Position numbers and translations under genes: made by a program. A stretch of 64,000 bases of DNA, from NCBI GenBank assembly GCA_032718865.1, contig JALUTQ010000001.1, positions 1,240,001-1,304,000 on the forward strand, in the 5' to 3' direction. The notes under the pieces are model-generated. The model was not told the origin of the DNA, ran no database searches, and saw nothing but the letters and a program-made list of their open reading frames with translations. Shown piece after piece: positions 1 through 64,000 of this stretch. Within the stretch, counting starts at the first letter, position 1. Each line of letters opens with the position of its first letter. This stretch comes from Tilletia caries. Its lineage: Eukaryota > Basidiomycota > Exobasidiomycetes > Tilletiales > Tilletiaceae.

Positions 1-60
1 CTCATGAAGCGTCAGAGCCGTTAGAAGAGGGAGAGGGGGGGTCGGGGGAAAACCCACCGC

Positions 61-190
61 TTGGGGTCGTAAAGACTTGAAGACCTCGGCGACGATGGGC
101 ACGGTGGAGTTGACGGGGTTGGAGATGACGAGGTGGTGTGCTTTGGGAGCAACCTTGGCAGCGGCTTTGTCGAGGGAGAGAGCTGTCCGA
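61..190 (-). pseudogene. malate dehydrogenase fragment (edge of window)
   Basis: Read on the minus strand, about 33 codons encode AAAKVAPKAHHLVISNPVNS followed by TVPIVAEVF. This is the conserved NAD-binding core of malate dehydrogenase around the ISNPVNSTVPI motif, part of an enzyme that interconverts malate and oxaloacetate. After EVFK the expected KAG-YDPKR continues only after a shift of one base (SLYDPKR appears in the next frame near 76-78), so a few codons are missing and the frame is broken. A plausible donor (GTGGGT) follows at about position 58 and possible acceptors lie at 190-270. I could not recover an upstream exon that looks like malate dehydrogenase. The identity of the fragment is fairly sure. 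Whether it is a decayed copy or the edge of a real gene with an assembly error cannot be told. Confidence 0.5.
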
Positions 191-299
191 TGGGGCATGG
201 TGAGTGAGGAAAGTCAGTCTACTCATCTTGACGACGTCGACCGGATTCATAAGAGCAGAGAGCTGAAAAAAAACGAATGGGTGAGTAAGGACCTAACCC

Positions 300-882
300 G
301 GAGCACCTGATGCAGATGCGCGTATAAACACGAGGCTCACCTTGGATGACAATTCGGGAGTGCTGACTGCTGGGCCGGACTCAGAATGGGAACAAAGCAG
401 AGACTGGTATGGGTAAGTGGTATCAGCCATCAGGTTAAGCAAGAAAAAGCAAAACAGCGGTGAGCATCATTAACTTGAACCTTGGTGAGCAGAGAGCGGT
501 TAAAAAGAAATCGAGAGGGGGATTGTTCAATTCGCATGATGCTTGTCGGGCTTCGATGGAAGCGTGAAGAAAGGCTGGCGGTGTTGGTTGTCGTCTGTCG
601 AGTGTCGAAATGAACTGATTACGTATGCAAGATTTCTGCACTCTGTGCTTATGTAAGGAAAACCAAACTTTGGCTCAAGGACAGATCAGTCAATTCTGAT
701 GCTACAACCACGAAACCTGTGCCAGAAGTTGCAGGACTAGATTTGGTCAAGGGTCTACTGATTCAGAATGGTGTGTTGTGTTGGTAGTTGCGAAGAAAAG
801 TCCCAAACTACGAGCCTGAATGGCAAAAAGCTTACGGCCGTAAGGCGGGAGCCGCCCTATAACCCCTTAACTAAAGTTAGGG
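300..882. other. no gene seen
   Basis: Short ORFs only, none with a recognisable domain or a coherent splice pattern. The stretch lies between the malate dehydrogenase fragment and a MITE end. Confidence 0.5.
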
Positions 883-1074
883 GAATTTAGCCGGAGTACG
901 GAGCTGGCGCAATGAGATGGGGAGATTTTGTGCGGAGCGCGGAGTGGAGTTGGGGCGACTGCCTAAAAATGAGCGGAGTACGGAGCGCGAAAATGCATCT
1001 GAAAATCAGCCGGAGTCAGCCGGAGTAGGGGCCCCGGAGTACGGAGCACTCCGGGGCCCTCCGCGCCCATCCTT
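883..1074 (+). mobile_element. truncated hAT-type MITE, GGAGTACGGAG family
   Basis: This block is almost identical, in reverse complement, to 17822-18013, which is one end of a complete MITE. Its outer end at 1074 is the family terminus (CTCCGCGCCCATCCTTA). The interior is iterations of GGAGTACGGAG-like words. The other terminus is absent: homology stops at about 883, so the copy is truncated. It supplies the last 23 codons of the minus-strand ORF 1006-2571. Confidence 0.7.
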
Positions 1075-2571
1075 AAGCTCCTTCTTGCTGAGTAGTTGGT
1101 CTGAAGCAAGGATGAACAAACGTGCGAGCGCGAGCGTGGGAATCGTCGGCTCGCGGTCTTTGTTTTGAAATCCTGGGACGACGCGAATGACTGCCTCTGC
1201 ATCTCTTTCTCCCAAGATCCGCTCAGGAAAAGTGCTAGCCAACGCTCGCACTGAGGCATCAGCAGGCGGGTCGGTCGAGGTAGGGTTCCCCTCTGGCGCG
1301 CGCACAGCACGTATTTCAAAGTGCTTGCTGACCGCAGCAGCAATATCCTCGGGTATAACCCTTCCAGTCAGCCCTACCATCCCTGTCAGCACAGCAGTGG
1401 CTCGCCGATGCTGAGTCAGCTCCTCTTGAGCCTTTTTGAGATCTGCTTGTACTGCGTCCAAGTTGTCCTCGAGATGGGCTTTGCTGTTCATCAGCGTTGT
1501 AACCTCTCGTCTGAGATAAGACGAACGTGTCGCCAGATTTGCGAGATCTCGTTCCAGCGCGTCTAGCGCTTGCAGCTGGGCTTCGCGCGGGTCGATGTCC
1601 GCCCTGCAGGAGACGCATATCGCACCGAAGAAGAGGTCATCAATCATTTGAAATGGACTGATGTCTCGCCAGAGCCGAGATCGTCGGCAAGGAGCAGAGG
1701 CGAGGAGGTTGTTCCGTATGAAACCGTAGAAGCGGACAAAGTCCCTCCGCCCATGCAAGAGGATCGGCGCCTTTGTAGATGCCAGGATGTATTTGGCGAG
1801 CTCGATGGCGATGATCATTGCCGACGTCACGGGTGTGATTTCTTGACGAGTCCAGTATGCAGTATGACGGACCGGAATTGTGTCTTTGCCCAAGCTCTTC
1901 CGGAGCACATCGTCGGCTATGGTACCGTGAGCGACAGCTTGGGCCGAGAATCGTATGCCGCAGAGCTTGGCGAGCTCAACGAGGAAGCTGAAGAAAATGC
2001 CGACTGTGTGAAGCATCGGTCCTGCGAGCTCTGGACCATTCAGGCAAGCCGCGACTATGTCCATCCCGAACGGCAGAGGGAGTTGGTCCGTCCACTGTTC
2101 TTCCTGCGGGCGCCGAATCCGAAGCTGACTGTGTAACGACACTTGGGCTTCGTAGATGGCCATGAATAGCTGTGCTGTGGCCCCTTGACCGTCATGCAGT
2201 CCCTGCCATGCCTTTGGGCAGAGCCAGGCGTGCAGAGTTGCTGTTTTCTGGGGGTTCTTGGAGGCTTCCTCGTGATATCGCCGCAAAGGCTCGGCCAGCT
2301 GAAGGGAGAGCACGCGCTTGAAGTCGAGAGCAGTCTCTCCGAACCGTCTTCCCAACCAGAGACTGACCGCCTCTCCCGCATAGTCCACACCTTGGCGAGC
2401 AGTTTCCCAATCTTGTGCTATTCGACCACCCAGTGCCGTGTAGCGTGCTTGCAAAATGTTCTGCAATCCTCTAGCCAGGGCTAACGGGGACAGAGAGCCC
2501 AGCTGGCGGTAAAAAGGACGCCCCGGGCAGACCTTCTCCACCAAGTCGAAGACGGTCCGCACGCGTATCAT
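1006..2571 (-). CDS. uncharacterised 521-residue protein with MITE-derived C-terminus
   Basis: This is a single uninterrupted ORF starting MIRVRTVFDLVEKVCPGR, and I do not recognise the family. Visible parts are a largely helical N-terminal two thirds, a CVSC pair (FFGAICVSCRADIDPREAQ) at about residue 320, a coiled-coil-like stretch (LERDLANLATRSSYLRRE onward) over roughly residues 335-395, and a low-complexity acidic/proline region. The last 23 residues (DGRGGPRSAPYSGAPTPADS) are encoded by the end of a hAT-type MITE, and the same peptide is encoded by an unrelated MITE copy at 17823-17888. The native C-terminus is therefore probably lost. The gene is divergent from adenylate kinase with 336 bp between start codons. 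ORF length argues for a real gene; the function is unknown. Confidence 0.55.
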   Translation of the reverse strand: MIRVRTVFDLVEKVCPGRPFYRQLGSLSPLALARGLQNILQARYTALGGRIAQDWETARQGVDYAGEAVSLWLGRRFGETALDFKRVLSLQLAEPLRRYHEEASKNPQKTATLHAWLCPKAWQGLHDGQGATAQLFMAIYEAQVSLHSQLRIRRPQEEQWTDQLPLPFGMDIVAACLNGPELAGPMLHTVGIFFSFLVELAKLCGIRFSAQAVAHGTIADDVLRKSLGKDTIPVRHTAYWTRQEITPVTSAMIIAIELAKYILASTKAPILLHGRRDFVRFYGFIRNNLLASAPCRRSRLWRDISPFQMIDDLFFGAICVSCRADIDPREAQLQALDALERDLANLATRSSYLRREVTTLMNSKAHLEDNLDAVQADLKKAQEELTQHRRATAVLTGMVGLTGRVIPEDIAAAVSKHFEIRAVRAPEGNPTSTDPPADASVRALASTFPERILGERDAEAVIRVVPGFQNKDREPTIPTLALARLFILASDQLLSKKELKDGRGGPRSAPYSGAPTPADSG

Positions 2572-2810
2572 TGAGGTTAAATCGTTGACTGACAGTCGTC
2601 GTGAGAAGATGCTGCTTCAGGGGATTGTGGTCTTGTGAATATGTGAATGGGGGGAATAAAGGATGCCATTAGTGATGGTGCTTTCGCCCACGCTCTTTCC
2701 CGGAATTGACGGCAGCGAGACTGAAATTTAATTTTATCAATTTAAATTCGCAGAGAAAAGTTTCTATGACCTTTCCATAGAACTTTACCACCACCTCATC
2801 CATCAGCATT

Positions 2811-2876
2811 CCCACCACCACCACCACCACCATCCCTCCCTCCCTTCCCCCCCCCCTCCTTCCCCTTCTCCTCCTC
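2811..2876 (+). promoter_or_regulatory. pyrimidine-rich tract upstream of adenylate kinase
   Basis: An almost pure C/T (and CCA) tract ends about 30 bp before the ADK start codon. CT-rich blocks just upstream of the start are common in highly expressed fungal housekeeping genes. Its role here is inferred from position only. Confidence 0.35.
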
Positions 2877-2907
2877 GATCGCACCTTCCATAGAAAGTAC
2901 AGCAACG

Positions 2908-3898
<991 letters not shown>

Positions 3899-4261
3899 AC
3901 AACAACACAGAAAAGGAGTACCACTGCCTCCCCCCGCGACTTCGTCGCATTCACGCTCATTCACATCTCGTGCTCGTGGGCAAATACAGAGACTCCGTGT
4001 TAGGGAATCAATCAAAACAATTCAAACCTCGTATACGCAATGCATATAGCCGTATGTCCAGGCACAAAACAGATAAATGCATTTGATCATGGTCCGAAGA
4101 AGGTACATAGGCCACAGCCAGATGTCCACAAACTGAAAGAGAACGAATGGTGAGAGAGTGCGAAAGCAAAATGATAGGTGATAGAGATACGAGTACCGGA
4201 CAGGGGTTCGGACGTAGCATAGTCCTACGGAGGCCAGAAACGGGTGGAGTCGACACTTCGC

Positions 4262-6677
4262 TCAGTTCCGACCGACGAACTGTGAACAGCGAAGAAAGCA
4301 AAGTTCAGCCAGCCACTCATCCCACGACACGACACCTTCACTTCCTTCAATTGGAATACATACCTGGTAAACAACGCGTCGTACAAGCCCGGAGAGGTGG
4401 TCAGGGTTCTGCGCATACGTGCCCATCACCATCGACATTCCGATCGAGGTGAGCAGCAGGTCGCCACCAGGCACAGCTGGGGCGTACGAGCGCTTCCGTG
4501 CCACGAACCACGCGCTCTGTGAGAGAGAGAGCGAGAGGAAGGGACAAATGCGTCAATAAGGAAACAGCAACGTCAATCACCACTTTCGTCTGGCCGAACA
4601 AGCAGCCGAGTTCTTTACCTCAGGCTACACTCACCTCGAGACCCTTGGGCAAGACGTAGGCAGCCAACTCCGCTCGTCGTCGGGAGTCATCGACAAACAG
4701 CGAGCCCGCCGTCAAGAAGCCGCCAAACCAGTGGGTGGCTGGGTGAATCAGCGCATTCGTCAACGCCGACGGGATGCGAGAGTTCAACGCCGGTCGCTAT
4801 GGTGGGGGGAACAGGTTTTGGAGGAAAGGAAAAACCAGATTTATGTGAGCAGCGAGTGGGGTTCAGCTTGGCTGAGGAGGGTAGACTCACGTGCTTAATA
4901 AATCCATGCAAGTCCTTCATAAAGCAGTAGTATGTTTGGAAGATGATGACGAACACGCCCAAGAAGGAGCTCGATCGGACCGCTCCAAAGATCGACCTCA
5001 GGAAGACACGGAGTGGGCTGCGAAGAAAAAAGGGCACAGGATTCATGTCAGCGTGAAGAGGGGGTCGGCATCAATCTGGTGGGGGAAAGATGCTCACTCT
5101 TTCAGGAATTTCCGGGTTCTCAGGAACATCGCTGGCACGAAGTGCAAGGTCAAGTACACAGGTCTGGCATAGGAAGGTACGATCATGTCAGCGAAGATTT
5201 GCGAAAGCTGCAGCGCGAACCCTCAGCAATGGAGGGAAATCTACAGAGGACTCACAGAATCCAGCGAGTCACTTCGATGAACCTATCGATCGGACTCCAG
5301 AAGTGCGAGTTCTCCCAAGGATGAACAACCGCACACGGCGGGCGGGCCTCTTTCAACCCACTCCGAAGCCGATCACGGAACTCGATCATCGCCTTCACAT
5401 TCTTGCCGGAGATACCACGACGACTGGCCTTGGTGGCCACGATGTTCGGGTACCGGTTCGTGCCCGGGATGAGCTCCGGCCATTTCCGGTCGGGGAAGTA
5501 GTCGAGCATGGTGTCCTCGTGGACTGAGCCCGTGCTGTACGTTGCCAGACTGACGGTTCGGGAGGTGGGCGCTACGTGGGAGGCTTGGGTGATCCAGGCG
5601 ACGTAGGATCGCGGGAGGGTGTCCGGGGCGTGCAACCAGGCGTACATGATCTGCATGCCGGTAATGAGAGCCAAGGTCAGAGAACGCGTCAACGCGTGCG
5701 GTTTGTGAGTCAAGGCGAGAGACAAAGGGGAAACGTACCTGACCGCAAGCGATACCGAAGACCAAGACGGCGCCGTGAGGGATACTGATCCAGTTCTTCG
5801 CGTGCATCACGTTGTACGACCCCTCCAAGCCACGCACGAAGAGCTGCTGTGCCAGCGTGACTCTCGTCTCCTTACGTTCGGCCAACACGGCGAGGGCACT
5901 GACAGCGCCTGCAACATAGGCATGCCAGATTTTGCTGCGGGGATCCGAGTTACTGCGAGAATTCGAGATGCTGCGGGCGTTGGGGGTGCTACGGACATCG
6001 GTGCTCGAAGCGGAGAGGGCAGTTGAGCTACCCGTGCCTGGGGTGTCGTGCGCGATGTTCTTCTGGGAGAGCGAGCGGGGTCGCTTGGTCGGGAACGGAG
6101 TGAGGAGACGCAGGGAGTTGTGAGTAGCCTTGTACAGGGCCGCCCAGAGACCGAACATGCCCGCGAAGCGCCAGGCGTCGAGGCCAAACATGCTCTTAAC
6201 CAGCGTCTGGCCCTGGAACTTGCGCGTGCGAAGGGCCTTGATAAGACCGAGGACCAACGTCATAGTGGCGCGCAGACTGAACGCAAGATTGCCAGCTCGG
6301 ATGGCACCGCGGACGACGTGGACGGCGAGACGTTCCCAATCGGTCGGGATGCGGACCTGTTCATCCTGGGCGCGCCAGACCTTAGACGCAACCTGCTTGC
6401 GGATCTCCTTCGGCTTCATGTGTGCGAGGTCGTGCAGGGACGCAACGGAGAGACTGCGACGGATCTTCTCGGCCGCCTCGGAGATGTTGGGCGTCTGCTC
6501 GCCCGACGCATACTTGGTCCACGAATCTTCCTCCTCGTCGCCATCAGCGTCAGCGTCACCGTCGAGCTGGGTGAGGCGGAGTCCGGGATCGCGTCGTCGG
6601 GGGGCATCGGCATCGTCATTGGCATTGCCGCCGCCGATGGTGAAGCTCGCACGTTTTGGGGGCGTCGCGTCTGTCAT
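4262..6677 (-). CDS. TMEM135-like multi-pass membrane protein
   Basis: Seven exons on the minus strand (5739-6677, 5256-5650, 5098-5163, 4891-5017, 4635-4796, 4364-4516, 4262-4279) join in frame to 619 residues, starting MTDATPPKRASFTIGG. The N-terminal ~90 residues are charged and low-complexity. The core shows signatures of fungal TMEM135 homologues: AGAVSALAVLAERKETRVTL, FVRGLEGSYN, IPHGAVLVFGIACGQIMYAW, a PPCAVVHPWENSHFW segment matching the family's cysteine/HP motif, and DPLRVFLRSIFGAVRSSSFL followed by GVFVIIFQTYYC. Animal TMEM135 acts at peroxisomes, mitochondria and lipid droplets; the fungal role is less defined. The last coding exon is only 18 nt (FVGRN-stop). The start was chosen at 6677 because upstream in-frame codons look non-coding. 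Family assignment is by recognised motifs. Confidence 0.85.
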
Positions 6678-7327
6678 CGTTGAGGAGTGCAGGGAGGAAA
6701 GACAGGACCGGCTGAGTTCCCAGAGAGCAGATACATATATGGCACACGGGCGAGTACAACATGAAGCATGGAATGGGCCGTGCCCCGCGTGCAAGCGAGC
6801 GCCAGCCCCCCACAAAAAGCGGGAAGATCTGCATGAAAGGCACTCTCTGCTTATGTATGCACCCAACCATCACGCGTCACGCGTCGCGAAAGTCGGTACA
6901 GCAACGGTGGCGGCCTTGCACATGAAACGAGAAGACGGCACGAGCGGGACAAAGGTCGAAGTCATGAAGTTGTGATCAAGGTACAACACGCACGCGCTGC
7001 ACGCGCTCAAGTTTCTGTTGGATATAAGGGCCTGCCAGCCTACCGCCGGTTGCGTCAACTGCGTGAACATATGTACAAGCACAGAGCAGGGTTCGGAAAT
7101 CGATTTTGGCCTCTTTGGCGCGTCTGGATTCGTTGGGCATTCGTGGGTAATTCGGGACCCAGCGTCGTCCGCGGACGGCACTGTCCTTGCCTAGGCTGAG
7201 CCTGCCATGTCTCGCGCCTGTGCTCGCACCCGTCGTCTGAAGGCGACGTCAGGATGTAGCGATCAGCATTTACACGCAACGGCCCAGCTTCCGCATCTCA
7301 TGACTGCGAGGGGATGGAATTCAAAAC
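6678..7327. other. intergenic region
   Basis: This stretch lies between the 5' end of the TMEM135-like gene and the 3' end of UBC9, so it should hold the TMEM135 promoter and the UBC9 3' UTR. Only short shadow ORFs are present; I see no RNA gene or repeat. Confidence 0.5.
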
Positions 7328-8199
7328 TCACTCGTACTCCTCCTTGTCCTTGTGGAAGACCTTGATCGCCTCTTCTTGTGCTGGATCGGATGCATTTGGC
7401 TCTATGAGCAGTGTCTGGATGCCGGTCAGGATCTGGAAACAAGAGATGCATCGTTGAGCAGTGTCCTCTACACATCTCAACCTGACGCTCAACTTGGTGG
7501 CGCGCACGGTACCGCTCCTTACTCACTTGTTTGATTGAGATAGACGGCTTCCAGGACTTGTCTTCGTCTGAGAGTGGGTACAGCACACCGAGCACAATTG
7601 GCATCAGTAAGACGGGACTCATGCTGCGAACGCGCTGAGGTACTCACCAAGAATGCTCAGACAGACTGTTCCGCTTGGGTATACGTTGGGATGAAAAAGC
7701 GGTGGAGTAAACTTGACCTTGGGCGGCTTGGATGGGTACTCCTCAGGGAATACCAGCTTGAGCTTGTACAATCCACCTTCCCATGGTGTCTGCTCAGATG
7801 TAGGAATGAAGAGTCATTTGAGCCGCTGTAGTCGAAGCATATCACATGTTGGAAGCCAGACTCACCCCTGCCTTTCCTGGAATGCCTGCGTCCCAACTCA
7901 ACAAGTTCAATCCGCCATCTGCGGCCTTCTCGGGTCGTGCGTAAAAGCCCTGGTAAGAAAGATGACACTCCAAGGTCAGCGCATGCTTGGGATAAACGAT
8001 GGAAGAAGAATGTAGCACCTTGGTCGTGCGCTGAGATGCGACCGACTCACGAAGGGATGATCCTTGCGCCATTGCTTGCGCTCTTCGGCCAGTCTGAGGA
8101 GAGAGAACGCGAATGAAGAGGTTGTGAGCAGCGCAGTCTTCCAGAGCGGATGGACAGAAAGCCGGAGGAGTCCCACCTTGTTCTGCAGATTCCGGCCAT
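7328..8199 (-). CDS. UBC9: SUMO-conjugating enzyme E2 Ubc9
   Basis: Ubc9 takes SUMO from the E1 as a thioester on its catalytic cysteine and passes it to lysines in target proteins, mainly in the nucleus. Six exons (8177-8199, 8051-8093, 7866-7949, 7648-7789, 7527-7567, 7328-7432) join in frame to 145 residues. Diagnostic sequence: [49 protein letters not shown] and [20 protein letters not shown]. The catalytic cysteine falls at residue 93, as in other Ubc9 proteins, and the EDK insertion that distinguishes Ubc9 from other E2s is present. The protein ends at DKEEYE, about a dozen residues shorter than yeast or human Ubc9, with the last helix truncated. The first exon is 23 nt (MAGICRT). It is divergent from the WC-2 gene. 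Confidence 0.93.
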
Positions 8200-8901
8200 T
8201 CTTATCGCGATTTCAGTGTGGGATGGATGGATGGATGGATGCGCACGCTGTTGGGCAGGGAGGAGCGGTTGTAAGCTCAGATACGCGGCGCTGCCATGTA
8301 CGCGCTGGCCCAACTCGAGTTGGACTCGGGAGTCTGCTGGGGGAGGATCGAAGTCTCAGACGGGTTGAGACGCCGGACCAACGGGGGAAGTCTGAGGCCG
8401 AGGCTGTCACGTGACCAGTGCCTGTGAGCTATTTTCGGTGGCAAACAAGATCTGCAGGGTCCCCGACGGCGGAATGCGGTTTCAAGAAGAGCGGCATCTG
8501 GTCAGAGGGGAGCATGCTCAGTGGAGGTTTCAGTTCTGACTTATGTTTTTGGTCGGGCTCTGGTCGAATGCCGCTTCCGCTGCATAATCGTACATACATA
8601 TGCAAAAAAACGCATCCATTCAGGGTCCAGCCGGGATGCGGGATGGGAACGCGGTCCCTTATTGAGCCTTGCCACAGCGTGTGAGTGTATATGTAATGGG
8701 TGATGAGTGATATGTGATAATTGGGGACGACCTCCTTCTGCGCTTCAGCCTTGCCGACACCTCCAGACCGCCCGAGTGCAGTGAACAGTTGAAGTCTCCT
8801 TCGTGCGCGTCGACCTTGGGCTTGCAGCGGTGGCGATGTATGGCGAAGACACGCAGTCCGACGAGCGCCAATCTCGCACTGCCCACCTTGGGCCCAGCAT
8901 C
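8200..8901. promoter_or_regulatory. shared divergent promoter region of UBC9 and the WC-2 homologue
   Basis: These 702 bp separate the two start codons. A GGAT microsatellite of about five units lies at 8219-8240 close to UBC9. No convincing TATA box or known operator was identified. An ORF continues in frame upstream of the chosen WC-2 start but shows no conserved sequence. Confidence 0.4.
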
Positions 8902-11900
8902 ATGACCACCAGCATGAGCGAAGCAGACCTCCAGAATATCCTCGGCTCCTTCTCCGCCGGCAATAGTAATCCAGCTGGCTGGCCTGCGGTGAGTTTTTCT
9001 CTCCCCTTGCGCGCCCCGCCCGTCCTTTGCGGTCGGCGCTCAGCTTATGTATGTTGGTCCCTCCGCTCGTTACTCTGTGCGCTGACCTCGGTTCTCTCCC
9101 TCGTTCTTCTTTTCGCTCTCCCTAGAACGCCACCTTCTTGGACCACACGGCCAACCAGCAGCAGCAAAGCGCATCAGCCCAGGGCTCCGGCGGTCAGAAC
9201 ATGATGTTCACCTCTGCTCCAGGACCCTTCGCTCGCGCGGTACCTCACCCGGACGCCATGTCCCACCCTTTCGCCCCCGCCCCCCATATGGGGGGAATGC
9301 AGTCCCACATCCCGCCAGACTACCGGTATCACTCCTCCGACTTTGGCCAGCAGCTCGCAACCAGCATTGGCGTCGGTATCGGCGCTGGCAGCAGCGGTGG
9401 CGGCAGCAGTACGGGCGGACAGATGATGATGACCCCTGCCATGATGGATACACTCTTCCAGCAGCAGCATCAACAACATCAGCAGCAACAGCAACAACAG
9501 CAGCACCAGCACCAGCAACAACAGCAGCAGTTACAACAGCAACACCAGCAACAACAACAACAGCTGCAACAGCAACAGCAAATGCAAATGCAAGAACAGA
9601 AGCAGCAGCAGCAGCAAGAGCAACAACAACAGCAGCAGCAACAGCACGAGCAACAGCAGCAGCAACAACATGAACAGGAGCAGCAGCAAGGACAGCATCA
9701 ACAACAGCAGCCAGACCAACAGCAGGACGGCTTCTCAATTCCGCTGCCTCCCTTTTTCGGTGGCGAAGAAGAAGGTTCTGCCGCAGCGGTTGGTGCTGGC
9801 GCCGGTGCAAGTAACAGTGCCACTGCGGCCGCTGCGGGTGCCATCGTGTCCGACTTCACCAAACGGAAAGGATGGTCTACCCGGATCGTCGAAGAGCTTC
9901 TCGACTTCGTACACGTGCTCGACTTCAGCGGCCGGATCTTATTCGCCGCCCCCGGCGTGGTGAGCATCACGGGATGGAAGCCGGAGGAACTCGTCGGCAA
10001 GGAGGTTGTCGAGTTCATTCACCCGAATGACCGGATGCCGTTCGTGCGCGAGTTTGCGAAGCTCGTCGATGCCTTTTTGGCTTCCCAGCAGACGCCGCTA
10101 GAGCAACAAGGCGGCTTCTCGCAGATGCAGACCGACGGACCGAATCCTTCGCCTTCTTCCATGGGCAAGAGAAAAGCCTCGGCCATAAGCAAGGGCAAGG
10201 GTAAGGGTAGAGCGAACGACAGCGGCGCCGATTTTTCCGGCATAGAGGCCAATGTCGGGCTCTTCTCTGACCCTTCCACAGCAAGTGCGGCAGCATCAAC
10301 CTCGACCAGACCAACCACCGTCTTCGGCGCTCCTTTAGCCCCGTCGACAACTAACGCCACTCCACCGGCAGATCTTTTATTCTATTACCGCTTCGCGAAG
10401 AAGCCTCTGCCGCGACGCGCCGATTTATTACGAACCAAGTCACTCTCTCGCTTAACATTTGCCGACGCGCTCGCATCAGGGAACGTCAAGATGGGCACTC
10501 CTGGGCCTTCTATTCTTCGGCCGGGCATGGGCGGACGACTACCGAGTCATGCGGCTGCTTTGAGTAGATCCGCTTCCCGCTTCACCGGGTCTGACGCCGG
10601 CAGTGGGTTATTCGATGACGGATCAGGGATCGACAGTAACACGGGGATGTCCCTCGACGGCTTTGACGGGATGGGCATGATGATGGGAGGGACAGGCATG
10701 GGCAGAGGATCGAGCACCATTGCCATGTCGACTCCGGGATTGATGAAGCATACCACTCCCTCCAGGCCTGGCGGAGGGGTTGTGGAGGGCTCGGATGACG
10801 AAGGTGGCGCTCATGATCCCTACGTAGACCGGGAATGGGTCGTCTTCGAGGTGGCAGGACACGTGTACGTTCCTCCGCCCGACGCTTTCACCGCGGCGGC
10901 ATACGGACCCGACGGAGATGACAACAGGGACCTCCCGGCCGGCCGAACCTCCGCTGACCTAGGGGAAAGGCGGAGGAGCACAGAAGCAAACCGTCGAGAT
11001 CACGCGGACGAGATCGGTCCATCGTCGATCAAACCAAACGAATGGCCACCCGAAGCCGTGGACAACGTCCGATGCGTCTTCTGCTCATGTCGAGTCTATC
11101 CGTCGAAGAACGTGACGATGTTCGACTCCTTCTTGGAGCTCAAGGTCGAGAATGAGCGCTTACGAAACCTACTCGGCGAGGCTGATGCCGCAGCTCCGGG
11201 CCAGGGGCAGGGCGAGGATTGGCGCAATGAGGATGGGAGTCTGGGCCCTGGTGTGGGCGACACCAGCCTGGACGCTGGTTTTGTCGGCGACATCCTTGCC
11301 TCTCTCGACGACGACTTCGACGACAAATCACATCGACAACGGCCCTCCATCACGGCGCTCTCGCGAGGGCCATCTGTCATGGGGCACGGCAGTGGCATGG
11401 GAAGTCCGACCAGTCCTGTGAGACCTTTGGGCTCGACGGCCATCTTGGACGATGAGGATGAGTTGTCCGGATATCAACAGGGATCCGGTATGGATGGCGG
11501 AAGTACGGATGACATCAAGCGGAAATCAGTGCGTTCTTTTATTTCAGCGATTCCTTCGCATATCCCCCTGCCTTGTGACTGACTTGCCTCATCTTTTCTT
11601 TTGGTTTGCAGAAAAAGATGCGGACTGAGGAAGGTGACCACGTCTGTACAGACTGTGGCCGCGTGGATTCGCCTGAATGGCGCAAAGGTCCTCTGGGTCC
11701 GAAGACCTTGTGTAGTGAGTTCTGCGCATCAAACTTTCTCGAGTAGCGGGGCCGGTGCGTTCAACGAATCTGGATACTCACCTGGGCTCATTCTAATACT
11801 ACAGATGCATGCGGTCTTCGGTGGGCGAAGAAGATAAAACGCAAAGGTGGCGACCCCAACGCGACGGCGTCAGCCATGGCACAAGCAACTGCAAACGCGG

Positions 11901-11950
11901 GCCGGCTCGTACCCACTTCGCCAACCTACTCCAGCACACAAAACTCATGA
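8902..11950 (+). CDS. WC2: white collar-2 homologue (PAS + GATA zinc finger blue-light regulator)
   Basis: WC-2 pairs with the photoreceptor WC-1 through PAS domains and binds light-responsive promoters in the nucleus. Exons 8902-8988, 9126-11528, 11612-11714 and 11805-11950 join in frame to 912 residues. An N-terminal glutamine/histidine tract spans about residues 141-228 (9545 lies near its centre). The PAS domain covers about residues 275-335 ([20 protein letters not shown], then [20 protein letters not shown]). The C-terminal GATA finger is split between exons 3 and 4 and has the CX2C-X18-CX2C form: [20 protein letters not shown], then [13 protein letters not shown]. The SPEWRKGP loop matches the WC-2 subgroup. 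The start at 8902 ([18 protein letters not shown]) was chosen over an upstream in-frame ATG at 8803 because the sequence before it lacks character. The intron inside the finger is a typical feature of this family. Confidence 0.92.
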
Positions 11951-12377
11951 GCAAGGTGCCATTTTGGGGCGGGCAACATGCTCCTTTATGTTTCATCCTT
12001 TCTTGGCTACCTTCTTTCCCGGCATTTTGCTCTATCTTCGTAATACCCGCCGGAATTCGGTCCCATCCCTTACAGCAACTTTCGGTACGTCGCTCTTGTC
12101 ACCCTGGCTTCCGGACCCCGTCAAACATGCTTTGGGTACGACATTTATGCCGCATTCTATCTTCCCACACAGACATTCCGGGCCGTCACCGTCAGGAGCT
12201 TGGTGCCAGTCCCGAGACAGCTCTTCATCGCGTATGACCTAGGTTGGCTACTTTACCTCTTCCTCACCAGTCATTCCCCCCATCTCAGGAACCCTTTTGT
12301 AAACGCTGTACATGACCTGCAATCCATACACGACAACAGGCCCACAGCTCTGTAAACTGAACCCGCTCCTTAATAAT
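11951..12377. other. 3' flank of WC-2, no gene seen
   Basis: This is the presumed 3' UTR and terminator of the WC-2 gene up to the Harbinger target site. ORFs here are short shadows. Confidence 0.45.
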
Positions 12378-12403
12378 AGGGGTTGTCACGCAGACGGAGG
12401 AAC
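12378..12403 (+). repeat. left TIR of Harbinger element
   Basis: Begins AGGGGTTGTCACGCAGACGG and matches the reverse complement of 17135-17160 base for base over 26 bp. The adjoining 220 bp is also shared with the MITE at 46780. Confidence 0.88.
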
Positions 12404-12731
12404 TCTGATTAAACCCGAAGAAATGCTATAAGCGAGGTTTTAGCGCGGTTCCTCGAGGAAAATGGGACGGAGGAACAGAGGAGGTCTGGAGCTCCTCTGT
12501 TTTGACCCTCCTCCGAAAAAATTCCTTCATCTTTGATTCTTGGCTTGTCGCATAGCAACAACAGTCTCGCGACAGGGTGTTGATTTATCGCAACACCGTG
12601 TAGATGCATATGTCTTCTTGTCTCCCATCCTTGCTCAGCCGTAGTGAAGAGAACCATCATCATCATCTCAGCTGCCGTGACTCTCCTAAACCCACCAGCA
12701 TCGCCACCAGCATCGAGTTCTACAGCGCTTC

Positions 12732-14629
12732 ATGTCTACCCAACCGTCTCCCGCAGCGCTGCCGCCCGCGCGCACTGATCCCCCGGCATCGGCCACATCC
12801 GTTCCGTCAGAGGAAGGAGCGGAAGGAGGAGGGAAGAAGTGGCCAGTCATTCCGTATGTATCTCGTATTTTTCCTTTCCTTTCTCCTCCCCAATCTCTTT
12901 CCTTCCCTCTCCTTTCAATTCTTTTCAATTCTTCCCCTGCTCCCTAACTTTCCTCGTGCCCAAAATTCATTTCCCATCCACATCCTTTCCTGTCTCGTTT
13001 CTCACTGGTTGGCCTTGGGCCTTGTCATGGGAGCCTGACGAATGGGACTATGGAAGGGTCAATGAGGGCTGTGGATTCTGTGGTCTGTGGATGGCGAAGC
13101 CAGGTCCTGTTACCGGTGACCATAGGCTGGGGTTAGCGCATGACGCAGAGAGGTTAGGGGGGTGGATGGGTGGGAAGACACTCGAAATCATATCCTAACC
13201 ACGTTCTTACCTCTTCGCTGTAAGGGCTAAGATGACTGATCACGGATGCTGTTGTTTCCCTTTGTTTTAGGTGGAAGGAAGACGAATTTGCTTTGGAGCA
13301 CAAGCTCGTTACCCTTCTCCATGAATTCGACGCGTATCGCAAGGTCTGGTTCTGCCACAAGAACGAAGCACACTCGAACGAGAACAAGTCTTCTGCCGGC
13401 AAGGGCCTTGCGGTGCAGCTTCTGAAGGATACCGTGCTCAAGAAGCACGTTGCAGACCCTAAAAGCGCGAGTCTGAAGCACTATGGATCTCGTATTGTGC
13501 AGAAAATTGAGTGAGCAGCCCCCCTTCCCATTCTCCCCTGGCTCCTACTCGTCCTTGTCCTCTAGCTGCTCCCTGCACCTGCATGTGGATCGTGGTGCTG
13601 ACACTGCTGAGCGCTGACGGTTTTTCTTATCCTTGATTCAGTCAGAAGACCGGCCGTGGCCTTCTGACTCTCTTTTATCAGGCTCGAACGGAGCTCAAGA
13701 TCACTGGTAACGGTGTGAAATCTGAACATGACTTGAGTGGCGAGTCTAGCAACCTTTGGGGTGAGCATGGGAACGTGTGGATCTATCTGCAATCTTCATC
13801 GATCGTTGTGGTTTTATTGTGTTCACGTTTCTTTTTCTTTCATGTCAGTTCAAGTCCGTAAGAGGGTGCCCTGGTACTTCGAGCTGGCCTCTCTCGTCGG
13901 TTCACGACTAGATATCGGCACTGCCGCCGTCACGAACAGCTCTTCGGACGGCGCGAGCACAGTCTTGGATGCCCGCAATAAGGCAGGTAAGAAGCAGAAG
14001 AAGAAGAAGGGGACGAAGGAAGGAGAGGAGAAGAGCGACGGAGAGGAATCAGGAGAGGAGAGCAGCGAGGACGAGGAGGACAGTGAGGGAGATGATGAGG
14101 AAGAGGAAGAGGAAGGCCTGGATGGAGAGGGTGGTGCGATTCAGAAAGGAGATGGTAGTGGTGGTGGTGGAGAATCAAGCAGTGATGGGTCGGGAGCGAA
14201 GGGCAAAGGCAAAGTTCCTGCGACTCCTGATCGCCATGGAGCTAAGAGGGTGAGAACCAATTTTTGTTTCGTTGCCATGTTTCTATGGTTTGAAAGTTTC
14301 TATGGTGTGGAAGAAGACGACCGCGCTGCTCAACCTTACCTCTGTCTTGTTTCCAGTCTCTCCCTGAGGGAAGCAGCCCTGGCGGACCGAACCCCCCCAA
14401 GAAACGCAAGCCAGTTGATTCGATGAAGGAGATGGTCATGGCTCGAATGGAGGCCAAGGAGAAGGAGAGGGCAGATCTCATCGCCCACGAGGCTGCCAAG
14501 CAGGAGCGGGAGCAGGAGATGGAGCGACTCAAGCACCAGACCGAGGTTCAGAAGCAGAAGACGGCAGAGCTCGAGATCGAACGGCTCCAGCTTCAGCTGC
14601 GTCTCAGGCAGATGCAGCGTGACATCTAG
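12732..14629 (+). CDS. Myb/SANT-like DNA-binding partner of Harbinger transposase
   Basis: In PIF/Harbinger elements a Myb-like protein binds the element ends and brings the nuclease into the nucleus. Exons 12732-12853, 13271-13510, 13642-13760, 13849-14249 and 14357-14629 join in frame to 384 residues. The N-terminal domain (WKEDEFALEHKLVTLLHEFD, KSSAGKGLAVQLLKD, then RKRVPWYFELASLVGSRLDI) has the trihelical pattern and the PWYxEL motif typical of these partners. A KKKKGTKEGEEKSD region and a long acidic/glycine tract follow. PPKKRKPVD at about residue 304 is a textbook monopartite nuclear localisation signal, and the C-terminal ~85 residues form a charged coiled coil (MEAKEKERADLIAHEAAKQE and onward). 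The 3' end overlaps the convergent transposase gene by 26 bp. No stop or frameshift is seen. Confidence 0.8.
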
Positions 14630-16525
14630 GCACGAAGCCTCTTCTCCATGCCATCTTCCCACCATGCAATCTCACTTTCATCTCACGATATGTCTCTCCT
14701 GGAACGTATGGACTGAAAGCAGTCAGAAGAGTGATGTGTCGTTTCATTGTCACGAGAAAGAACGTTTTGCAGATCATAGAAAGCGTGGTCAGAACGTTCT
14801 TCGAGACTGACGAGGGGGGGATGGCTTTGCAGAGTATAGCCATGAGCCCGTCTCGGAACTTGTGCGCTCGAGCGAGCTGTCGCGCTCGAGACTCTCCTGT
14901 TGCAGCGTTGCCGGTGCCTCCCTGTTCTTCAGCATTCTCATTGCGAGCCCCTACGGCCTGGTCCCCCCGGTCCGCCGCTTCCCAGGCCGTACCCGCCGCA
15001 TAGAACGGGTCCATCGAGGCATCACCCTGCTCCACCCACTTGGCCGTCTGGTGGAGCAGTACCGCAGCACGAAGCCACAAGCAAGCGTATTGTACATCGT
15101 CCTGTGAAGTGTAGTAATTTTTAGACGTCAGAATTTGCATCGTAACCTATGCCCCTGCCATCCTGATGTAACTACTTGCCTCAGTTTTGATTCTCACTCG
15201 CAACTCTTTCAGACATTGGAACCGACCCTTCAGCCACCCAATGGTGTGCTCAGAGCTGATTCGGATTCGAGACAGGTGATAGTTGAAGTGACGATTGTGC
15301 GTCGGGTCTTTGAGAGGTCGGGTGAAAGGGAGAACCTGAACAGAGAGAACGTACATCAGACTGAGGCCTCCTCATTCATCGCGTTCATAACGCATACTCA
15401 CCAACCAGTCCTGTCTCTTATAGCCAGCGTCTGCCCAGCACCATTCTCCAGCTTCCAGCATCTCCGAATGACGTTGGGCCAGTCGCGTGTCCTCAAAGGC
15501 AACAGAGTCACAGCGACTGCCCGTCCTGCCCACAGAGAAATCGATTATATTCATCTGGTGATCATTAACAATCTGAGAGATAGATACATGTCAGCGCAAG
15601 CCGTTGTGTGAAAGGAGAGCACGGAGGGTAGCATCTTGACTCACTTGGACGTTCATGCTATACCTTCCCTTGCGATCGAACCAAGCAGGTCCGTACAGGT
15701 ACGGCTTCTCGGCCAGGGGCACCGTCGTACCGTCCACCCCACACCAACCTCCTCTCCATTCAGGTGTAGATCGTGCCGCGGCCTCGTTCTTAGAGGCCTC
15801 ACGTGGCTCCCCTTTCGCTGGCCATCGTACACTGTTCCTCAGTGTCTCCGACCGTAGTACCGCCTGTAGAACCCTATTCGTGCATTTGACCACAGTCCCC
15901 CTGCCTAATCCAAACCGCGACGCAATTGAACCCTCAGTAGCCGCATTCCCATAGTGCCCCAGTCTGTAGAGAAGCACGGCAAGCTGAACCTCGACTGAGA
16001 TTTGCGTCTTTCCGGGCGCCGTATAAAAAACATCGTCCCCTTTGATTTGATCGAGGATGAAGTCGAATGCGGGACCCGAGACGCGCAGCTCCTCACGAAA
16101 AGCACTGGGACGGCTAACAAACACATGGATAGGGAGGATTTCAGTACAGAGTAGTCAGCATTGGGCACATTAGTCCTGCATAGGCAACGCAGAAGTAGTA
16201 GTAGAGGTGTAAATAATACCCACTTTTTCTTATGATCAAAAATGATATCTATCAGATCACCTGTTCGAGGCACAGGTTGACGAGGCTCGAGATACCGATG
16301 CGTAGCCGTGTAAATATATTCATCCACGAGCTCGTCCCTCATGGCCTCCGTAATCGTATTGTCTGACGCAGCTCTGAGAGAAGGAAGACGAAGAACCGGA
16401 ACCGAGCGAGGCAGGGAAAGAGAGTCCTCTTGGTCGCTGGAAAAAAAAGCGTCCATGACCTCGGCAGCATAGAATGCCTCCCGGAGGTCATCGTATGCCG
16501 TCTGGTGGACAGTCCTCCTAGGCAT
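14604..16525 (-). CDS. PIF/Harbinger DDE transposase, apparently intact
   Basis: Five exons on minus (16224-16525, 15645-16113, 15402-15572, 15180-15335, 14604-15101) join in frame to 531 residues starting MPRRTVHQTAYDDLREAFY. The helix-turn-helix-like region is FGLGRGTVVKCTNRVL. The catalytic triad is readable as Asp228 (GVDGTTVPL), Asp305 (WCWADAGY) and Glu343 (RIRISSEHTIGWLKGR), spaced 77 and 37 residues apart as expected for DDE_Tnp_4 nucleases. Intron 4 is best read as a GC-AG intron (GAG then GCAAGT, a standard GC donor), giving KTE-DDVQYACLWLRAA. The C-terminus after about residue 440 is low-complexity and its boundary is less sure. A diverged copy at 55031-56524 confirms the exon pattern and lacks the Asp305 exon. 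Confidence 0.85.
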
Positions 16526-17049
16526 GATGAACTGAACAATCAAAACAGACGCGTCAATACTGCAGCATACGGGTAGGTTCGCGCATTAGGACCCCTAGCC
16601 CTAAGGCTGAAAACTCACGCCCTGATATCTGACGCCGATGATTCACTGCACACAAACAATAGGTAGATATGGCATGTGGGATTAGCACGCCAAAAACACT
16701 GAGACGGGGCGCGTGACCATTGACTGCGATGTCAGGCCGCACCGACGACGCACTCACACCAGCAACCAGAGACTGCTAAACAACACTTCCAGGTCACACA
16801 GAGGCGCGAAAAAGAAACGGGCAATGAATCTGATGGAAGGGTATGAGAAAGAGGAGCTCGAGAGCGTCAGCCACGGACGCGCAGAGTGTTGATCTTCTTA
16901 GGACTCACTGAATTGCTGCAGAAGGATGGCGAAGGTAAGTGGTGACCGCCAGCAGCATAGGTCGACGCGTGCCGGTGTCCGTGACGCGTTTTTCCATGGT
17001 GGAACACCCCGAAGGATGCGCGAAATCGCCGAAACCTTCTGCGGAGAGG

Positions 17050-17160
17050 GGCTGGTCACGCACCAGGCTCCTCCAAGCCACTTTCGAGCTCTAATTGCTT
17101 ACATAATTAAATGAAAGACATGGCATTTCTTCGGGTTCCTCCGTCTGCGTGACAACCCCT
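17050..17160 (-). repeat. right TIR and foldback terminus of Harbinger element
   Basis: The outer 26 bp is the right TIR. About 95 bp further in, an inverted copy of the tip (GGGGCTGGTCACGC at 17050-17063) allows the end to fold on itself. The same layout occurs at 47150-47259 and 54369-54458, so it is a conserved feature of the transposase-side terminus. Confidence 0.7.
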
Positions 17161-17209
17161 AATAACGCGCACACCGCGCACACCGCCCCTTATAATATGT
17201 GCAAGTAAC

Positions 17210-17455
17210 CTGAATGTCCCGATCTATGGTCGGTTCGCCCCGAGCACCCCGGCACTGACCCCGATCTATGGTTGAGTGACCCCATAAAGATGGTCATGTG
17301 ACCCCATAAAGATGGTCGATTGAGCCCGTAAAAAACGCAATTTTTGGTGCATTGACCCCGTAAGATTAGTACATTGAACCCATAAAGATGGTCGATTGGC
17401 CCCATAAAGATGGTGGACAGAGCCCATAAAGATGGTGGACAGAGCCCGTAATGTC
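17210..17455 (+). repeat. tandem subterminal repeats
   Basis: Six to seven imperfect units carry CCCATAAAGATGGT followed by a spacer such as CGATTGG or GGACAGAG; the unit length is about 20-25 bp. They are candidate transposase-binding sites by analogy with subterminal repeats of other DNA transposons. Confidence 0.7.
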
Positions 17456-17821
17456 TATTTCAGCCGGATAGAGCGGTAGTGTGTACTAACACTGTCCAAA
17501 CGACCGGTCGGGCCTTCAGGTATGTAAGAGGGTTCAACTCACACACAAGTCGAGCTTCTGTGAAGCGTTTCTGCCCGTCGACGAGCTCTCAAAGTGAATT
17601 ACGTCGCCGAAGACCGCCATCCCGGCCCCCCTATGACCGGATATGGCCCTGGAAGCTCAGTACAGTTACTTCAGGCACCCTGGCCGCTGTAGAACAATTT
17701 ATCTGGAAGATTTGGAAGCAGGGAAGGTCGCCAAAGGCGATTTGAGATTTTTATGGGGCCAGTGCCCTGCCTTATGGGGCCAATCGACCATCTTTATGGG
17801 CTCAATCGCCTTTGTTTATGG

Positions 17822-18619
17822 TAAGGATGGGCGCGGAGGGCCCCGGAGTGCTCCGTACTCCGGGGCCCCTACTCCGGCTGACTCCAGCTGATTTTCAGAT
17901 GCATTTTCGCGCTCCGTACTCCGCTCATTTTTAGGCAGTCGCCCCAACTCCACTCCGCGCTCCGCACAAAATCTCCCCCATCTCATTGCGCCAGCTCCGT
18001 ACTCCGGCTAAATTTCAATAAATTTCAAAGTCCACTCCGCACTCCGGGGTGACGGAGCGCGACTACTCCCCCGAAACTCCGTACTCCGGGGAACGTTCGC
18101 AGAGGTCCTACAAAACTTGAGAAATCGGGACCCTTACATTGATTGCCGCCCTTCCATCCACGTGTTTGTTCGACAGAATCATCGTTGGCAGTCGTACAGC
18201 TCAACAACACACAATATGAACCCCAAATAAGAAGTCTGAAAAAGAATTTTTGCTAAATTTTTTTGAAAATCAGAGCAAAAATATGACCATTTCTGACTGA
18301 AATTTTTCAAAAATTGCGACCTGATTTTTGAAAAAAAGGGACGGCCCCGGAGCGCCCCGGAGTTTCGGCGAAACTCCGCACTCCGTCTGGCATTCGAGCT
18401 AGTCACTCCGTACTCCGGGGAAAAATCAGCTCCAGGCCTTGCCGTACTCCGTACTCCGGGGACATGACAGGCTTGCGCTCCGTACTCCTGCAGAATTCAA
18501 TCAGCGGGAGTAAATCCTCGAAAATGCACTCCGTACTCCGTACTCCCCCGGAGTGAGGCCCCGACTAGTCGGGGAACTCCGGGAAACCCACTCCGGGGCT
18601 TACTCCGCGCCCATCCTTA
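17822..18619. mobile_element. complete hAT-type MITE with 8-bp TSD
   Basis: The 798-bp element has TIRs beginning TAAGGATGGGCGCGGAG and an exact 8-bp flanking duplication, GTTTATGG at 17814-17821 and 18620-18627. The TIR fits the loose hAT consensus (a GGGC block near the tip), and 8-bp duplications are typical of hAT. The interior is iterated CTCCGTACTCCGG words with a central AT-rich part and no coding capacity. Related fragments lie at 883-1074 and 62796-62873, and a more diverged relative at 25444-26103. Confidence 0.85.
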
Positions 18620-18814
18620 GTTTATGGGTTCAGTCGCCGATAATTACGGGCTGAATCGCCTCATCTTACGGGCTCAATTCAAAAAACGCTTACGGGGCCA
18701 ATCGCCTCATGCTCGGGGCGAATCGACCATAGATCGGGACATTCAGGTTACTTGCTCAAGAATCCCAATGATTTATGCCGGCGTGATTAATGATTAATGG
18801 ATCAATGGCGGAGT

Positions 18815-18984
18815 ACTTCAAGAATTGCTCAGCTTTTGGCTGTGAACCCAAGTCAATCAATGACAGGTTCGACAGCGCAAAAAATCTATCCAGGGGCTGG
18901 ATTGATCTCCTATGTGAGGCATTGATTTAATGATCTATGCCACTGTTAATGTTAATGTTAATGATTAATGGCAATTCTTGAAGT
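18815..18984. repeat. small inverted-repeat element
   Basis: ACTTCAAGAATTGC at 18815-18828 is matched exactly in inverted form at 18971-18984, enclosing 142 bp. Iterated ATTAATG/GTTAATG words lie inside (18943-18970) and just outside (18783-18805). This may be a very short MITE; no target duplication is clear. Confidence 0.45.
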
Positions 18985-19032
18985 CACCCAAAATTTGAAT
19001 TAAAAAAAACGAAAAATCAAAATCTATGGGGA

Positions 19033-19270
19033 GTTGGAAACCACCGGTCCACGCACTTGTGGAGTGGTCTCTTCCGGTAGTCTCGTAGTCTGTCGAGTGT
19101 CGAGCACCTTTTCTTCCCTTCTGAGCTTCTCAGCTTCACCTTTCATCCTGTCTACCACATCGCATTCCGCTTGTACTTCAGTCCCTTCTAGGTACAATCC
19201 ACACTCTCCTTTGGCGTCGGATACCTCTTGTCTGCTTCCCGTTCTCGCCCGTTCAGGGGAGATATCCAAC
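19033..19270 (-). repeat. 235-bp repeat, copy 1 (SINE body or solo LTR)
   Basis: This is almost identical to 24032-24262 in the same orientation, apart from an 8-bp duplication (TGTCGAG) and a few substitutions. The two ends carry the short inverted sequence GTTGGA/TCCAAC. It is followed immediately at 19271 by the reverse complement of a tRNA 5' half. Read on the minus strand, this gives tRNA-like head then body, the order of a tRNA-derived SINE. Read on plus it could be a 5' LTR with a primer-binding site. Confidence 0.65.
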
Positions 19271-19311
19271 TGGTTATGAGTCCAAGAGCTCTACACTGAG
19301 CTACAGGAGCC
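19271..19311 (-). other. tRNA 5'-half-like sequence next to repeat copy 1
   Basis: The minus strand reads GCTCCTG, TA, a D-arm GCTC...GAGC, then an anticodon arm CTTGGACTCATAACC with anticodon CAT. It stops at the anticodon stem, where the 235-bp repeat begins, so there is no T-arm and no functional tRNA. The D-arm also forms an RNA polymerase III A box (TAGCTCAGT). Confidence 0.55.
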
Positions 19312-22300
19312 CCAAGAGCCCAAGACAAGAGCTCCAGGGCCGACACTCTGTCAAGGATATCGTCAAGTTCCATCCTTTCTCTCTTTCCCTTCTTCCCACA
19401 GACAGCTGGTGCGCTTCGGCACGCGTTCGGTACCCTGCTCGTTCAAGAGTCCGACGCGCCGATCTTTGGTCAAGCAGTAGCGCGACTATGCGCACATCGG
19501 TCAGCTTCAAACTTCGGCAGCCTCCAGCCTTCGGTCAAGAACGGCGCGGCAAGGCTTCGATACGGCGGTCGGTACCAGGGCAGATGGCCCACGGACACCA
19601 CATAGGAGGAATGGGACGGATTGCGGCGACGGAGCCCACTACGTGTGGAAGCGGTGTCTCGGCGGCGAGCACCGCGCGGAGACCTACGGTCCAGCGCCTG
19701 AGCAGCAAGGAGGAGCTCGATGCCGTCACTGGCAAGCTCCTAGGGCTCAGCGCAAGGCAAGGTCGGGATCCATTCACCTCCGGATCCCAGGTCAAGGCGC
19801 GCGAGCGGCAATCAAGGCACCAGCAGTTTGCGGTGACCAGCAGCGCTCGGCGACTCAAGGATCTACCGACGGCGGCCCAAGAATGCGTTTGGGCGCGCGC
19901 GCAAGGTCGGAGATCATTCGGGAGCGGAACGAGGCAGAGACGACTTCAGGTCTCGAGCTTCGACACTCCAACACTTTCCGGTTTCCGCTCATAGGTCACG
20001 GTCTACGGAAGATAGGGAGCGGCGCAAGCTCTCTCGCGACGTGACGGAGCCGGTTTGCGGTCTTCGGCTTGGCGCAAGAATATGAGGCTGAGCACGGAAG
20101 ACGCGCGAGGTACCAGCACATCGGCGGACCTCAAATTCAAGGCGGAAGATGCACTCGGGTGTCTGGCGAACGCCAATGCAGGTCGAACACCCGCCAAGAC
20201 TGAAGCCGGCAAGCACCTTCTGCGACGCGACACCGAGCCGTGCATCAACTTCAAGAACGCACCGGGGCTCGGATCGCTCTCGATGCGCGCGTAGGCGCAC
20301 GGGAAATGGAAGTCCTCGCCGACAAGATCATGCTCGGCACAGGCACTACGACTCGGTCGACAAGAGTAGTACAAATGGGGGACAGCGCGGCTGGTACGCG
20401 CCTGTCCTGGTTCCATCACACATGTAGTCTGGGAAGGAGTAGAGGATCGCCACCACCACTCCCTCGGGCGACCGACACAGGACACCTGGGTCGGGACCTG
20501 GCGACCGAAGACGGCCTCGGGACCGCCGTTGTTGCTGGACGGGTTGGCAATGAACGCGGGCCATATGGCCTCGCTGATGTCAACGAGATTGGTGGGGCAG
20601 CGGAGACGTAAAAGCCGCTGACACCGATACGGGTTGACCGTGAAGGGGGCATGCACAACAGCATCGCTGGCGTCAACTCGGCGCCGAACCAGCGTGGATC
20701 GACGGGTCTACGCAAGTTCTGCGTTGTGGCATCCGACAAAGGCCCGTCGGAGCCAAAAGGTCATGGCCACGGCCAAGTACCCACAGGGCTATTTCAAGGA
20801 TGAACGATTGCAATCAGCAGCATCGTTCGAGGGAGCACATCCGCATGGGCGGCGTGCGTAGTCCCTCAGGCGACAGCGACAGCGACAGAGACGGACGAGT
20901 GGTTCAGTTCATTGGGAGTGAGGAGAACGTCTGGTGAGGCCTCGCGGCCGAGCCTAGCATTGGCGCAATATATGCGGGGCAAATTCCCCATGCATGCACC
21001 AACACAACAGTGCAGTTTTTCCTCCAGAACCACCACACCCTCTCTCTCGGCTTCGCGTCGTGCCGGGATGGCGAACAGGGCGCGAGCGGCGGCCCTGGTC
21101 TACTAGCCATACCGTGTCCGGTTGATGACCGGAACACTGTCCCCACACCCTGCCTCCAAGCCTCGGCTTGTACCGCTTGGCGGGATGGGGACACCTCCTA
21201 CCGGTGAGTATCAGAATGAGCCACCACACTGTAGAACGTACGCTGACACCATGCCTTACCTCCCTTTGCGCGCGCTCCGAGTCACTACCCATGTTTCGGG
21301 CGTCAAGCACACTCTTTCTGTCCCAGAATCCTGTCCCTGTCGACGGCATACGTGCCTGACACATCAGCACGTGTATGCGGGCATTGGACGACTGTGGGCA
21401 GAGGAGGGGATCGGTTTCGGTATTGGTGGTCGGTGGACGACGAGCAGGAGAGGCAGTGCGACGTGGGTCGGCTGCGGGAGCGTCGCCCACATTGGGGTGA
21501 CGTGCGGAGCTAGTGGACACTAGTCCGCAGGATCGAAGAACCAACTCAGGATCGAGCCAGTCATTGCTCGGAGGACCGCCACCCAAGTCATGCCAGAAAG
21601 CACGGAGTCGACATCAGTCGACGTGCTTTGCGCGGTCAACGTTCCTTCCTTCCTTCCCTCTCTCTCCTCGCTCAGCCTCGGGACCGTCAGCGGTCGGGGC
21701 AGCTCCTCACACGGCATACGCGGGGAGGCGCACACAAGCTGCGGACATCAGTGGTGCATTCGGGCCCAGGCCTCAAGTTCGATTACTCGACGGAGCGACC
21801 AGCAGACAGCGAGCCGCAAGCATTCCTGCTCTCGGCAATCGGCAGTCGGCAGACATGGCGGACGTGTAAACCGACATCGTGCGGCAACAGCGAGCGCACA
21901 AGAGCGCGGACACGATGTCGTCTGGGTTCTCAAGGTTCGGCATCGTCGAGCATCGGGCGCAAGAAGATTGCCAGCCACGGACGAGTCATGCCCACAGATG
22001 ACAGCAGCAGCCGGTGTCTCAGCACCATCGGAGACCCGGTGATGCGTAGCGACCACACTCATGGCGTGCGCAGAGCTCCACCCACCAGCGGCGACCGGTC
22101 GTTTCGGCGCCGGGCCGCCGGCTCACAGATCACAAGTGGTCCACAGCAATCGAGAAGCTGCGGAACCTTCGCGTGGAATCAAGCGCATCATCACGGCGCA
22201 TTGATCGGCCAGTACGGCACGGCTTCTGAGAACGGAAGGCACTGGAGCGGTGTATGGGACAGTCGGAGTTGTAGTGTGGTAGTGCGCAGATTGGGATCTC

Positions 22301-24031
22301 GGCTCCGGGACGGCATAGGGCTGTTCACAACCGGTCCGAGTCCACGACACAACACAAAAACGTCAACAACCACAACACCATCACCACACGACCCACGAGC
22401 CTCTCCGCGCGCCGCCGCGACAGGTATTACGCAAGGCAGCAGCCGGCGCCCAGTTCCAGCATCACACCCCACAGCTCGAAGTGTCCCCGATGGAACACAG
22501 GCTTCCCGCTTCCTGAACCACGCAGGAGCATTATCGGTGCAACTGTTTGCCCTCGAGTCTCAACTCAATCACAACTCGGACAACCATCTTCTGCAACGAC
22601 CACACGCAAGGTTCTCTCCTCGGGCCACCGTGCTCATCGGGACTCGACCAGTCGTCGGCGTCCGGAGCAATCATGCGGCAGCCCAGGCACGACTTTCTCT
22701 TGGCTGGACGTACAAGGATCGGTGGGAGCAGTGAATGGCATGGTTGAGAGGGCATGGGAAAGGAAGGGAGATGCTCAGTTGAGGCGGCAATGGCGTGCCT
22801 CAGGAGGCAGGCGCAGAGGTGGTACGGATGGGCTGGGAAATTGGCGCTTGGCAGGAGTGCAGGACCAGACTGGCACGAGACAGCAGTAGCTCAGTCCTAG
22901 GTGGACGAGCTGTAGGGCGGTCTCAGCAGCTGGTGTGAGTGGCATCTCCTCGATGAGGATGTATGCGAGCGGTGGGAGCATCAAGAATAGGCCGTACGAT
23001 CGATGACGAGTGGTTCGGAGGATCGGGCCGCAGTCGGCATTGACGCCGGCGGCAGCATCAACAGCAAAAGGAAACGCGCGTCCCGCGTTCAGTCCTCACG
23101 CTCCACCACCACATCCAGGATCGGCCCATTCAGCAAGTCTCGGTCGCTCAGGACGTCGAGCAACAAGTTCACATGGTCAACATCCGCTCAAGACGCATAC
23201 ATCAGGTCGTCGGAGTAACACAACTATGGCCAGTGGTGCAATGCCCTTGGGAAGCTCCAGCACTTCGAACCCGTGCACAGAAACACGCACCAAACGTAAA
23301 TTAAGGAACACAAGCCAGCCATGCAACACAAGACCCTGTTTGTCCTTCCTCCCTCTTGCACACTCCCGGGCTCGTGCTCGGCCCCATCGGTGTCGACTAG
23401 TCGGTGCTCTGGCACCCGAGCAGTGAGCGCCGGACAAAGGACGACAAGTTGGACGGTTTTGGATTTGGGTCAGTGGAATACGGTACATGAGCTCATCGGC
23501 AGTGGTGGTTTCAGACTTGGAATAGGTGGTATGGCAGGGTGCGGGGCATCATGGGAGCAGGACGGTAGTGTAGGATGGATGTAGGATGAGGTTATATGGG
23601 ATATGGTTGATTATCGGTGGACGGTGATCAGCAAGGTGGTGTAGTGCGTGGGCATGCAGGAACGGTGGGAGCAAGTCAGGGTTCGGCACATCGGCACATC
23701 GACATATGGGCGCGAAAACCCCCGAGCCAGCAACAGGCACCATTACTGCATTACACGGCAATCGGGCTAACATCCGCGACAAGTCACCTCCCTGCGCCAT
23801 CATGGTACCCCCTCACCGCTCAATCATCAACCATCAACATACCGTCGTACGGCACATCGACTTCAGCATCAGCAGTCGACGCACACACACACATTTCGCT
23901 TCATTTACGACACGTACGATAACGATTCATAACCCCCCCGACGACTACAGGTCTGGAGAGCTAGGATACACGCCTCAGCACGGTCAACTAGGCGACCCTC
24001 ATTGTCAGAACAGGATACTCGAGGTGGGAGA
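19312..24031. other. 4.7 kb without a recognisable gene
   Basis: Many ORFs of 60-370 codons occur in all frames, but none shows a known domain, and no reverse transcriptase, integrase or transposase motif was found on either strand. Base composition is GC-rich and close to that of coding DNA, so highly decayed genes are possible. It lies exactly between the two 235-bp repeats. Confidence 0.5.
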
Positions 24032-24262
24032 GTTGGAAATCACCGGTCCACGCACTTGTGGAGTGGTCTCTTCCGGTAGTCTCGTAGTCTGTCGAGCACC
24101 TTTTCTTCCCTTCTGAGCTTCTCAGCTTCACCTTTCATCCTGTCTACCACATCGCATTCCGCTTGTACTTCAGTCCCTTCTAGGTACAATCCACACTCTC
24201 CTTTGGCGTCGGATACCTCTTGTCTGCTTCCCGTTCTCGCCCGTTCAGGGGAGATATCCAAC
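24032..24262 (-). repeat. 235-bp repeat, copy 2
   Basis: Direct copy of 19033-19270. It is preceded by a purine-rich GAGGTGGGAGAG and followed by a different tRNA-like sequence (24263-24330). Confidence 0.65.
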
Positions 24263-24330
24263 TTGGGGTTCGAACTCTCGACCCGCACAATCAGAATGCC
24301 CAGTGCTTTCCACTGGACCATACGCGCTTT
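24263..24330 (-). other. tRNA-like sequence with A and B boxes next to repeat copy 2
   Basis: On the minus strand a good RNA polymerase III A box (TGGTCCAGTGG) is followed about 38 nt later by a B box (GAGTTCGAACCCC), then directly by the 235-bp repeat. The anticodon and acceptor stems pair poorly, so it is a tRNA-derived promoter rather than a tRNA. It differs from the tRNA at copy 1. Confidence 0.55.
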
Positions 24331-24501
24331 TTCAGCACGGCAAATCATTCTCTAATCAGTACTTATACACTATAAATTGGCATTATCGCGAGGCTGGTTA
24401 AGAAAACTCGCCCAAAAGTCTCGGATCACACCTCAGGGAACCACCCTGAGCATAGGCATTTGGAAAGAAGAGTAGATTATCCTGCTATTTACATTGACAG
24501 T

Positions 24502-25105
24502 CCTGACTCCTGGGACGGTCCCCGTGGGACAATACCGGGGTTTTTGCGCTAGGACAGTCCCGGTCAGCCCTGTGGTCTCATCCCGGGACACTCCCGCCCT
24601 GGGACCCTCCCAGTCAGTCCCCCAGGTCTGCTGGTGTAGTGTTCACGGGCGGCGCCGGGGTCGCCGCTCAGTGAGTCAGGACAATCAGTGAAGTTCACTC
24701 ACTCCATCTTTCGGGAAAAACCAACAACGCCGCGTTTTTGGGACCTCTCTCAAGAATAAGCTTAACGTCCACAAACGGTTTGTACCATACAGCTCTCACG
24801 TCTATGAGAGATTGTTTTCAAATTTTTGTGCTCTGCTTGCAATCTCTGCCAACCGACCGAGAAAAGTCTCTGTAAATTGCACTCGAGCGGCCGAGCTTTC
24901 TGAGATCCGTTTGATGAGAAAAAGAGACACTATACACTCCCCTACACCAGCAGACCTGGGGGACTGACAGGGAGGGTCCGGGGTCGGGACAGGTCTGGTA
25001 TTCGACCAGGGCGACAACCGGGATTGTCCTGACGGAGAAATCCCAGAGCTGTCCCAGAGGTACCGTCCAGGTACCATCCCTGGGCCGGGACAGATCCTGG
25101 AGTGT
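24502..25105. repeat. inverted pair of GGGACNGTCCC-word repeats
   Basis: 24502-24639 and 24942-25105 are rich in iterated CTGGGACGGTCCC-type words and face each other through inverted CCCAGGTCTGCTGGTGTAG ends. The 300 bp between them has no recognised gene. A third copy lies at 28689-28916 and ends in the same CTGCTGGTGTAG. Confidence 0.6.
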
Positions 25106-25443
25106 CCCAGAGGTGGACTCTCAGCACTGGTCACCTCAATTCCAAGCATTCATAGAGACCACAGTGGTGCTAATATCTTCGATTAAGTTTGTGATAGCGA
25201 GAATTCCATACATGTTCAGCGTGTCAGAGACTCCGAATCACATCTTCCAGGGATCGCGTGGCAGGGAGGACTTGATACATGTGATGCATTTCCCACCCAG
25301 ATCGGCAAAGCGTATCGTTGAGGATGGCCGTTTACGGGTCGTCGTCGATGTTATGGCTGACCTCGTATGTTGTCGCATTGACTGTCTCCCGCTCTTGCCT
25401 TCGCAGTCGTGTGTTGGTGATGGGACACTCATGCGTTGTGCAG

Positions 25444-26103
25444 TAAGGATCTTCCCGGAGTAGGATTCCCCGGAGCTCCGCGGACTCCGGGGGACGCTCT
25501 GCACGGGTACGGAGCACGGAGCGAGATTTGAGCATTTTTTACTTGCTTTAGATTTGCGGAGCTACTCCGCGAAGGTATGCCTGCAACTCCGCGGAGCACG
25601 GAGTGAGTTTGCTTACATTGTCAAAAAGGCCCCGGAGTACAGAGCAGACCCCGGAGTCCGTCGAACTCCGGGGATGGCGAAGTGAGTCACGTGATGGTCA
25701 AAACTGAGTCATGTGACCGGTTTTTGAGGGATTTCTTGGCCGAATCAGGTCGAAATACTGTGTATTTCAGCTTTTTTGGGGCAGTAAACCTTTGGAAAGA
25801 AATGATATAGACTTCTAAAGCTGCGATTGAACTGTTTTGATGAGATTTGAACTTCTCCTCACTCCTGAGCCTATGTTGGACTTATTTCGTGACACCCCGG
25901 AGTACCCCGGAGTCCGCGGAGCTATTTTGCGGAGCACGGAGTAGATTCTTGCGCGCAACCGCAACTTCGACGGAGCACGGAGTGCTCGTCAGTTGATCAT
26001 CAGAAATTTTGCGGAGCGCGGAGCTGGCCAGAGCTCGGACGGAGCGGAGCGGAGCGTCGCCCCGGAGTCTGGGCTCCGGGGATCTACTCCGGGAAGATCC
26101 TTA
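25444..26103. mobile_element. hAT-type MITE, GGAGCACGGAG family
   Basis: The 660-bp sequence has TIRs beginning TAAGGATCTTCCCGGAGTAG, identical at both ends over 20 bp. The interior is iterated GGAGCACGGAG and CCCCGGAG words around an AT-rich core. TTGTGCAG on the left and ATGTGCAG two bases beyond the right end suggest an eroded 8-bp duplication. It is a relative of the 17822-18619 element with a different TIR. Confidence 0.7.
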
Positions 26104-26190
26104 TAATGTGCAGTCGTGAACGTGTGCTGGATGACCACGTGCTTAACACGTGGCACCAGTATCTTATCTCTCCCTTTCCTTTCTCTTATC

Positions 26191-26226
26191 TTCCTTTCTC
26201 TTTCTCTTTCTCTTTCTCTTTCTCTC
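26191..26226 (+). repeat. CTTTCT microsatellite
   Basis: About five to six tandem copies of the hexanucleotide TTTCTC/CTTTCT. Confidence 0.8.
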
Positions 26227-26555
26227 GCATCTCTGCATAGCAACACCTGCCTCCACTTCCCTTTCCCTTTTTCCCACGTCACACTTTTCTCTCGCCCTCA
26301 TCCTTACGCTTCTCGAGCTCATCCTTGTACTTAGTCCTTTCTTCCTCGTCATTCACTCACACTTCACTTTGCACATACTACTAGTAGACTCACCAGTCAT
26401 CTCTAGTTTAGTATAGAACGATGTTGATTTTGTTGAGTATTGCCTGTTTCATGGTTGCGAGAAGTCAGGACTCAGGAGTGAGTCAGTGCTGTGTCGCAAA
26501 ACGACTGGGAGATCATGTATGCACTTACTGTGATGGGAATGAGTAAATGCTCTTG

Positions 26556-27690
26556 TCAATAGCTGAGCTTCCGCACGCCGTGAGCGTCAAGAGACACGGA
26601 GAACATTGGCTGCACAAGAGCAAGAGGTCCCTTTGCTCTGTCGGGATGCTGCTGCGGCAGAGAGACTGGGTCACCAAAGAGATGGACCACACGTACCACG
26701 CACGTCTGTTTATGAAGAAAGATGTGAGGCGTTAGCATGTATGCCAACGCGCTTTGGCAACAATGATAGCTCACCCATTGGAGAGGACCATCATCATCTG
26801 CGTCTGAGGGGATCCGAACTGCCGCTCGCACGAAGGACCCGGGATAAATGCGTTCCGAATCGTTTGAGATGGTGAATCGCAGGGAGTGGTACTCGACCTC
26901 GGAAGAACCGGCAAAGCCTTCTTCGCCGAGCAAGATTTGAGCAGCGTCGGCAAACTGGCTGAACACCTTCACCCGCTGGACTTGCAGCTTCTGATAGGCA
27001 CCTGATAGGAGAAAGAGACAAGAAGTTATCAGTGCGAAGCAGCAAAGAAAAGAAACGCAGACATGCTCACCTGGAACCAACTTCTTCTTCTTTACTTCCA
27101 CCCCGTACAACTTCAGCAGCGCGCCTTCCTGAAAGCCGTACGCAAACCGGACCAAAGACGCAGCGTCGTTGCTTCTTTCGTCGAGGATGAGCTGCCGCAC
27201 GAGTTCTTGACCGTAAAGTCTCAGTGCGATATCTCGAGACAGCGCTGCCCGATTTGAACACATGCTCGCATTTCGAGCGACCGTGTTAAATGACTCGTAC
27301 CTTTCCGTAGCAAATCCCTTGGCCGGGCCGAAAAGCGCGATCCCCGCCTCCAGATGGGTCAAGAGATGATACTTTCTCTTGTTCTTCATCTGTTTTGGGT
27401 CCACAATCGCCATCGCGGCGAAGAAATTTTGCATTGCTGTTCTGAAGTTCGTCTGGAGGAAAGATTCATTTAGCAAGTATCTCAATAAATGCTTGAAGAG
27501 GACACTCACTCGGTACTCATCCCTGTCTTGCCTCGGCACCTCTTCGACCAGAATCAGACGCGTGATTACCCCAGCCCATCTACACGCCTGCCACAGACTC
27601 TCTTCAATCTCTCCCTCATTGCGCAAGGGAAGGAGCACCAGACACAGTACTTGTGCAAGAACGCGCATGTTTTTGCCGGTGAGGCCACCT
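26556..27690 (-). pseudogene. Tnp2-like (CACTA-type) transposase C-terminal part
   Basis: Minus-strand exons (from about 27690 to 27510, then 27071-27453, 26775-27001, 26556-26705) encode sequence typical of basidiomycete Tnp2-like proteins: NNAGGLTGKNMRVLAQVL, DPKQMKNKRKYHLLTHLEAG and FATERYESFNTVARNASMCS, ending with a run to VSLDAHGVRKLSY-stop. These proteins are encoded by CACTA-type DNA transposons. The N-terminal catalytic part is missing: upstream of about 27700 the frame becomes the antisense of a different gene on plus. No CACTA-type terminal repeats were found. It is most likely a 5'-truncated remnant, although the remaining exons are clean. Confidence 0.65.
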
Positions 27691-27765
27691 GCGTTGTTGA
27701 GCAGGTAATAGCCGTCGAGCGTGATCGATTCACCAATGCCGTCGACGTCGTCGGTCCCGCCTTTG

Positions 27766-28471
27766 CTGAGCGATACAAGACCGGAGAAGTGCATTTCCTG
27801 GCTCTTGTCTCCTCCGTCATCAAGAAGAAGGTCAACAACCTGCGCTCTCACATACGCGACAAGGTGAGCAATGAGTTTCACTTCTCCATGTTCGTGTGAT
27901 CGATGATGACCTTCCACCTTCCCTTTGCAGATCCATTGGTCTCTCGGACTGGACGCGAACAGGTCGAAACAACACCTCTTCGACCTCTACATGAAGCTAA
28001 CAAAGAGCTGCGGTGTGCCGGTGACGAAAGAGCGCGTGCTGCGCATAGCATACATCGTGAGTGAATGCATACATCTCGCCTTTGAGCGAGAGGATAGCAC
28101 TGACAGCGATTCTTTGAATGCAGCGGAGCTTTGCAATCAAGAACAACCCTCGAAAGGTGGACGGGGAGCCGGTAGATGGCTGGTGGGAGAAGTTGGACGA
28201 ATACATCACTAAGCTGCTCTCCACTACCCGCAGAGACTCGGAGAAAGGCAGACGGTAAGTTTGAATGTATTCGTTTGCTTTCTGGATGTGTGCTGCATCT
28301 GATTTTTCCTCCCATGAACTCAGTGTGCTCAATGCTACATACGATGCGGACAAGACGAAGTTTGGCGATTTCCCGCGACACGGGAAGGGCATCTCCAAGG
28401 CAGGCAGCGAGGACAACGATATTCGCTCCGCTTTCAAGGCCGCTGCGACAGGCAACGCCAACGACCTCTGA
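27766..28471 (+). CDS. uncharacterised protein, 3' part of a multi-exon gene
   Basis: Exons ending at 27863, then 27931-28056, 28124-28254 and 28324-28471, join in frame. They encode ERYKTGEVHFLALVSSVIKK, IHWSLGLDANRSKQHLFDLY, RSFAIKNNPRKVDGEPVDGW followed by WEKLDEYITKL, and VLNATYDADKTKFGDFPRHG to the stop. The pattern (a long helical region, then KNP..-WWEKLD, then a C-terminal Y-D--KFGDFP) recurs in unnamed basidiomycete proteins as I remember them; no function is known to me. The 5' end is unclear and overlaps the Tnp2-like remnant on the other strand, which suggests that one gene was truncated against the other. Confidence 0.5.
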
Positions 28472-28688
28472 TCATCACCTCTCCATCGTTCAGCTCCGAC
28501 TCTTCTTCTTCTGCCACTCTCACCAGTCGCTGACTCGGGACTCCTCAAGGCTCAAATCCATGTTCTCCATGCTCGTTGGCAGTTCGCTCCATAGTCACCT
28601 GTGTTCTGTGACTCAAAATCAAAGCTGTTGTGCACTTGTTTCTTTATGTATCGGCTGTGATTGCTTTGACTGCATACTGGAAGGTGAT

Positions 28689-28916
28689 CTGGGAGTGCTG
28701 ATCTGCCTGGGGGTCCGGTGCATCCCATGGGTCATCTGGGACGGTCCCGGGCATGTCCTGGAGCGGACCCCAGGATTTCGGTCCCGGCAGTTCCCAGGAT
28801 AGCGGAGGAAACGCCGCCGGGACAGTCCCCCGCTGACTGAGCCCATACGAATCTGGGACCGCCACGGGAGATCCCGCGGGAGCGCCACAAACTGTCCCCA
28901 TGGTCTGCTGGTGTAG
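28689..28916 (+). repeat. GGGACNGTCCC-word repeat, third copy
   Basis: Words of the form CTGGGACGGTCCC and GGGGTCCGG run to a CCATGGTCTGCTGGTGTAG end shared with the pair at 24502-25105. Confidence 0.6.
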
Positions 28917-29500
28917 ATTGTGTATGTTTTGATGCCTATGCTTCGTAAAGGAAGCTGGGAGATGCAGGGGAAGCCATAAGCGGGGTCAACTGGCACCTGA
29001 TACTTTGCGTTGGTACCTGGTTGGAACTTAAAATTCGTTCAAGTACAGTGAGTTGTTGAATGTTTGAGATTTTGTGAACTCAGCGTGAGAGTCTCATGCT
29101 GTGTGAGATTCGGTGATGAGACTCGGCGATGAGACCCATCCACTCAGTGAGACACAACACCACCTGCAAGGCTCCAACACCTCAACACTCAACATCTCAA
29201 CACTCAGGATCGCTCACGCTCTACATCCTCCACTCTACATACATCTACAACCCACGACAGACCATCAGACTGTTACATTTAATCGCAATATCTTTACGGT
29301 GGCCGGTGGGGCTTTGCCTGGTAGGAATGTGCGATACATGCTGGTTCTGCTAGAATGCTAAATGCTGATTTCCTTCACTCTAGAGTCTAGTACTGACCAT
29401 CCTTCTCCTGCGATGATCCCTGCACCCCATTCCCCCCCCGCAGTGCCCATACAGCATACCTCGGACCTCTCTTTGATCTTTCGCTGGCGCGGGTATTGAG

Positions 29501-30551
29501 ATGGCAAGAGCGGAATCGTCTGGGTCTTCTTGAGCCAAGGGAACGTTTCGACCGCCCGTATCCGACGCTCTCAAACTCTACATCATACAGCAAGTGATCC
29601 TTGGCAATCTCACCGTCGACCAAGCCGTCGCAACAGGACACATCAGCCGCGCTACACTCTTTCGCGAGCTGAAGATCTATCGCGAGACCGGACACATCAC
29701 AGAGCGGAAGAAATCGTTTGGTACCAAAGCCAAAGCGTCTCCAGAAGCTCGCGCCTATGTGTTGGCTTTGTTCCAGCATCGCCCATCCCTGTACCTCCGC
29801 GAAGCAGTCGTAATGCTACACCGACACTTCGGAATTCAGGTCGATAAGAGCACGATTGGGAGCTGGCTCAAACAAGAGGGTATCTCGAACAAGAAACTAA
29901 GCAAGGTCGCCACGCAACAGGACGGAACCGATAGGATCGAGTATACCCTACTCATGGGGCAGTTCCTCCCTCATCAGCTGGTTTTTGCAGACGAGACGCA
30001 TTTCGATTGGCGAAACGCAAACAGATCCATGGGCTGGGCAGCGATAGGACAACGTGCCGAGGAACGACAAGACTTTCGACGCTCAGGTGGGCTCAGCATA
30101 CTTCCAGCCATGGACGAAAACGGGATTCTCACGGCGTGGTGTGTGGAGGGTGCCGTTGATGGCGAGAAGTTTGATTACTGGGTGGAACACTTTCTGCTGC
30201 CGAAAATGAACCCTTTTCCGGGGTCACGGTCAGTTCTTGTCCTCGACAACTGCAACATCCACAAGGACACACGCGTCCGCCAGAAAATTGAGGACAAAGG
30301 TGAGCATCGCAACTCTCGATTAACAGCAAGCTTGTACTTATATACTGAATTCATTCTCTTCAGGATGCATCTTGCAATTCCTTCCTCCATACTCGCCGGA
30401 TCTCAACCCAATTGAGACCGCATTCAATTCGATTAAGCGATACGTCCAGTCCCATGGCTTGAAGACGCGAGCGGACATCATTCAGGCGACGTATGCTGCC
30501 GTCAAGCCCGAGCATGCCAAAGCATACTTTCGCAACAGCGGATATGTTTGA
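29501..30551 (+). pseudogene. Tc1/mariner transposase with one in-frame stop
   Basis: ATG at 29501 (MARAESSGSS) runs into TGA at 29531, after which the same frame stays open: AKGTFRPPVSDALKLYIIQQ, then an HTH region (DQAVATGHISRATLFRELKI) and the catalytic core. The core motifs are HQLVFADETHFDWR (first Asp), VLVLDNCNIHKD (second Asp) and PPYSPDLNPIE (Glu). One GT-AG intron (30300-30363) splits EDK-GCILQF. The protein ends at NSGYV-stop (30549). Apart from TGA the frame is intact over about 340 codons. A GTG at 29594 opens the longest stop-free ORF but is not a likely fungal start. The enzyme would cut the element at its TIRs and insert it at TA. Confidence 0.82.
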
Positions 30552-30822
30552 GCCCGTGTACTGAAGAACGACCTGTGTCGAACGCAAAAAGGAATTGAAC
30601 GCTTGTACTTGACTGTAAAAGCGCATTGAATTGTTTTTCATCGACGGAGACCCTTTGGTTTATGTGTAGAGAAGTAAGAAGAACAGGTAGGCATTTTATG
30701 CCTGTAGAGAGTGGAGTGTAGTGTGTCATGTGTGTGATTTAGAGATGCAGGACTTTGAAAAAGCGAAAGGTGCCTGCAAGTGCAGCCTGATTGAAAAGAA
30801 AACCTCGCCCCGTGGGAGTTTC

Positions 30823-32511
30823 CTAGTCAACCCTAGCCCTGGTATTTGCTCCAGAATCATCCAAGTCGGAGGTAGCTTTTCGTTTGCCATTGGAAGCTCC
30901 GACGACATCCGTCGAGGTTGATGCCGATGAGACCGAGGATCCGGCAGTACTTGCAAAACTTGTTGCAGCGATTGACTTCCGGCGCCATCGAGTCATTGCC
31001 GCCGCGAACTGATGAGCGAGCGTCTTTTCGATCTTTAGGTCCTTCAGGGCCTCCTCATCTTTCTCCAGATGCAGGAGCTCATCCGCCTCCATATAGCCTG
31101 CCTCGCGCAGGATCGTCGCAACCTTTGGTGAAGCGGAACACTCCTTGATCCATGTTTAGAGGTCCATGTCGGGACCGGCCGCGGGAAGCTGATTCTCCTT
31201 GTCTCTGGAGTGGCTTTCCTCCACCTTCATCAACCCCGGCTCCTCCTTGACTTTTAAGTAGTCGTCCAGGTCGATGCTATTCTCGAAGCTTGATCCCGGT
31301 CCGGTCATCGGCTGCAAGGGCTTCCGCCGAACTGAACCGCGCTTGCCTCCTTCATCCGCTCCGGAAACCTCCGCCTGATCTTCGTTAGCGACTTCTTCTT
31401 TGATGATGCCTGCCTTCGGCATGAAGATCTCTGTTGCAGGTGGGAAATCCACCGTCACCCCAGCAGCGCTATCTGCCAACGCCGCCGCCCAGGCAAACCG
31501 GTGAGCACACTTGAGGTTAACGTGCTGTTGAGGATTTCGAGGGTGAATGTAGCACGAAGGATGCGCCCTGGAACGATTATGGCAGTCGGAAGCATTGCAA
31601 ATCCATCTCTTGACGACCTGTCGATCGTATTGCCTGAGTTGATCGCTGACGTGCTGAAGATCCTGTATATTCTTCATACACGAGTCGTCCTTCTTCGACG
31701 AGGCAGAGGCACCAGATGCGACAGCAGGAGTGAACAGCGGTTCTATCTCCTTGACGAGCACCGTAGCGGCCCGTTTTGAAGATTGCAGAGCGGCCTCGAT
31801 AAAGTCGTCGAAAACTTCCTCGTTCTTGAGCTTCGTCTTCTCCGAGAAAAGGTGACCGGCGCTGTGGAGCGAAACCTCTACGAGCCAGTTGTCCCAATCT
31901 CCACTGATGGTCTCCTTTTTGTCCTCCTGTACGACTGCCAGCAGCATTCCCTAATGATGTGATGCGTAATTCAAAAGTCAGAAGATGCAAGATGCTCAAT
32001 GTATGCTCTCATGACACTCACTTTGAACATCGCAAATGTGGTACGCGTTTCCAATTTCAGCATGCGCTGCGCTCCAAGTTGTTGGTGCTTCTTCTCCTTA
32101 TCCACCTTGGCTTTAGGATTTGGTGCAGCAAAAATCTTGATTCCGAGATCAGTTGGAAGCCAATCTGTAAAGCAACTAAGCATAAGTTACTTTTGAACAT
32201 CATGCATTCATGCGCATGCGATATGCCACGATTCACTCACCCAGCGGCGGCGCGTCACCGGTGCGCAATGCTTTGTTAGCCGTCGTTCTAGTCGATCTCC
32301 CTCTTTTTGGGATTGGAGCTTCTTCCTTCGCTGGAGGAAGGTCTTCAGAGTCCTCGGAGAATCGCTCCTCTTCTTCTTCAGCATCGCCGGGCTGCTGAGC
32401 CTGCAAGCTCCCGATAACTTCCCGGCCAGAAAGCGTTGGTTTGAATCGTCTCTTCTTGTTTGTGAGGGATGTCGGATCTTGTTGTTGTTCTTCTGCAATA
32501 GCTTGGGACAT
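30823..32511 (-). pseudogene. second, accessory protein of the Tc1-type element
   Basis: Exons 32241-32511, 32022-32164 and 31156-31950 join in frame to 402 residues (MSQAIAEEQQQDPTSL...). After the TAA at 31156 the same frame stays open for another 110 codons to 30823 (TWIKECSASPKVATILREAG and onward), so the original protein was probably about 512 residues. Visible parts are a charged N-terminus, a conserved-looking LDWLPTDLGIKIFAA block, and a Cys/His cluster WICNASDCHNRSRAHPSCYI ending in a KCAHRFAWAAA segment, which looks like a metal-binding module. An acidic linker and a KRKATSDLDD tail with basic NLS-like residues follow. I do not recognise the family. Position inside the TIRs and opposite orientation to the transposase make it element-encoded. 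Confidence 0.65.
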
Positions 32512-33214
32512 TGCTGTATACTGTCCAGACTCCAGTGCGGCGGTGTTGATCGTAAGAATGAGGATTGAGAACTGCGGGCTCTGGGGACAGCAGAAAGAGA
32601 GGAAAGAGGAGGATGGAAGATGGGAATAGTAGAGAAACTGTGCGACAGGAAGGAAACAAGAACGATGAAGTTGTTAGCAGACGATGGATACAGGACAAAG
32701 CAGCAGCCCAGGTCGAGAAGCATGGCGAGACGTTCAATACTGATGACTGAAGAGTGAGGAGTGCCGAGTGGTATAGTAGAAACCCAAATGCACGTTGCAT
32801 GATGCTTTACCAGCAACGTACTCACGATGACTTTGCGGCGGTAGCAATCTGAGGGCAAAGTCGATAACGCTGCGTGATGAGGCGTTGAGGTGTTGGTTGT
32901 GTTGCTCTCAGGTGAGTGAGTGAGTGGTGAGGTTGGGGTCTCACCATGGAGTTTCGACATCGGCGTCTTACACGCTCACACACACTGCGAGACTCTCACG
33001 CTGAGTTCACAAAATCTCAAACATTCAACAACTCACTGTATCAAGAATCAAGATGCATTGCTGAAGTTATACTCAGTGGAGAATGAGTATGGGGATGGAC
33101 AAACAGTTACGGGCTCGTATTTGAATGAGATAGACAATAGAGGCAGAGAGGGTGAGTAAGATGATTCATGGTTGGGTCCCGGAGCTTTCACACTTGAATC
33201 TTGATGCGATGCAG

Positions 33215-33985
33215 TCACGTAACCTGTTGAAGTTCATGGTCCATGGACACGGTGGAAGAGCTGATTGAGTGTGGTTGTGGAGAAAGAGTCCGGCGTATCG
33301 TTTGGCTCTGAAGGGGGAGACGACACCACGGAGGAGACCGTCGATATTGTAGCTGCTTGCCGTGGCTGCTCAGTACGTGTGTCTTCGCCTCTAAATAAGT
33401 AGCCATCAAAGATTGTGAGTAGTCGGTAGTAAGTATGGCTTTGCCAACGCAGGAATTGAGTGCAAGCTCACCTCGTTTCGCCGGACCTTGTATCGGCGCC
33501 AGTAAGGGAGCAGGTCAACGATGTCTGGTGGGAAGACTGTGTCGGGATGCTCGATGGAGAGTCGGCGAAGGTTGGGGACGGAGGTTATGCAGATAGAAGG
33601 AAATTGCATAATGGAAGCTGTCATACTGCCGTAGTCCGCATGGTACCTGCTGGTCAGAACGATCTCGCGGAGATCTTCGAAAGGCACCCCGTCCGGGACT
33701 ACTTGCGACGTTCGAACCGAAGCTGCGGATGAAAATATGAAATAGAGGAAAATTCAGAGATGTGATAAGTGATAACGCAGGATGCCTATTCCTTGAAGAC
33801 TACTTACGATGCGACCAAAACTGGAGATATCGTACGTAAAGGCATTGGCTAAAGATAGCCTTCATCAGATGGAAGGTCGACGCCACGGAGTCGAGTGTCC
33901 ACCGCTCGCTGTTGTCTGGCTCTTGAATGATCAGAATCTGTACAGTCAGAGCATGCTGTCGTTGTCGTAGCAAGGTGTTGTAGAG
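33215..33985 (-). CDS. uncharacterised multi-exon gene, 3' part (F-box/LRR-like style)
   Basis: Minus-strand exons at about 33808-33985 and 33472-33722, and a last one ending at 33215 or nearby, join with sound donors. They encode QLDALYNTLLRQRQHALTVQ, WTLDSVASTFHLMKAIFSQC, PFEDLREIVLTSRYH and SICITSVPNLRRLSIEHPDT. The LxxLRRLSIEHP-like segments resemble the leucine-rich part of basidiomycete F-box proteins, but no F-box was found. The frame of the last exon depends on which acceptor is used. The 5' part could not be traced beyond 34000. This is probably a host gene or remnant next to the Tc1-type element. Confidence 0.4.
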
Positions 33986-35227
33986 AGCGTCAAGCTGCCA
34001 TCATGATCCAGGGATTGGTCAAAAAAGATATAACCGCGTCCCAGAATTGAATCATGCGTCACAGAAATTGCCCGCTGCACAGGCTCTTATCTCTACATTA
34101 CTATAATGGACCTGCTGATTGTGTCCGTACCGTGCATATCCTCATTTCAGTTACAACTGTGCATTACAAGATTACAACGGTCACAGGCTGTGAACTCCTG
34201 AGGACGGATTGGCTATGAACCGTCCGGAGACTGTATAGTGAGACCCCACTGCCGCCAGTCTTCGTCGTTTGTCGACCTGTGAGCTGCAGAAGAATTGTCG
34301 AACGCCGTTGTCTGTCCCGTCCTAGATTTCTCTGCGACCAGTGATAATGCGAGATGGCAGGACGAAGACGAAGTGGACAGGCGGGTTCTTACGAGCAGGG
34401 TCGTGGTGGTGGTTAAGTATTCATCTCTCACACGCTTACACTTGCGTATTGTTACTTATAAAGTTTGCAGGTCCGAGCTCAGAGACCGTGCCATCTTTCT
34501 ACTTTCATTGCGCTGCGTGTTGTTACGAAAAGAGACAGCAGGTTCGAGCGCGAGGTTGAGCACGTTTCTTTTCCTGTACCTTTTATAGGATACAGTTATT
34601 CTCAGGTTTTCACCTAATTTCGTGCTGTGCCCGCATGTCGCAAGTCTCAAATTATTTGACTTTCTCATTCCAGAGGAGCAACCACAAAACTACGGAACTA
34701 CCACAGCTTAAATCTGTTGGGACTGGGGTCTCATGTTTTTTAACTCTCCATCTCACTTCGTAAAATTCCGGATCGTCAATCACCGAGCATATCCTTGCCA
34801 CATATCATGCATTTAAGCTTCCACTGTGCCCGCGGCCAGATGTGTTACATCGTAGAGATGACTACAAGTTGGCGATTGCAACAGCGGTCGACCAATGCGG
34901 TATACATGCATCATCGCATGGTTCACAAATCATGGACGTACGAGCAATCAACGGCTTCTCTTTCTGCTCCCTGGACATATTCCAGTCTTCACAGGTTCAA
35001 ATTTCTGATCAAGGCATCAGCATCCAGAAGTCTATCTGTGCCGTGAATCGTAGTCCGTAGACGAGAGCGACGACTGCTTGATTTCACCCGTGAATCCTTG
35101 CCGAAGGCTGAATGCTCTTTCTTCCATACTCTTTATCCCTCTCCCCTCTTCACAGTCTCCATTCATCAGGCATCTACAGACCAACTTCGCTCCCAATGAA
35201 CAACAATTCTCATTGCCATCATGAACC
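33986..35227. other. no gene assigned
   Basis: Short ORFs only. Part may be the 5' region of the preceding minus-strand gene and part the 5' end of the Helitron. Confidence 0.4.
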
Positions 35228-38200
35228 ATGGTTCGTCCTACGACGCTTCTATCGGCGCGAAGATCTCCTGCTTTGATCTCCCGCCATGAACTCGGCTTAA
35301 TTGACGTACTCTGTCCGAAATGCGGCGCACTAAACTGGACAGCAGAACGGTCCGACGGAAGCGTTGCTTCTCCAGTCTTTGGGTCTTGCTGCTCAAGAGG
35401 CAAGATCGTCTTGCCCAACATCTTTGATGCTCCCGCCCAGGTCCGAGGTCTGTACACAGGAGAAAGAGAGCTCGCAGTGCGTTACCGTCACCACTCTCGA
35501 ATGTACAACAACGCCTTCGCCTTCACATCCCTAGGCGTGCGTCGAGACATGACAGTTGCTGGCCAAATGGGGGTCTACACCTTCAAGATACAAGGCCAGC
35601 TATGTCACAGGATGGGGTCGCTTCTACCGCCTGAAGGTTTATCTCCTGCATTTGCTCAAGTCTACTTTGTGAAAACAGACCCTGGCTCTTCAACCGGAGT
35701 TCGAGTACAACAAGCGAACCAATCTTTGGACGTCGACACAGTTGCGATGTTGGACCAAATTCTTAGTCAGGTCAACCCCTACGCACGTCTTCTACATCAC
35801 GCAAGACCCATTCTCGAGCAACTGACGTCTTCGACCGATGATGTCGCAATCAAACTACTGCAACCTGGACGAGACACCGGCGCCGATCCACGAACGTACA
35901 ACCGTCCCTCCGTTTCGGAAATTGCAGCCCTTATCGTCACTCCCTCCGGGTCCGACTTCGATGTTGCACCAAGGGACATTGTAATTCGATACCGCTCGGG
36001 GGACATACGCCGCGTTTCACACCTGCATGCTGCTTTCCTGCCACTCCGCTTTCCGGTCCTCATACCGTACGGCCATTTCGGTTGGCACGATGCCATTCTG
36101 CTCGGACAATTCCCACGAGAACTGTTTTCTGCAGATCCTGCCGTTGCTGCTGCAGCACTGGAGGATCCAAACGGTGAGTTTGTCCATTGTACTGTGTTCA
36201 GCATTCAAATCTCCCTGCTCACTTTTTCTGGCATGTATGTTCCTTCCAGTTGTTCGGGGACGTGGGCGAGGAGGCTCCGTTCATGTGACACTTGATCAAT
36301 TTCACGCATACCATCTCCATCAGCGGCAACATTTCTCGACACTCTTCTTCTCCAACACGCTCCTTCAAGAGTGGTTGGTCGACGCATGGGTTGTCGTCGA
36401 GCAAAACAGGATCAGCTTTCTCAACTTCAACCAAGATCTACTGCGCAGGGAGGTCTACAGTGGCTTGCAAGACGCCCTTATCAGCGGAGCCGACTTGCAT
36501 GGCATTGGAACCAGAACAATTCTGCCAAGTAGCTTCACAAGCGGACCCCGGTTCTGGCAAGCAAGATATCACGATGCCATGTCCTTGGTGCGCGTATATG
36601 GCAAGCCTGATCTGTTCGTCACAATGACTTGCAACCCGAAGTGGCCAGAGATCACTCGACAACTCAATTTCGGGCAAGTACCTTCGGACCGGCCAGACTT
36701 GGTCACTTGGGTGTTCAATCTCAAGTTGCGATGGCTGCTTCACATGCTGCTGAAGCTTCACGTTCTCGGAGTCACTGTTGCGTACGTCCACTCGGTCGAG
36801 TTTCAGAAGCGAGGGCTCCCTCATGCCCATATTCTTTTAATACACGCGGCCTCGAACAAACTCAAAACACGGGACGATATTGACACGGTCGTGTCCGCTG
36901 AGCTACCGGACCCAGCGCTGGACCCTGAGCTATTCGAAGTAGTTTCGTCTACGATGATTCACGGACCTTGCACTCCCGAGCAAGCGTGTATGAACGACCC
37001 TCGCTATCCCGGTCGATGCAGTCGCGGCTATCCGATGCCATTCCGCGAAGTCACCTGCATGGATAGCGACGGCTATCCAGACTATCGTCGACGAGACCAG
37101 GGCATCGTGGTGGAGCGTCGGGGAAGACGCAATTCGGTCTGGAATGCGGACAATACTTGGGTGGTCCCGTACAATCCTTTCCTGAGCAAGACATTTGCCT
37201 GCCATTTGAATGTCGAAGTTTGCTCCTCGATGGCCGCTGTGAAGTACCTCTACAAGTACGTCTTCAAAGGCCCGGACCATATCTCCATGCAAGCCGGTTC
37301 AGTTTCGGACAGCGAGATTGACAACTATCTCAATGCTCGCTACGTGTCCCTTGCGAAGGTGAGTGTGCTTCCTGATCACGAACCAAATAATGCTTGAAGT
37401 AGGATTGCGTTCTGATTTCAATCCGTTTGTACCATCGGGCTTCGATTCCTTCATCATAGCCATGTATCGAATGCTAACGCTACCGCTCCAGGGCATATCT
37501 CCGTCCGTTAGGACCTTGGACATTCACCTCCCCAATCAACAGTCGGTTACTTTCACCCCTGACGATCGACGTTCGGCACGAAACAGTCTCGCCGAATCCA
37601 ACGATCACTCCAAGTTGCTCGCATTCTTTGACCTATGCAAGCGCCTGCCCGAAGAGACCGCAAGTCTGACCTACGCGAACGTTCCGGACCGATTCGTGTG
37701 GAACGCCAAATTTCACATGTGGGCTCCTCGACAGCGAGGTATGGGACAGGTTGGTCGCATATACTACGTCCCCCACACGGCTCAAGAGAAATACTATCTT
37801 CGACGCCTGTTGCACGAATTCAACTGTCCCAAAAGCTTCGACGACCTTTACAAATTTGAGGAGCGAACATACACCACGTTTCGAGAAGCATGCTCGGCGC
37901 GGGGTTTATTATCGGACGACGCAGAATGGCACCGATGCCTTAACGAGGCCGCACTGTTCCAAACTGGAGCCGCTCTGCGTCACCTGTTCTGCCTCATCAT
38001 TTTCCACAACGACGTTGAAGACATCCCTAGCCTCTACGATGGACACAAATTTGACCTTGCCGATGACTTTGCGTTTCAGCTACGCCGCAGAGGCATTCAA
38101 GATCCCGTTCAAGAACGAGCTCTCTCGTTTTCAAGGCATCTTTTGAACGTTGAGCTCAGCCAGGTCGCCAACGAACGGACGCTTGCCGACTTCGGAACTC

Positions 38201-39077
38201 CTCCACCTGATGACGCCTTTGCTGCCGATACCTCTGCCATCCCGTCTCCAGTTGCTCGAGAACAGCAGTGGAACGCGGAGGAGCAGTCGGCCCTCTCTGT
38301 CCAACGATACGAGCAGATGAACGAGGATCAACGTTCAGTATTTTCGGTGGTTACGGCAGCGGTGAATCTCAACGAACCTGCTCTGTTCTTTCTACAGGGA
38401 TCCGGAGGATACGGCAAGGCGTTTGTGATGAATGCCATCATGGCGCATGTCCGCGGTCGCAATCAGATCGCTATTGCCGTTGCATCCTCGGGCATTGTAT
38501 CTTTGATGCTGGAGGGAGGAAGGACAGCACATTTCCGATTCAAGTTGCCTTTGTAAATGGACAACGCATCATCGTGCTCGATCAAAGCTCAATCGGAATA
38601 CGCTCACCTCTTTCGACGCACGGCTCTCATCGTTTGGGACGAGGCACCGAAGCAAAGTCGGTATGCATTCGAGGCCGTCGACCGTATGCTACAGGATGTT
38701 CGCAAGGACAATCGCCCTTTCGGTGGGTCGTGGGTGCACTGTCCTGTTTTCAGGCGATTGGAAACAGACACTTCCGGTTCAACGCAAGGCATCTGAAGCG
38801 CAGATCATCTCCATCTGCCTACACAAATCATACCTGTGGACTCCCATGACCCAATTGCAGTTGAACATCAACGTATGCCTTCTTCAGTCGACCGCTACCG
38901 ACCAGGCAGCCCAACAAGCATACGCAGACTGGATTCTCAGCGTTGGAACTGGACAAATCAGTACAGACGATGGGAGACTGGAAGTACTTCCTCATCTTCG
39001 AATGTACGCAGAAAACATCGAACCACTGTGCGACTTTGTCTACAACGATTTCAGAACGTCGAACGAGACAAGGGCTG

Positions 39078-39420
39078 TGTTGGCAAGACTAGAAGTGATA
39101 AGTACCTGTGTGAGAATTCTAGAGGACTGGAAGACTAGTGGGGAGCAAAAGGAACGAAGAAGATGTGTGTGGAAGTCTGCATTCCAAAGGAAGAAAGTAA
39201 AGGAAAGCGAGCCGCTATATACATTCGGTGTGCTTGGTTGCTTCGGGGAGGATTAGAAGGATTTGTCGCAATGAGGGAGGAGTGAGAGGGAGCGAGGGAT
39301 GTGCCAGGTCATTGCGTAACGATTTGGAAGGTGTGAAAGGCGAGAAGAGCCGAGAGTGAGAAACGGAAAGAAAGTGAAACGGGTCGGAGCGGAACGGAAT
39401 GGAACAAAGGAAAGTGATCA
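39078..39420. repeat. LTR-like sequence inside the Helitron
   Basis: A 343-bp block begins TGTTGGCAAGAC and ends AAAGTGATCA, so it has TG/CA ends. It contains a CTATATAC TATA-like box and a region similar to the LTR-like insert at 48831-49190 (GTCATTGCGTAACGAT, GGAACGGAATGG). It abuts the gypsy fragment on its right. Confidence 0.5.
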
Positions 39421-40445
39421 TTGTACTACCTGGCCTATTGCCAGCACATCCCCACCGCGGGAAGCTGACCGTCCCTGGTCAGGAATGAGTCGGGACAGCG
39501 CGTCCACGTTGGTGTGCCGAGGGCCGGGTCGGTAAATGAAACGCAGATTGGCCAGATGTGGCAAAATCAGAGCCCGGCAGCGAGTGATGGTCGGGCCGTA
39601 CATGGTCGCGGCGTTGGATCGAAGCATCGTTTCCATGGGCGAGTGGTCGGTGATGATGGTGACCTCTGCGCCTTCCAGCAAGTGAGCAAACTTGTGGAAA
39701 GCCCACGCGAAACAAACGAGTTCCAACTCGGCGGCAACCAACTTGGTCTCGGCCGGGGACGTCAACCGGGACAGGTATGCGATCGGTCGTTCGGTCAACA
39801 GCAACTCCTGCCCGTCTTCCGAGAAGAGTCGCGGCCGCGCCAGCGGACCACGCAGGGCATCTTTGAGTGCAGGGGACATGTCCGGCCGGACCAGACCCAT
39901 CTGGAACTCGCGCAATGTCGACGGCGGCTTTCGAGCACGCGGACGAACCGAAACGCCATTTACGGCCATGGTTGCGGGAGGGAGGTCATCCTCAACCTCA
40001 GAGGCGGAAGAGAGCACGTCTTCGAGCGGTGGAGGGCCGTCTTGGTTGTCCGTCGGAGGCGCGAGAGGCAACGCATCGTCACTCGCGACCGAGTCCAACA
40101 CGATGGCCGGGACGATGGGGAGATCGACAGTGGCCGATGACTCCGGAATCGTGGAAGAGGATGGCGACCGGACCGCAGCGTAAGGGTCGACCGCCGTAGG
40201 CATGAAGTCGAACTGTTCGATGTTGAAGATCGGATCGATCTCGAGATCAGAGGGAAGGTCCAGACGAACGCGATGAGGTGACAGAACCTCGATGACGGCA
40301 AATGGCCCAAGCTTCTTGGCGTCCAACTTGTCGGTCAAGGTGCCCGGAACGGGCCGGTCGCGGAGACGAATCCAAGCCTGCATTCCGACCTGGAGATCCG
40401 GAGCAGACGCTCGCTTCGCGTCATATCGGCGCCTCGCCTCCCTCA
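39421..40445 (-). pseudogene. Ty3/gypsy pol fragment with integrase C-terminus before RNase H
   Basis: An open minus-strand frame encodes an integrase C-terminal segment (REARRRYDAKRASAPDLQVG, KLGPFAVIEVLSPHRVRLDL), an acidic linker, and then an RNase H segment (PIAYLSRLTSPAETKLVAAE, EVTIITDHSPMETML, RPGPRHTNVDALSRL). The normal gypsy order is RNase H then integrase, so the domains are transposed relative to expectation. The first RNase H aspartate (TDAS motif) is missing. Reverse transcriptase and the integrase core are absent. It sits in the Helitron helicase in opposite orientation. The N-terminal part of the long ORF beyond 40445 is only antisense Helitron. Confidence 0.75.
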
Positions 40446-40861
40446 AGCCCTCTGGAATACCTCCTTTCAAGCTGAGTTTGAAGTTGGAAGCAGTTGTGAT
40501 GCTCATTCGCAACTTAGATCCGTCCATCGGTCTATGCAACGGAACAAGACTGATCATCACGGGACTATTGCGCAACATTATACGAGCCACAATCATCTCC
40601 GGATCAACCACCCACGTCGGAAGAATGGTCATGAATCCGCGGATCACACACAAGACCATCGGAGGAATGTTTCTCTTCACTTTGGAACGACGCCAGTTTC
40701 CTCTGCGCCTCTGCTTCGCTATCACCATCAACAAGAGTCAAGGACAATCTCTTGGAAGGATCGGTGTCGACGTTCGGACACCATGCTTTTCTCACGGACA
40801 GTTATACGTGGCACTGTCTCGGGCTACCGACGCGAGCCAAGTCCGAGTTTTGCTGCCCTAG

Positions 40862-41316
40862 ACCAACACCCATACGGATAATGTCGTGTGCTCCGCAGCA
40901 TTCCCTCTCGCCACGTAGTGCTTCCGCGATCTAGGCTCATAGTCTGGCTGTTATCTGTGTCTCATGTATGTCACTCCATATATCGATGCTCTATGTCCTC
41001 ACTGAATTCGTCACGCTCGACATGACTCATGAGTAAGCGTAGGGCCCTGAATGATCACGCTTTGTCAACACGCATTGGGTTAGCGCAATTTCGTGAAGAC
41101 CGTATTGCCATGTTATCTGTGTCACTAATCATCGTTGTTTACTTCAGTGAATAGAGCAGAAATTAACGCATCTGTCACTGGCATGTTCTGCAGCCGCATT
41201 GCGTCCCAAACTCCCAAAATTGTACAGATCGCGAAGTCCTGGGCGAGGCAGTTAAATGATATGCAAGGGCACACCGGAATCGTCTTTGGCCATTCAGCAT
41301 CGGCCATCGCATAGCC
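40862..41316. other. 3' flank of Helitron RepHel
   Basis: No gene. The Helitron 3' terminus should lie in or beyond here but no clear hairpin plus CTRR could be assigned. Confidence 0.35.
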
Positions 41317-42514
41317 ATGATCCACAATTCCTACATTGACGGAGAAGCTGTAGAATGTGATTGTCCCCCTTCCGAACTTCAGTGTCCTCATATTCAGGCA
41401 ACGGCAGGGGGTCCACATCAAACGCACACCGAACAGAACTACGAACGCGACGGATTCGTTGTCGACGATAATTTTGTCGACTCGCCAACATCTCCAGTTG
41501 CATCCGAGCCATCCGCCGTTCTGACGGAAGACGAGGAAGCTTCGCAGACCCATACATTGCAAGAGCCGGCCCAAACGACAACTCAAGTACTATCGCTCTT
41601 TCGTTTCCAACCTCGCCGCAGCGTTCGGATACGTCACTTGATGGATGAACAAGAAAAACGACTCAATGATCTGTCAGACCTTAAACAAAAGGCCATTGCT
41701 CTTCGAAAGCACATTGACGATGTTGCCGCCGAATACGAGGCAGACGAAGATGGCTCGGCACAACTACCAGCAAGGCGCACACGACCGTCGGCGCGAAAGA
41801 TCATCAAGTCACAATCTCCCTCATCGTCAACGACCTCATCATCTTCGCTATCGTCTCCGCCGTCTTCTCTCAGTGTATCGCACGCTCCTTTGACAGAGGT
41901 GAGTAGAGTGTTGACCTTTAATATCTGGATTCAGTCTCCACGTTGACAAGGTAGACCGGGTTGTAACTTGCAGTGGAGGGAGGGAAACGTACGCAAGGTG
42001 AGTTGATATTAATTACTGACTACTTCAGAACGTCCGGACAGTATCAAACTTCTGATGATGCATGCTGTTATTTCCCCAGCGGAAAGATGAACACGGCCGT
42101 ATCTGGGCGCGGATGCCCTTCTTCGAGACGTGGGTACCAGCTCGAGAGAAGGAACATCACAGGAGCAAGAATCAAGGAGCTCAGCGACTTTGAGCGTCGT
42201 CCTTTGGTGATGAGAAGCACCCTATCGAGATTGAGGATTCGTCTCAAGAAGAGATCTCCCATCCCCCTGAAGAAAAAAGCATCGCAGCCTCAGAGCGTTC
42301 AAGCAAGTCCAAAGGCTCATCAGCTCCTACCCTTCATCGGCAACGTTGCCAGCCTCCCAAAAAAGCGGTGCCAATGTCTCCCAAGCATCGCAGTACCAAC
42401 ACAACCATACGCAAGGATAAAGGAAAACAGAATGCGATCGAAGTCGAATCACCGTTCACAGCGATGAAGAACAAGAGAATCAAGATTTCACGACCCCATG
42501 GCCCATACATCTGA
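41317..42514 (+). pseudogene. uncharacterised gene just downstream of the Helitron, one in-frame stop
   Basis: Exon 41317-41898 (MIHNSYIDGEAVECDCPPSE, ERDGFVVDDNFVD, then an LMDEQEKRLNDLSDLKQKAI coiled coil) splices to 42080 (RKDEHGRIWARMPFFETWVP). At 42191 a TGA interrupts; the same frame then continues (ASSFGDEKHPIEIEDSSQEE) through a basic Ser/Lys-rich tail to a stop at 42512-42514. The acidic DGFVVDDNFVD type of sequence is often seen in genes carried by large basidiomycete transposons. No known domain was recognised. It could be Helitron cargo or a separate decayed gene. Confidence 0.45.
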
Positions 42515-43395
42515 CTCTCACGCCTCCACGTCGTCCATCGGTATCATGTACAGGTCTCCAATGATCCATGCCTCTCGGTCCTCTCAGAAGACCGTCCTTT
42601 CGACTTCACCACGCAGTACCAACAAATCTCCTGTCGCCTCTCCTACAAAGCCAACGTCCAAGAACATCGCTCAATCCCATACCACAACGAGCCAGTCGTC
42701 TTCGGTGCCATCCATGGCAGTGCCTGCAATCCTATCGTTGGTCGACTACGATAGCGATTAGACCAACCGAAGGTCTGATCCAGCATCGAACCTTCAGTCA
42801 TCTGTGGCTTCAGGTTTCTTCTGTCTAAGAATGTGCTTCAATCGCGATCGATTTCGTCTTGATCCTTGATGACCGAAGAATTTTACGCCTTTTTGTGTCC
42901 TCTCCCGTGTCTTGACCTTCTTCCCAGTTTTCATCAAACTGAAATAATACGGGTCTATCTCTCATCTCAGTAGTCGTAAAGAATTGACAAGATCGTAAGC
43001 CTTGATGAGTGATCGCAAACTCATGCGTGAATCGTGATGTTGATCGTAGGCACCAAGTACACTTCGCAAGCAGTAGAATATGATGATTCGAGTATACAGA
43101 CTGCTGAAGTCCAGCGAAAAAGATGGTTACAAATGGTAATTGAGATCGGACAGCGTTCATCGTGAAGGTCGTTAAGGATCGATGGCGAATGAGATTCAAG
43201 ATTGACGTCGTCACGGAAAGATCTGCGATGCTCGCACACAGGCGCACGGAGGCGATTGAGGTTGAGGATTTGCGGTAGTCGGTAACAAAATCTCGAACGT
43301 AGACGACTGTTGAAGTCCAGACGATAGGCTCGCTTTCGGAGAATCACAACGAAAAGAAGAATCTTAAGGAGCGAGAGTCGGAAGGGTGAGATTCC

Positions 43396-45251
43396 TCACG
43401 CTGCGTGTGAAGCACGAGTCGCGGGACGGGTCGAACGCTTTGTAGGGGATTGATCGATGTCATCGTCAGAAGCAGGACGCTTCTCCATCGCCTTGGGACT
43501 GACGTCCCAGCCAGATGCTGCCGGCACCAAAGTTCCAGTCGTCGACGCTGGAGATGCCAACAGAATCTCGGGGTGCGGGTTGTAGATACTAGACGAGGAC
43601 TGGCTCGGCGTGATAGACGAGATGCTTGAAAGTACCGACTCGGCTTGCGTACTGCCCTGACTTGGCGTATTTGAGGTGATAGATGCCGTGGCTCCGGGTT
43701 GAACGCCTGCCTGCGCGATAGCTTCGAATCCACTAGGGGGAGGGGTTTGCCAGACCTGTAGCCAGTCTTCTCCTCCGGCTGTAACGCTACTGATTGGAAT
43801 GAGCGAGCTCGAAAGGATGGGGTTCGTCGCGCTCTCCAGTGTCACGACGAATCGCGACTCTACGCCGTACTCGACGTGCTCGATGAACCCGCGACCGCTG
43901 CTGAAGAGGCCTACTCCCGGAGACCGAAAACTGATCCATCGTGGACTCGCCTTTTCGGATGATGGTACCATGAATCAAACTGTGACTGTACGAAGTACGT
44001 TTTCCTGTTGATGTTCTCGAATCAGTCAGCCGTAGTGTTCATGGATTATGCAGGGCCCCGGACGCAAGAGAGTAGAGACTCACAATGAGAACGTTCGCAA
44101 CCATCGTAAACTCGCTCGCCTGTGAAGAGATGATACGCCCAGCTGCACGTAGACGCCAAGACTGCTTCAGAATCTGCATTCCTTTGTAGTCGACGTCGGT
44201 AGGGAGACCCGGGCGAATGTGGATTTGATTGTCGCCACATGACAGTAGGATTTGACGATCGTCGACTGCCAACGATCCCGTCACTGTTGCGATGGAATGA
44301 ATCGGAGGTTGCTTCTTGAGGCCGGAGATGTTGAGGTGGAACAAGTGCGAGCAACCATCTTACGTGAGTGTCTTGCTCTGGACTCGGAGCCAGTGGGAAG
44401 GGGCGATTTCGCTTTGGAACAGAGGGAAACGAAACGTCGTTTCACAGAAGCTGTTGACAGGCGTGATCTCGACAGTACCGTCCACGTCTTCTGTGGGGGG
44501 TACGGCAGCCGGTTCGACGTTCGCTTCGCCCTGGAGTGCCGAAATCCAGGCGGAAGCTTGAGGCTGTTGCGGGACTTCTGCGGCAGTGGCTTGGGACGCG
44601 ACGCCGATGTGTACGCTCTCGAGGATGACCGTGATATAAGGTGGGTTCTTGGAGATGGATTGGACCACGCCGCTACCTCCAGCGAATTCTCCGATTGCTG
44701 GAGCACGAGGAATCGGAGAGTTGTTTGAAGAAACAAGTTCCACTGTGAACTTTCCTGCTCCGGTCACCTGCAAGCAAGTTCGCAATGGTTCAGTTAGCAA
44801 TCATGGCTACTGTTTCGTCCATAAAGAAAGGATGTCTACTAACCAGAAAAGTTTGGCCGGTTACTGTGAAAGACGTAGAAGAGGACGATACGACCTTCCC
44901 GAAGACCCGGACTCTCCAGGGTTCATGGCCGAGATGCGACTTGATGTATGATGAATCCTTGGGATCCCCGGGTCGTAGCTCCACTGAGGTTCGTTCTATC
45001 GACATTTCTGCACCCGACGTCGTGAAGGCGAACATTGCTGGACCGACAAGAAGTCCGTTGATGGGAGGTCGACTCTCTACCCAATAGGCAGAGGCCTTAG
45101 CGCGGCTGATCTGTCCGTCCCCAGTTTTGACCAGCGTGCGAATGGAGACATATCCGGAACGACCCCTCGAGTTCGTTATCGGCAAAATTTCGATGACAGG
45201 CAGCTGTAGGAACGACTCACAGTACGTATTGTACTGGGTCGGCTCCGCCAT
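43396..45251 (-). pseudogene. uncharacterised gene with two similar beta-rich modules, decayed
   Basis: The minus strand reads MAEPTQYNTYCESFLQLPVI (44844-45251), then VTGAGKFTVELVSSNNSPIP (44364-44767), a third exon near 44084-44314, and 43396-43971 (MVPSSEKASPRWISFRSPGV and onward). The segments WRVRVFGKVVSSSSTSFTVT and WRLRAAGRIISSQASEFTMV look like two copies of one beta-strand-rich module, reminiscent of an OB-type fold; this is only an impression. One junction does not keep frame and an in-frame TGA lies just before 43971, so the gene looks broken. It is convergent with the 41317 gene and may belong to the same mobile unit. Confidence 0.4.
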
Positions 45252-45950
45252 ATTGATCAAGAAAAAGAGACGGTCGATTGATGAGTGACGACTGACGAGT
45301 AGTGGCCGCTGGCGAGAGCGAAGGGATGGGAGTGTGATTGCGGGACAAACGCAAAGGTGTAGCCTACAAAGAACGTTGCCTTATGAATATTCTTCTTCAG
45401 CACTCAAGTGACCACATCGTCTGAACTCTGAACACAGCTTCGAAAGACGTCCAAGTCTGCTTCTGCAGTGACTCTGTACCTCTCACTCCAACGTCTATGA
45501 GAAGCGAATAGCAGGCGTGAATCTTGATGTATGTAGAAGTGTCAGATGCACCGGGGTGTAGCCTCCAATGATGCGATCGGAAGTGTCTCAGAATTTTCAT
45601 CTCGATGCGGTATGAGTCTAGCCTCCAGCAGTTAGTATTGATCTAATTCGTTGTGTAAAACGCAACAAATTACGAACCCACAAACAAACACTTGGATTGT
45701 GTGAAGACGATTCGTCGAGAAGCGTTCCATGTTCAGATGTTCACAGTCATCCTTCGGCCTTCCGCTTGCAGCCTCGAAGATAAAAGAAGAACCTGAAAAG
45801 TTGACATACCCAGACACCGTCTACCCTTGGATTCGTTCCTACCAGGACCTAGCTGATTTCAACATGAATATTGAATACTATCTTCTTTCAACTCTTTCAC
45901 TTACTCGCTTATCCTTGACCATGCCTTAATAACATGACTGATGATGCATC
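45252..45950. other. no gene seen
   Basis: This is probably the promoter of the preceding minus-strand gene and the 5' flank of the F-box-like ORF. Only short ORFs are present. Confidence 0.4.
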
Positions 45951-46316
45951 ATGCACCAGTTGACATTCCGACCTCTCATGGTTCCAATTTCCACACGATC
46001 CCGTCAAGTCATGCCGACCTCGAATAATCTTCTTTCTCTTCCAGAGGATATCATCATCCGCATCATTCTCGACGTCAGGGACTTGGGTGGAAACGTTGCG
46101 CTTGCCTCTATGGCTGGCACAAACAGAATGCTATACGACTTAACGATGCAACACCTTTATGGAAGGATTACCCTTACTGCCAATCGTGACCCCAACTCTA
46201 AGCTCAGCGGGGGGAAGGAAGGCCACTTGGAATGGGGACCGTCAGCCACGTGTCTTTCGTCGCGAGTGATGATCGGCCCTCATCTTTCCCCAGACTTTAG
46301 TATGGGGTTACAGTGA
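45951..46316 (+). CDS. F-box-like protein, truncated by a Tc1 insertion
   Basis: The 121-residue ORF contains LLSLPEDIIIRIILDVRDLG and then LASMAGTNRMLYDLTMQHLY. This is the helical F-box core (LP-E-I-I-L followed by a tightly packed LxxLYxxI), which binds Skp1 in SCF ubiquitin ligases. Basidiomycete F-box proteins are usually 400-600 residues. Here coding sequence runs straight into the left TIR of a Tc1 element at 46311, so the C-terminal part is lost or lies beyond 51655. No leucine-rich continuation was recognised beyond the right TIR. Confidence 0.6.
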   Translation: MHQLTFRPLMVPISTRSRQVMPTSNNLLSLPEDIIIRIILDVRDLGGNVALASMAGTNRMLYDLTMQHLYGRITLTANRDPNSKLSGGKEGHLEWGPSATCLSSRVMIGPHLSPDFSMGLQ

Positions 46317-46350
46317 CTTCCAAAATTGTCCACACCATGTCCGAAAATGA

Positions 46351-46433
46351 GTTTTATCACAGGATGGGCCAGTATTATGAAAATTATCACAGGATGTGCC
46401 AGCTGGAAAATTATATCACAGGATGGGCTGGGA
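46351..46433 (+). repeat. three tandem 30-bp subterminal repeats
   Basis: ATCACAGGATGGGCCAG recurs three times at about 30-bp spacing, 40 bp inside the left TIR of the Tc1 element. The position suggests transposase-binding direct repeats. Confidence 0.65.
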
Positions 46434-46779
46434 GCAAAATGAAATTTTCCTTCGCCTCATTAGCGTGTTGATTCCTGCAGGGCTGCATGCTGAGCTTAAG
46501 TGTTTCTAAGACACATACATACACTCTCGTCGCCCCGGCATCCCAACAGTCTTTCCCCTCGCCCAGATGTCTGCCATCGTACCTCTGCAGGAGGTCACCG
46601 CCGACAGCACCTTCAGGCTTCAGCTGCACTGCTTGGTAGTGTGCGCAGTGTCACCGCAGGAACGGCAGAAGGAAACACACAGAGACCAGCCTTGGATCGC
46701 TCCCAAGTGGGATTGAAGTTCAGCTTCAATGCGTAGAAGCGGAAAGCGCCTTAAACTCGTCAAGGGAGCTCCTCCCACT

Positions 46780-47259
46780 AGGGGTGGTCACGCAGGCGGA
46801 GGAACTCTGAATAAACCCGAAGAAATGCTATAAGCGAGGTTTTTGCGGGATTTCTACACGAAGAACCTCCGAAGGAACGGCGGAGGTCTGGAGCTCCGCC
46901 GTTTTGATCCTCCTCCGAAAAAGTTCCTTCGTCTCTCCTCTTTGGTCCGCTGCATAGCAACAGAGGCTTCGCAACACCGTGTAGATGGCGGTGTTGCTCA
47001 ATTTTATCGTCTGTATGATGACCTCTTGTTCTGCTCCTGCTGCTAAAGGACCACCATCTGCTGCTTCGTCCTCCTTGACGCGTCTTTCGCGCCGTGAAGG
47101 GATAATTTTCATCTCATCAACGATCAGCGTATGTATGTAGTTCAGCGGGGTCGGTCACGCAACAGGCTCCTTTAAGCCACATTCGAGCTCTAATTTCAGG
47201 CTTTTTTATTTCGGAAGAACTTTCCTTTTTCGGGCTCCTCCGCCTGCGTGACCACCCCT
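46780..47259. mobile_element. PIF/Harbinger deletion-derivative MITE
   Basis: TIRs begin AGGGGTGGTCACGCAGGCGG at both ends. The left 210 bp matches the left end of the autonomous element at 12378, and the right 110 bp matches its right end including the internal foldback copy. The middle, with both genes, is missing. The element was presumably mobilised by the 12378-17160 type of transposase. The flanking bases do not give a clean 3-bp duplication. Confidence 0.85.
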
Positions 47260-47465
47260 AATAGAACCTTCACAGCGCAGACGATTAGCGTTCAGCAAAC
47301 AGTCCCAAACCATCTCCTATGCTCTCCACCGTTACCTCACAATTCTACCAAGTATAAATGGACAATATTGACGAGTGCTAGCTACCAGCTGTGAGCTGAT
47401 TCTCTTCGCGCGCTTGCACACTGCTTACACTCTTCATCCTTCTGCTTTCCTAACCATTTTCTCTC

Positions 47466-47877
47466 ATGCCTTTGCAACCCAGACAGCCTGTCACAGCTCC
47501 TTTTTTCTCCTCGTTACCTCCCCGGTCTCAACGCGTCTAGTCAGACCTCGAAGCCGGCCTCTCCTTTCGCGCTATTGCGCGTACACGAGGCGTCAGCAAG
47601 TCTTGGGTCGGCAACCTGCGTTCGCAGATCGAGAATCTACCTCCTCCGCCTACAGCGGCCGCACTCCCGTGCTCTCCCCGCAAGATCGCCAACGGATTAC
47701 GCGTCTTATTGTCTCAGGTCGCCTCGAAAATGCTGTCGAGGTTCACCGAGAGTTTACTGTTTACTCGCTCTGACGGACGCAAGTGCTCAGTAACAACGGC
47801 CAGAAGGGTACTCAAGAATGCCGACTTCAAGGCACGGGTCAAGAAAAAGAAGCCTGCTATCAGTTAGATCACGACCG
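47466..47877 (+). pseudogene. Tc1 transposase, N-terminal (HTH) part
   Basis: Reading frames stitched by eye give SDLEAGLSFRAIARTRGVSK with SWVGNLRSQ, then GRTPVLSPQDRQRITRLIVS with GRLENAVEVHREF, then DGRKCSVTTARRVLKNADFK with ARVKKKKP. This is the paired HTH DNA-binding half of a Tc1-type transposase. At least two frameshifts separate these pieces. The catalytic first Asp region is gone, replaced by copia sequence. Confidence 0.7.
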
Positions 47878-47888
47878 CGGCCTCAAAC

Positions 47889-50367
47889 ATGGAGACCAAT
47901 ATCACTGCTGCAAGCATACCCGGCCTTACAGGCGTGGAGAACTTTTTCAAATGGCGTCAAGCAATGGAGCCGATCCTGGACGAATTTTGTGCCCTTCTCA
48001 TCGTCCAAGGCTACGACTGCTGTCCGACGATGCCTGTCATCCCTTCCTCGACCGGCCTCAAACTCATCGAGGCTTGGAAGTTGGAAGGATCGGGACGCCC
48101 GAGCCCGGTCACTTATACAAAGAACCATCAGCGGTCCGATGGTTGCTATGACCAGAGCCCTCAAGACTGCTTCGGAGATTTGGCTTCTCCTCCACGACCT
48201 CAACTACCTGAACACGTCCGATCACCGTGCCACAATCAATCGAAGACTCGCAAACCTCTTTTGGGAGGAGTCCGGCGACATGACCGAACATCTCAACAGT
48301 CAACACATACATCGAGATGGTGGCCGAAGCAGAAGCAGCAGGTTTACCCTGGGGCAAGAACGACGACAAGAAGGCTCTCTGCTTTCTCGACACCCTCGAC
48401 CACGCGTTCCGTCCGATAAAGAGCGAGTGGCGTGAATTACCAAAAGAAGACCGGTCGTTTTTCGCCCTCATCAAGATCTACAAAGAAGAGGACGTTGCCC
48501 GTAAACGTTCGTCCGACCGACAAATCGAAGCGGCAGCAAAGGCAGCTGTCCACAACCCCAAGCAGTCCGTCAAGATCAAGGGGATATCACAAAACAAGAA
48601 GTCTGTCAGACCGTCAGGCAGCGACAATGGACCACTATGCTATGGCTGTGGCTCCAGGGACGGGCACGTTCGTGCCGACTGTCCCATCACCAAGCATCTT
48701 GGTCCTGGGGAGATCATATGCTGGAACTGTCACGAGAAGGGAGTAGGGACACGCACAGACCGAGTGTCCCATCGGGCATCGACCATGCGAAGGCGGTGTG
48801 CATGGAGGACAAGGATATCCTCGGTGCACTAGTGGGAGTGTATCGAAGCTGGGTCGATAATAAAATAAGGACTAACCTGGAGCTAGTCTTGAGGAGGTAT
48901 TGGAACCCCAGTAAATACGAGAGAAGATGTGGGAAAGGATTGCTCGATTCAGAGAGAACTACTAAGTACATCGAGTCGTTATATACCTAGAGCCAGCTTG
49001 TTTGGAGCGGGAGTGACTATTGGGGATCGTGGGAAAGATGGAGAGCGAGGAGGGAGTGAAGGAGTGACGAGTCGTTGCGCAACGATCTCGTGTCATCGAC
49101 GAAGAGTGGAATCGAATATGGACTGGAAACGGAAACGGATCGGAACGGAACGGAATGGCAGAGAGGAGTGAGAGCGAGAATGAGAACGCAGCAGAATTCA
49201 GAAAGGGAGAGCCGAGCAGAGTCCATACCAGCACAGGAAGAGCACACGAGGCTCGATGGGGAGTCCGAACCCACCACCGTCACCTTCATGGTAGACTCCG
49301 GAGCATCTCGACATATCGTCGAGCACGAATGGATGCTCAGCAATTCTCGAAACATTCCCGAGATTGCATTCAAGACCATGGGCTGTAAGCTCAAGGCCGA
49401 CAAGGCTGGCGACATCATGGGGTCCCTGCCTGGCGGCCGCGGCATCACCTTCAAGGACGCCGTACATATTCCGGGAGTAGGAGTCAACGTACTGTCCGAG
49501 GAACTCCTCATGGAACGAGGCTGGAGGAAGGTCATTCGCGACAACGGTGACGCTATCCTCCAGCATAACATCAAGCCCGAATGGCGGCTGCCCCTACATA
49601 AAATTGGAAGGGCCCGCTACCTGGTGCTCAAACTCAAGTCCGTTTCACCAGTCAAGTCCGAGGCAAGCAAGAACGTCCTTGCTGCCGCTCAACCGACCGC
49701 CGACCGTATCAAGTCCGACCGTGCTTGTCCGAAAGCATGGGAACCCAGTCCGCGAGCAGAGGAGACCGATCCTTACGAATTCATTCGCGTCGAAGACTTC
49801 CTTGAGCCCGATAACGACGACGAGCTTCCGGCTGGAGAAGGGCAGAGGGAGCAACCACGCAAGGTGATGTGCACGGGAGACCGACCCATCCGCGAACCTC
49901 CTTGTCGTGCCGACCGCGATCAGCATTCAGAAGGCGAGCGTCAAAACTTCGTCATGTTCATTCAAGAGTCAGAAGGTCCCTTGCTTCCAATCAGTCCGAC
50001 GGACAAGGTCCCTTCCACATATAGGAGGCTCTTGCACGACCTGAGCCTGATCGACAAGAACGCGTCAATCACATGGACAGGGATTTCAATTCCCCTATCA
50101 AGACCGGCACCCTCGAAGAAGTCACCGTTCCAGAGGGAGCAAACGTTGTGCCCACAAATGCACGTATTCAAGACCGTGACCGACATCGACAAGGTCAGCT
50201 CCGTCCTTGGTATCGCCGTCCGACGCATGAAGGATGCCTACTACATCAACCAGTATGTCTACAGTCCGACCGCAGACATCCTTACCAAGACCGTGTCCGG
50301 TTCCACACTCTGCAAGCACCGCGAGTCTATGGGACTACAGCCTCCGCCCGATTCAACATCTCATTGA
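47889..50367 (+). pseudogene. Ty1/copia gag-pol remnant with large internal deletion
   Basis: The gag part starts METNITAASIPGLTGVENFF and shifts frame at least twice (IWLLLHDLNYLNTSDHRATI, then ALCFLDTLDHAFRPIKSEWR). Two CCHC-like knuckles follow (CYGCGSRDGHVRADC, CWNCHEKG). The protease motif FMVDSGASRHIVEHEWMLS appears after 49280. The integrase core and most of the reverse transcriptase are missing. The end resumes with DIDKVSSVLGIAVRR and SPTADILTKTVSGSTLCKHR, the copia RNase H tail. An LTR-like block is inserted between the knuckles and the protease. No 5' LTR was found; a 3' LTR follows. Confidence 0.78.
48831..49190. repeat. LTR-like insert in the copia remnant
   Basis: This non-coding block separates the zinc knuckles from the protease. 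It contains GTTATATACCTAGAG, a CGTTGCGCAACGAT palindrome and GGAACGGAACGGAATGG, all shared in order with 39078-39420. It is most likely a solo LTR; exact borders are uncertain. Confidence 0.5.
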
Positions 50368-50401
50368 CCGTCTTTCGCACCACTGGCTGGTCGAGAGGGA
50401 G

Positions 50402-51090
50402 TGTTGATTTTCTCCGGTTGCCAGCGACCAGCAATGGTGCTCCAGCATATGCTGTGACTTTCCCTTTATCCGCACACACTATGGCTGGTCACGTGACCTC
50501 CACTTCCACACACATTCGTTATCTCGGCCGATACTTTCTCCATTCTCTCCGCTCCACTTCTCGCTCTCGTTTCCCACACTCTCACCATCACGTGAGCAAT
50601 CACTGTCCGATGATCACTGCCCTGAGCAGAGAATCTTCACCCTTTGGGTGCACTTCTCCACATCACCCCTATAAATAGCCAGCTCCCCTCTTGTCCTCCC
50701 ACCACCATCCTGTATGCTCACTACCACTATCGTCCGCACCCACAAGCAATTGAGCATCACATCACTGGCACATCATCATCGTCCGCAGACCGCATCACAC
50801 ATCACCGCACCGATTGTCGCCTTGTGCTCAGTCTCTTCTGTCGCCCTCACCACCACCGACCGCGTCACCATCGACATCCATACCAGCTCGTCCGCAGGGA
50901 CAGCCAAACGGAACCAGCACACATCAGCGCCTTGTGCCTGGCATTCCGACATCACCGCCAACAACTACCGCAGGAGTAGTTCGGCATCGCCCTCGCGCGC
51001 GCACCAGTGCCTTGTGCTTGGCTGCACCAGGTCCGTCCGTGGGACTCATCAGCAGCACCAGCGGCAGCAGCAGCAGCACAGGGGTACGTG
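50402..51090 (+). repeat. 3' LTR of the copia remnant
   Basis: It begins TGTTGATTTTCTCCGG directly after a purine-rich GAGAGGGAG, the polypurine tract, just past the pol stop. A CTATAAATAG TATA box lies at about 50670. The 3' border (CAGCAGCAGCAGCACA at about 51080) is approximate; Tc1 coding resumes soon after. Confidence 0.65.
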
Positions 51091-51099
51091 GGACCGGCA

Positions 51100-51432
51100 A
51101 CTAGCTACGATTTCAACAGAATTTTCCAACACGACAACGACCCGAAACACACTTCTCGCCACACCAAAGCCTGGCTGGCTCAACACAGCCTCACCGTCCT
51201 CGACTGGCCTGCGCAGAGCCCGGACCTCAACCCAATCGAACAAGTTTGGCGAAAGCTGAAAGAGCAGCTAAAGACATATTCCACTCCCGCAGCAAATCTT
51301 CAGCAGCTGAAGGATCGCATCCAAGAACAGTGGGATCTGATTCCAGCTGACTACATCCAGAGGCTAGTAGCCTCGATGCCAGCCAGAGTTGAGGCCGTTA
51401 TCAAGGCAAAGGGGCGCAACACCAAGTACTGA
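51100..51432 (+). pseudogene. Tc1 transposase, C-terminal part
   Basis: The frame encodes FQHDNDPKHTSRHTKAWLAQ, then WPAQSPDLNPIEQVWRKLKE and a tail to KGRNTKY-stop. This holds the second Asp and the Glu of the DD34E triad. It completes the transposase begun at 47466; the region with the first Asp is missing on both sides of the copia insertion. Confidence 0.8.
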
Positions 51433-51655
51433 ATGTGTATTTCCTTCTGCGCAGCAAAATTGTCCAAATGTATTTGCTTCATCCTCTTCATGTTCATCTG
51501 ACCCGCTCGTAACCCGGTTCTGGCAGACCCCCAAAACAGTTGGTGTTACCACACAGCCAGACGTGCAATTCTCCATGAGATTTAGTTGTGTGGTGAAGCG
51601 CAGGAAAGATATGAAGATTTCTCAGATGAGTCGTGGACAATTTTGGAAGTCTCTG

Positions 51656-53732
51656 TATATCTGCCCCTTAGATTTTTACGGCCGAGAAAAAGTGTTGCAA
51701 CAGCCAACATCCCTCGAATGAAATTCTTCAAAACTCCTTGAAATCTTCTCAAACTTCGCCTGAGTGTCCGTGTTCTAAGCATTCATCGACGCTCTCGATG
51801 TCTCCCAGTTTTCTTTATGAAGATATCAATTTGCTGTTCACATGCCGTCCTTCCGCCGTTCTATGCCCGTTTCTGTATCTCTTCCACCTCCACTTTTTCC
51901 ACGCCTTCGATAGCCATGGTCAAAGCTCAAAGCCCTCCGAGGAAGCTGATATGTAGCCATAGTCGAAACTCAAAACCCTCCGAGGAAGTTGAAGGGTCTT
52001 CAACTTTTCGATGAACGCAACTGCTACACCGCCAAATGAAGTCGGGGACTCCCGAGATGCTAGAGCCGCAAGGCACTACAAAGACTACAGAAAAACGCCC
52101 CGGAGCCCTAGGGAAACGAGGCCTAGGAGTCACACTGGAGTCTCAAGGTCATGAGTGGCTAGGAGTAAATTTCATATCTTCATAACTGTGCATAGTAAAA
52201 GAGTGCTGTTGCGCGCCGTCGTCAAACCTTCATCCACTGCACCAGCTCAGCGCGACAGAATGCCATTTATCGTCGACAACAAAAATATGTTTTGGTATAT
52301 ATTGTAACAAATAGAGTGATTTCTGTATCAAACGCTGATAGTATAGGTGGTAGTATGTATGTGTGGAAGTGGGTGTGGTGGCCAGTCGTGTGATCCATTC
52401 CCGCATGCGGAATTTTTATTTTTTGAAATTCAATTTTTAGCTCCTCTGGGATCGGGGCTTATGTAAGCAACCTTCCTGAGTCCCTCTGGATCCACCACTC
52501 GGGAGGGCCTCAGAGGGGAATCCTCCTAGTGGCTCCCATTTATGCTCTAAGCCCTCAGGAAAACTCATGAGCCCACCTCCTACAGGGGTCTCGTAGCACT
52601 CTGAGAAGTTTCGGCTAGCGTTACTCTAACGCTAGAATTTGCCCGCAGTGTAACTTTCCAGCTTACTTCAGCATTCACTAACTTTCAACTCTGACCTGCC
52701 TACAACTTACAAGTCGTGCCATTCTTAGATCCATTGAGCTACATGCCTACACCTACCAGGTGATGGTGCCCCAAAATGCTACTGAGTAATGATCACCTCC
52801 GTTCTTTTCCCTATTCAGATTTTGTTGTGAATGCTAGATGCTCAGTGCTCGACTACTCACCTTGGGAGGACCAACAAGGTAGAGGAGAGAGGCCGAAGTC
52901 GCTTGACGAGTCGCAGGAGCAATCCCAGTATCTCAGGTTCGGTGTCGGACGGTCAGCTACGTAGTACCCCCTCGCAATGAGGGCGAAGTGACGTGCTGCC
53001 AGAACTCTAGCCTATGCCTGAAGATACGGAAGGGATGCAACCTTTGACGGGGAAGTCAAGGATGAGGGCGAGAAGGTAAAAGATGAGGAGGACGAGGTCA
53101 AAGGTGAGGAGGTGACGAGGGAGAGTGGAAACAGGAACGTGTGTAGTGAATTTCAATAGGAGCGGGGGAATCATTGGTGGTGGAAAGTGCCTGCTTATAT
53201 AGCTTTGTAGGTACAGGGGGAGGACAGCCATTGCGCAATGAGCAATGTGTGCCACATCGTTGCGCAACGATTTCGTGTCACAAACGCGGGAATCGATAAG
53301 ACTGGAAGTGGAGTCACAAATGAGACTAAGGGTCTCATCTATATAGGAAAGACTGTGGAAAGGTCACAACCACGTGGAGGTTGCTATGAAGATGCAATCT
53401 TCAACAGCTTTTATTCTGGCTGCTGTTAATTTGTATTCTGGTTTTCTGACTTCTGATCAGTTTCATCGCCTCTAGTTTGATTTCCTACCGCACATGTCCT
53501 TACAACATTACTCCATGGCATTTTCATTAATGAATAATGCATCATGGCAGGCATGTCACATAAGGTATTGAGGCATAATTGCTTGCTTTCTGACTTTCGC
53601 AGAAAGGTCTTGAAGGAGCGAGCGCATTTACAGTTCACACATTGAGTGCAATGTCATTGATCAAATGAGATTTTCGTGATTTCGTCTGCTGATCAGCTAA
53701 ATACGTTTTTTATGTATGACAACCCGCGGCGG
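51656..53732. other. no intact gene; possible LTR-like and tRNA-like fragments
   Basis: ORFs are short. 52990-53430 holds a CTTATATAGC TATA box, CATCGTTGCGCAACGATTTC and purine-rich tracts similar in style to the LTR-like blocks at 39078 and 48831, so it may be another solo LTR. 52680-52750 weakly resembles an inverted tRNA. Confidence 0.35.
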
Positions 53733-53975
53733 AGAGCTCGAAGAGTAGCGAAGCTACCCTGAGAGCGAGGCGCGGTGGGCGTGAGTCTACAATGACATCT
53801 TGACTTTGGCCTGTGCCCTGCGGGTCACTTATCAGGAACGCAATACACATGTCTGATGTCACATTCCACCTTTGGAGAGTTCTATCGGCTCATCATCTAT
53901 GTTGTCAGTTGTGTGGAAAATCATTGCGGAGAGCTCGAAGAGTAGCGAAGCTACTCTGAGAGCGAGGTGCGGTGG
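53733..53975 (+). repeat. duplicated hairpin unit, period 194 bp
   Basis: GCGGAGAGCTCGAAGAGTAG and the following 27 bp occur at 53733-53779 and again at 53927-53973 with three differences. Each unit contains the hairpin AGAGTAGC-GAA-GCTACTCT (perfect in the second copy, one mismatch in the first). Sequence after each hairpin is also loosely similar. Confidence 0.7.
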
Positions 53976-54216
53976 CCGGTGGGTATTGGTATGAATGGAA
54001 TGATTGACTGAGGTCTCTGGGCCATCGTTCAGATATGCAATCCACATTCCATAACTGACTGCTGACATCACGCCTTTTGAGAATTCGAGTTTAACATATT
54101 CAGATTCCAGACGAAACATTAATGATGAAGCAACATCAAGCCATGCATGTTTCTTGCGACTTCCTATTGCCTGTAGGCTGTTCATATTTCATAAAGTTAT
54201 TAGTCATGGACTCAAA

Positions 54217-54319
54217 AAGTCTGGGGAACCCTCTGGCTCAAAAGCCAGGCCGGTGGGATGTCTCGAACGAGACGCCTCCTGCTCCGCCAGGAGGGTCTCG
54301 ACGCGTATTCCCCAGACTT
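54217..54319. repeat. cloverleaf-like palindrome
   Basis: A perfect 12-bp outer stem (AAGTCTGGGGAA at 54217-54228, TTCCCCAGACTT at 54308-54319) encloses three further hairpins: CTGGCT-CAAA-AGCCAG (54233-54248), GTCTC-GAAC-GAGAC (54260-54273) and CCTCCTG-CTCCGC-CAGGAGG (54275-54294... arms 54275-54281 and 54288-54294). The 103 bp can fold as a four-stem cloverleaf in DNA or RNA. It does not match a tRNA (stem lengths and boxes are wrong). The function is unknown. Confidence 0.75.
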
Positions 54320-54368
54320 ATAGTTTGGGGTTTTAGAAGCGCTATTCTAACGTCCGAACTTCCATATT

Positions 54369-54458
54369 AGGGGAGGTCACTCAGCCGGCGAAGGGGGAAA
54401 ATCGGAAAGGATTTGACATTAAAACGAACTCGAAAAGAGTGATCTGCGTGACCACCCC
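54369..54458. repeat. foldback terminus of Harbinger copy 2
   Basis: AGGGGAGGTCACTCAG at the outer edge is matched in inverted form by CTGCGTGACCACCCC at 54444-54458. It has the same layout and a shared GAACTCGAAA/GAGCTCGAAA core as the termini at 17050-17160 and 47150-47259. Confidence 0.7.
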
Positions 54459-55030
54459 AGACAGTCTTCGCCTACCTCACCATCATCTATGCACCAATTA
54501 CCATGCCGGACCACCACAGTCCACACGTCTCTATCCCAGTCCCGCAACTTCACAATCGCTGGTGAGTACACATGCTACTTCTGGCTGTTTCCCCTTCGCC
54601 GCTGCGCTATGCTAACATGACTTCCTTCACAGCACCGGGCTTGCTGCTGCGTCTACGGTCGTAATCGCCATCGCCGCTCACCGCCGCAACTACATCACTG
54701 CACGCCGTCCCTCGTGCGTCGTGAGTCGTGAGTCGTGAGTGTCCATGCTTTCCCTACATCGCTGCGTTCACGCTTTCTACTGTTGATATCTGCATCACGT
54801 TCAAGGTCACCGCTGCCGCTGCGCCAACGGTTGTGGTGTTCATCACCGCTCATCGTCCTATCGCCATTGTTACTCCCGGTCCCTCGTGAGTGTCCATGCT
54901 TCCGTTCTATCCACCCCAGGCCGCTGCGCTAATGCTTCTCACCAGTCTACCTCTGCGTCAGAGTCACCGGTCACCGCTGCGCTAACGGTTAATCGGTCAT
55001 TTCGCCTCGTCTCTTCACCATCACGCCGTC

Positions 55031-56524
55031 ATGCCCCGGACCAATGCCCACGTCACGGCGTACAACGACCTCATTGACACCTTGTTCACGGTCGAGCTGG
55101 ATGAGATCTTGTGCGAGGACCTCAACGACGATGAAACTCAGGGCACTCGAAACGACTCACTGGAGCTTCCCTCACTCCCATCGATTTCAGAACCGGTTTC
55201 CCTGCCATCCCTTTCGCCTATCTCCGATGTGGATGACCCGGTTGTGGATGTTCAAGACGTGATCATTCAGGAGCTCGTGCGTACGACCACGACGCGGGTT
55301 ATGGAGCCGAGTCAACCTGTACTCAGGACCGGGGAATTTGTCGAAATTTTGTTCGACAACAAAACGTAGTGAGCTGCCTTCCTACCATCCGCGTACAGCT
55401 CCTTTACAATGTCACTGACGAATCTATAATTCATCTATGTCCATCTATCGTTGCGACGCAGTCGAGAATCCGCTTTTCGGGCAGAAGTCCGAGTGTCAGC
55501 ATCCGCTTTCGACTTCATCTTGGATTCAATCAAGGATGACGACGTTTTTGACACAGCTCCGGGAGCAGGCCACACACAGATTCTGGTCTCGGTTCAGCTG
55601 GCTGTGCTTCTATACAGATTGGAACACTACGGAAACTCTGCGTCGGTGTCTTCCGTGGCTGGAAATTTTGGACTGGGCAAGGGAACCGTAGTCAAGGTCA
55701 CGAACAGGGTACTACAAGCTGTTTTGCGCTCCAAACAAATCCACGACTGCGTTCGATGGCCGGACAATCAAGCACGCGAGCATTCCAAGGACGAGGCGGC
55801 AGCCAGATTCATCCAGGAGTGGAGAGGAGGGTGTTGCGGTGTTGATGGGATAACCGTTCCGATATCAGAGAAGCCTTTGCTATATGGGCCCGCATGGTTC
55901 GATAGGAAAGGCAGGTATTATATGAACGTCCCAGTAGGTATCGGGATTTCGCGAGATAAAGTTGGTCACTCTTCGGTTCTTCCATATACTCGTCCTCTAC
56001 GCGACGTTGGCGGGAACCGGCACTTCAATTACTGTATGTCCAAGATTCGCATCAGCTCAGAGCACACCATCGGGTGGCTAAAAGGACGATGGCAGTGCTT
56101 GAAAGAATTGCGCGTAAAGATTAAGACTGAGGCATGTATCAGTATCCAAAATGCTCCCTGTGCAGCACTTCCAAACGAAGGGCCGCAAGTTACTGACTGA
56201 CGGACTTTCTTCTGTTTCACTTTCGATCAGAAAGACGTGCAGTATGCCTGCTTCTGGTTACGCGCAGCGGTGCTGCTGCACCATGCTGCTTAATGGTGCG
56301 AGCAGCGTCAAGCGGAGGACGACCCCTTTTATGCAGCAGGATCAGCATGGGAGCACGGTGAACGGGAAGGAGGAGAGGGAGCAGATGAGGAGGAGCAAGC
56401 CAGGACGAGAAGCGGTGCCAGAGCCAGAGCAGCTGAGATTGAGCGGGCAGACGAGTTCAGAAACTCGCCCAAAGGGTTCTTGTTCAAGGTCAAGCCGCCC
56501 CGACCATCCCGCAAAGCAGCTTGA
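55031..56524 (+). pseudogene. PIF/Harbinger transposase lacking the exon with the second catalytic Asp
   Basis: Exons 55031-55365, 55462-56131 and 56231 onward. It starts MPRTNAHVTAYNDLIDTLF and keeps the first Asp (GVDGITVPISEKP) and the Glu (KIRISSEHTIGWLKGRWQ). The 57-codon exon that carries the second Asp in the intact copy (15402-15572) is absent: the sequence jumps from YYMNVP through a short filler (VGIGISRDKVGHSS) to VLPYTRPLRD in the same frame. In the last exon TAA at 56291-56293 replaces the Lys codon before TrpXGluGln. The C-terminal frame then runs on to TGA at 56522. It cannot be catalytically active. Confidence 0.85.
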
Positions 56525-56730
56525 TGAATTCCTTCACCATCACGCAGGACACATCTACACGGCCCATATTCCGGCAAGATGGGCAGCAGTGGCAGCGGTC
56601 GAGGCGGGCATGAGACCGAGCGCAGAAAAGGCAGCGGCGGCGGGAGCTGGAGCGCAAGAGCAGCAGCGGGAGGCAGGAAGACGAGAGCACAGGGCTGAGA
56701 ACGCTGCTGTGGAGGAGAGTTTTTAGAGGA

Positions 56731-56914
56731 AGAGAAAAGCGAAGGAGTGGAAGGAGGGAAAGAAGGGTCAGTGAGAGGGAAGGCGAGAGTGCGTCAGCGC
56801 AAGTACGTTACCGGTACACGGATGCGCAAACTGTAGTCTGACGTTGTCCCTCTCTCTCGTAATCGCCCCAAGGAAGAGAAAGGTGTCTTTGTGTGTGTGT
56901 GGGTGTCAACGCTC
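56731..56914. other. spacer with TG-repeat
   Basis: Purine-rich sequence and a short GTGTGTGTG tract; no gene. Confidence 0.4.
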
Positions 56915-57598
56915 GGCAACTTACCAACTTACCTAACTACAACTGCGGGTAAGTTAACTTAAACTAGTTAAACTGTGACGAAACTGCGGGCGGCGGAGCC
57001 TCCGGAAAAATTAATTCAACTTAAACTATATGGGCCCGGACACGGTAACTTATAGTCACTAGAAGTTGCCGTTCGCAAGCCGAAGATTTGACCCAACTTA
57101 CAGTTACTCACAGCTACTTACAGTGCGAACTTATAGCTACTTACAGTTACTTACAGTTAATTAAGTTACTCACAGTGCGCACAGTAACTATCACGACTAT
57201 AGTAGTCAACTATCAATAACTGTGTCCAGTAACTAACAATAACTGGAACAAGTAACTATTAACAATTGTGCCCACAACAACTATCAATAACTGTATTACT
57301 GTAACAAGTCACTATCAATATCTAAAAAACATGAGTCTTTGGAGGTAGTCAAGAGAAGAAACATGTGCGAGCAAGTTCGGAGGCGGTAAAGTACGCTCCT
57401 AAAGGCAAACTGGAACAGTACCAGACATCTTGAGGTAGATACCGCGTGAAATGGGTGACTAAGACGCGTCACGCGATTAAGTTACTATATATAACTGTAA
57501 GTGACATATGTCATATAGTGACAGGCGCAAAATCAAGTTAACTGTAATGATAGTAAGTGGATAAACTGTGACTAAATACTGCGGGCGCCGGCGCCGGG
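56915..57598. repeat. repeat cluster of iterated GTAACT/AGTTAC words
   Basis: Words such as CTTACAGTTACT, AACTATCAATAACTG and GTAAGTTAAC recur on both strands. ACTGTGACGAAACTGCGGGC (about 56974) and ACTGTGACTAAATACTGCGG (about 57565) look like two copies of one element end in the same orientation. No coding capacity. It is a separate word-iteration family from its neighbours; borders are unclear. Confidence 0.55.
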
Positions 57599-58301
57599 CA
57601 GCGGTGCAACATACTATCGATAGTATCCTACGATAGTATAGTAAGTATACTATATATTGTATACTATTTACGCAATATACTATAGTATGCCGCTAATTGT
57701 CGGCATTTTTTCGATGGTCATACTATATACTATTTGGTTTTGGCGGCGGTAATATAGTATGACTATAGTATGTTTTGCCTCACTTGCGGAAAATCATACT
57801 TAAACTATCCTACTGTAGCATACAAGTGTACTATAGTACTCAAAAAGTATACTGGATGTATCTTCTTTTTATACTATAATACACTTTCAGAGTAGTATGA
57901 AAATAGTATCCTAGAAACATCCACAATAGGATGTATCTAGTATCATTGCAAAGAGCTTGATATATACTAAAATATACTATTTCAAGCCTATAGTATACTT
58001 CTAGTGCATTATACATGTCATCAAAACATACTAGCTCTATCCTATAATACACTTTTAGTGTCATATTCAGGCATAATTCGGCCAGGAATTGTCATTGTAT
58101 ACTATAGAATGAATATAGTAGACTTCAAGTGGCATATCATTTACGCCGCATACTATAGTATACTTTAAGGAGACAGTATATACTATTTGCATACTATGGA
58201 TAGTATGTGGCTCATTTTCAAAAAAAAAACATACTATATACTATAGTACTTTCTGACTCAAAAGTGACATACTATAGTATAATCAATAGTATGCATCACT
58301 G
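57599..58301 (+). mobile_element. TACTATAGTA-word MITE, left copy
   Basis: It begins CAGCGGTGCAACATACTATC and ends AGTATGCATCACTG. Almost the whole length is iterations of TACTATAGTATA-like palindromic words. It has imperfect ~10-bp TIRs. Confidence 0.8.
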
Positions 58302-59545
58302 TCGATCCGTGCCCCGCCAAGATCGAAGAGCACGACAAGCGACACCACAACGGTGAGGTACTAGCACTCTTTGTTCCAGTCTAACTGCTGCTCTCAAACT
58401 CAACTGATGCAAGTTTGCTCTCTTTTGCTTGTCTCGCTTCAGGTTCCTTCCACATCCTTGTCACAGCTGCCCTACGGACTTTACAGATCGAGGCTGGACT
58501 TCGCTTCCTACCGGTCGCGCAGCTTGACGCGCCCCTGAGAGCGGTGCCGGGTCTCAGAATCGTTGATGGGTTCGGATGTGGCGAGGCGGACTGCCTGTTC
58601 GCGGCGCGGGCTGCCGATCTGGTGTGGGAACATCAACTGGCCAGTCACGGAGCCGAGGAGACACAGGTTGCGGTCAAGGTTCAAGGCTGGACAGTCGCCT
58701 CCGCTTTCGTATGGCAACTTCAAGACAATGCCGAGTCGCAGATCGCATCGGCTTCAAGGGCGCGCGCCAAGACGGCAAACATGCTCCGCCTCGAAGACAA
58801 AGCAGTTCTGATGCGCCCGCCGGGTTCGATCCAAGTCCCGATCTCAAGTTTTAACGAGCTCGACGACCTCAAGCTCGCTCGCGATCGAACCCGCGAGTTT
58901 CACGCCGATGCACTTCAAGGCTTCATCGAGGAAATTTCGCAAGAGCCGCATCGCTTCCAAAACTACGACATAGGCCCGGACACAGCTTTTCACATCAACT
59001 GTGCCATCTCCATCCTTTCGGCACTCTCCTTCGGCATCTACTTGGTATGGAGGGCACGGCAACTTCGGGCGAGGATTCCTGACGCCCTGCGGACAGAGGC
59101 CGTCGTCCATCTCGGCACGCTCGGCGACGCGTTCGACCTGAACGGCCAGGCTCGTAACGCCTGCCACCGCCTAGATCAAGCCCTCGGAGGAGTACCGGTG
59201 GAAGAACAACTCCCTGCCGAGCGTACTCAAGGCCCCGAGGCTGTCCGGGATCTTGTTGCGGCCGCCGTCGAAGACCAGCGGCTCGGCGAGGTGTACGCCC
59301 ATGTTCTCCGGGCGGTGACCCCCTCCAACCAGAGGCATCGGCTGCTACTCAATGCCGCGCACAGTATGTGGGCGGTGCGCGCCTTGCTCGTGCTCAGAGT
59401 TCGGAGACAAAACCACGGCGCATCGGACCGCAAGATGCAGGAGCGGTACAGCTCAGCCGCCCAGGCGCCGGGCTTCCTCAAGGCCCTGGATCTCGAGATC
59501 CACGAGCACCTCGACGACGCAAATCGAGAGGGGTTGCCTCGTAAG
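58302..59545 (+). pseudogene. captured gene fragment inside the composite element
   Basis: A 51-nt exon piece (VDPCPAKIEEHDKRHHN) splices across a GT-AG intron (58354-58442) to a long open exon: GSFHILVTAALRTLQIEAGL, then VDGFGCGEADCLFAARAADL with VWEHQLASHG. The Cys/His arrangement there resembles the single C2H2-like finger of fungal DUF3505-type proteins; this is a tentative match. A helical region with possible membrane segment (AISILSALSFGIYLVW) follows. The frame has no native start or stop: it begins at the left MITE and runs 36 codons into the right MITE (stop at 59653). It is therefore a piece of a larger gene, cut at both sides. Confidence 0.6.
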
Positions 59546-60257
59546 CAGTGGTGCAACATACTATCGATAGTATCCTACGATAGTATACTATATATTGTAT
59601 ACTGTTTACGCAATATACTATATATTGTATACTATTTACGCAATATACTATAGTATGCCGCGAATTGCCGGCATTTTTTCGATGGTCATACTATATACTA
59701 TTTGGTTTTGGCGGCGGTAATATAGTATGACTATAGTATGTTTTGCCTCACTTGCGGAAAATCATACTTAAACTATCCTACTGTAGCATACAAGTGTACT
59801 ATAGTACTCAAAAAGTATACTGGATGTATCTTCTTTTTATACTATAATACACTTTCAGAGTAGTATGAAAAAAGTATATTAGAAACATCCCCAATATGAT
59901 GTATCTAGGATGATTGCAAAGAGCTTGTTGTAAACTTAAGTATACTATTTGTGGGCTATAGTATACTTTTTATTGCGTTATATCTGTCATAAAAACATCT
60001 AGCTCCATCCTATAATACACTTTTAGTGTCATATTAAGGCATAATTCGGCCAGGAATTGTCATTGTATACTATAGTATGAATATAGTAGACTTCAAGTGG
60101 CATACAATCTACGCCGCATACTATAGTATACTATCAGGAGATAGTATATAATTTTGCATACTATGGATAGTATGTGGCTCAAATTCCAAAAACATACTAT
60201 ATACTATAGTACATTTTGCTTCAAAAATGACATACTATAGTATAATATGCATCACTG
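59546..60257 (+). mobile_element. TACTATAGTA-word MITE, right copy
   Basis: Same orientation and ends as the left copy (CAGTGGTGCAACATACTATC to ATGCATCACTG). It differs by scattered substitutions and a ~35-bp tandem duplication near 59580-59640, so the copies have diverged independently. Confidence 0.8.
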
Positions 60258-60384
60258 GCGCCGGGTTCCAAGCTCCGGAGCACCCCGGAGTTTCGGGGAA
60301 ACTCCGCACTCCGTCTGGAATTCGAGGCTATTATGTTTCATGGGCAATGGATGTCATATTCTGACTATAGCGGTGGCGCTCGGG
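60258..60384. repeat. fragment of the GGAG-word MITE family
   Basis: CCCCGGAGTTTCGGGGAAAC and CTCCGCACTCCGTCTGG match a segment at about 18350-18390 within the 17822 element. It is a displaced piece, possibly the target of the composite insertion. Confidence 0.5.
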
Positions 60385-60662
60385 CCCGCGGCTATAGTCG
60401 CAACTCCAAGCTATAGTCGGACTATAGTCGAATTGTTTGCTGCGACTATAGCTTGACGTCTAGCTATTGTGCAACTGTAGTTGCAAAATCAGGTTCAGAC
60501 CAGATTTTAACGACTGTAGCGACCATTGTCTTACATTTTCTGAGTCATAGTCATAGTCATAGTTGTAAGTGCGACTATCAACAACTATGACTGTAGTCGC
60601 TCATGGTCGTATGAGGCTATAGTCGTAACAGTCGTAAAATCTTATAGTCGTGCCGAGCCCTG
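60385..60662. repeat. GACTATAGTC-word repeat, possible MITE
   Basis: Iterations of GACTATAGTC/CTATAGTCG. The right end, read inward, is CAGGGCTCGGCACGACTATA, a hAT-style tip; the left end CGGGCCCGCGGCTATAGTCG is a weaker match. No duplication is clear. Confidence 0.5.
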
Positions 60663-61507
60663 CAGGCGACCGGAGTCACCAAAACTTGCGCCACAAAAAG
60701 ATCGTCCCAGCAGGAGATCCAACAAGTGAGCGGTACACAGCAACCCAGTATCTTGACAATTGAAAATTAATCTCGATCAACAGTATGTATACCAGTATAC
60801 CACATTTTTGTTCAGTTGGTCATACATAGCTTTTCAAATATGCATGGGACCGCAACCAAACCGTGATCTGACCATAACCTAGAAATCACAAAAAATCGGG
60901 GTGCAGGGTGGTTTCGCAGTCGTTTCGTGCCACCGCATCTCAGCCGTACTTGAGCCGTAACCTCAATTTCCACCCGCAACTCAGCCGCAATCCAGCCGCT
61001 TCATGGTTTACTATGGGCTCTATGCCTCAAAACATTTTTTCAAAAACGCGGATCAAAAGACAAATAAAACGTCAAAACAGTGAACTCACTTCTGAGTTCT
61101 GATTCAGTTGACCGTGGACACAATTTCCCAGGCTTAAGCCTACTCCTAGTTGACGCTCTGATTGCCGAGACTGGTACGCGGGTAAGCTCGGTTCCTTCTT
61201 GGCCGATGTGAAGCATATACCTCGTCGGGCGTCGACTGCAGCTCTGCGGGATGTGGCGTTGATGGATCAGTAGATCAGCTTCACTTCTGCGCGGCTCATA
61301 CGAGCTCGGAGAACTAAAACCCTACCGCACCATCACCCTCCACTCATCTCAGTGACCTGCGGCCGACATTCAGTGGGTCATCAGTTTTTCGTCGACAAAT
61401 ACTTGGCATTTTGAAATCACGTTGTCCGCCGAGGCATGGAACGTCGTCGGGGACGCTCTGGCAAACGTCCTTTTTCACCCAGCACTCTCAGCTGAGTCGA
61501 TGGTTTC
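60663..61507. other. no gene seen
   Basis: Contains iterated CAGCCGTACT/CAGCCGCAA words near 60930-61000. ORFs are short and featureless. Confidence 0.4.
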
Positions 61508-61750
61508 TTGTTCTTCCGAGTACTTCCTAAAGACCTGCCAAGCGTCAACACCTCTCGAATCCTTCTCGCCTCTCGCATTCGCTCCGGCCAGCACGGCGGC
61601 GTCCTCCTCTCTGGCGCTCCGCGCAACGACGACGGGCGCGAGCTGGCCAAGTATTTCAACCATGCACTCCTCGACCTTCGAACCGCAGACGCCGACTTGG
61701 CCTACAACTTTCCGGCCGTTGACGGCTTGACGCAGTATGCGGGCTCTTAG
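61508..61750 (+). pseudogene. uncharacterised coding fragment
   Basis: The frame FFRVLPKDLPSVNTSRILLA, then GQHGGVLLSGAPRNDDGREL and LAYNFPAVDGLTQYAGS-stop, has strong codon character but no recognised domain and no upstream exon I could place. It is likely the 3' end of a gene whose 5' part is lost. Confidence 0.35.
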
Positions 61751-62795
61751 GAGCACCGTGGTCGGATGATAAATAGCAGCCTATGCCTCCACGTTCACCT
61801 ACTACGGCATTGAATGAGACATATGCAAGCGCACAATGGCCCTTCCTGAGCACAAAATAATCAGTAAATACTGTATCGTGTATCTAAAGTAAATACTTTT
61901 CTTTGGTTTTTGGCATTTGGCGTAAAGGGGCTGCGAGGAGGGCAAGAGAAAAATTCAGAAGTGTGCACACGACGAACCACGAGGGTGATCAAAGAAGAAG
62001 GGTGAGAAAAAGGCAAGAGTCGGTACTTCGCCTGAAGTATGTGTGTGTGTGACAGCTGACACTTGACTCTCGAGAGTTGACGTGAGAGAGGGAGTTTGTA
62101 TCTGAAGAGTACGAATGCGTCACGTTTCGGACTTTAGGGAGCCGGGACAGAGGTCAGAGCCGGGAGAAATGCGGCAACGGAATTGGGAGGATAGGCGGAG
62201 TCGGAAAAAGCCTGTCCTACGGCGCGAATTCCGTTCGTTTGCCTCATAGCGCATCGTAGCCAATAATGGCTCGAGGGGTCCTTCGCCGACGTTTCCGATA
62301 AGCTGATTGATGAGCCAAGTTGAAAGCAACCTTTGCGCTTGTCGTCCTGGTAGCTGTTGATGTCGCCGCCCACGTAGCCCGGATGGTCCAGCTAGAGTGG
62401 TTTATCCGCGCATAGGGCAAGAGTTGAAGTAGCTGGCATTGGGCCATTGGCATATCAGAACAGAACATTGATCAGATTAAATATCACTGTCACATGCAGC
62501 AGATCCTAATGGGTTGCGACTTGAGAAGCTCCATAGTTCCTATATTCACATCATCTGCCTTCGTCGTGAACCGCATGCGCCGTCCGCTCAGGTCATCTAC
62601 GAAGCCTCTCTCTTCTTTTGCCCGTTTGCCGCTTGCTGCGCCAAAGCAGCCCACATTGTCGTTACCGAATGATGCTTGTATGGTCTCTGCCGGAAGTTGT
62701 CTCTATTATCATCCTCGTCGCCGGTAAGTTCCGCGCCAGCAGATCCGCCAGCTTTGAACTCACATTCATCTTCCTCGTCTTTGACCTCGTAGTCT
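61751..62795. other. no gene seen
   Basis: AT-rich then mixed sequence with a GTGTGTGT run near 62040. Short ORFs only; one at 62494-62727 may be an exon scrap but shows no domain. Confidence 0.4.
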
Positions 62796-62873
62796 GTAAT
62801 TCCCCGGAGTGAGGCCCCGACTAGTCGGGGAACTCCGGGAAACTCACTCCTGGGCTTACTCCGCGCCCATCCT
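62796..62873 (+). mobile_element. end fragment of the GGAGTACGGAG hAT-type MITE
   Basis: GGAGTGAGGCCCCGACTAGT through CTTACTCCGCGCCCATCCTTA matches 18548-18619 with a few changes and ends at the same terminus. The rest of the element is missing. Confidence 0.75.
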
Positions 62874-63196
62874 TACCCGGAGGTTGCCGAACTCCGGCGG
62901 GATTCTGATAGATAATCACTTGTTGGGAAAGCATTCCGCTCTCCGACTGATATAACATCTGCAGCCGATCAAAATTCCGGCTACCGGGGAAAAGTTACAG
63001 AAAAAAACAAAATCCGTTCCGCATTCCGGTTGAGCGGTATCAGAAAATTCCGGCTTCCTGCTAAGAAGGAATAATCACTAAATCGACAAAAATAGAAAAT
63101 CAGCGTCCCGGGTACCGGTTACCGCCGGACCTCTGCCCGGAGCTCCGCGGAATTCCTGCAAATCCATTCCGGGGTCTACTCCGTGCTCTTCCTTAC
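62874..63196. repeat. diverged relative of the GGAG-word MITEs
   Basis: It starts near CCCGGAGGTTGCCGAACTCC and ends at CTACTCCGTGCTCTTCCTTA; the interior is iterated CATTCCGG words. The right end resembles the TAAGGA...GGAGTAG tip of the 25444 element. Confidence 0.5.
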
Positions 63197-63359
63197 CGTG
63201 AGGTATTGTCGGCCGTTCGGAACGAACCACTTTTGCATCGACGCAGCGTTTTGCCGCATGTTGCGAAAGATCTCTTATTTGAGTGGGTCGGAAATCCAAA
63301 AATTTTGACCTTTAACCTCACCAAACTCGCAAACACACGTACACCCCCAAAATTTTAAG

Positions 63360-64000
63360 AGGACCCGGGATCCTCCTGACTGAAATCCTCTCCTGTAATC
63401 TTAGGGGATTGTCAGGGATGCTCTTCAAGATGAAAATTTACAATTCTGGGAATTTACATGTCCAGGAGTCTCCTGTGGATCTCCTGGGGTATCCTGACCC
63501 AGGATTTCCGAAGAGACTCCTCCGAGACTTCGCAACACGGTGTTGCGAATTGATCGACACGGTGTCGCGAGAATTTCTGCCTTAGAAAATTTTCGCCATC
63601 CACACACGCACCCTGACCTCCCTCCACACCCTCAGACCTCTGCTCACCATTCTTATCCCCCCTTCCCATGCACCCGGGCGATAGCATGCGCATGCGTATC
63701 AGCACCCGAGCATCAGTGTCCTCCCTGCGCTCGCCCACAGCAGCACCAGCTTCTTCCCTAGCCCACCCACTCCCATCCGCACCCGCATCCGCCATCTGAC
63801 ACCATCACTGACTTTTTCACATCGCGTCACCGCCGTCTGACTAATAACTCATCGTTCTCTTTTCCAGAGCAGTCAGCACAGCTTGCCTTCGTTCTCTTCT
63901 CTTCCGGCATTGACTGCTGACTTCCGTCTTCCCTTCCACGCTGCTGATTTTTCTTCACACACCCTGCAGATTTCACATTCTATTTTTTCTCACTTTCTTC
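63360..64000. other. right edge, no gene established
   Basis: 63360-63520 is rich in CAGGAGTCTCCTG/GGATCCTCC words, in the style of the other word-iteration repeats. 63529-63549 is a perfect 10-bp-arm palindrome. 63600-64000 is pyrimidine-rich and could be a promoter of a gene to the right of the window. Confidence 0.4.

What the first reader, a model, noticed from the sequence alone, without database searches (positions are those of the whole stretch)
57591..60265. Composite hAT-type transposon: two direct MITEs carrying a captured, intron-containing gene fragment
Seen: two direct 700-bp MITE copies with a gene fragment between them, an identical 8-bp flank (GCGCCGGG) only at the outermost ends, and non-matching inner flanks. 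Known: hAT transposases duplicate 8 bp and recognise short TIRs. Inference: the outer tips of two MITEs were used as one transposon, moving host sequence like a bacterial composite transposon. An alternative is that aberrant gap repair inserted the gene fragment and a second MITE copy into a single original insertion. Either way it is a gene-capture route for non-autonomous elements.
Basis: partly seen in the sequence, partly recalled or inferred. Interest (0 to 1): 0.88.

Follow-up and report, generated by a model that had tools for sequence, protein, structure and literature searches.

The report
Two miniature transposons carrying gene piece
In a wheat bunt fungus, two small same-family jumping elements and the gene piece between them appear to sit at a new site as one unit, an unusually clear snapshot of a gene-capture route already proposed for plants.

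Summary
Two directly repeated, full-length MITEs (57599-58301, 59546-60257) enclose an intron-containing gene fragment (58302-59545); only the outermost ends share an 8-bp flank, GCGCCGGG.

Four added tests. (1) The site lies inside another repeat, E1. In 18 of 18 E1 copies compared it is unfilled and none carries two GCGCCGGG. After the right copy the window still reads E1 (TTCCAA) before another repeat begins. (2) 13 of 17 other two-tipped copies of this MITE carry 7-8/8 duplications. (3) The two MITEs differ at 45 of 690 positions (6.5%); each is closer to other copies, so neither is a fresh duplicate of the other. (4) A paralogue on contig C25 runs uninterrupted past the point where the second MITE sits.

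Best reading: the outer tips of two neighbouring MITEs moved as one macrotransposon, the published model for plant Pack-TYPE elements and maize Ac/Ds macrotransposons. Main rival: recombination into a MITE already resident in E1; a nearly identical left tract in the two MITEs keeps it alive. One copy; no donor locus and no partner transposase found.

The parts
56907..57598 (+). E1: left part of another ~740-bp MITE family (tips CAAGGCTCGGC..GCCGAGCCTTG), the target of the insertion
   Evidence: 40 other matches, 36 of them reaching the right end of the stretch; 40 of 100 candidates scored
57591..57598 (.). left copy of the 8-bp target-site duplication GCGCCGGG
57599..58301 (+). M1, full-length hAT-type MITE; 5' tip CAGCGGTGCAA, 3' tip TGCATCACTG
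58302..59545 (+). captured gene fragment: short 5' exon piece, intron 58353-58442 (by gene model), 1.1-kb exon open to the M2 border; below-cut-off matches to OrsD and DUF6082
59546..60257 (+). M2, full-length MITE in the same orientation; 5' tip CAGTGGTGCAA, 3' tip TGCATCACTG; stands 4 codons before the stop of the C25 paralogue
60258..60265 (.). right copy of the target-site duplication GCGCCGGG
60266..60271 (+). TTCCAA: continuation of the E1 target repeat
60272..60326 (+). E4: start of another abundant repeat, which cuts off the rest of E1
   Evidence: 39 other matches, 37 of them from query base 15 = 60272; 40 of 102 candidates scored
60326..60662 (+). E3: further dispersed repeat next to it
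   Evidence: 40 of 242 candidates scored

Best explanation
Two MITEs of one hAT-type family had inserted separately, in the same orientation, at two points of a gene: one within its 5' part, one just before its stop codon. A transposase supplied in trans then paired the outer 5' tip of M1 with the outer 3' tip of M2 and moved the 2,659-bp MITE-gene-MITE block as a single element into an E1 repeat, making one 8-bp duplication. Shown: the anatomy, the duplication, the unfilled target repeat, the divergence of M1 and M2, and the uninserted gene border in a paralogue. Inferred: the order of events, the transposase and the donor locus.
For: Outer flanks 8/8, inner flanks 3/8 and 1/8. Target unfilled in 18 of 18 E1 copies compared, with E1 sequence continuing 6 bases past the right duplication up to the E4 repeat. 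13 of 17 other two-tipped copies show 7-8/8 duplications; L015, with the same CAGCGG tip as M1, is one of them. M1 is nearest to L016 and L022 (22/687, 22/683) and M2 to L015 (17/682), while M1 and M2 differ at 45/690, as expected for two separate insertions. The C25 paralogue reads CTCGTAAG then CGACCGCGCGTTTGA where the window has CTCGTAAG then M2, so M2's inner border looks like an ordinary insertion junction. The Tilletia controversa protein P0001 fits a gene model that starts inside M1 and splices at the M2 border, so the same unit probably exists in a second species. The mechanism is published for Pack-TYPE elements (PMC8903248, section 9 read) and for maize macrotransposons (passages of PMC9910405 and PMC3260210).
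Against: The composite was found once in this genome, so no second jump shows mobility. No donor locus was found. In M1 positions 48-305 M1 and M2 differ at only 2 of 258 bases and share a state at position 61 seen in none of 14 other copies, which points to exchange between them or a shared source. No transposase with matching tips was identified: of 82 hAT-domain matches 3 lie within 8 kb of a tip, each beside a MITE copy. 4 of 17 two-tipped copies lack a duplication.
Confidence: 0.62

Rival explanations
1. A single MITE sat in E1 with its GCGCCGGG duplication. Homologous recombination or break repair with a MITE-gene-MITE locus elsewhere (for instance a circle formed between the two direct MITEs) then brought in the gene and a second MITE. 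M1 and M2 would be recombinants of the resident and the incoming MITE.
For: M1 and M2 share a nearly identical tract at M1 48-305 (2/258 differences) although the rest differs; run of 49 variable sites at 104-302, 0 of 2000 shuffles as long. M2 is L015-like to about 440 and L019/L017-like after it. Such a tract fits crossover or conversion.
Against: It needs a resident MITE at exactly this place plus a donor that already is MITE-gene-MITE, an extra step. Long shared runs also occur between copies at unlinked loci (M1-L015 52 sites, L016-L017 42, L020-L025 64), so the tract is partly a slowly changing region and partly general exchange in the family. Later conversion between two direct repeats 2 kb apart would give the same tract.
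Confidence: 0.27
2. Gap repair after excision of one MITE copied in the gene fragment and a second copy of the same MITE.
For: Would give the same outer duplication; M1 and M2 agree closely at 48-305.
Against: M1 and M2 differ at 45/690 and each is about twice as close to other copies. Both inner tips are complete, which filler repair would not by itself produce.
Confidence: 0.06
3. The gene is resident here and two MITEs inserted on either side; the matching outer 8-mer is coincidence.
For: 4 of 17 two-tipped MITE copies lack a matching duplication, so unmatched flanks alone are not rare.
Against: The flanks on both sides read as one E1 repeat that is unfilled in 18 of 18 copies compared; the chance of an 8/8 match is about 1.7e-5.
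Confidence: 0.02

Closest known systems
Pack-TYPE (Pack-hAT) elements of plants; model 'mobilisation of neighbouring insertions' (PMC8903248: section 9 read, other passages seen)
   Same: Two same-family elements close together in the same orientation, outer tips used as one element, DNA between them captured; in that paper rice groups AB and BB look like two fused elements, AB with extra DNA between
   Different: Here in a fungus, found once, with both MITEs and all four tips still recognisable, so possibly an early stage
Ac/Ds macrotransposons of maize (PMC9910405 and PMC3260210, passages read; Huang and Dooner 2008 seen only as a citation, not held)
   Same: hAT superfamily, 8-bp duplication, two linked elements moving together with the DNA between them
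   Different: In maize excision and reinsertion were recovered; the end elements there are Ac/Ds, not ~700-bp MITEs; here movement is inferred from sequence only
hAT transduplication of a histone H3-like gene in Pyrenophora tritici-repentis (PMC3538342, passages read)
   Same: Fungal hAT element carrying a non-transposon gene
   Different: There a single element, in a long form with transposase (10 copies) and a short form that keeps the hAT dimerisation domain (16 copies); here two MITEs, no transposase, one copy

Membership tests
hAT superfamily MITE | 8-bp target-site duplication | tested here: met
   13 of 17 other two-tipped copies 7-8/8; also L083; exceptions L021, L023, L029, L033
hAT superfamily MITE | short terminal inverted repeats beginning CA(G) | tested here: met
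   CAGTGGTGCA / TGCATCACTG, one mismatch; that hAT tips look so is recalled
hAT superfamily MITE | mobilised by a hAT transposase with the same tips | tested here: inconclusive
   82 hAT dimerisation-domain matches at E <= 0.1, 79 over the cut-off; 3 of 82 lie within 8 kb of a tip, each beside a MITE copy, none seen enclosed by the tips
Pack-TYPE / macrotransposon | two same-family elements, same orientation, short distance | tested here: met
Pack-TYPE / macrotransposon | one target-site duplication around the outermost ends only | tested here: met
Pack-TYPE / macrotransposon | enclosed DNA comes from another locus | tested here: inconclusive
   paralogue fragments on C25, C32, C19 and a weak one on C6 but no donor locus
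Pack-TYPE / macrotransposon | copies of the whole unit at several loci | tested here: not met
   one copy in this genome; probable same unit in T. controversa from P0001
Pack-TYPE / macrotransposon | observed excision or reinsertion | not testable with these tools
   needs live material or many strains

The most novel reading that the evidence does not exclude
A fungal Pack-hAT caught at its first step: two MITEs with no transposase have carried an open 1.1-kb exon to a new site, where the MITE sequences now supply start, splice sites and end of a predicted chimeric gene (P0001) present in at least two bunt species. That would make MITE pairs a general gene-moving device outside plants.
Probability: 0.3. 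Interest if true: 0.62.

Novelty: new member of a known kind. Interest (0 to 1): 0.45.

Why it matters
How transposons without their own genes pick up host genes is an open question, and the plant model (two neighbours moving as one) is argued largely from comparing related elements. Here both source elements, all four tips, the single duplication, the unfilled target repeat and one uninserted gene border can all be read. If the one-unit move is confirmed in strains, it extends the model to fungi and gives a clean test case.

Tried and rejected
Second composite: besides M1-M2 the only same-strand pair of exact 5' tips within 5 kb (C30:746772 and 750403) is a 20-bp tip fragment and a broken MITE, with an E1 copy and a ~300-bp direct repeat (LTR-like, seen by eye) between them; not a composite. 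Pairs with mutated tips would be missed. Copies with unmatched flanks were checked for partners: L033 and L034 agree in 7 of 8 bases, about what chance allows over 25 x 26 comparisons (my arithmetic: about 0.25 expected), and only L033 lies against an E1 match; L029 and L031 share a 1.58-kb duplicated stretch at 92%. Partner transposase: tip CAGTGGTGCAA stands at 56 places; two candidate loci were fetched: L083 is a 207-bp deleted MITE and L084 a palindrome, with no hAT-domain match inside its two tips. Donor locus: DNA, protein and C25 downstream-flank searches gave only fragments (one search also gave 3 weak partial matches elsewhere, not followed). The rest of E1 beyond TTCCAA was not found to the end of the window. 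The M1/M2 mosaic analysis could not separate one-unit movement from recombination. Solved structures: no match to the gene fragment. Papers: no held paper joins MITE, composite transposon, gene capture and fungi; MITE with macrotransposon gave one cabbage paper (listing only); Tilletia, MITE and transposable elements gave two unrelated papers. These are word searches of one open-licence library.

Full report
Where it is. The window is C1:1240001-1304000 of a 38.1-Mb genome in 40 contigs. Two contig lengths (2,689,501 and 1,798,756) equal the largest contig and N50 reported for Tilletia caries TC1_MSG, a 38.18-Mb assembly of 46 contigs (PMC10684912, passages), so the window is most likely from that wheat bunt fungus. 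The only protein-database match to the gene fragment is P0001 of Tilletia controversa (1 hit among the 7,999 candidates that were scored).

The anatomy. M1 (57599-58301) and M2 (59546-60257) are full-length direct copies of one MITE family with tips CAGYGGTGCAA and TGCATCACTG. Between them lies 58302-59545. The outermost flanks are GCGCCGGG on both sides; M1's own flanks agree in 3 of 8 bases and M2's in 1 of 8. Exact tips of the family number 27 (5') and 29 (3') in the whole genome, so two full copies 1.9 kb apart on one strand is notable. The only other same-strand pair of exact 5' tips within 5 kb, on C30, is not a composite.

The target. The left flank, 56907-57598, is the left part of another MITE family, E1, with 40 other matches listed (40 of 100 candidates scored; 36 reach the right end of the stretch). 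Eighteen E1 copies whose DNA I held were compared at the insertion point: 15 of 18 have exactly one GCGCCGGG, 3 of 18 have a variant without it, 0 of 18 have two, and all read straight on. A nineteenth, in L082, is also unfilled by eye, with a variant of the 8-mer; it is not in the count. In the window the sequence after the right GCGCCGGG reads TTCCAA, as E1 does, and then an abundant repeat (E4) begins at 60272 (37 of 39 other matches start at exactly that base). So both flanks are one E1 repeat and the 8-bp repeat is a real duplication. The last ~60 bp of E1 were not found in the window, so the right side was rearranged later.

The family rule. I looked at the flanks of 23 of the 37 MITE loci fetched. 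Of these 23, 17 have both tips, and 13 of the 17 carry a 7-8/8 duplication; L021, L023, L029 and L033 do not; the other 6 lack a tip. One further short copy (L083) also has the duplication. This fits hAT transposons; the 8-bp duplication is described for Ac/Ds (PMC3260210, passages). The genome has 82 hAT dimerisation-domain matches, 79 over the cut-off. Three of the 82 lie within 8 kb of a listed tip, each beside a MITE copy, and I found no element that encloses such a gene between these tips.

Are M1 and M2 two insertions or one copied? Over the whole length M1 is nearest to L016 and L022 (22/687 and 22/683 differences) and M2 to L015 (17/682) among 14 full copies, while M1 and M2 differ at 45 of 690 ungapped positions. 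They are not a fresh duplicate pair. Against a fully independent history: in M1 48-305 they differ at 2 of 258 positions and share one state (position 61) absent from all 14 other copies, and two more shared only with L015 (203, 265); M2 changes affinity near position 440. A run test gives 49 shared variable sites, 0 of 2000 shuffles as long, but other pairs also show long runs (M1-L015 52, M2-L015 60, L016-L017 42, L020-L025 64). Exchange between MITEs has very likely happened; whether it made the composite or came later cannot be told.

The gene. The 1.1-kb exon is open to the M2 border and beyond. P0001 is reproduced by a model that starts at 58196 inside M1, splices to 58290 near the M1 end, has the intron 58353-58442 and splices out at GTAAGC of the gene-M2 junction, with one residue different. 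The acceptor in M2 is not unique: four sites fit equally. So T. controversa very probably carries the same unit. Pfam gives only below-cut-off matches, to OrsD (E 0.0017, for P0001 0.00066) and DUF6082 (0.0023). Paralogue fragments exist on C25 (90% over 481 bp of the query), C32 (77% over 241 bp), C19 (two short protein-level matches) and, weakly, C6 (39%). The C25 copy runs through CTCGTAAG into CGACCGCGCGTTTGA, four codons and a stop. It shows what the gene looks like without M2. No donor locus was found.

Mechanism. The readings I rate highest need a locus where MITEs stood on both sides of the gene. Movement by the two outer tips explains the anatomy in one step and follows a published model: two neighbouring elements mobilised as one with the DNA between (PMC8903248, section 9 read), where 12 of 15 local hAT pairs in maize had the same orientation. 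A maize Ac macrotransposon has been seen to excise, leaving a modified 8-bp duplication (PMC9910405, passages). Recombination into a resident MITE remains possible. I put these at 0.62 and 0.27.

Novelty. The kind is known in plants. A fungal hAT element carrying a non-transposon gene is known too (PMC3538342, passages), but as one element, not a MITE pair. My eight word searches listed no fungal MITE pair of this sort; I saw listings and abstract starts, and the library is limited. I rate it a new member of a known kind, unusually complete as a snapshot.

Noticed in passing
L085:646-3843 (C3:1330245-1333442): A 3.2-kb unit with 481-bp inverted arms (99% identical) enclosing about 2.2 kb with open frames; tips like those of the present MITE family and E1 remnants lie inside the arms. 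Possibly another gene-carrying inverted-repeat element, or an assembly foldback.
   Followed up: partly
L083:3716-3922 (C4): A 207-bp internally deleted copy of the MITE with an 8-bp duplication GTTAGCAT, showing that very short versions exist with their own duplication.
   Followed up: partly
window 36027-38553: Helitron-like N-terminal domain (E 4.2e-57) followed by a PIF1-like helicase frame: a Helitron in the same window.
   Followed up: no
L013:4563-5365 (C25): The paralogue of the captured gene is itself a truncated pseudogene joined to a Kelch-repeat frame on the opposite strand, with a 216-bp gap relative to the window.
   Followed up: partly
L029 and L031 (C4): A MITE copy and its right flank are part of a 1.58-kb segmental duplication at 92% identity.
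   Followed up: no
L082 and L050 (C30:746600-751900): A ~300-bp direct repeat beginning TGTACTAGATAGCTGG stands at both ends of a stretch inside an E1 copy: an LTR-retrotransposon-like insertion, seen by eye.
   Followed up: no
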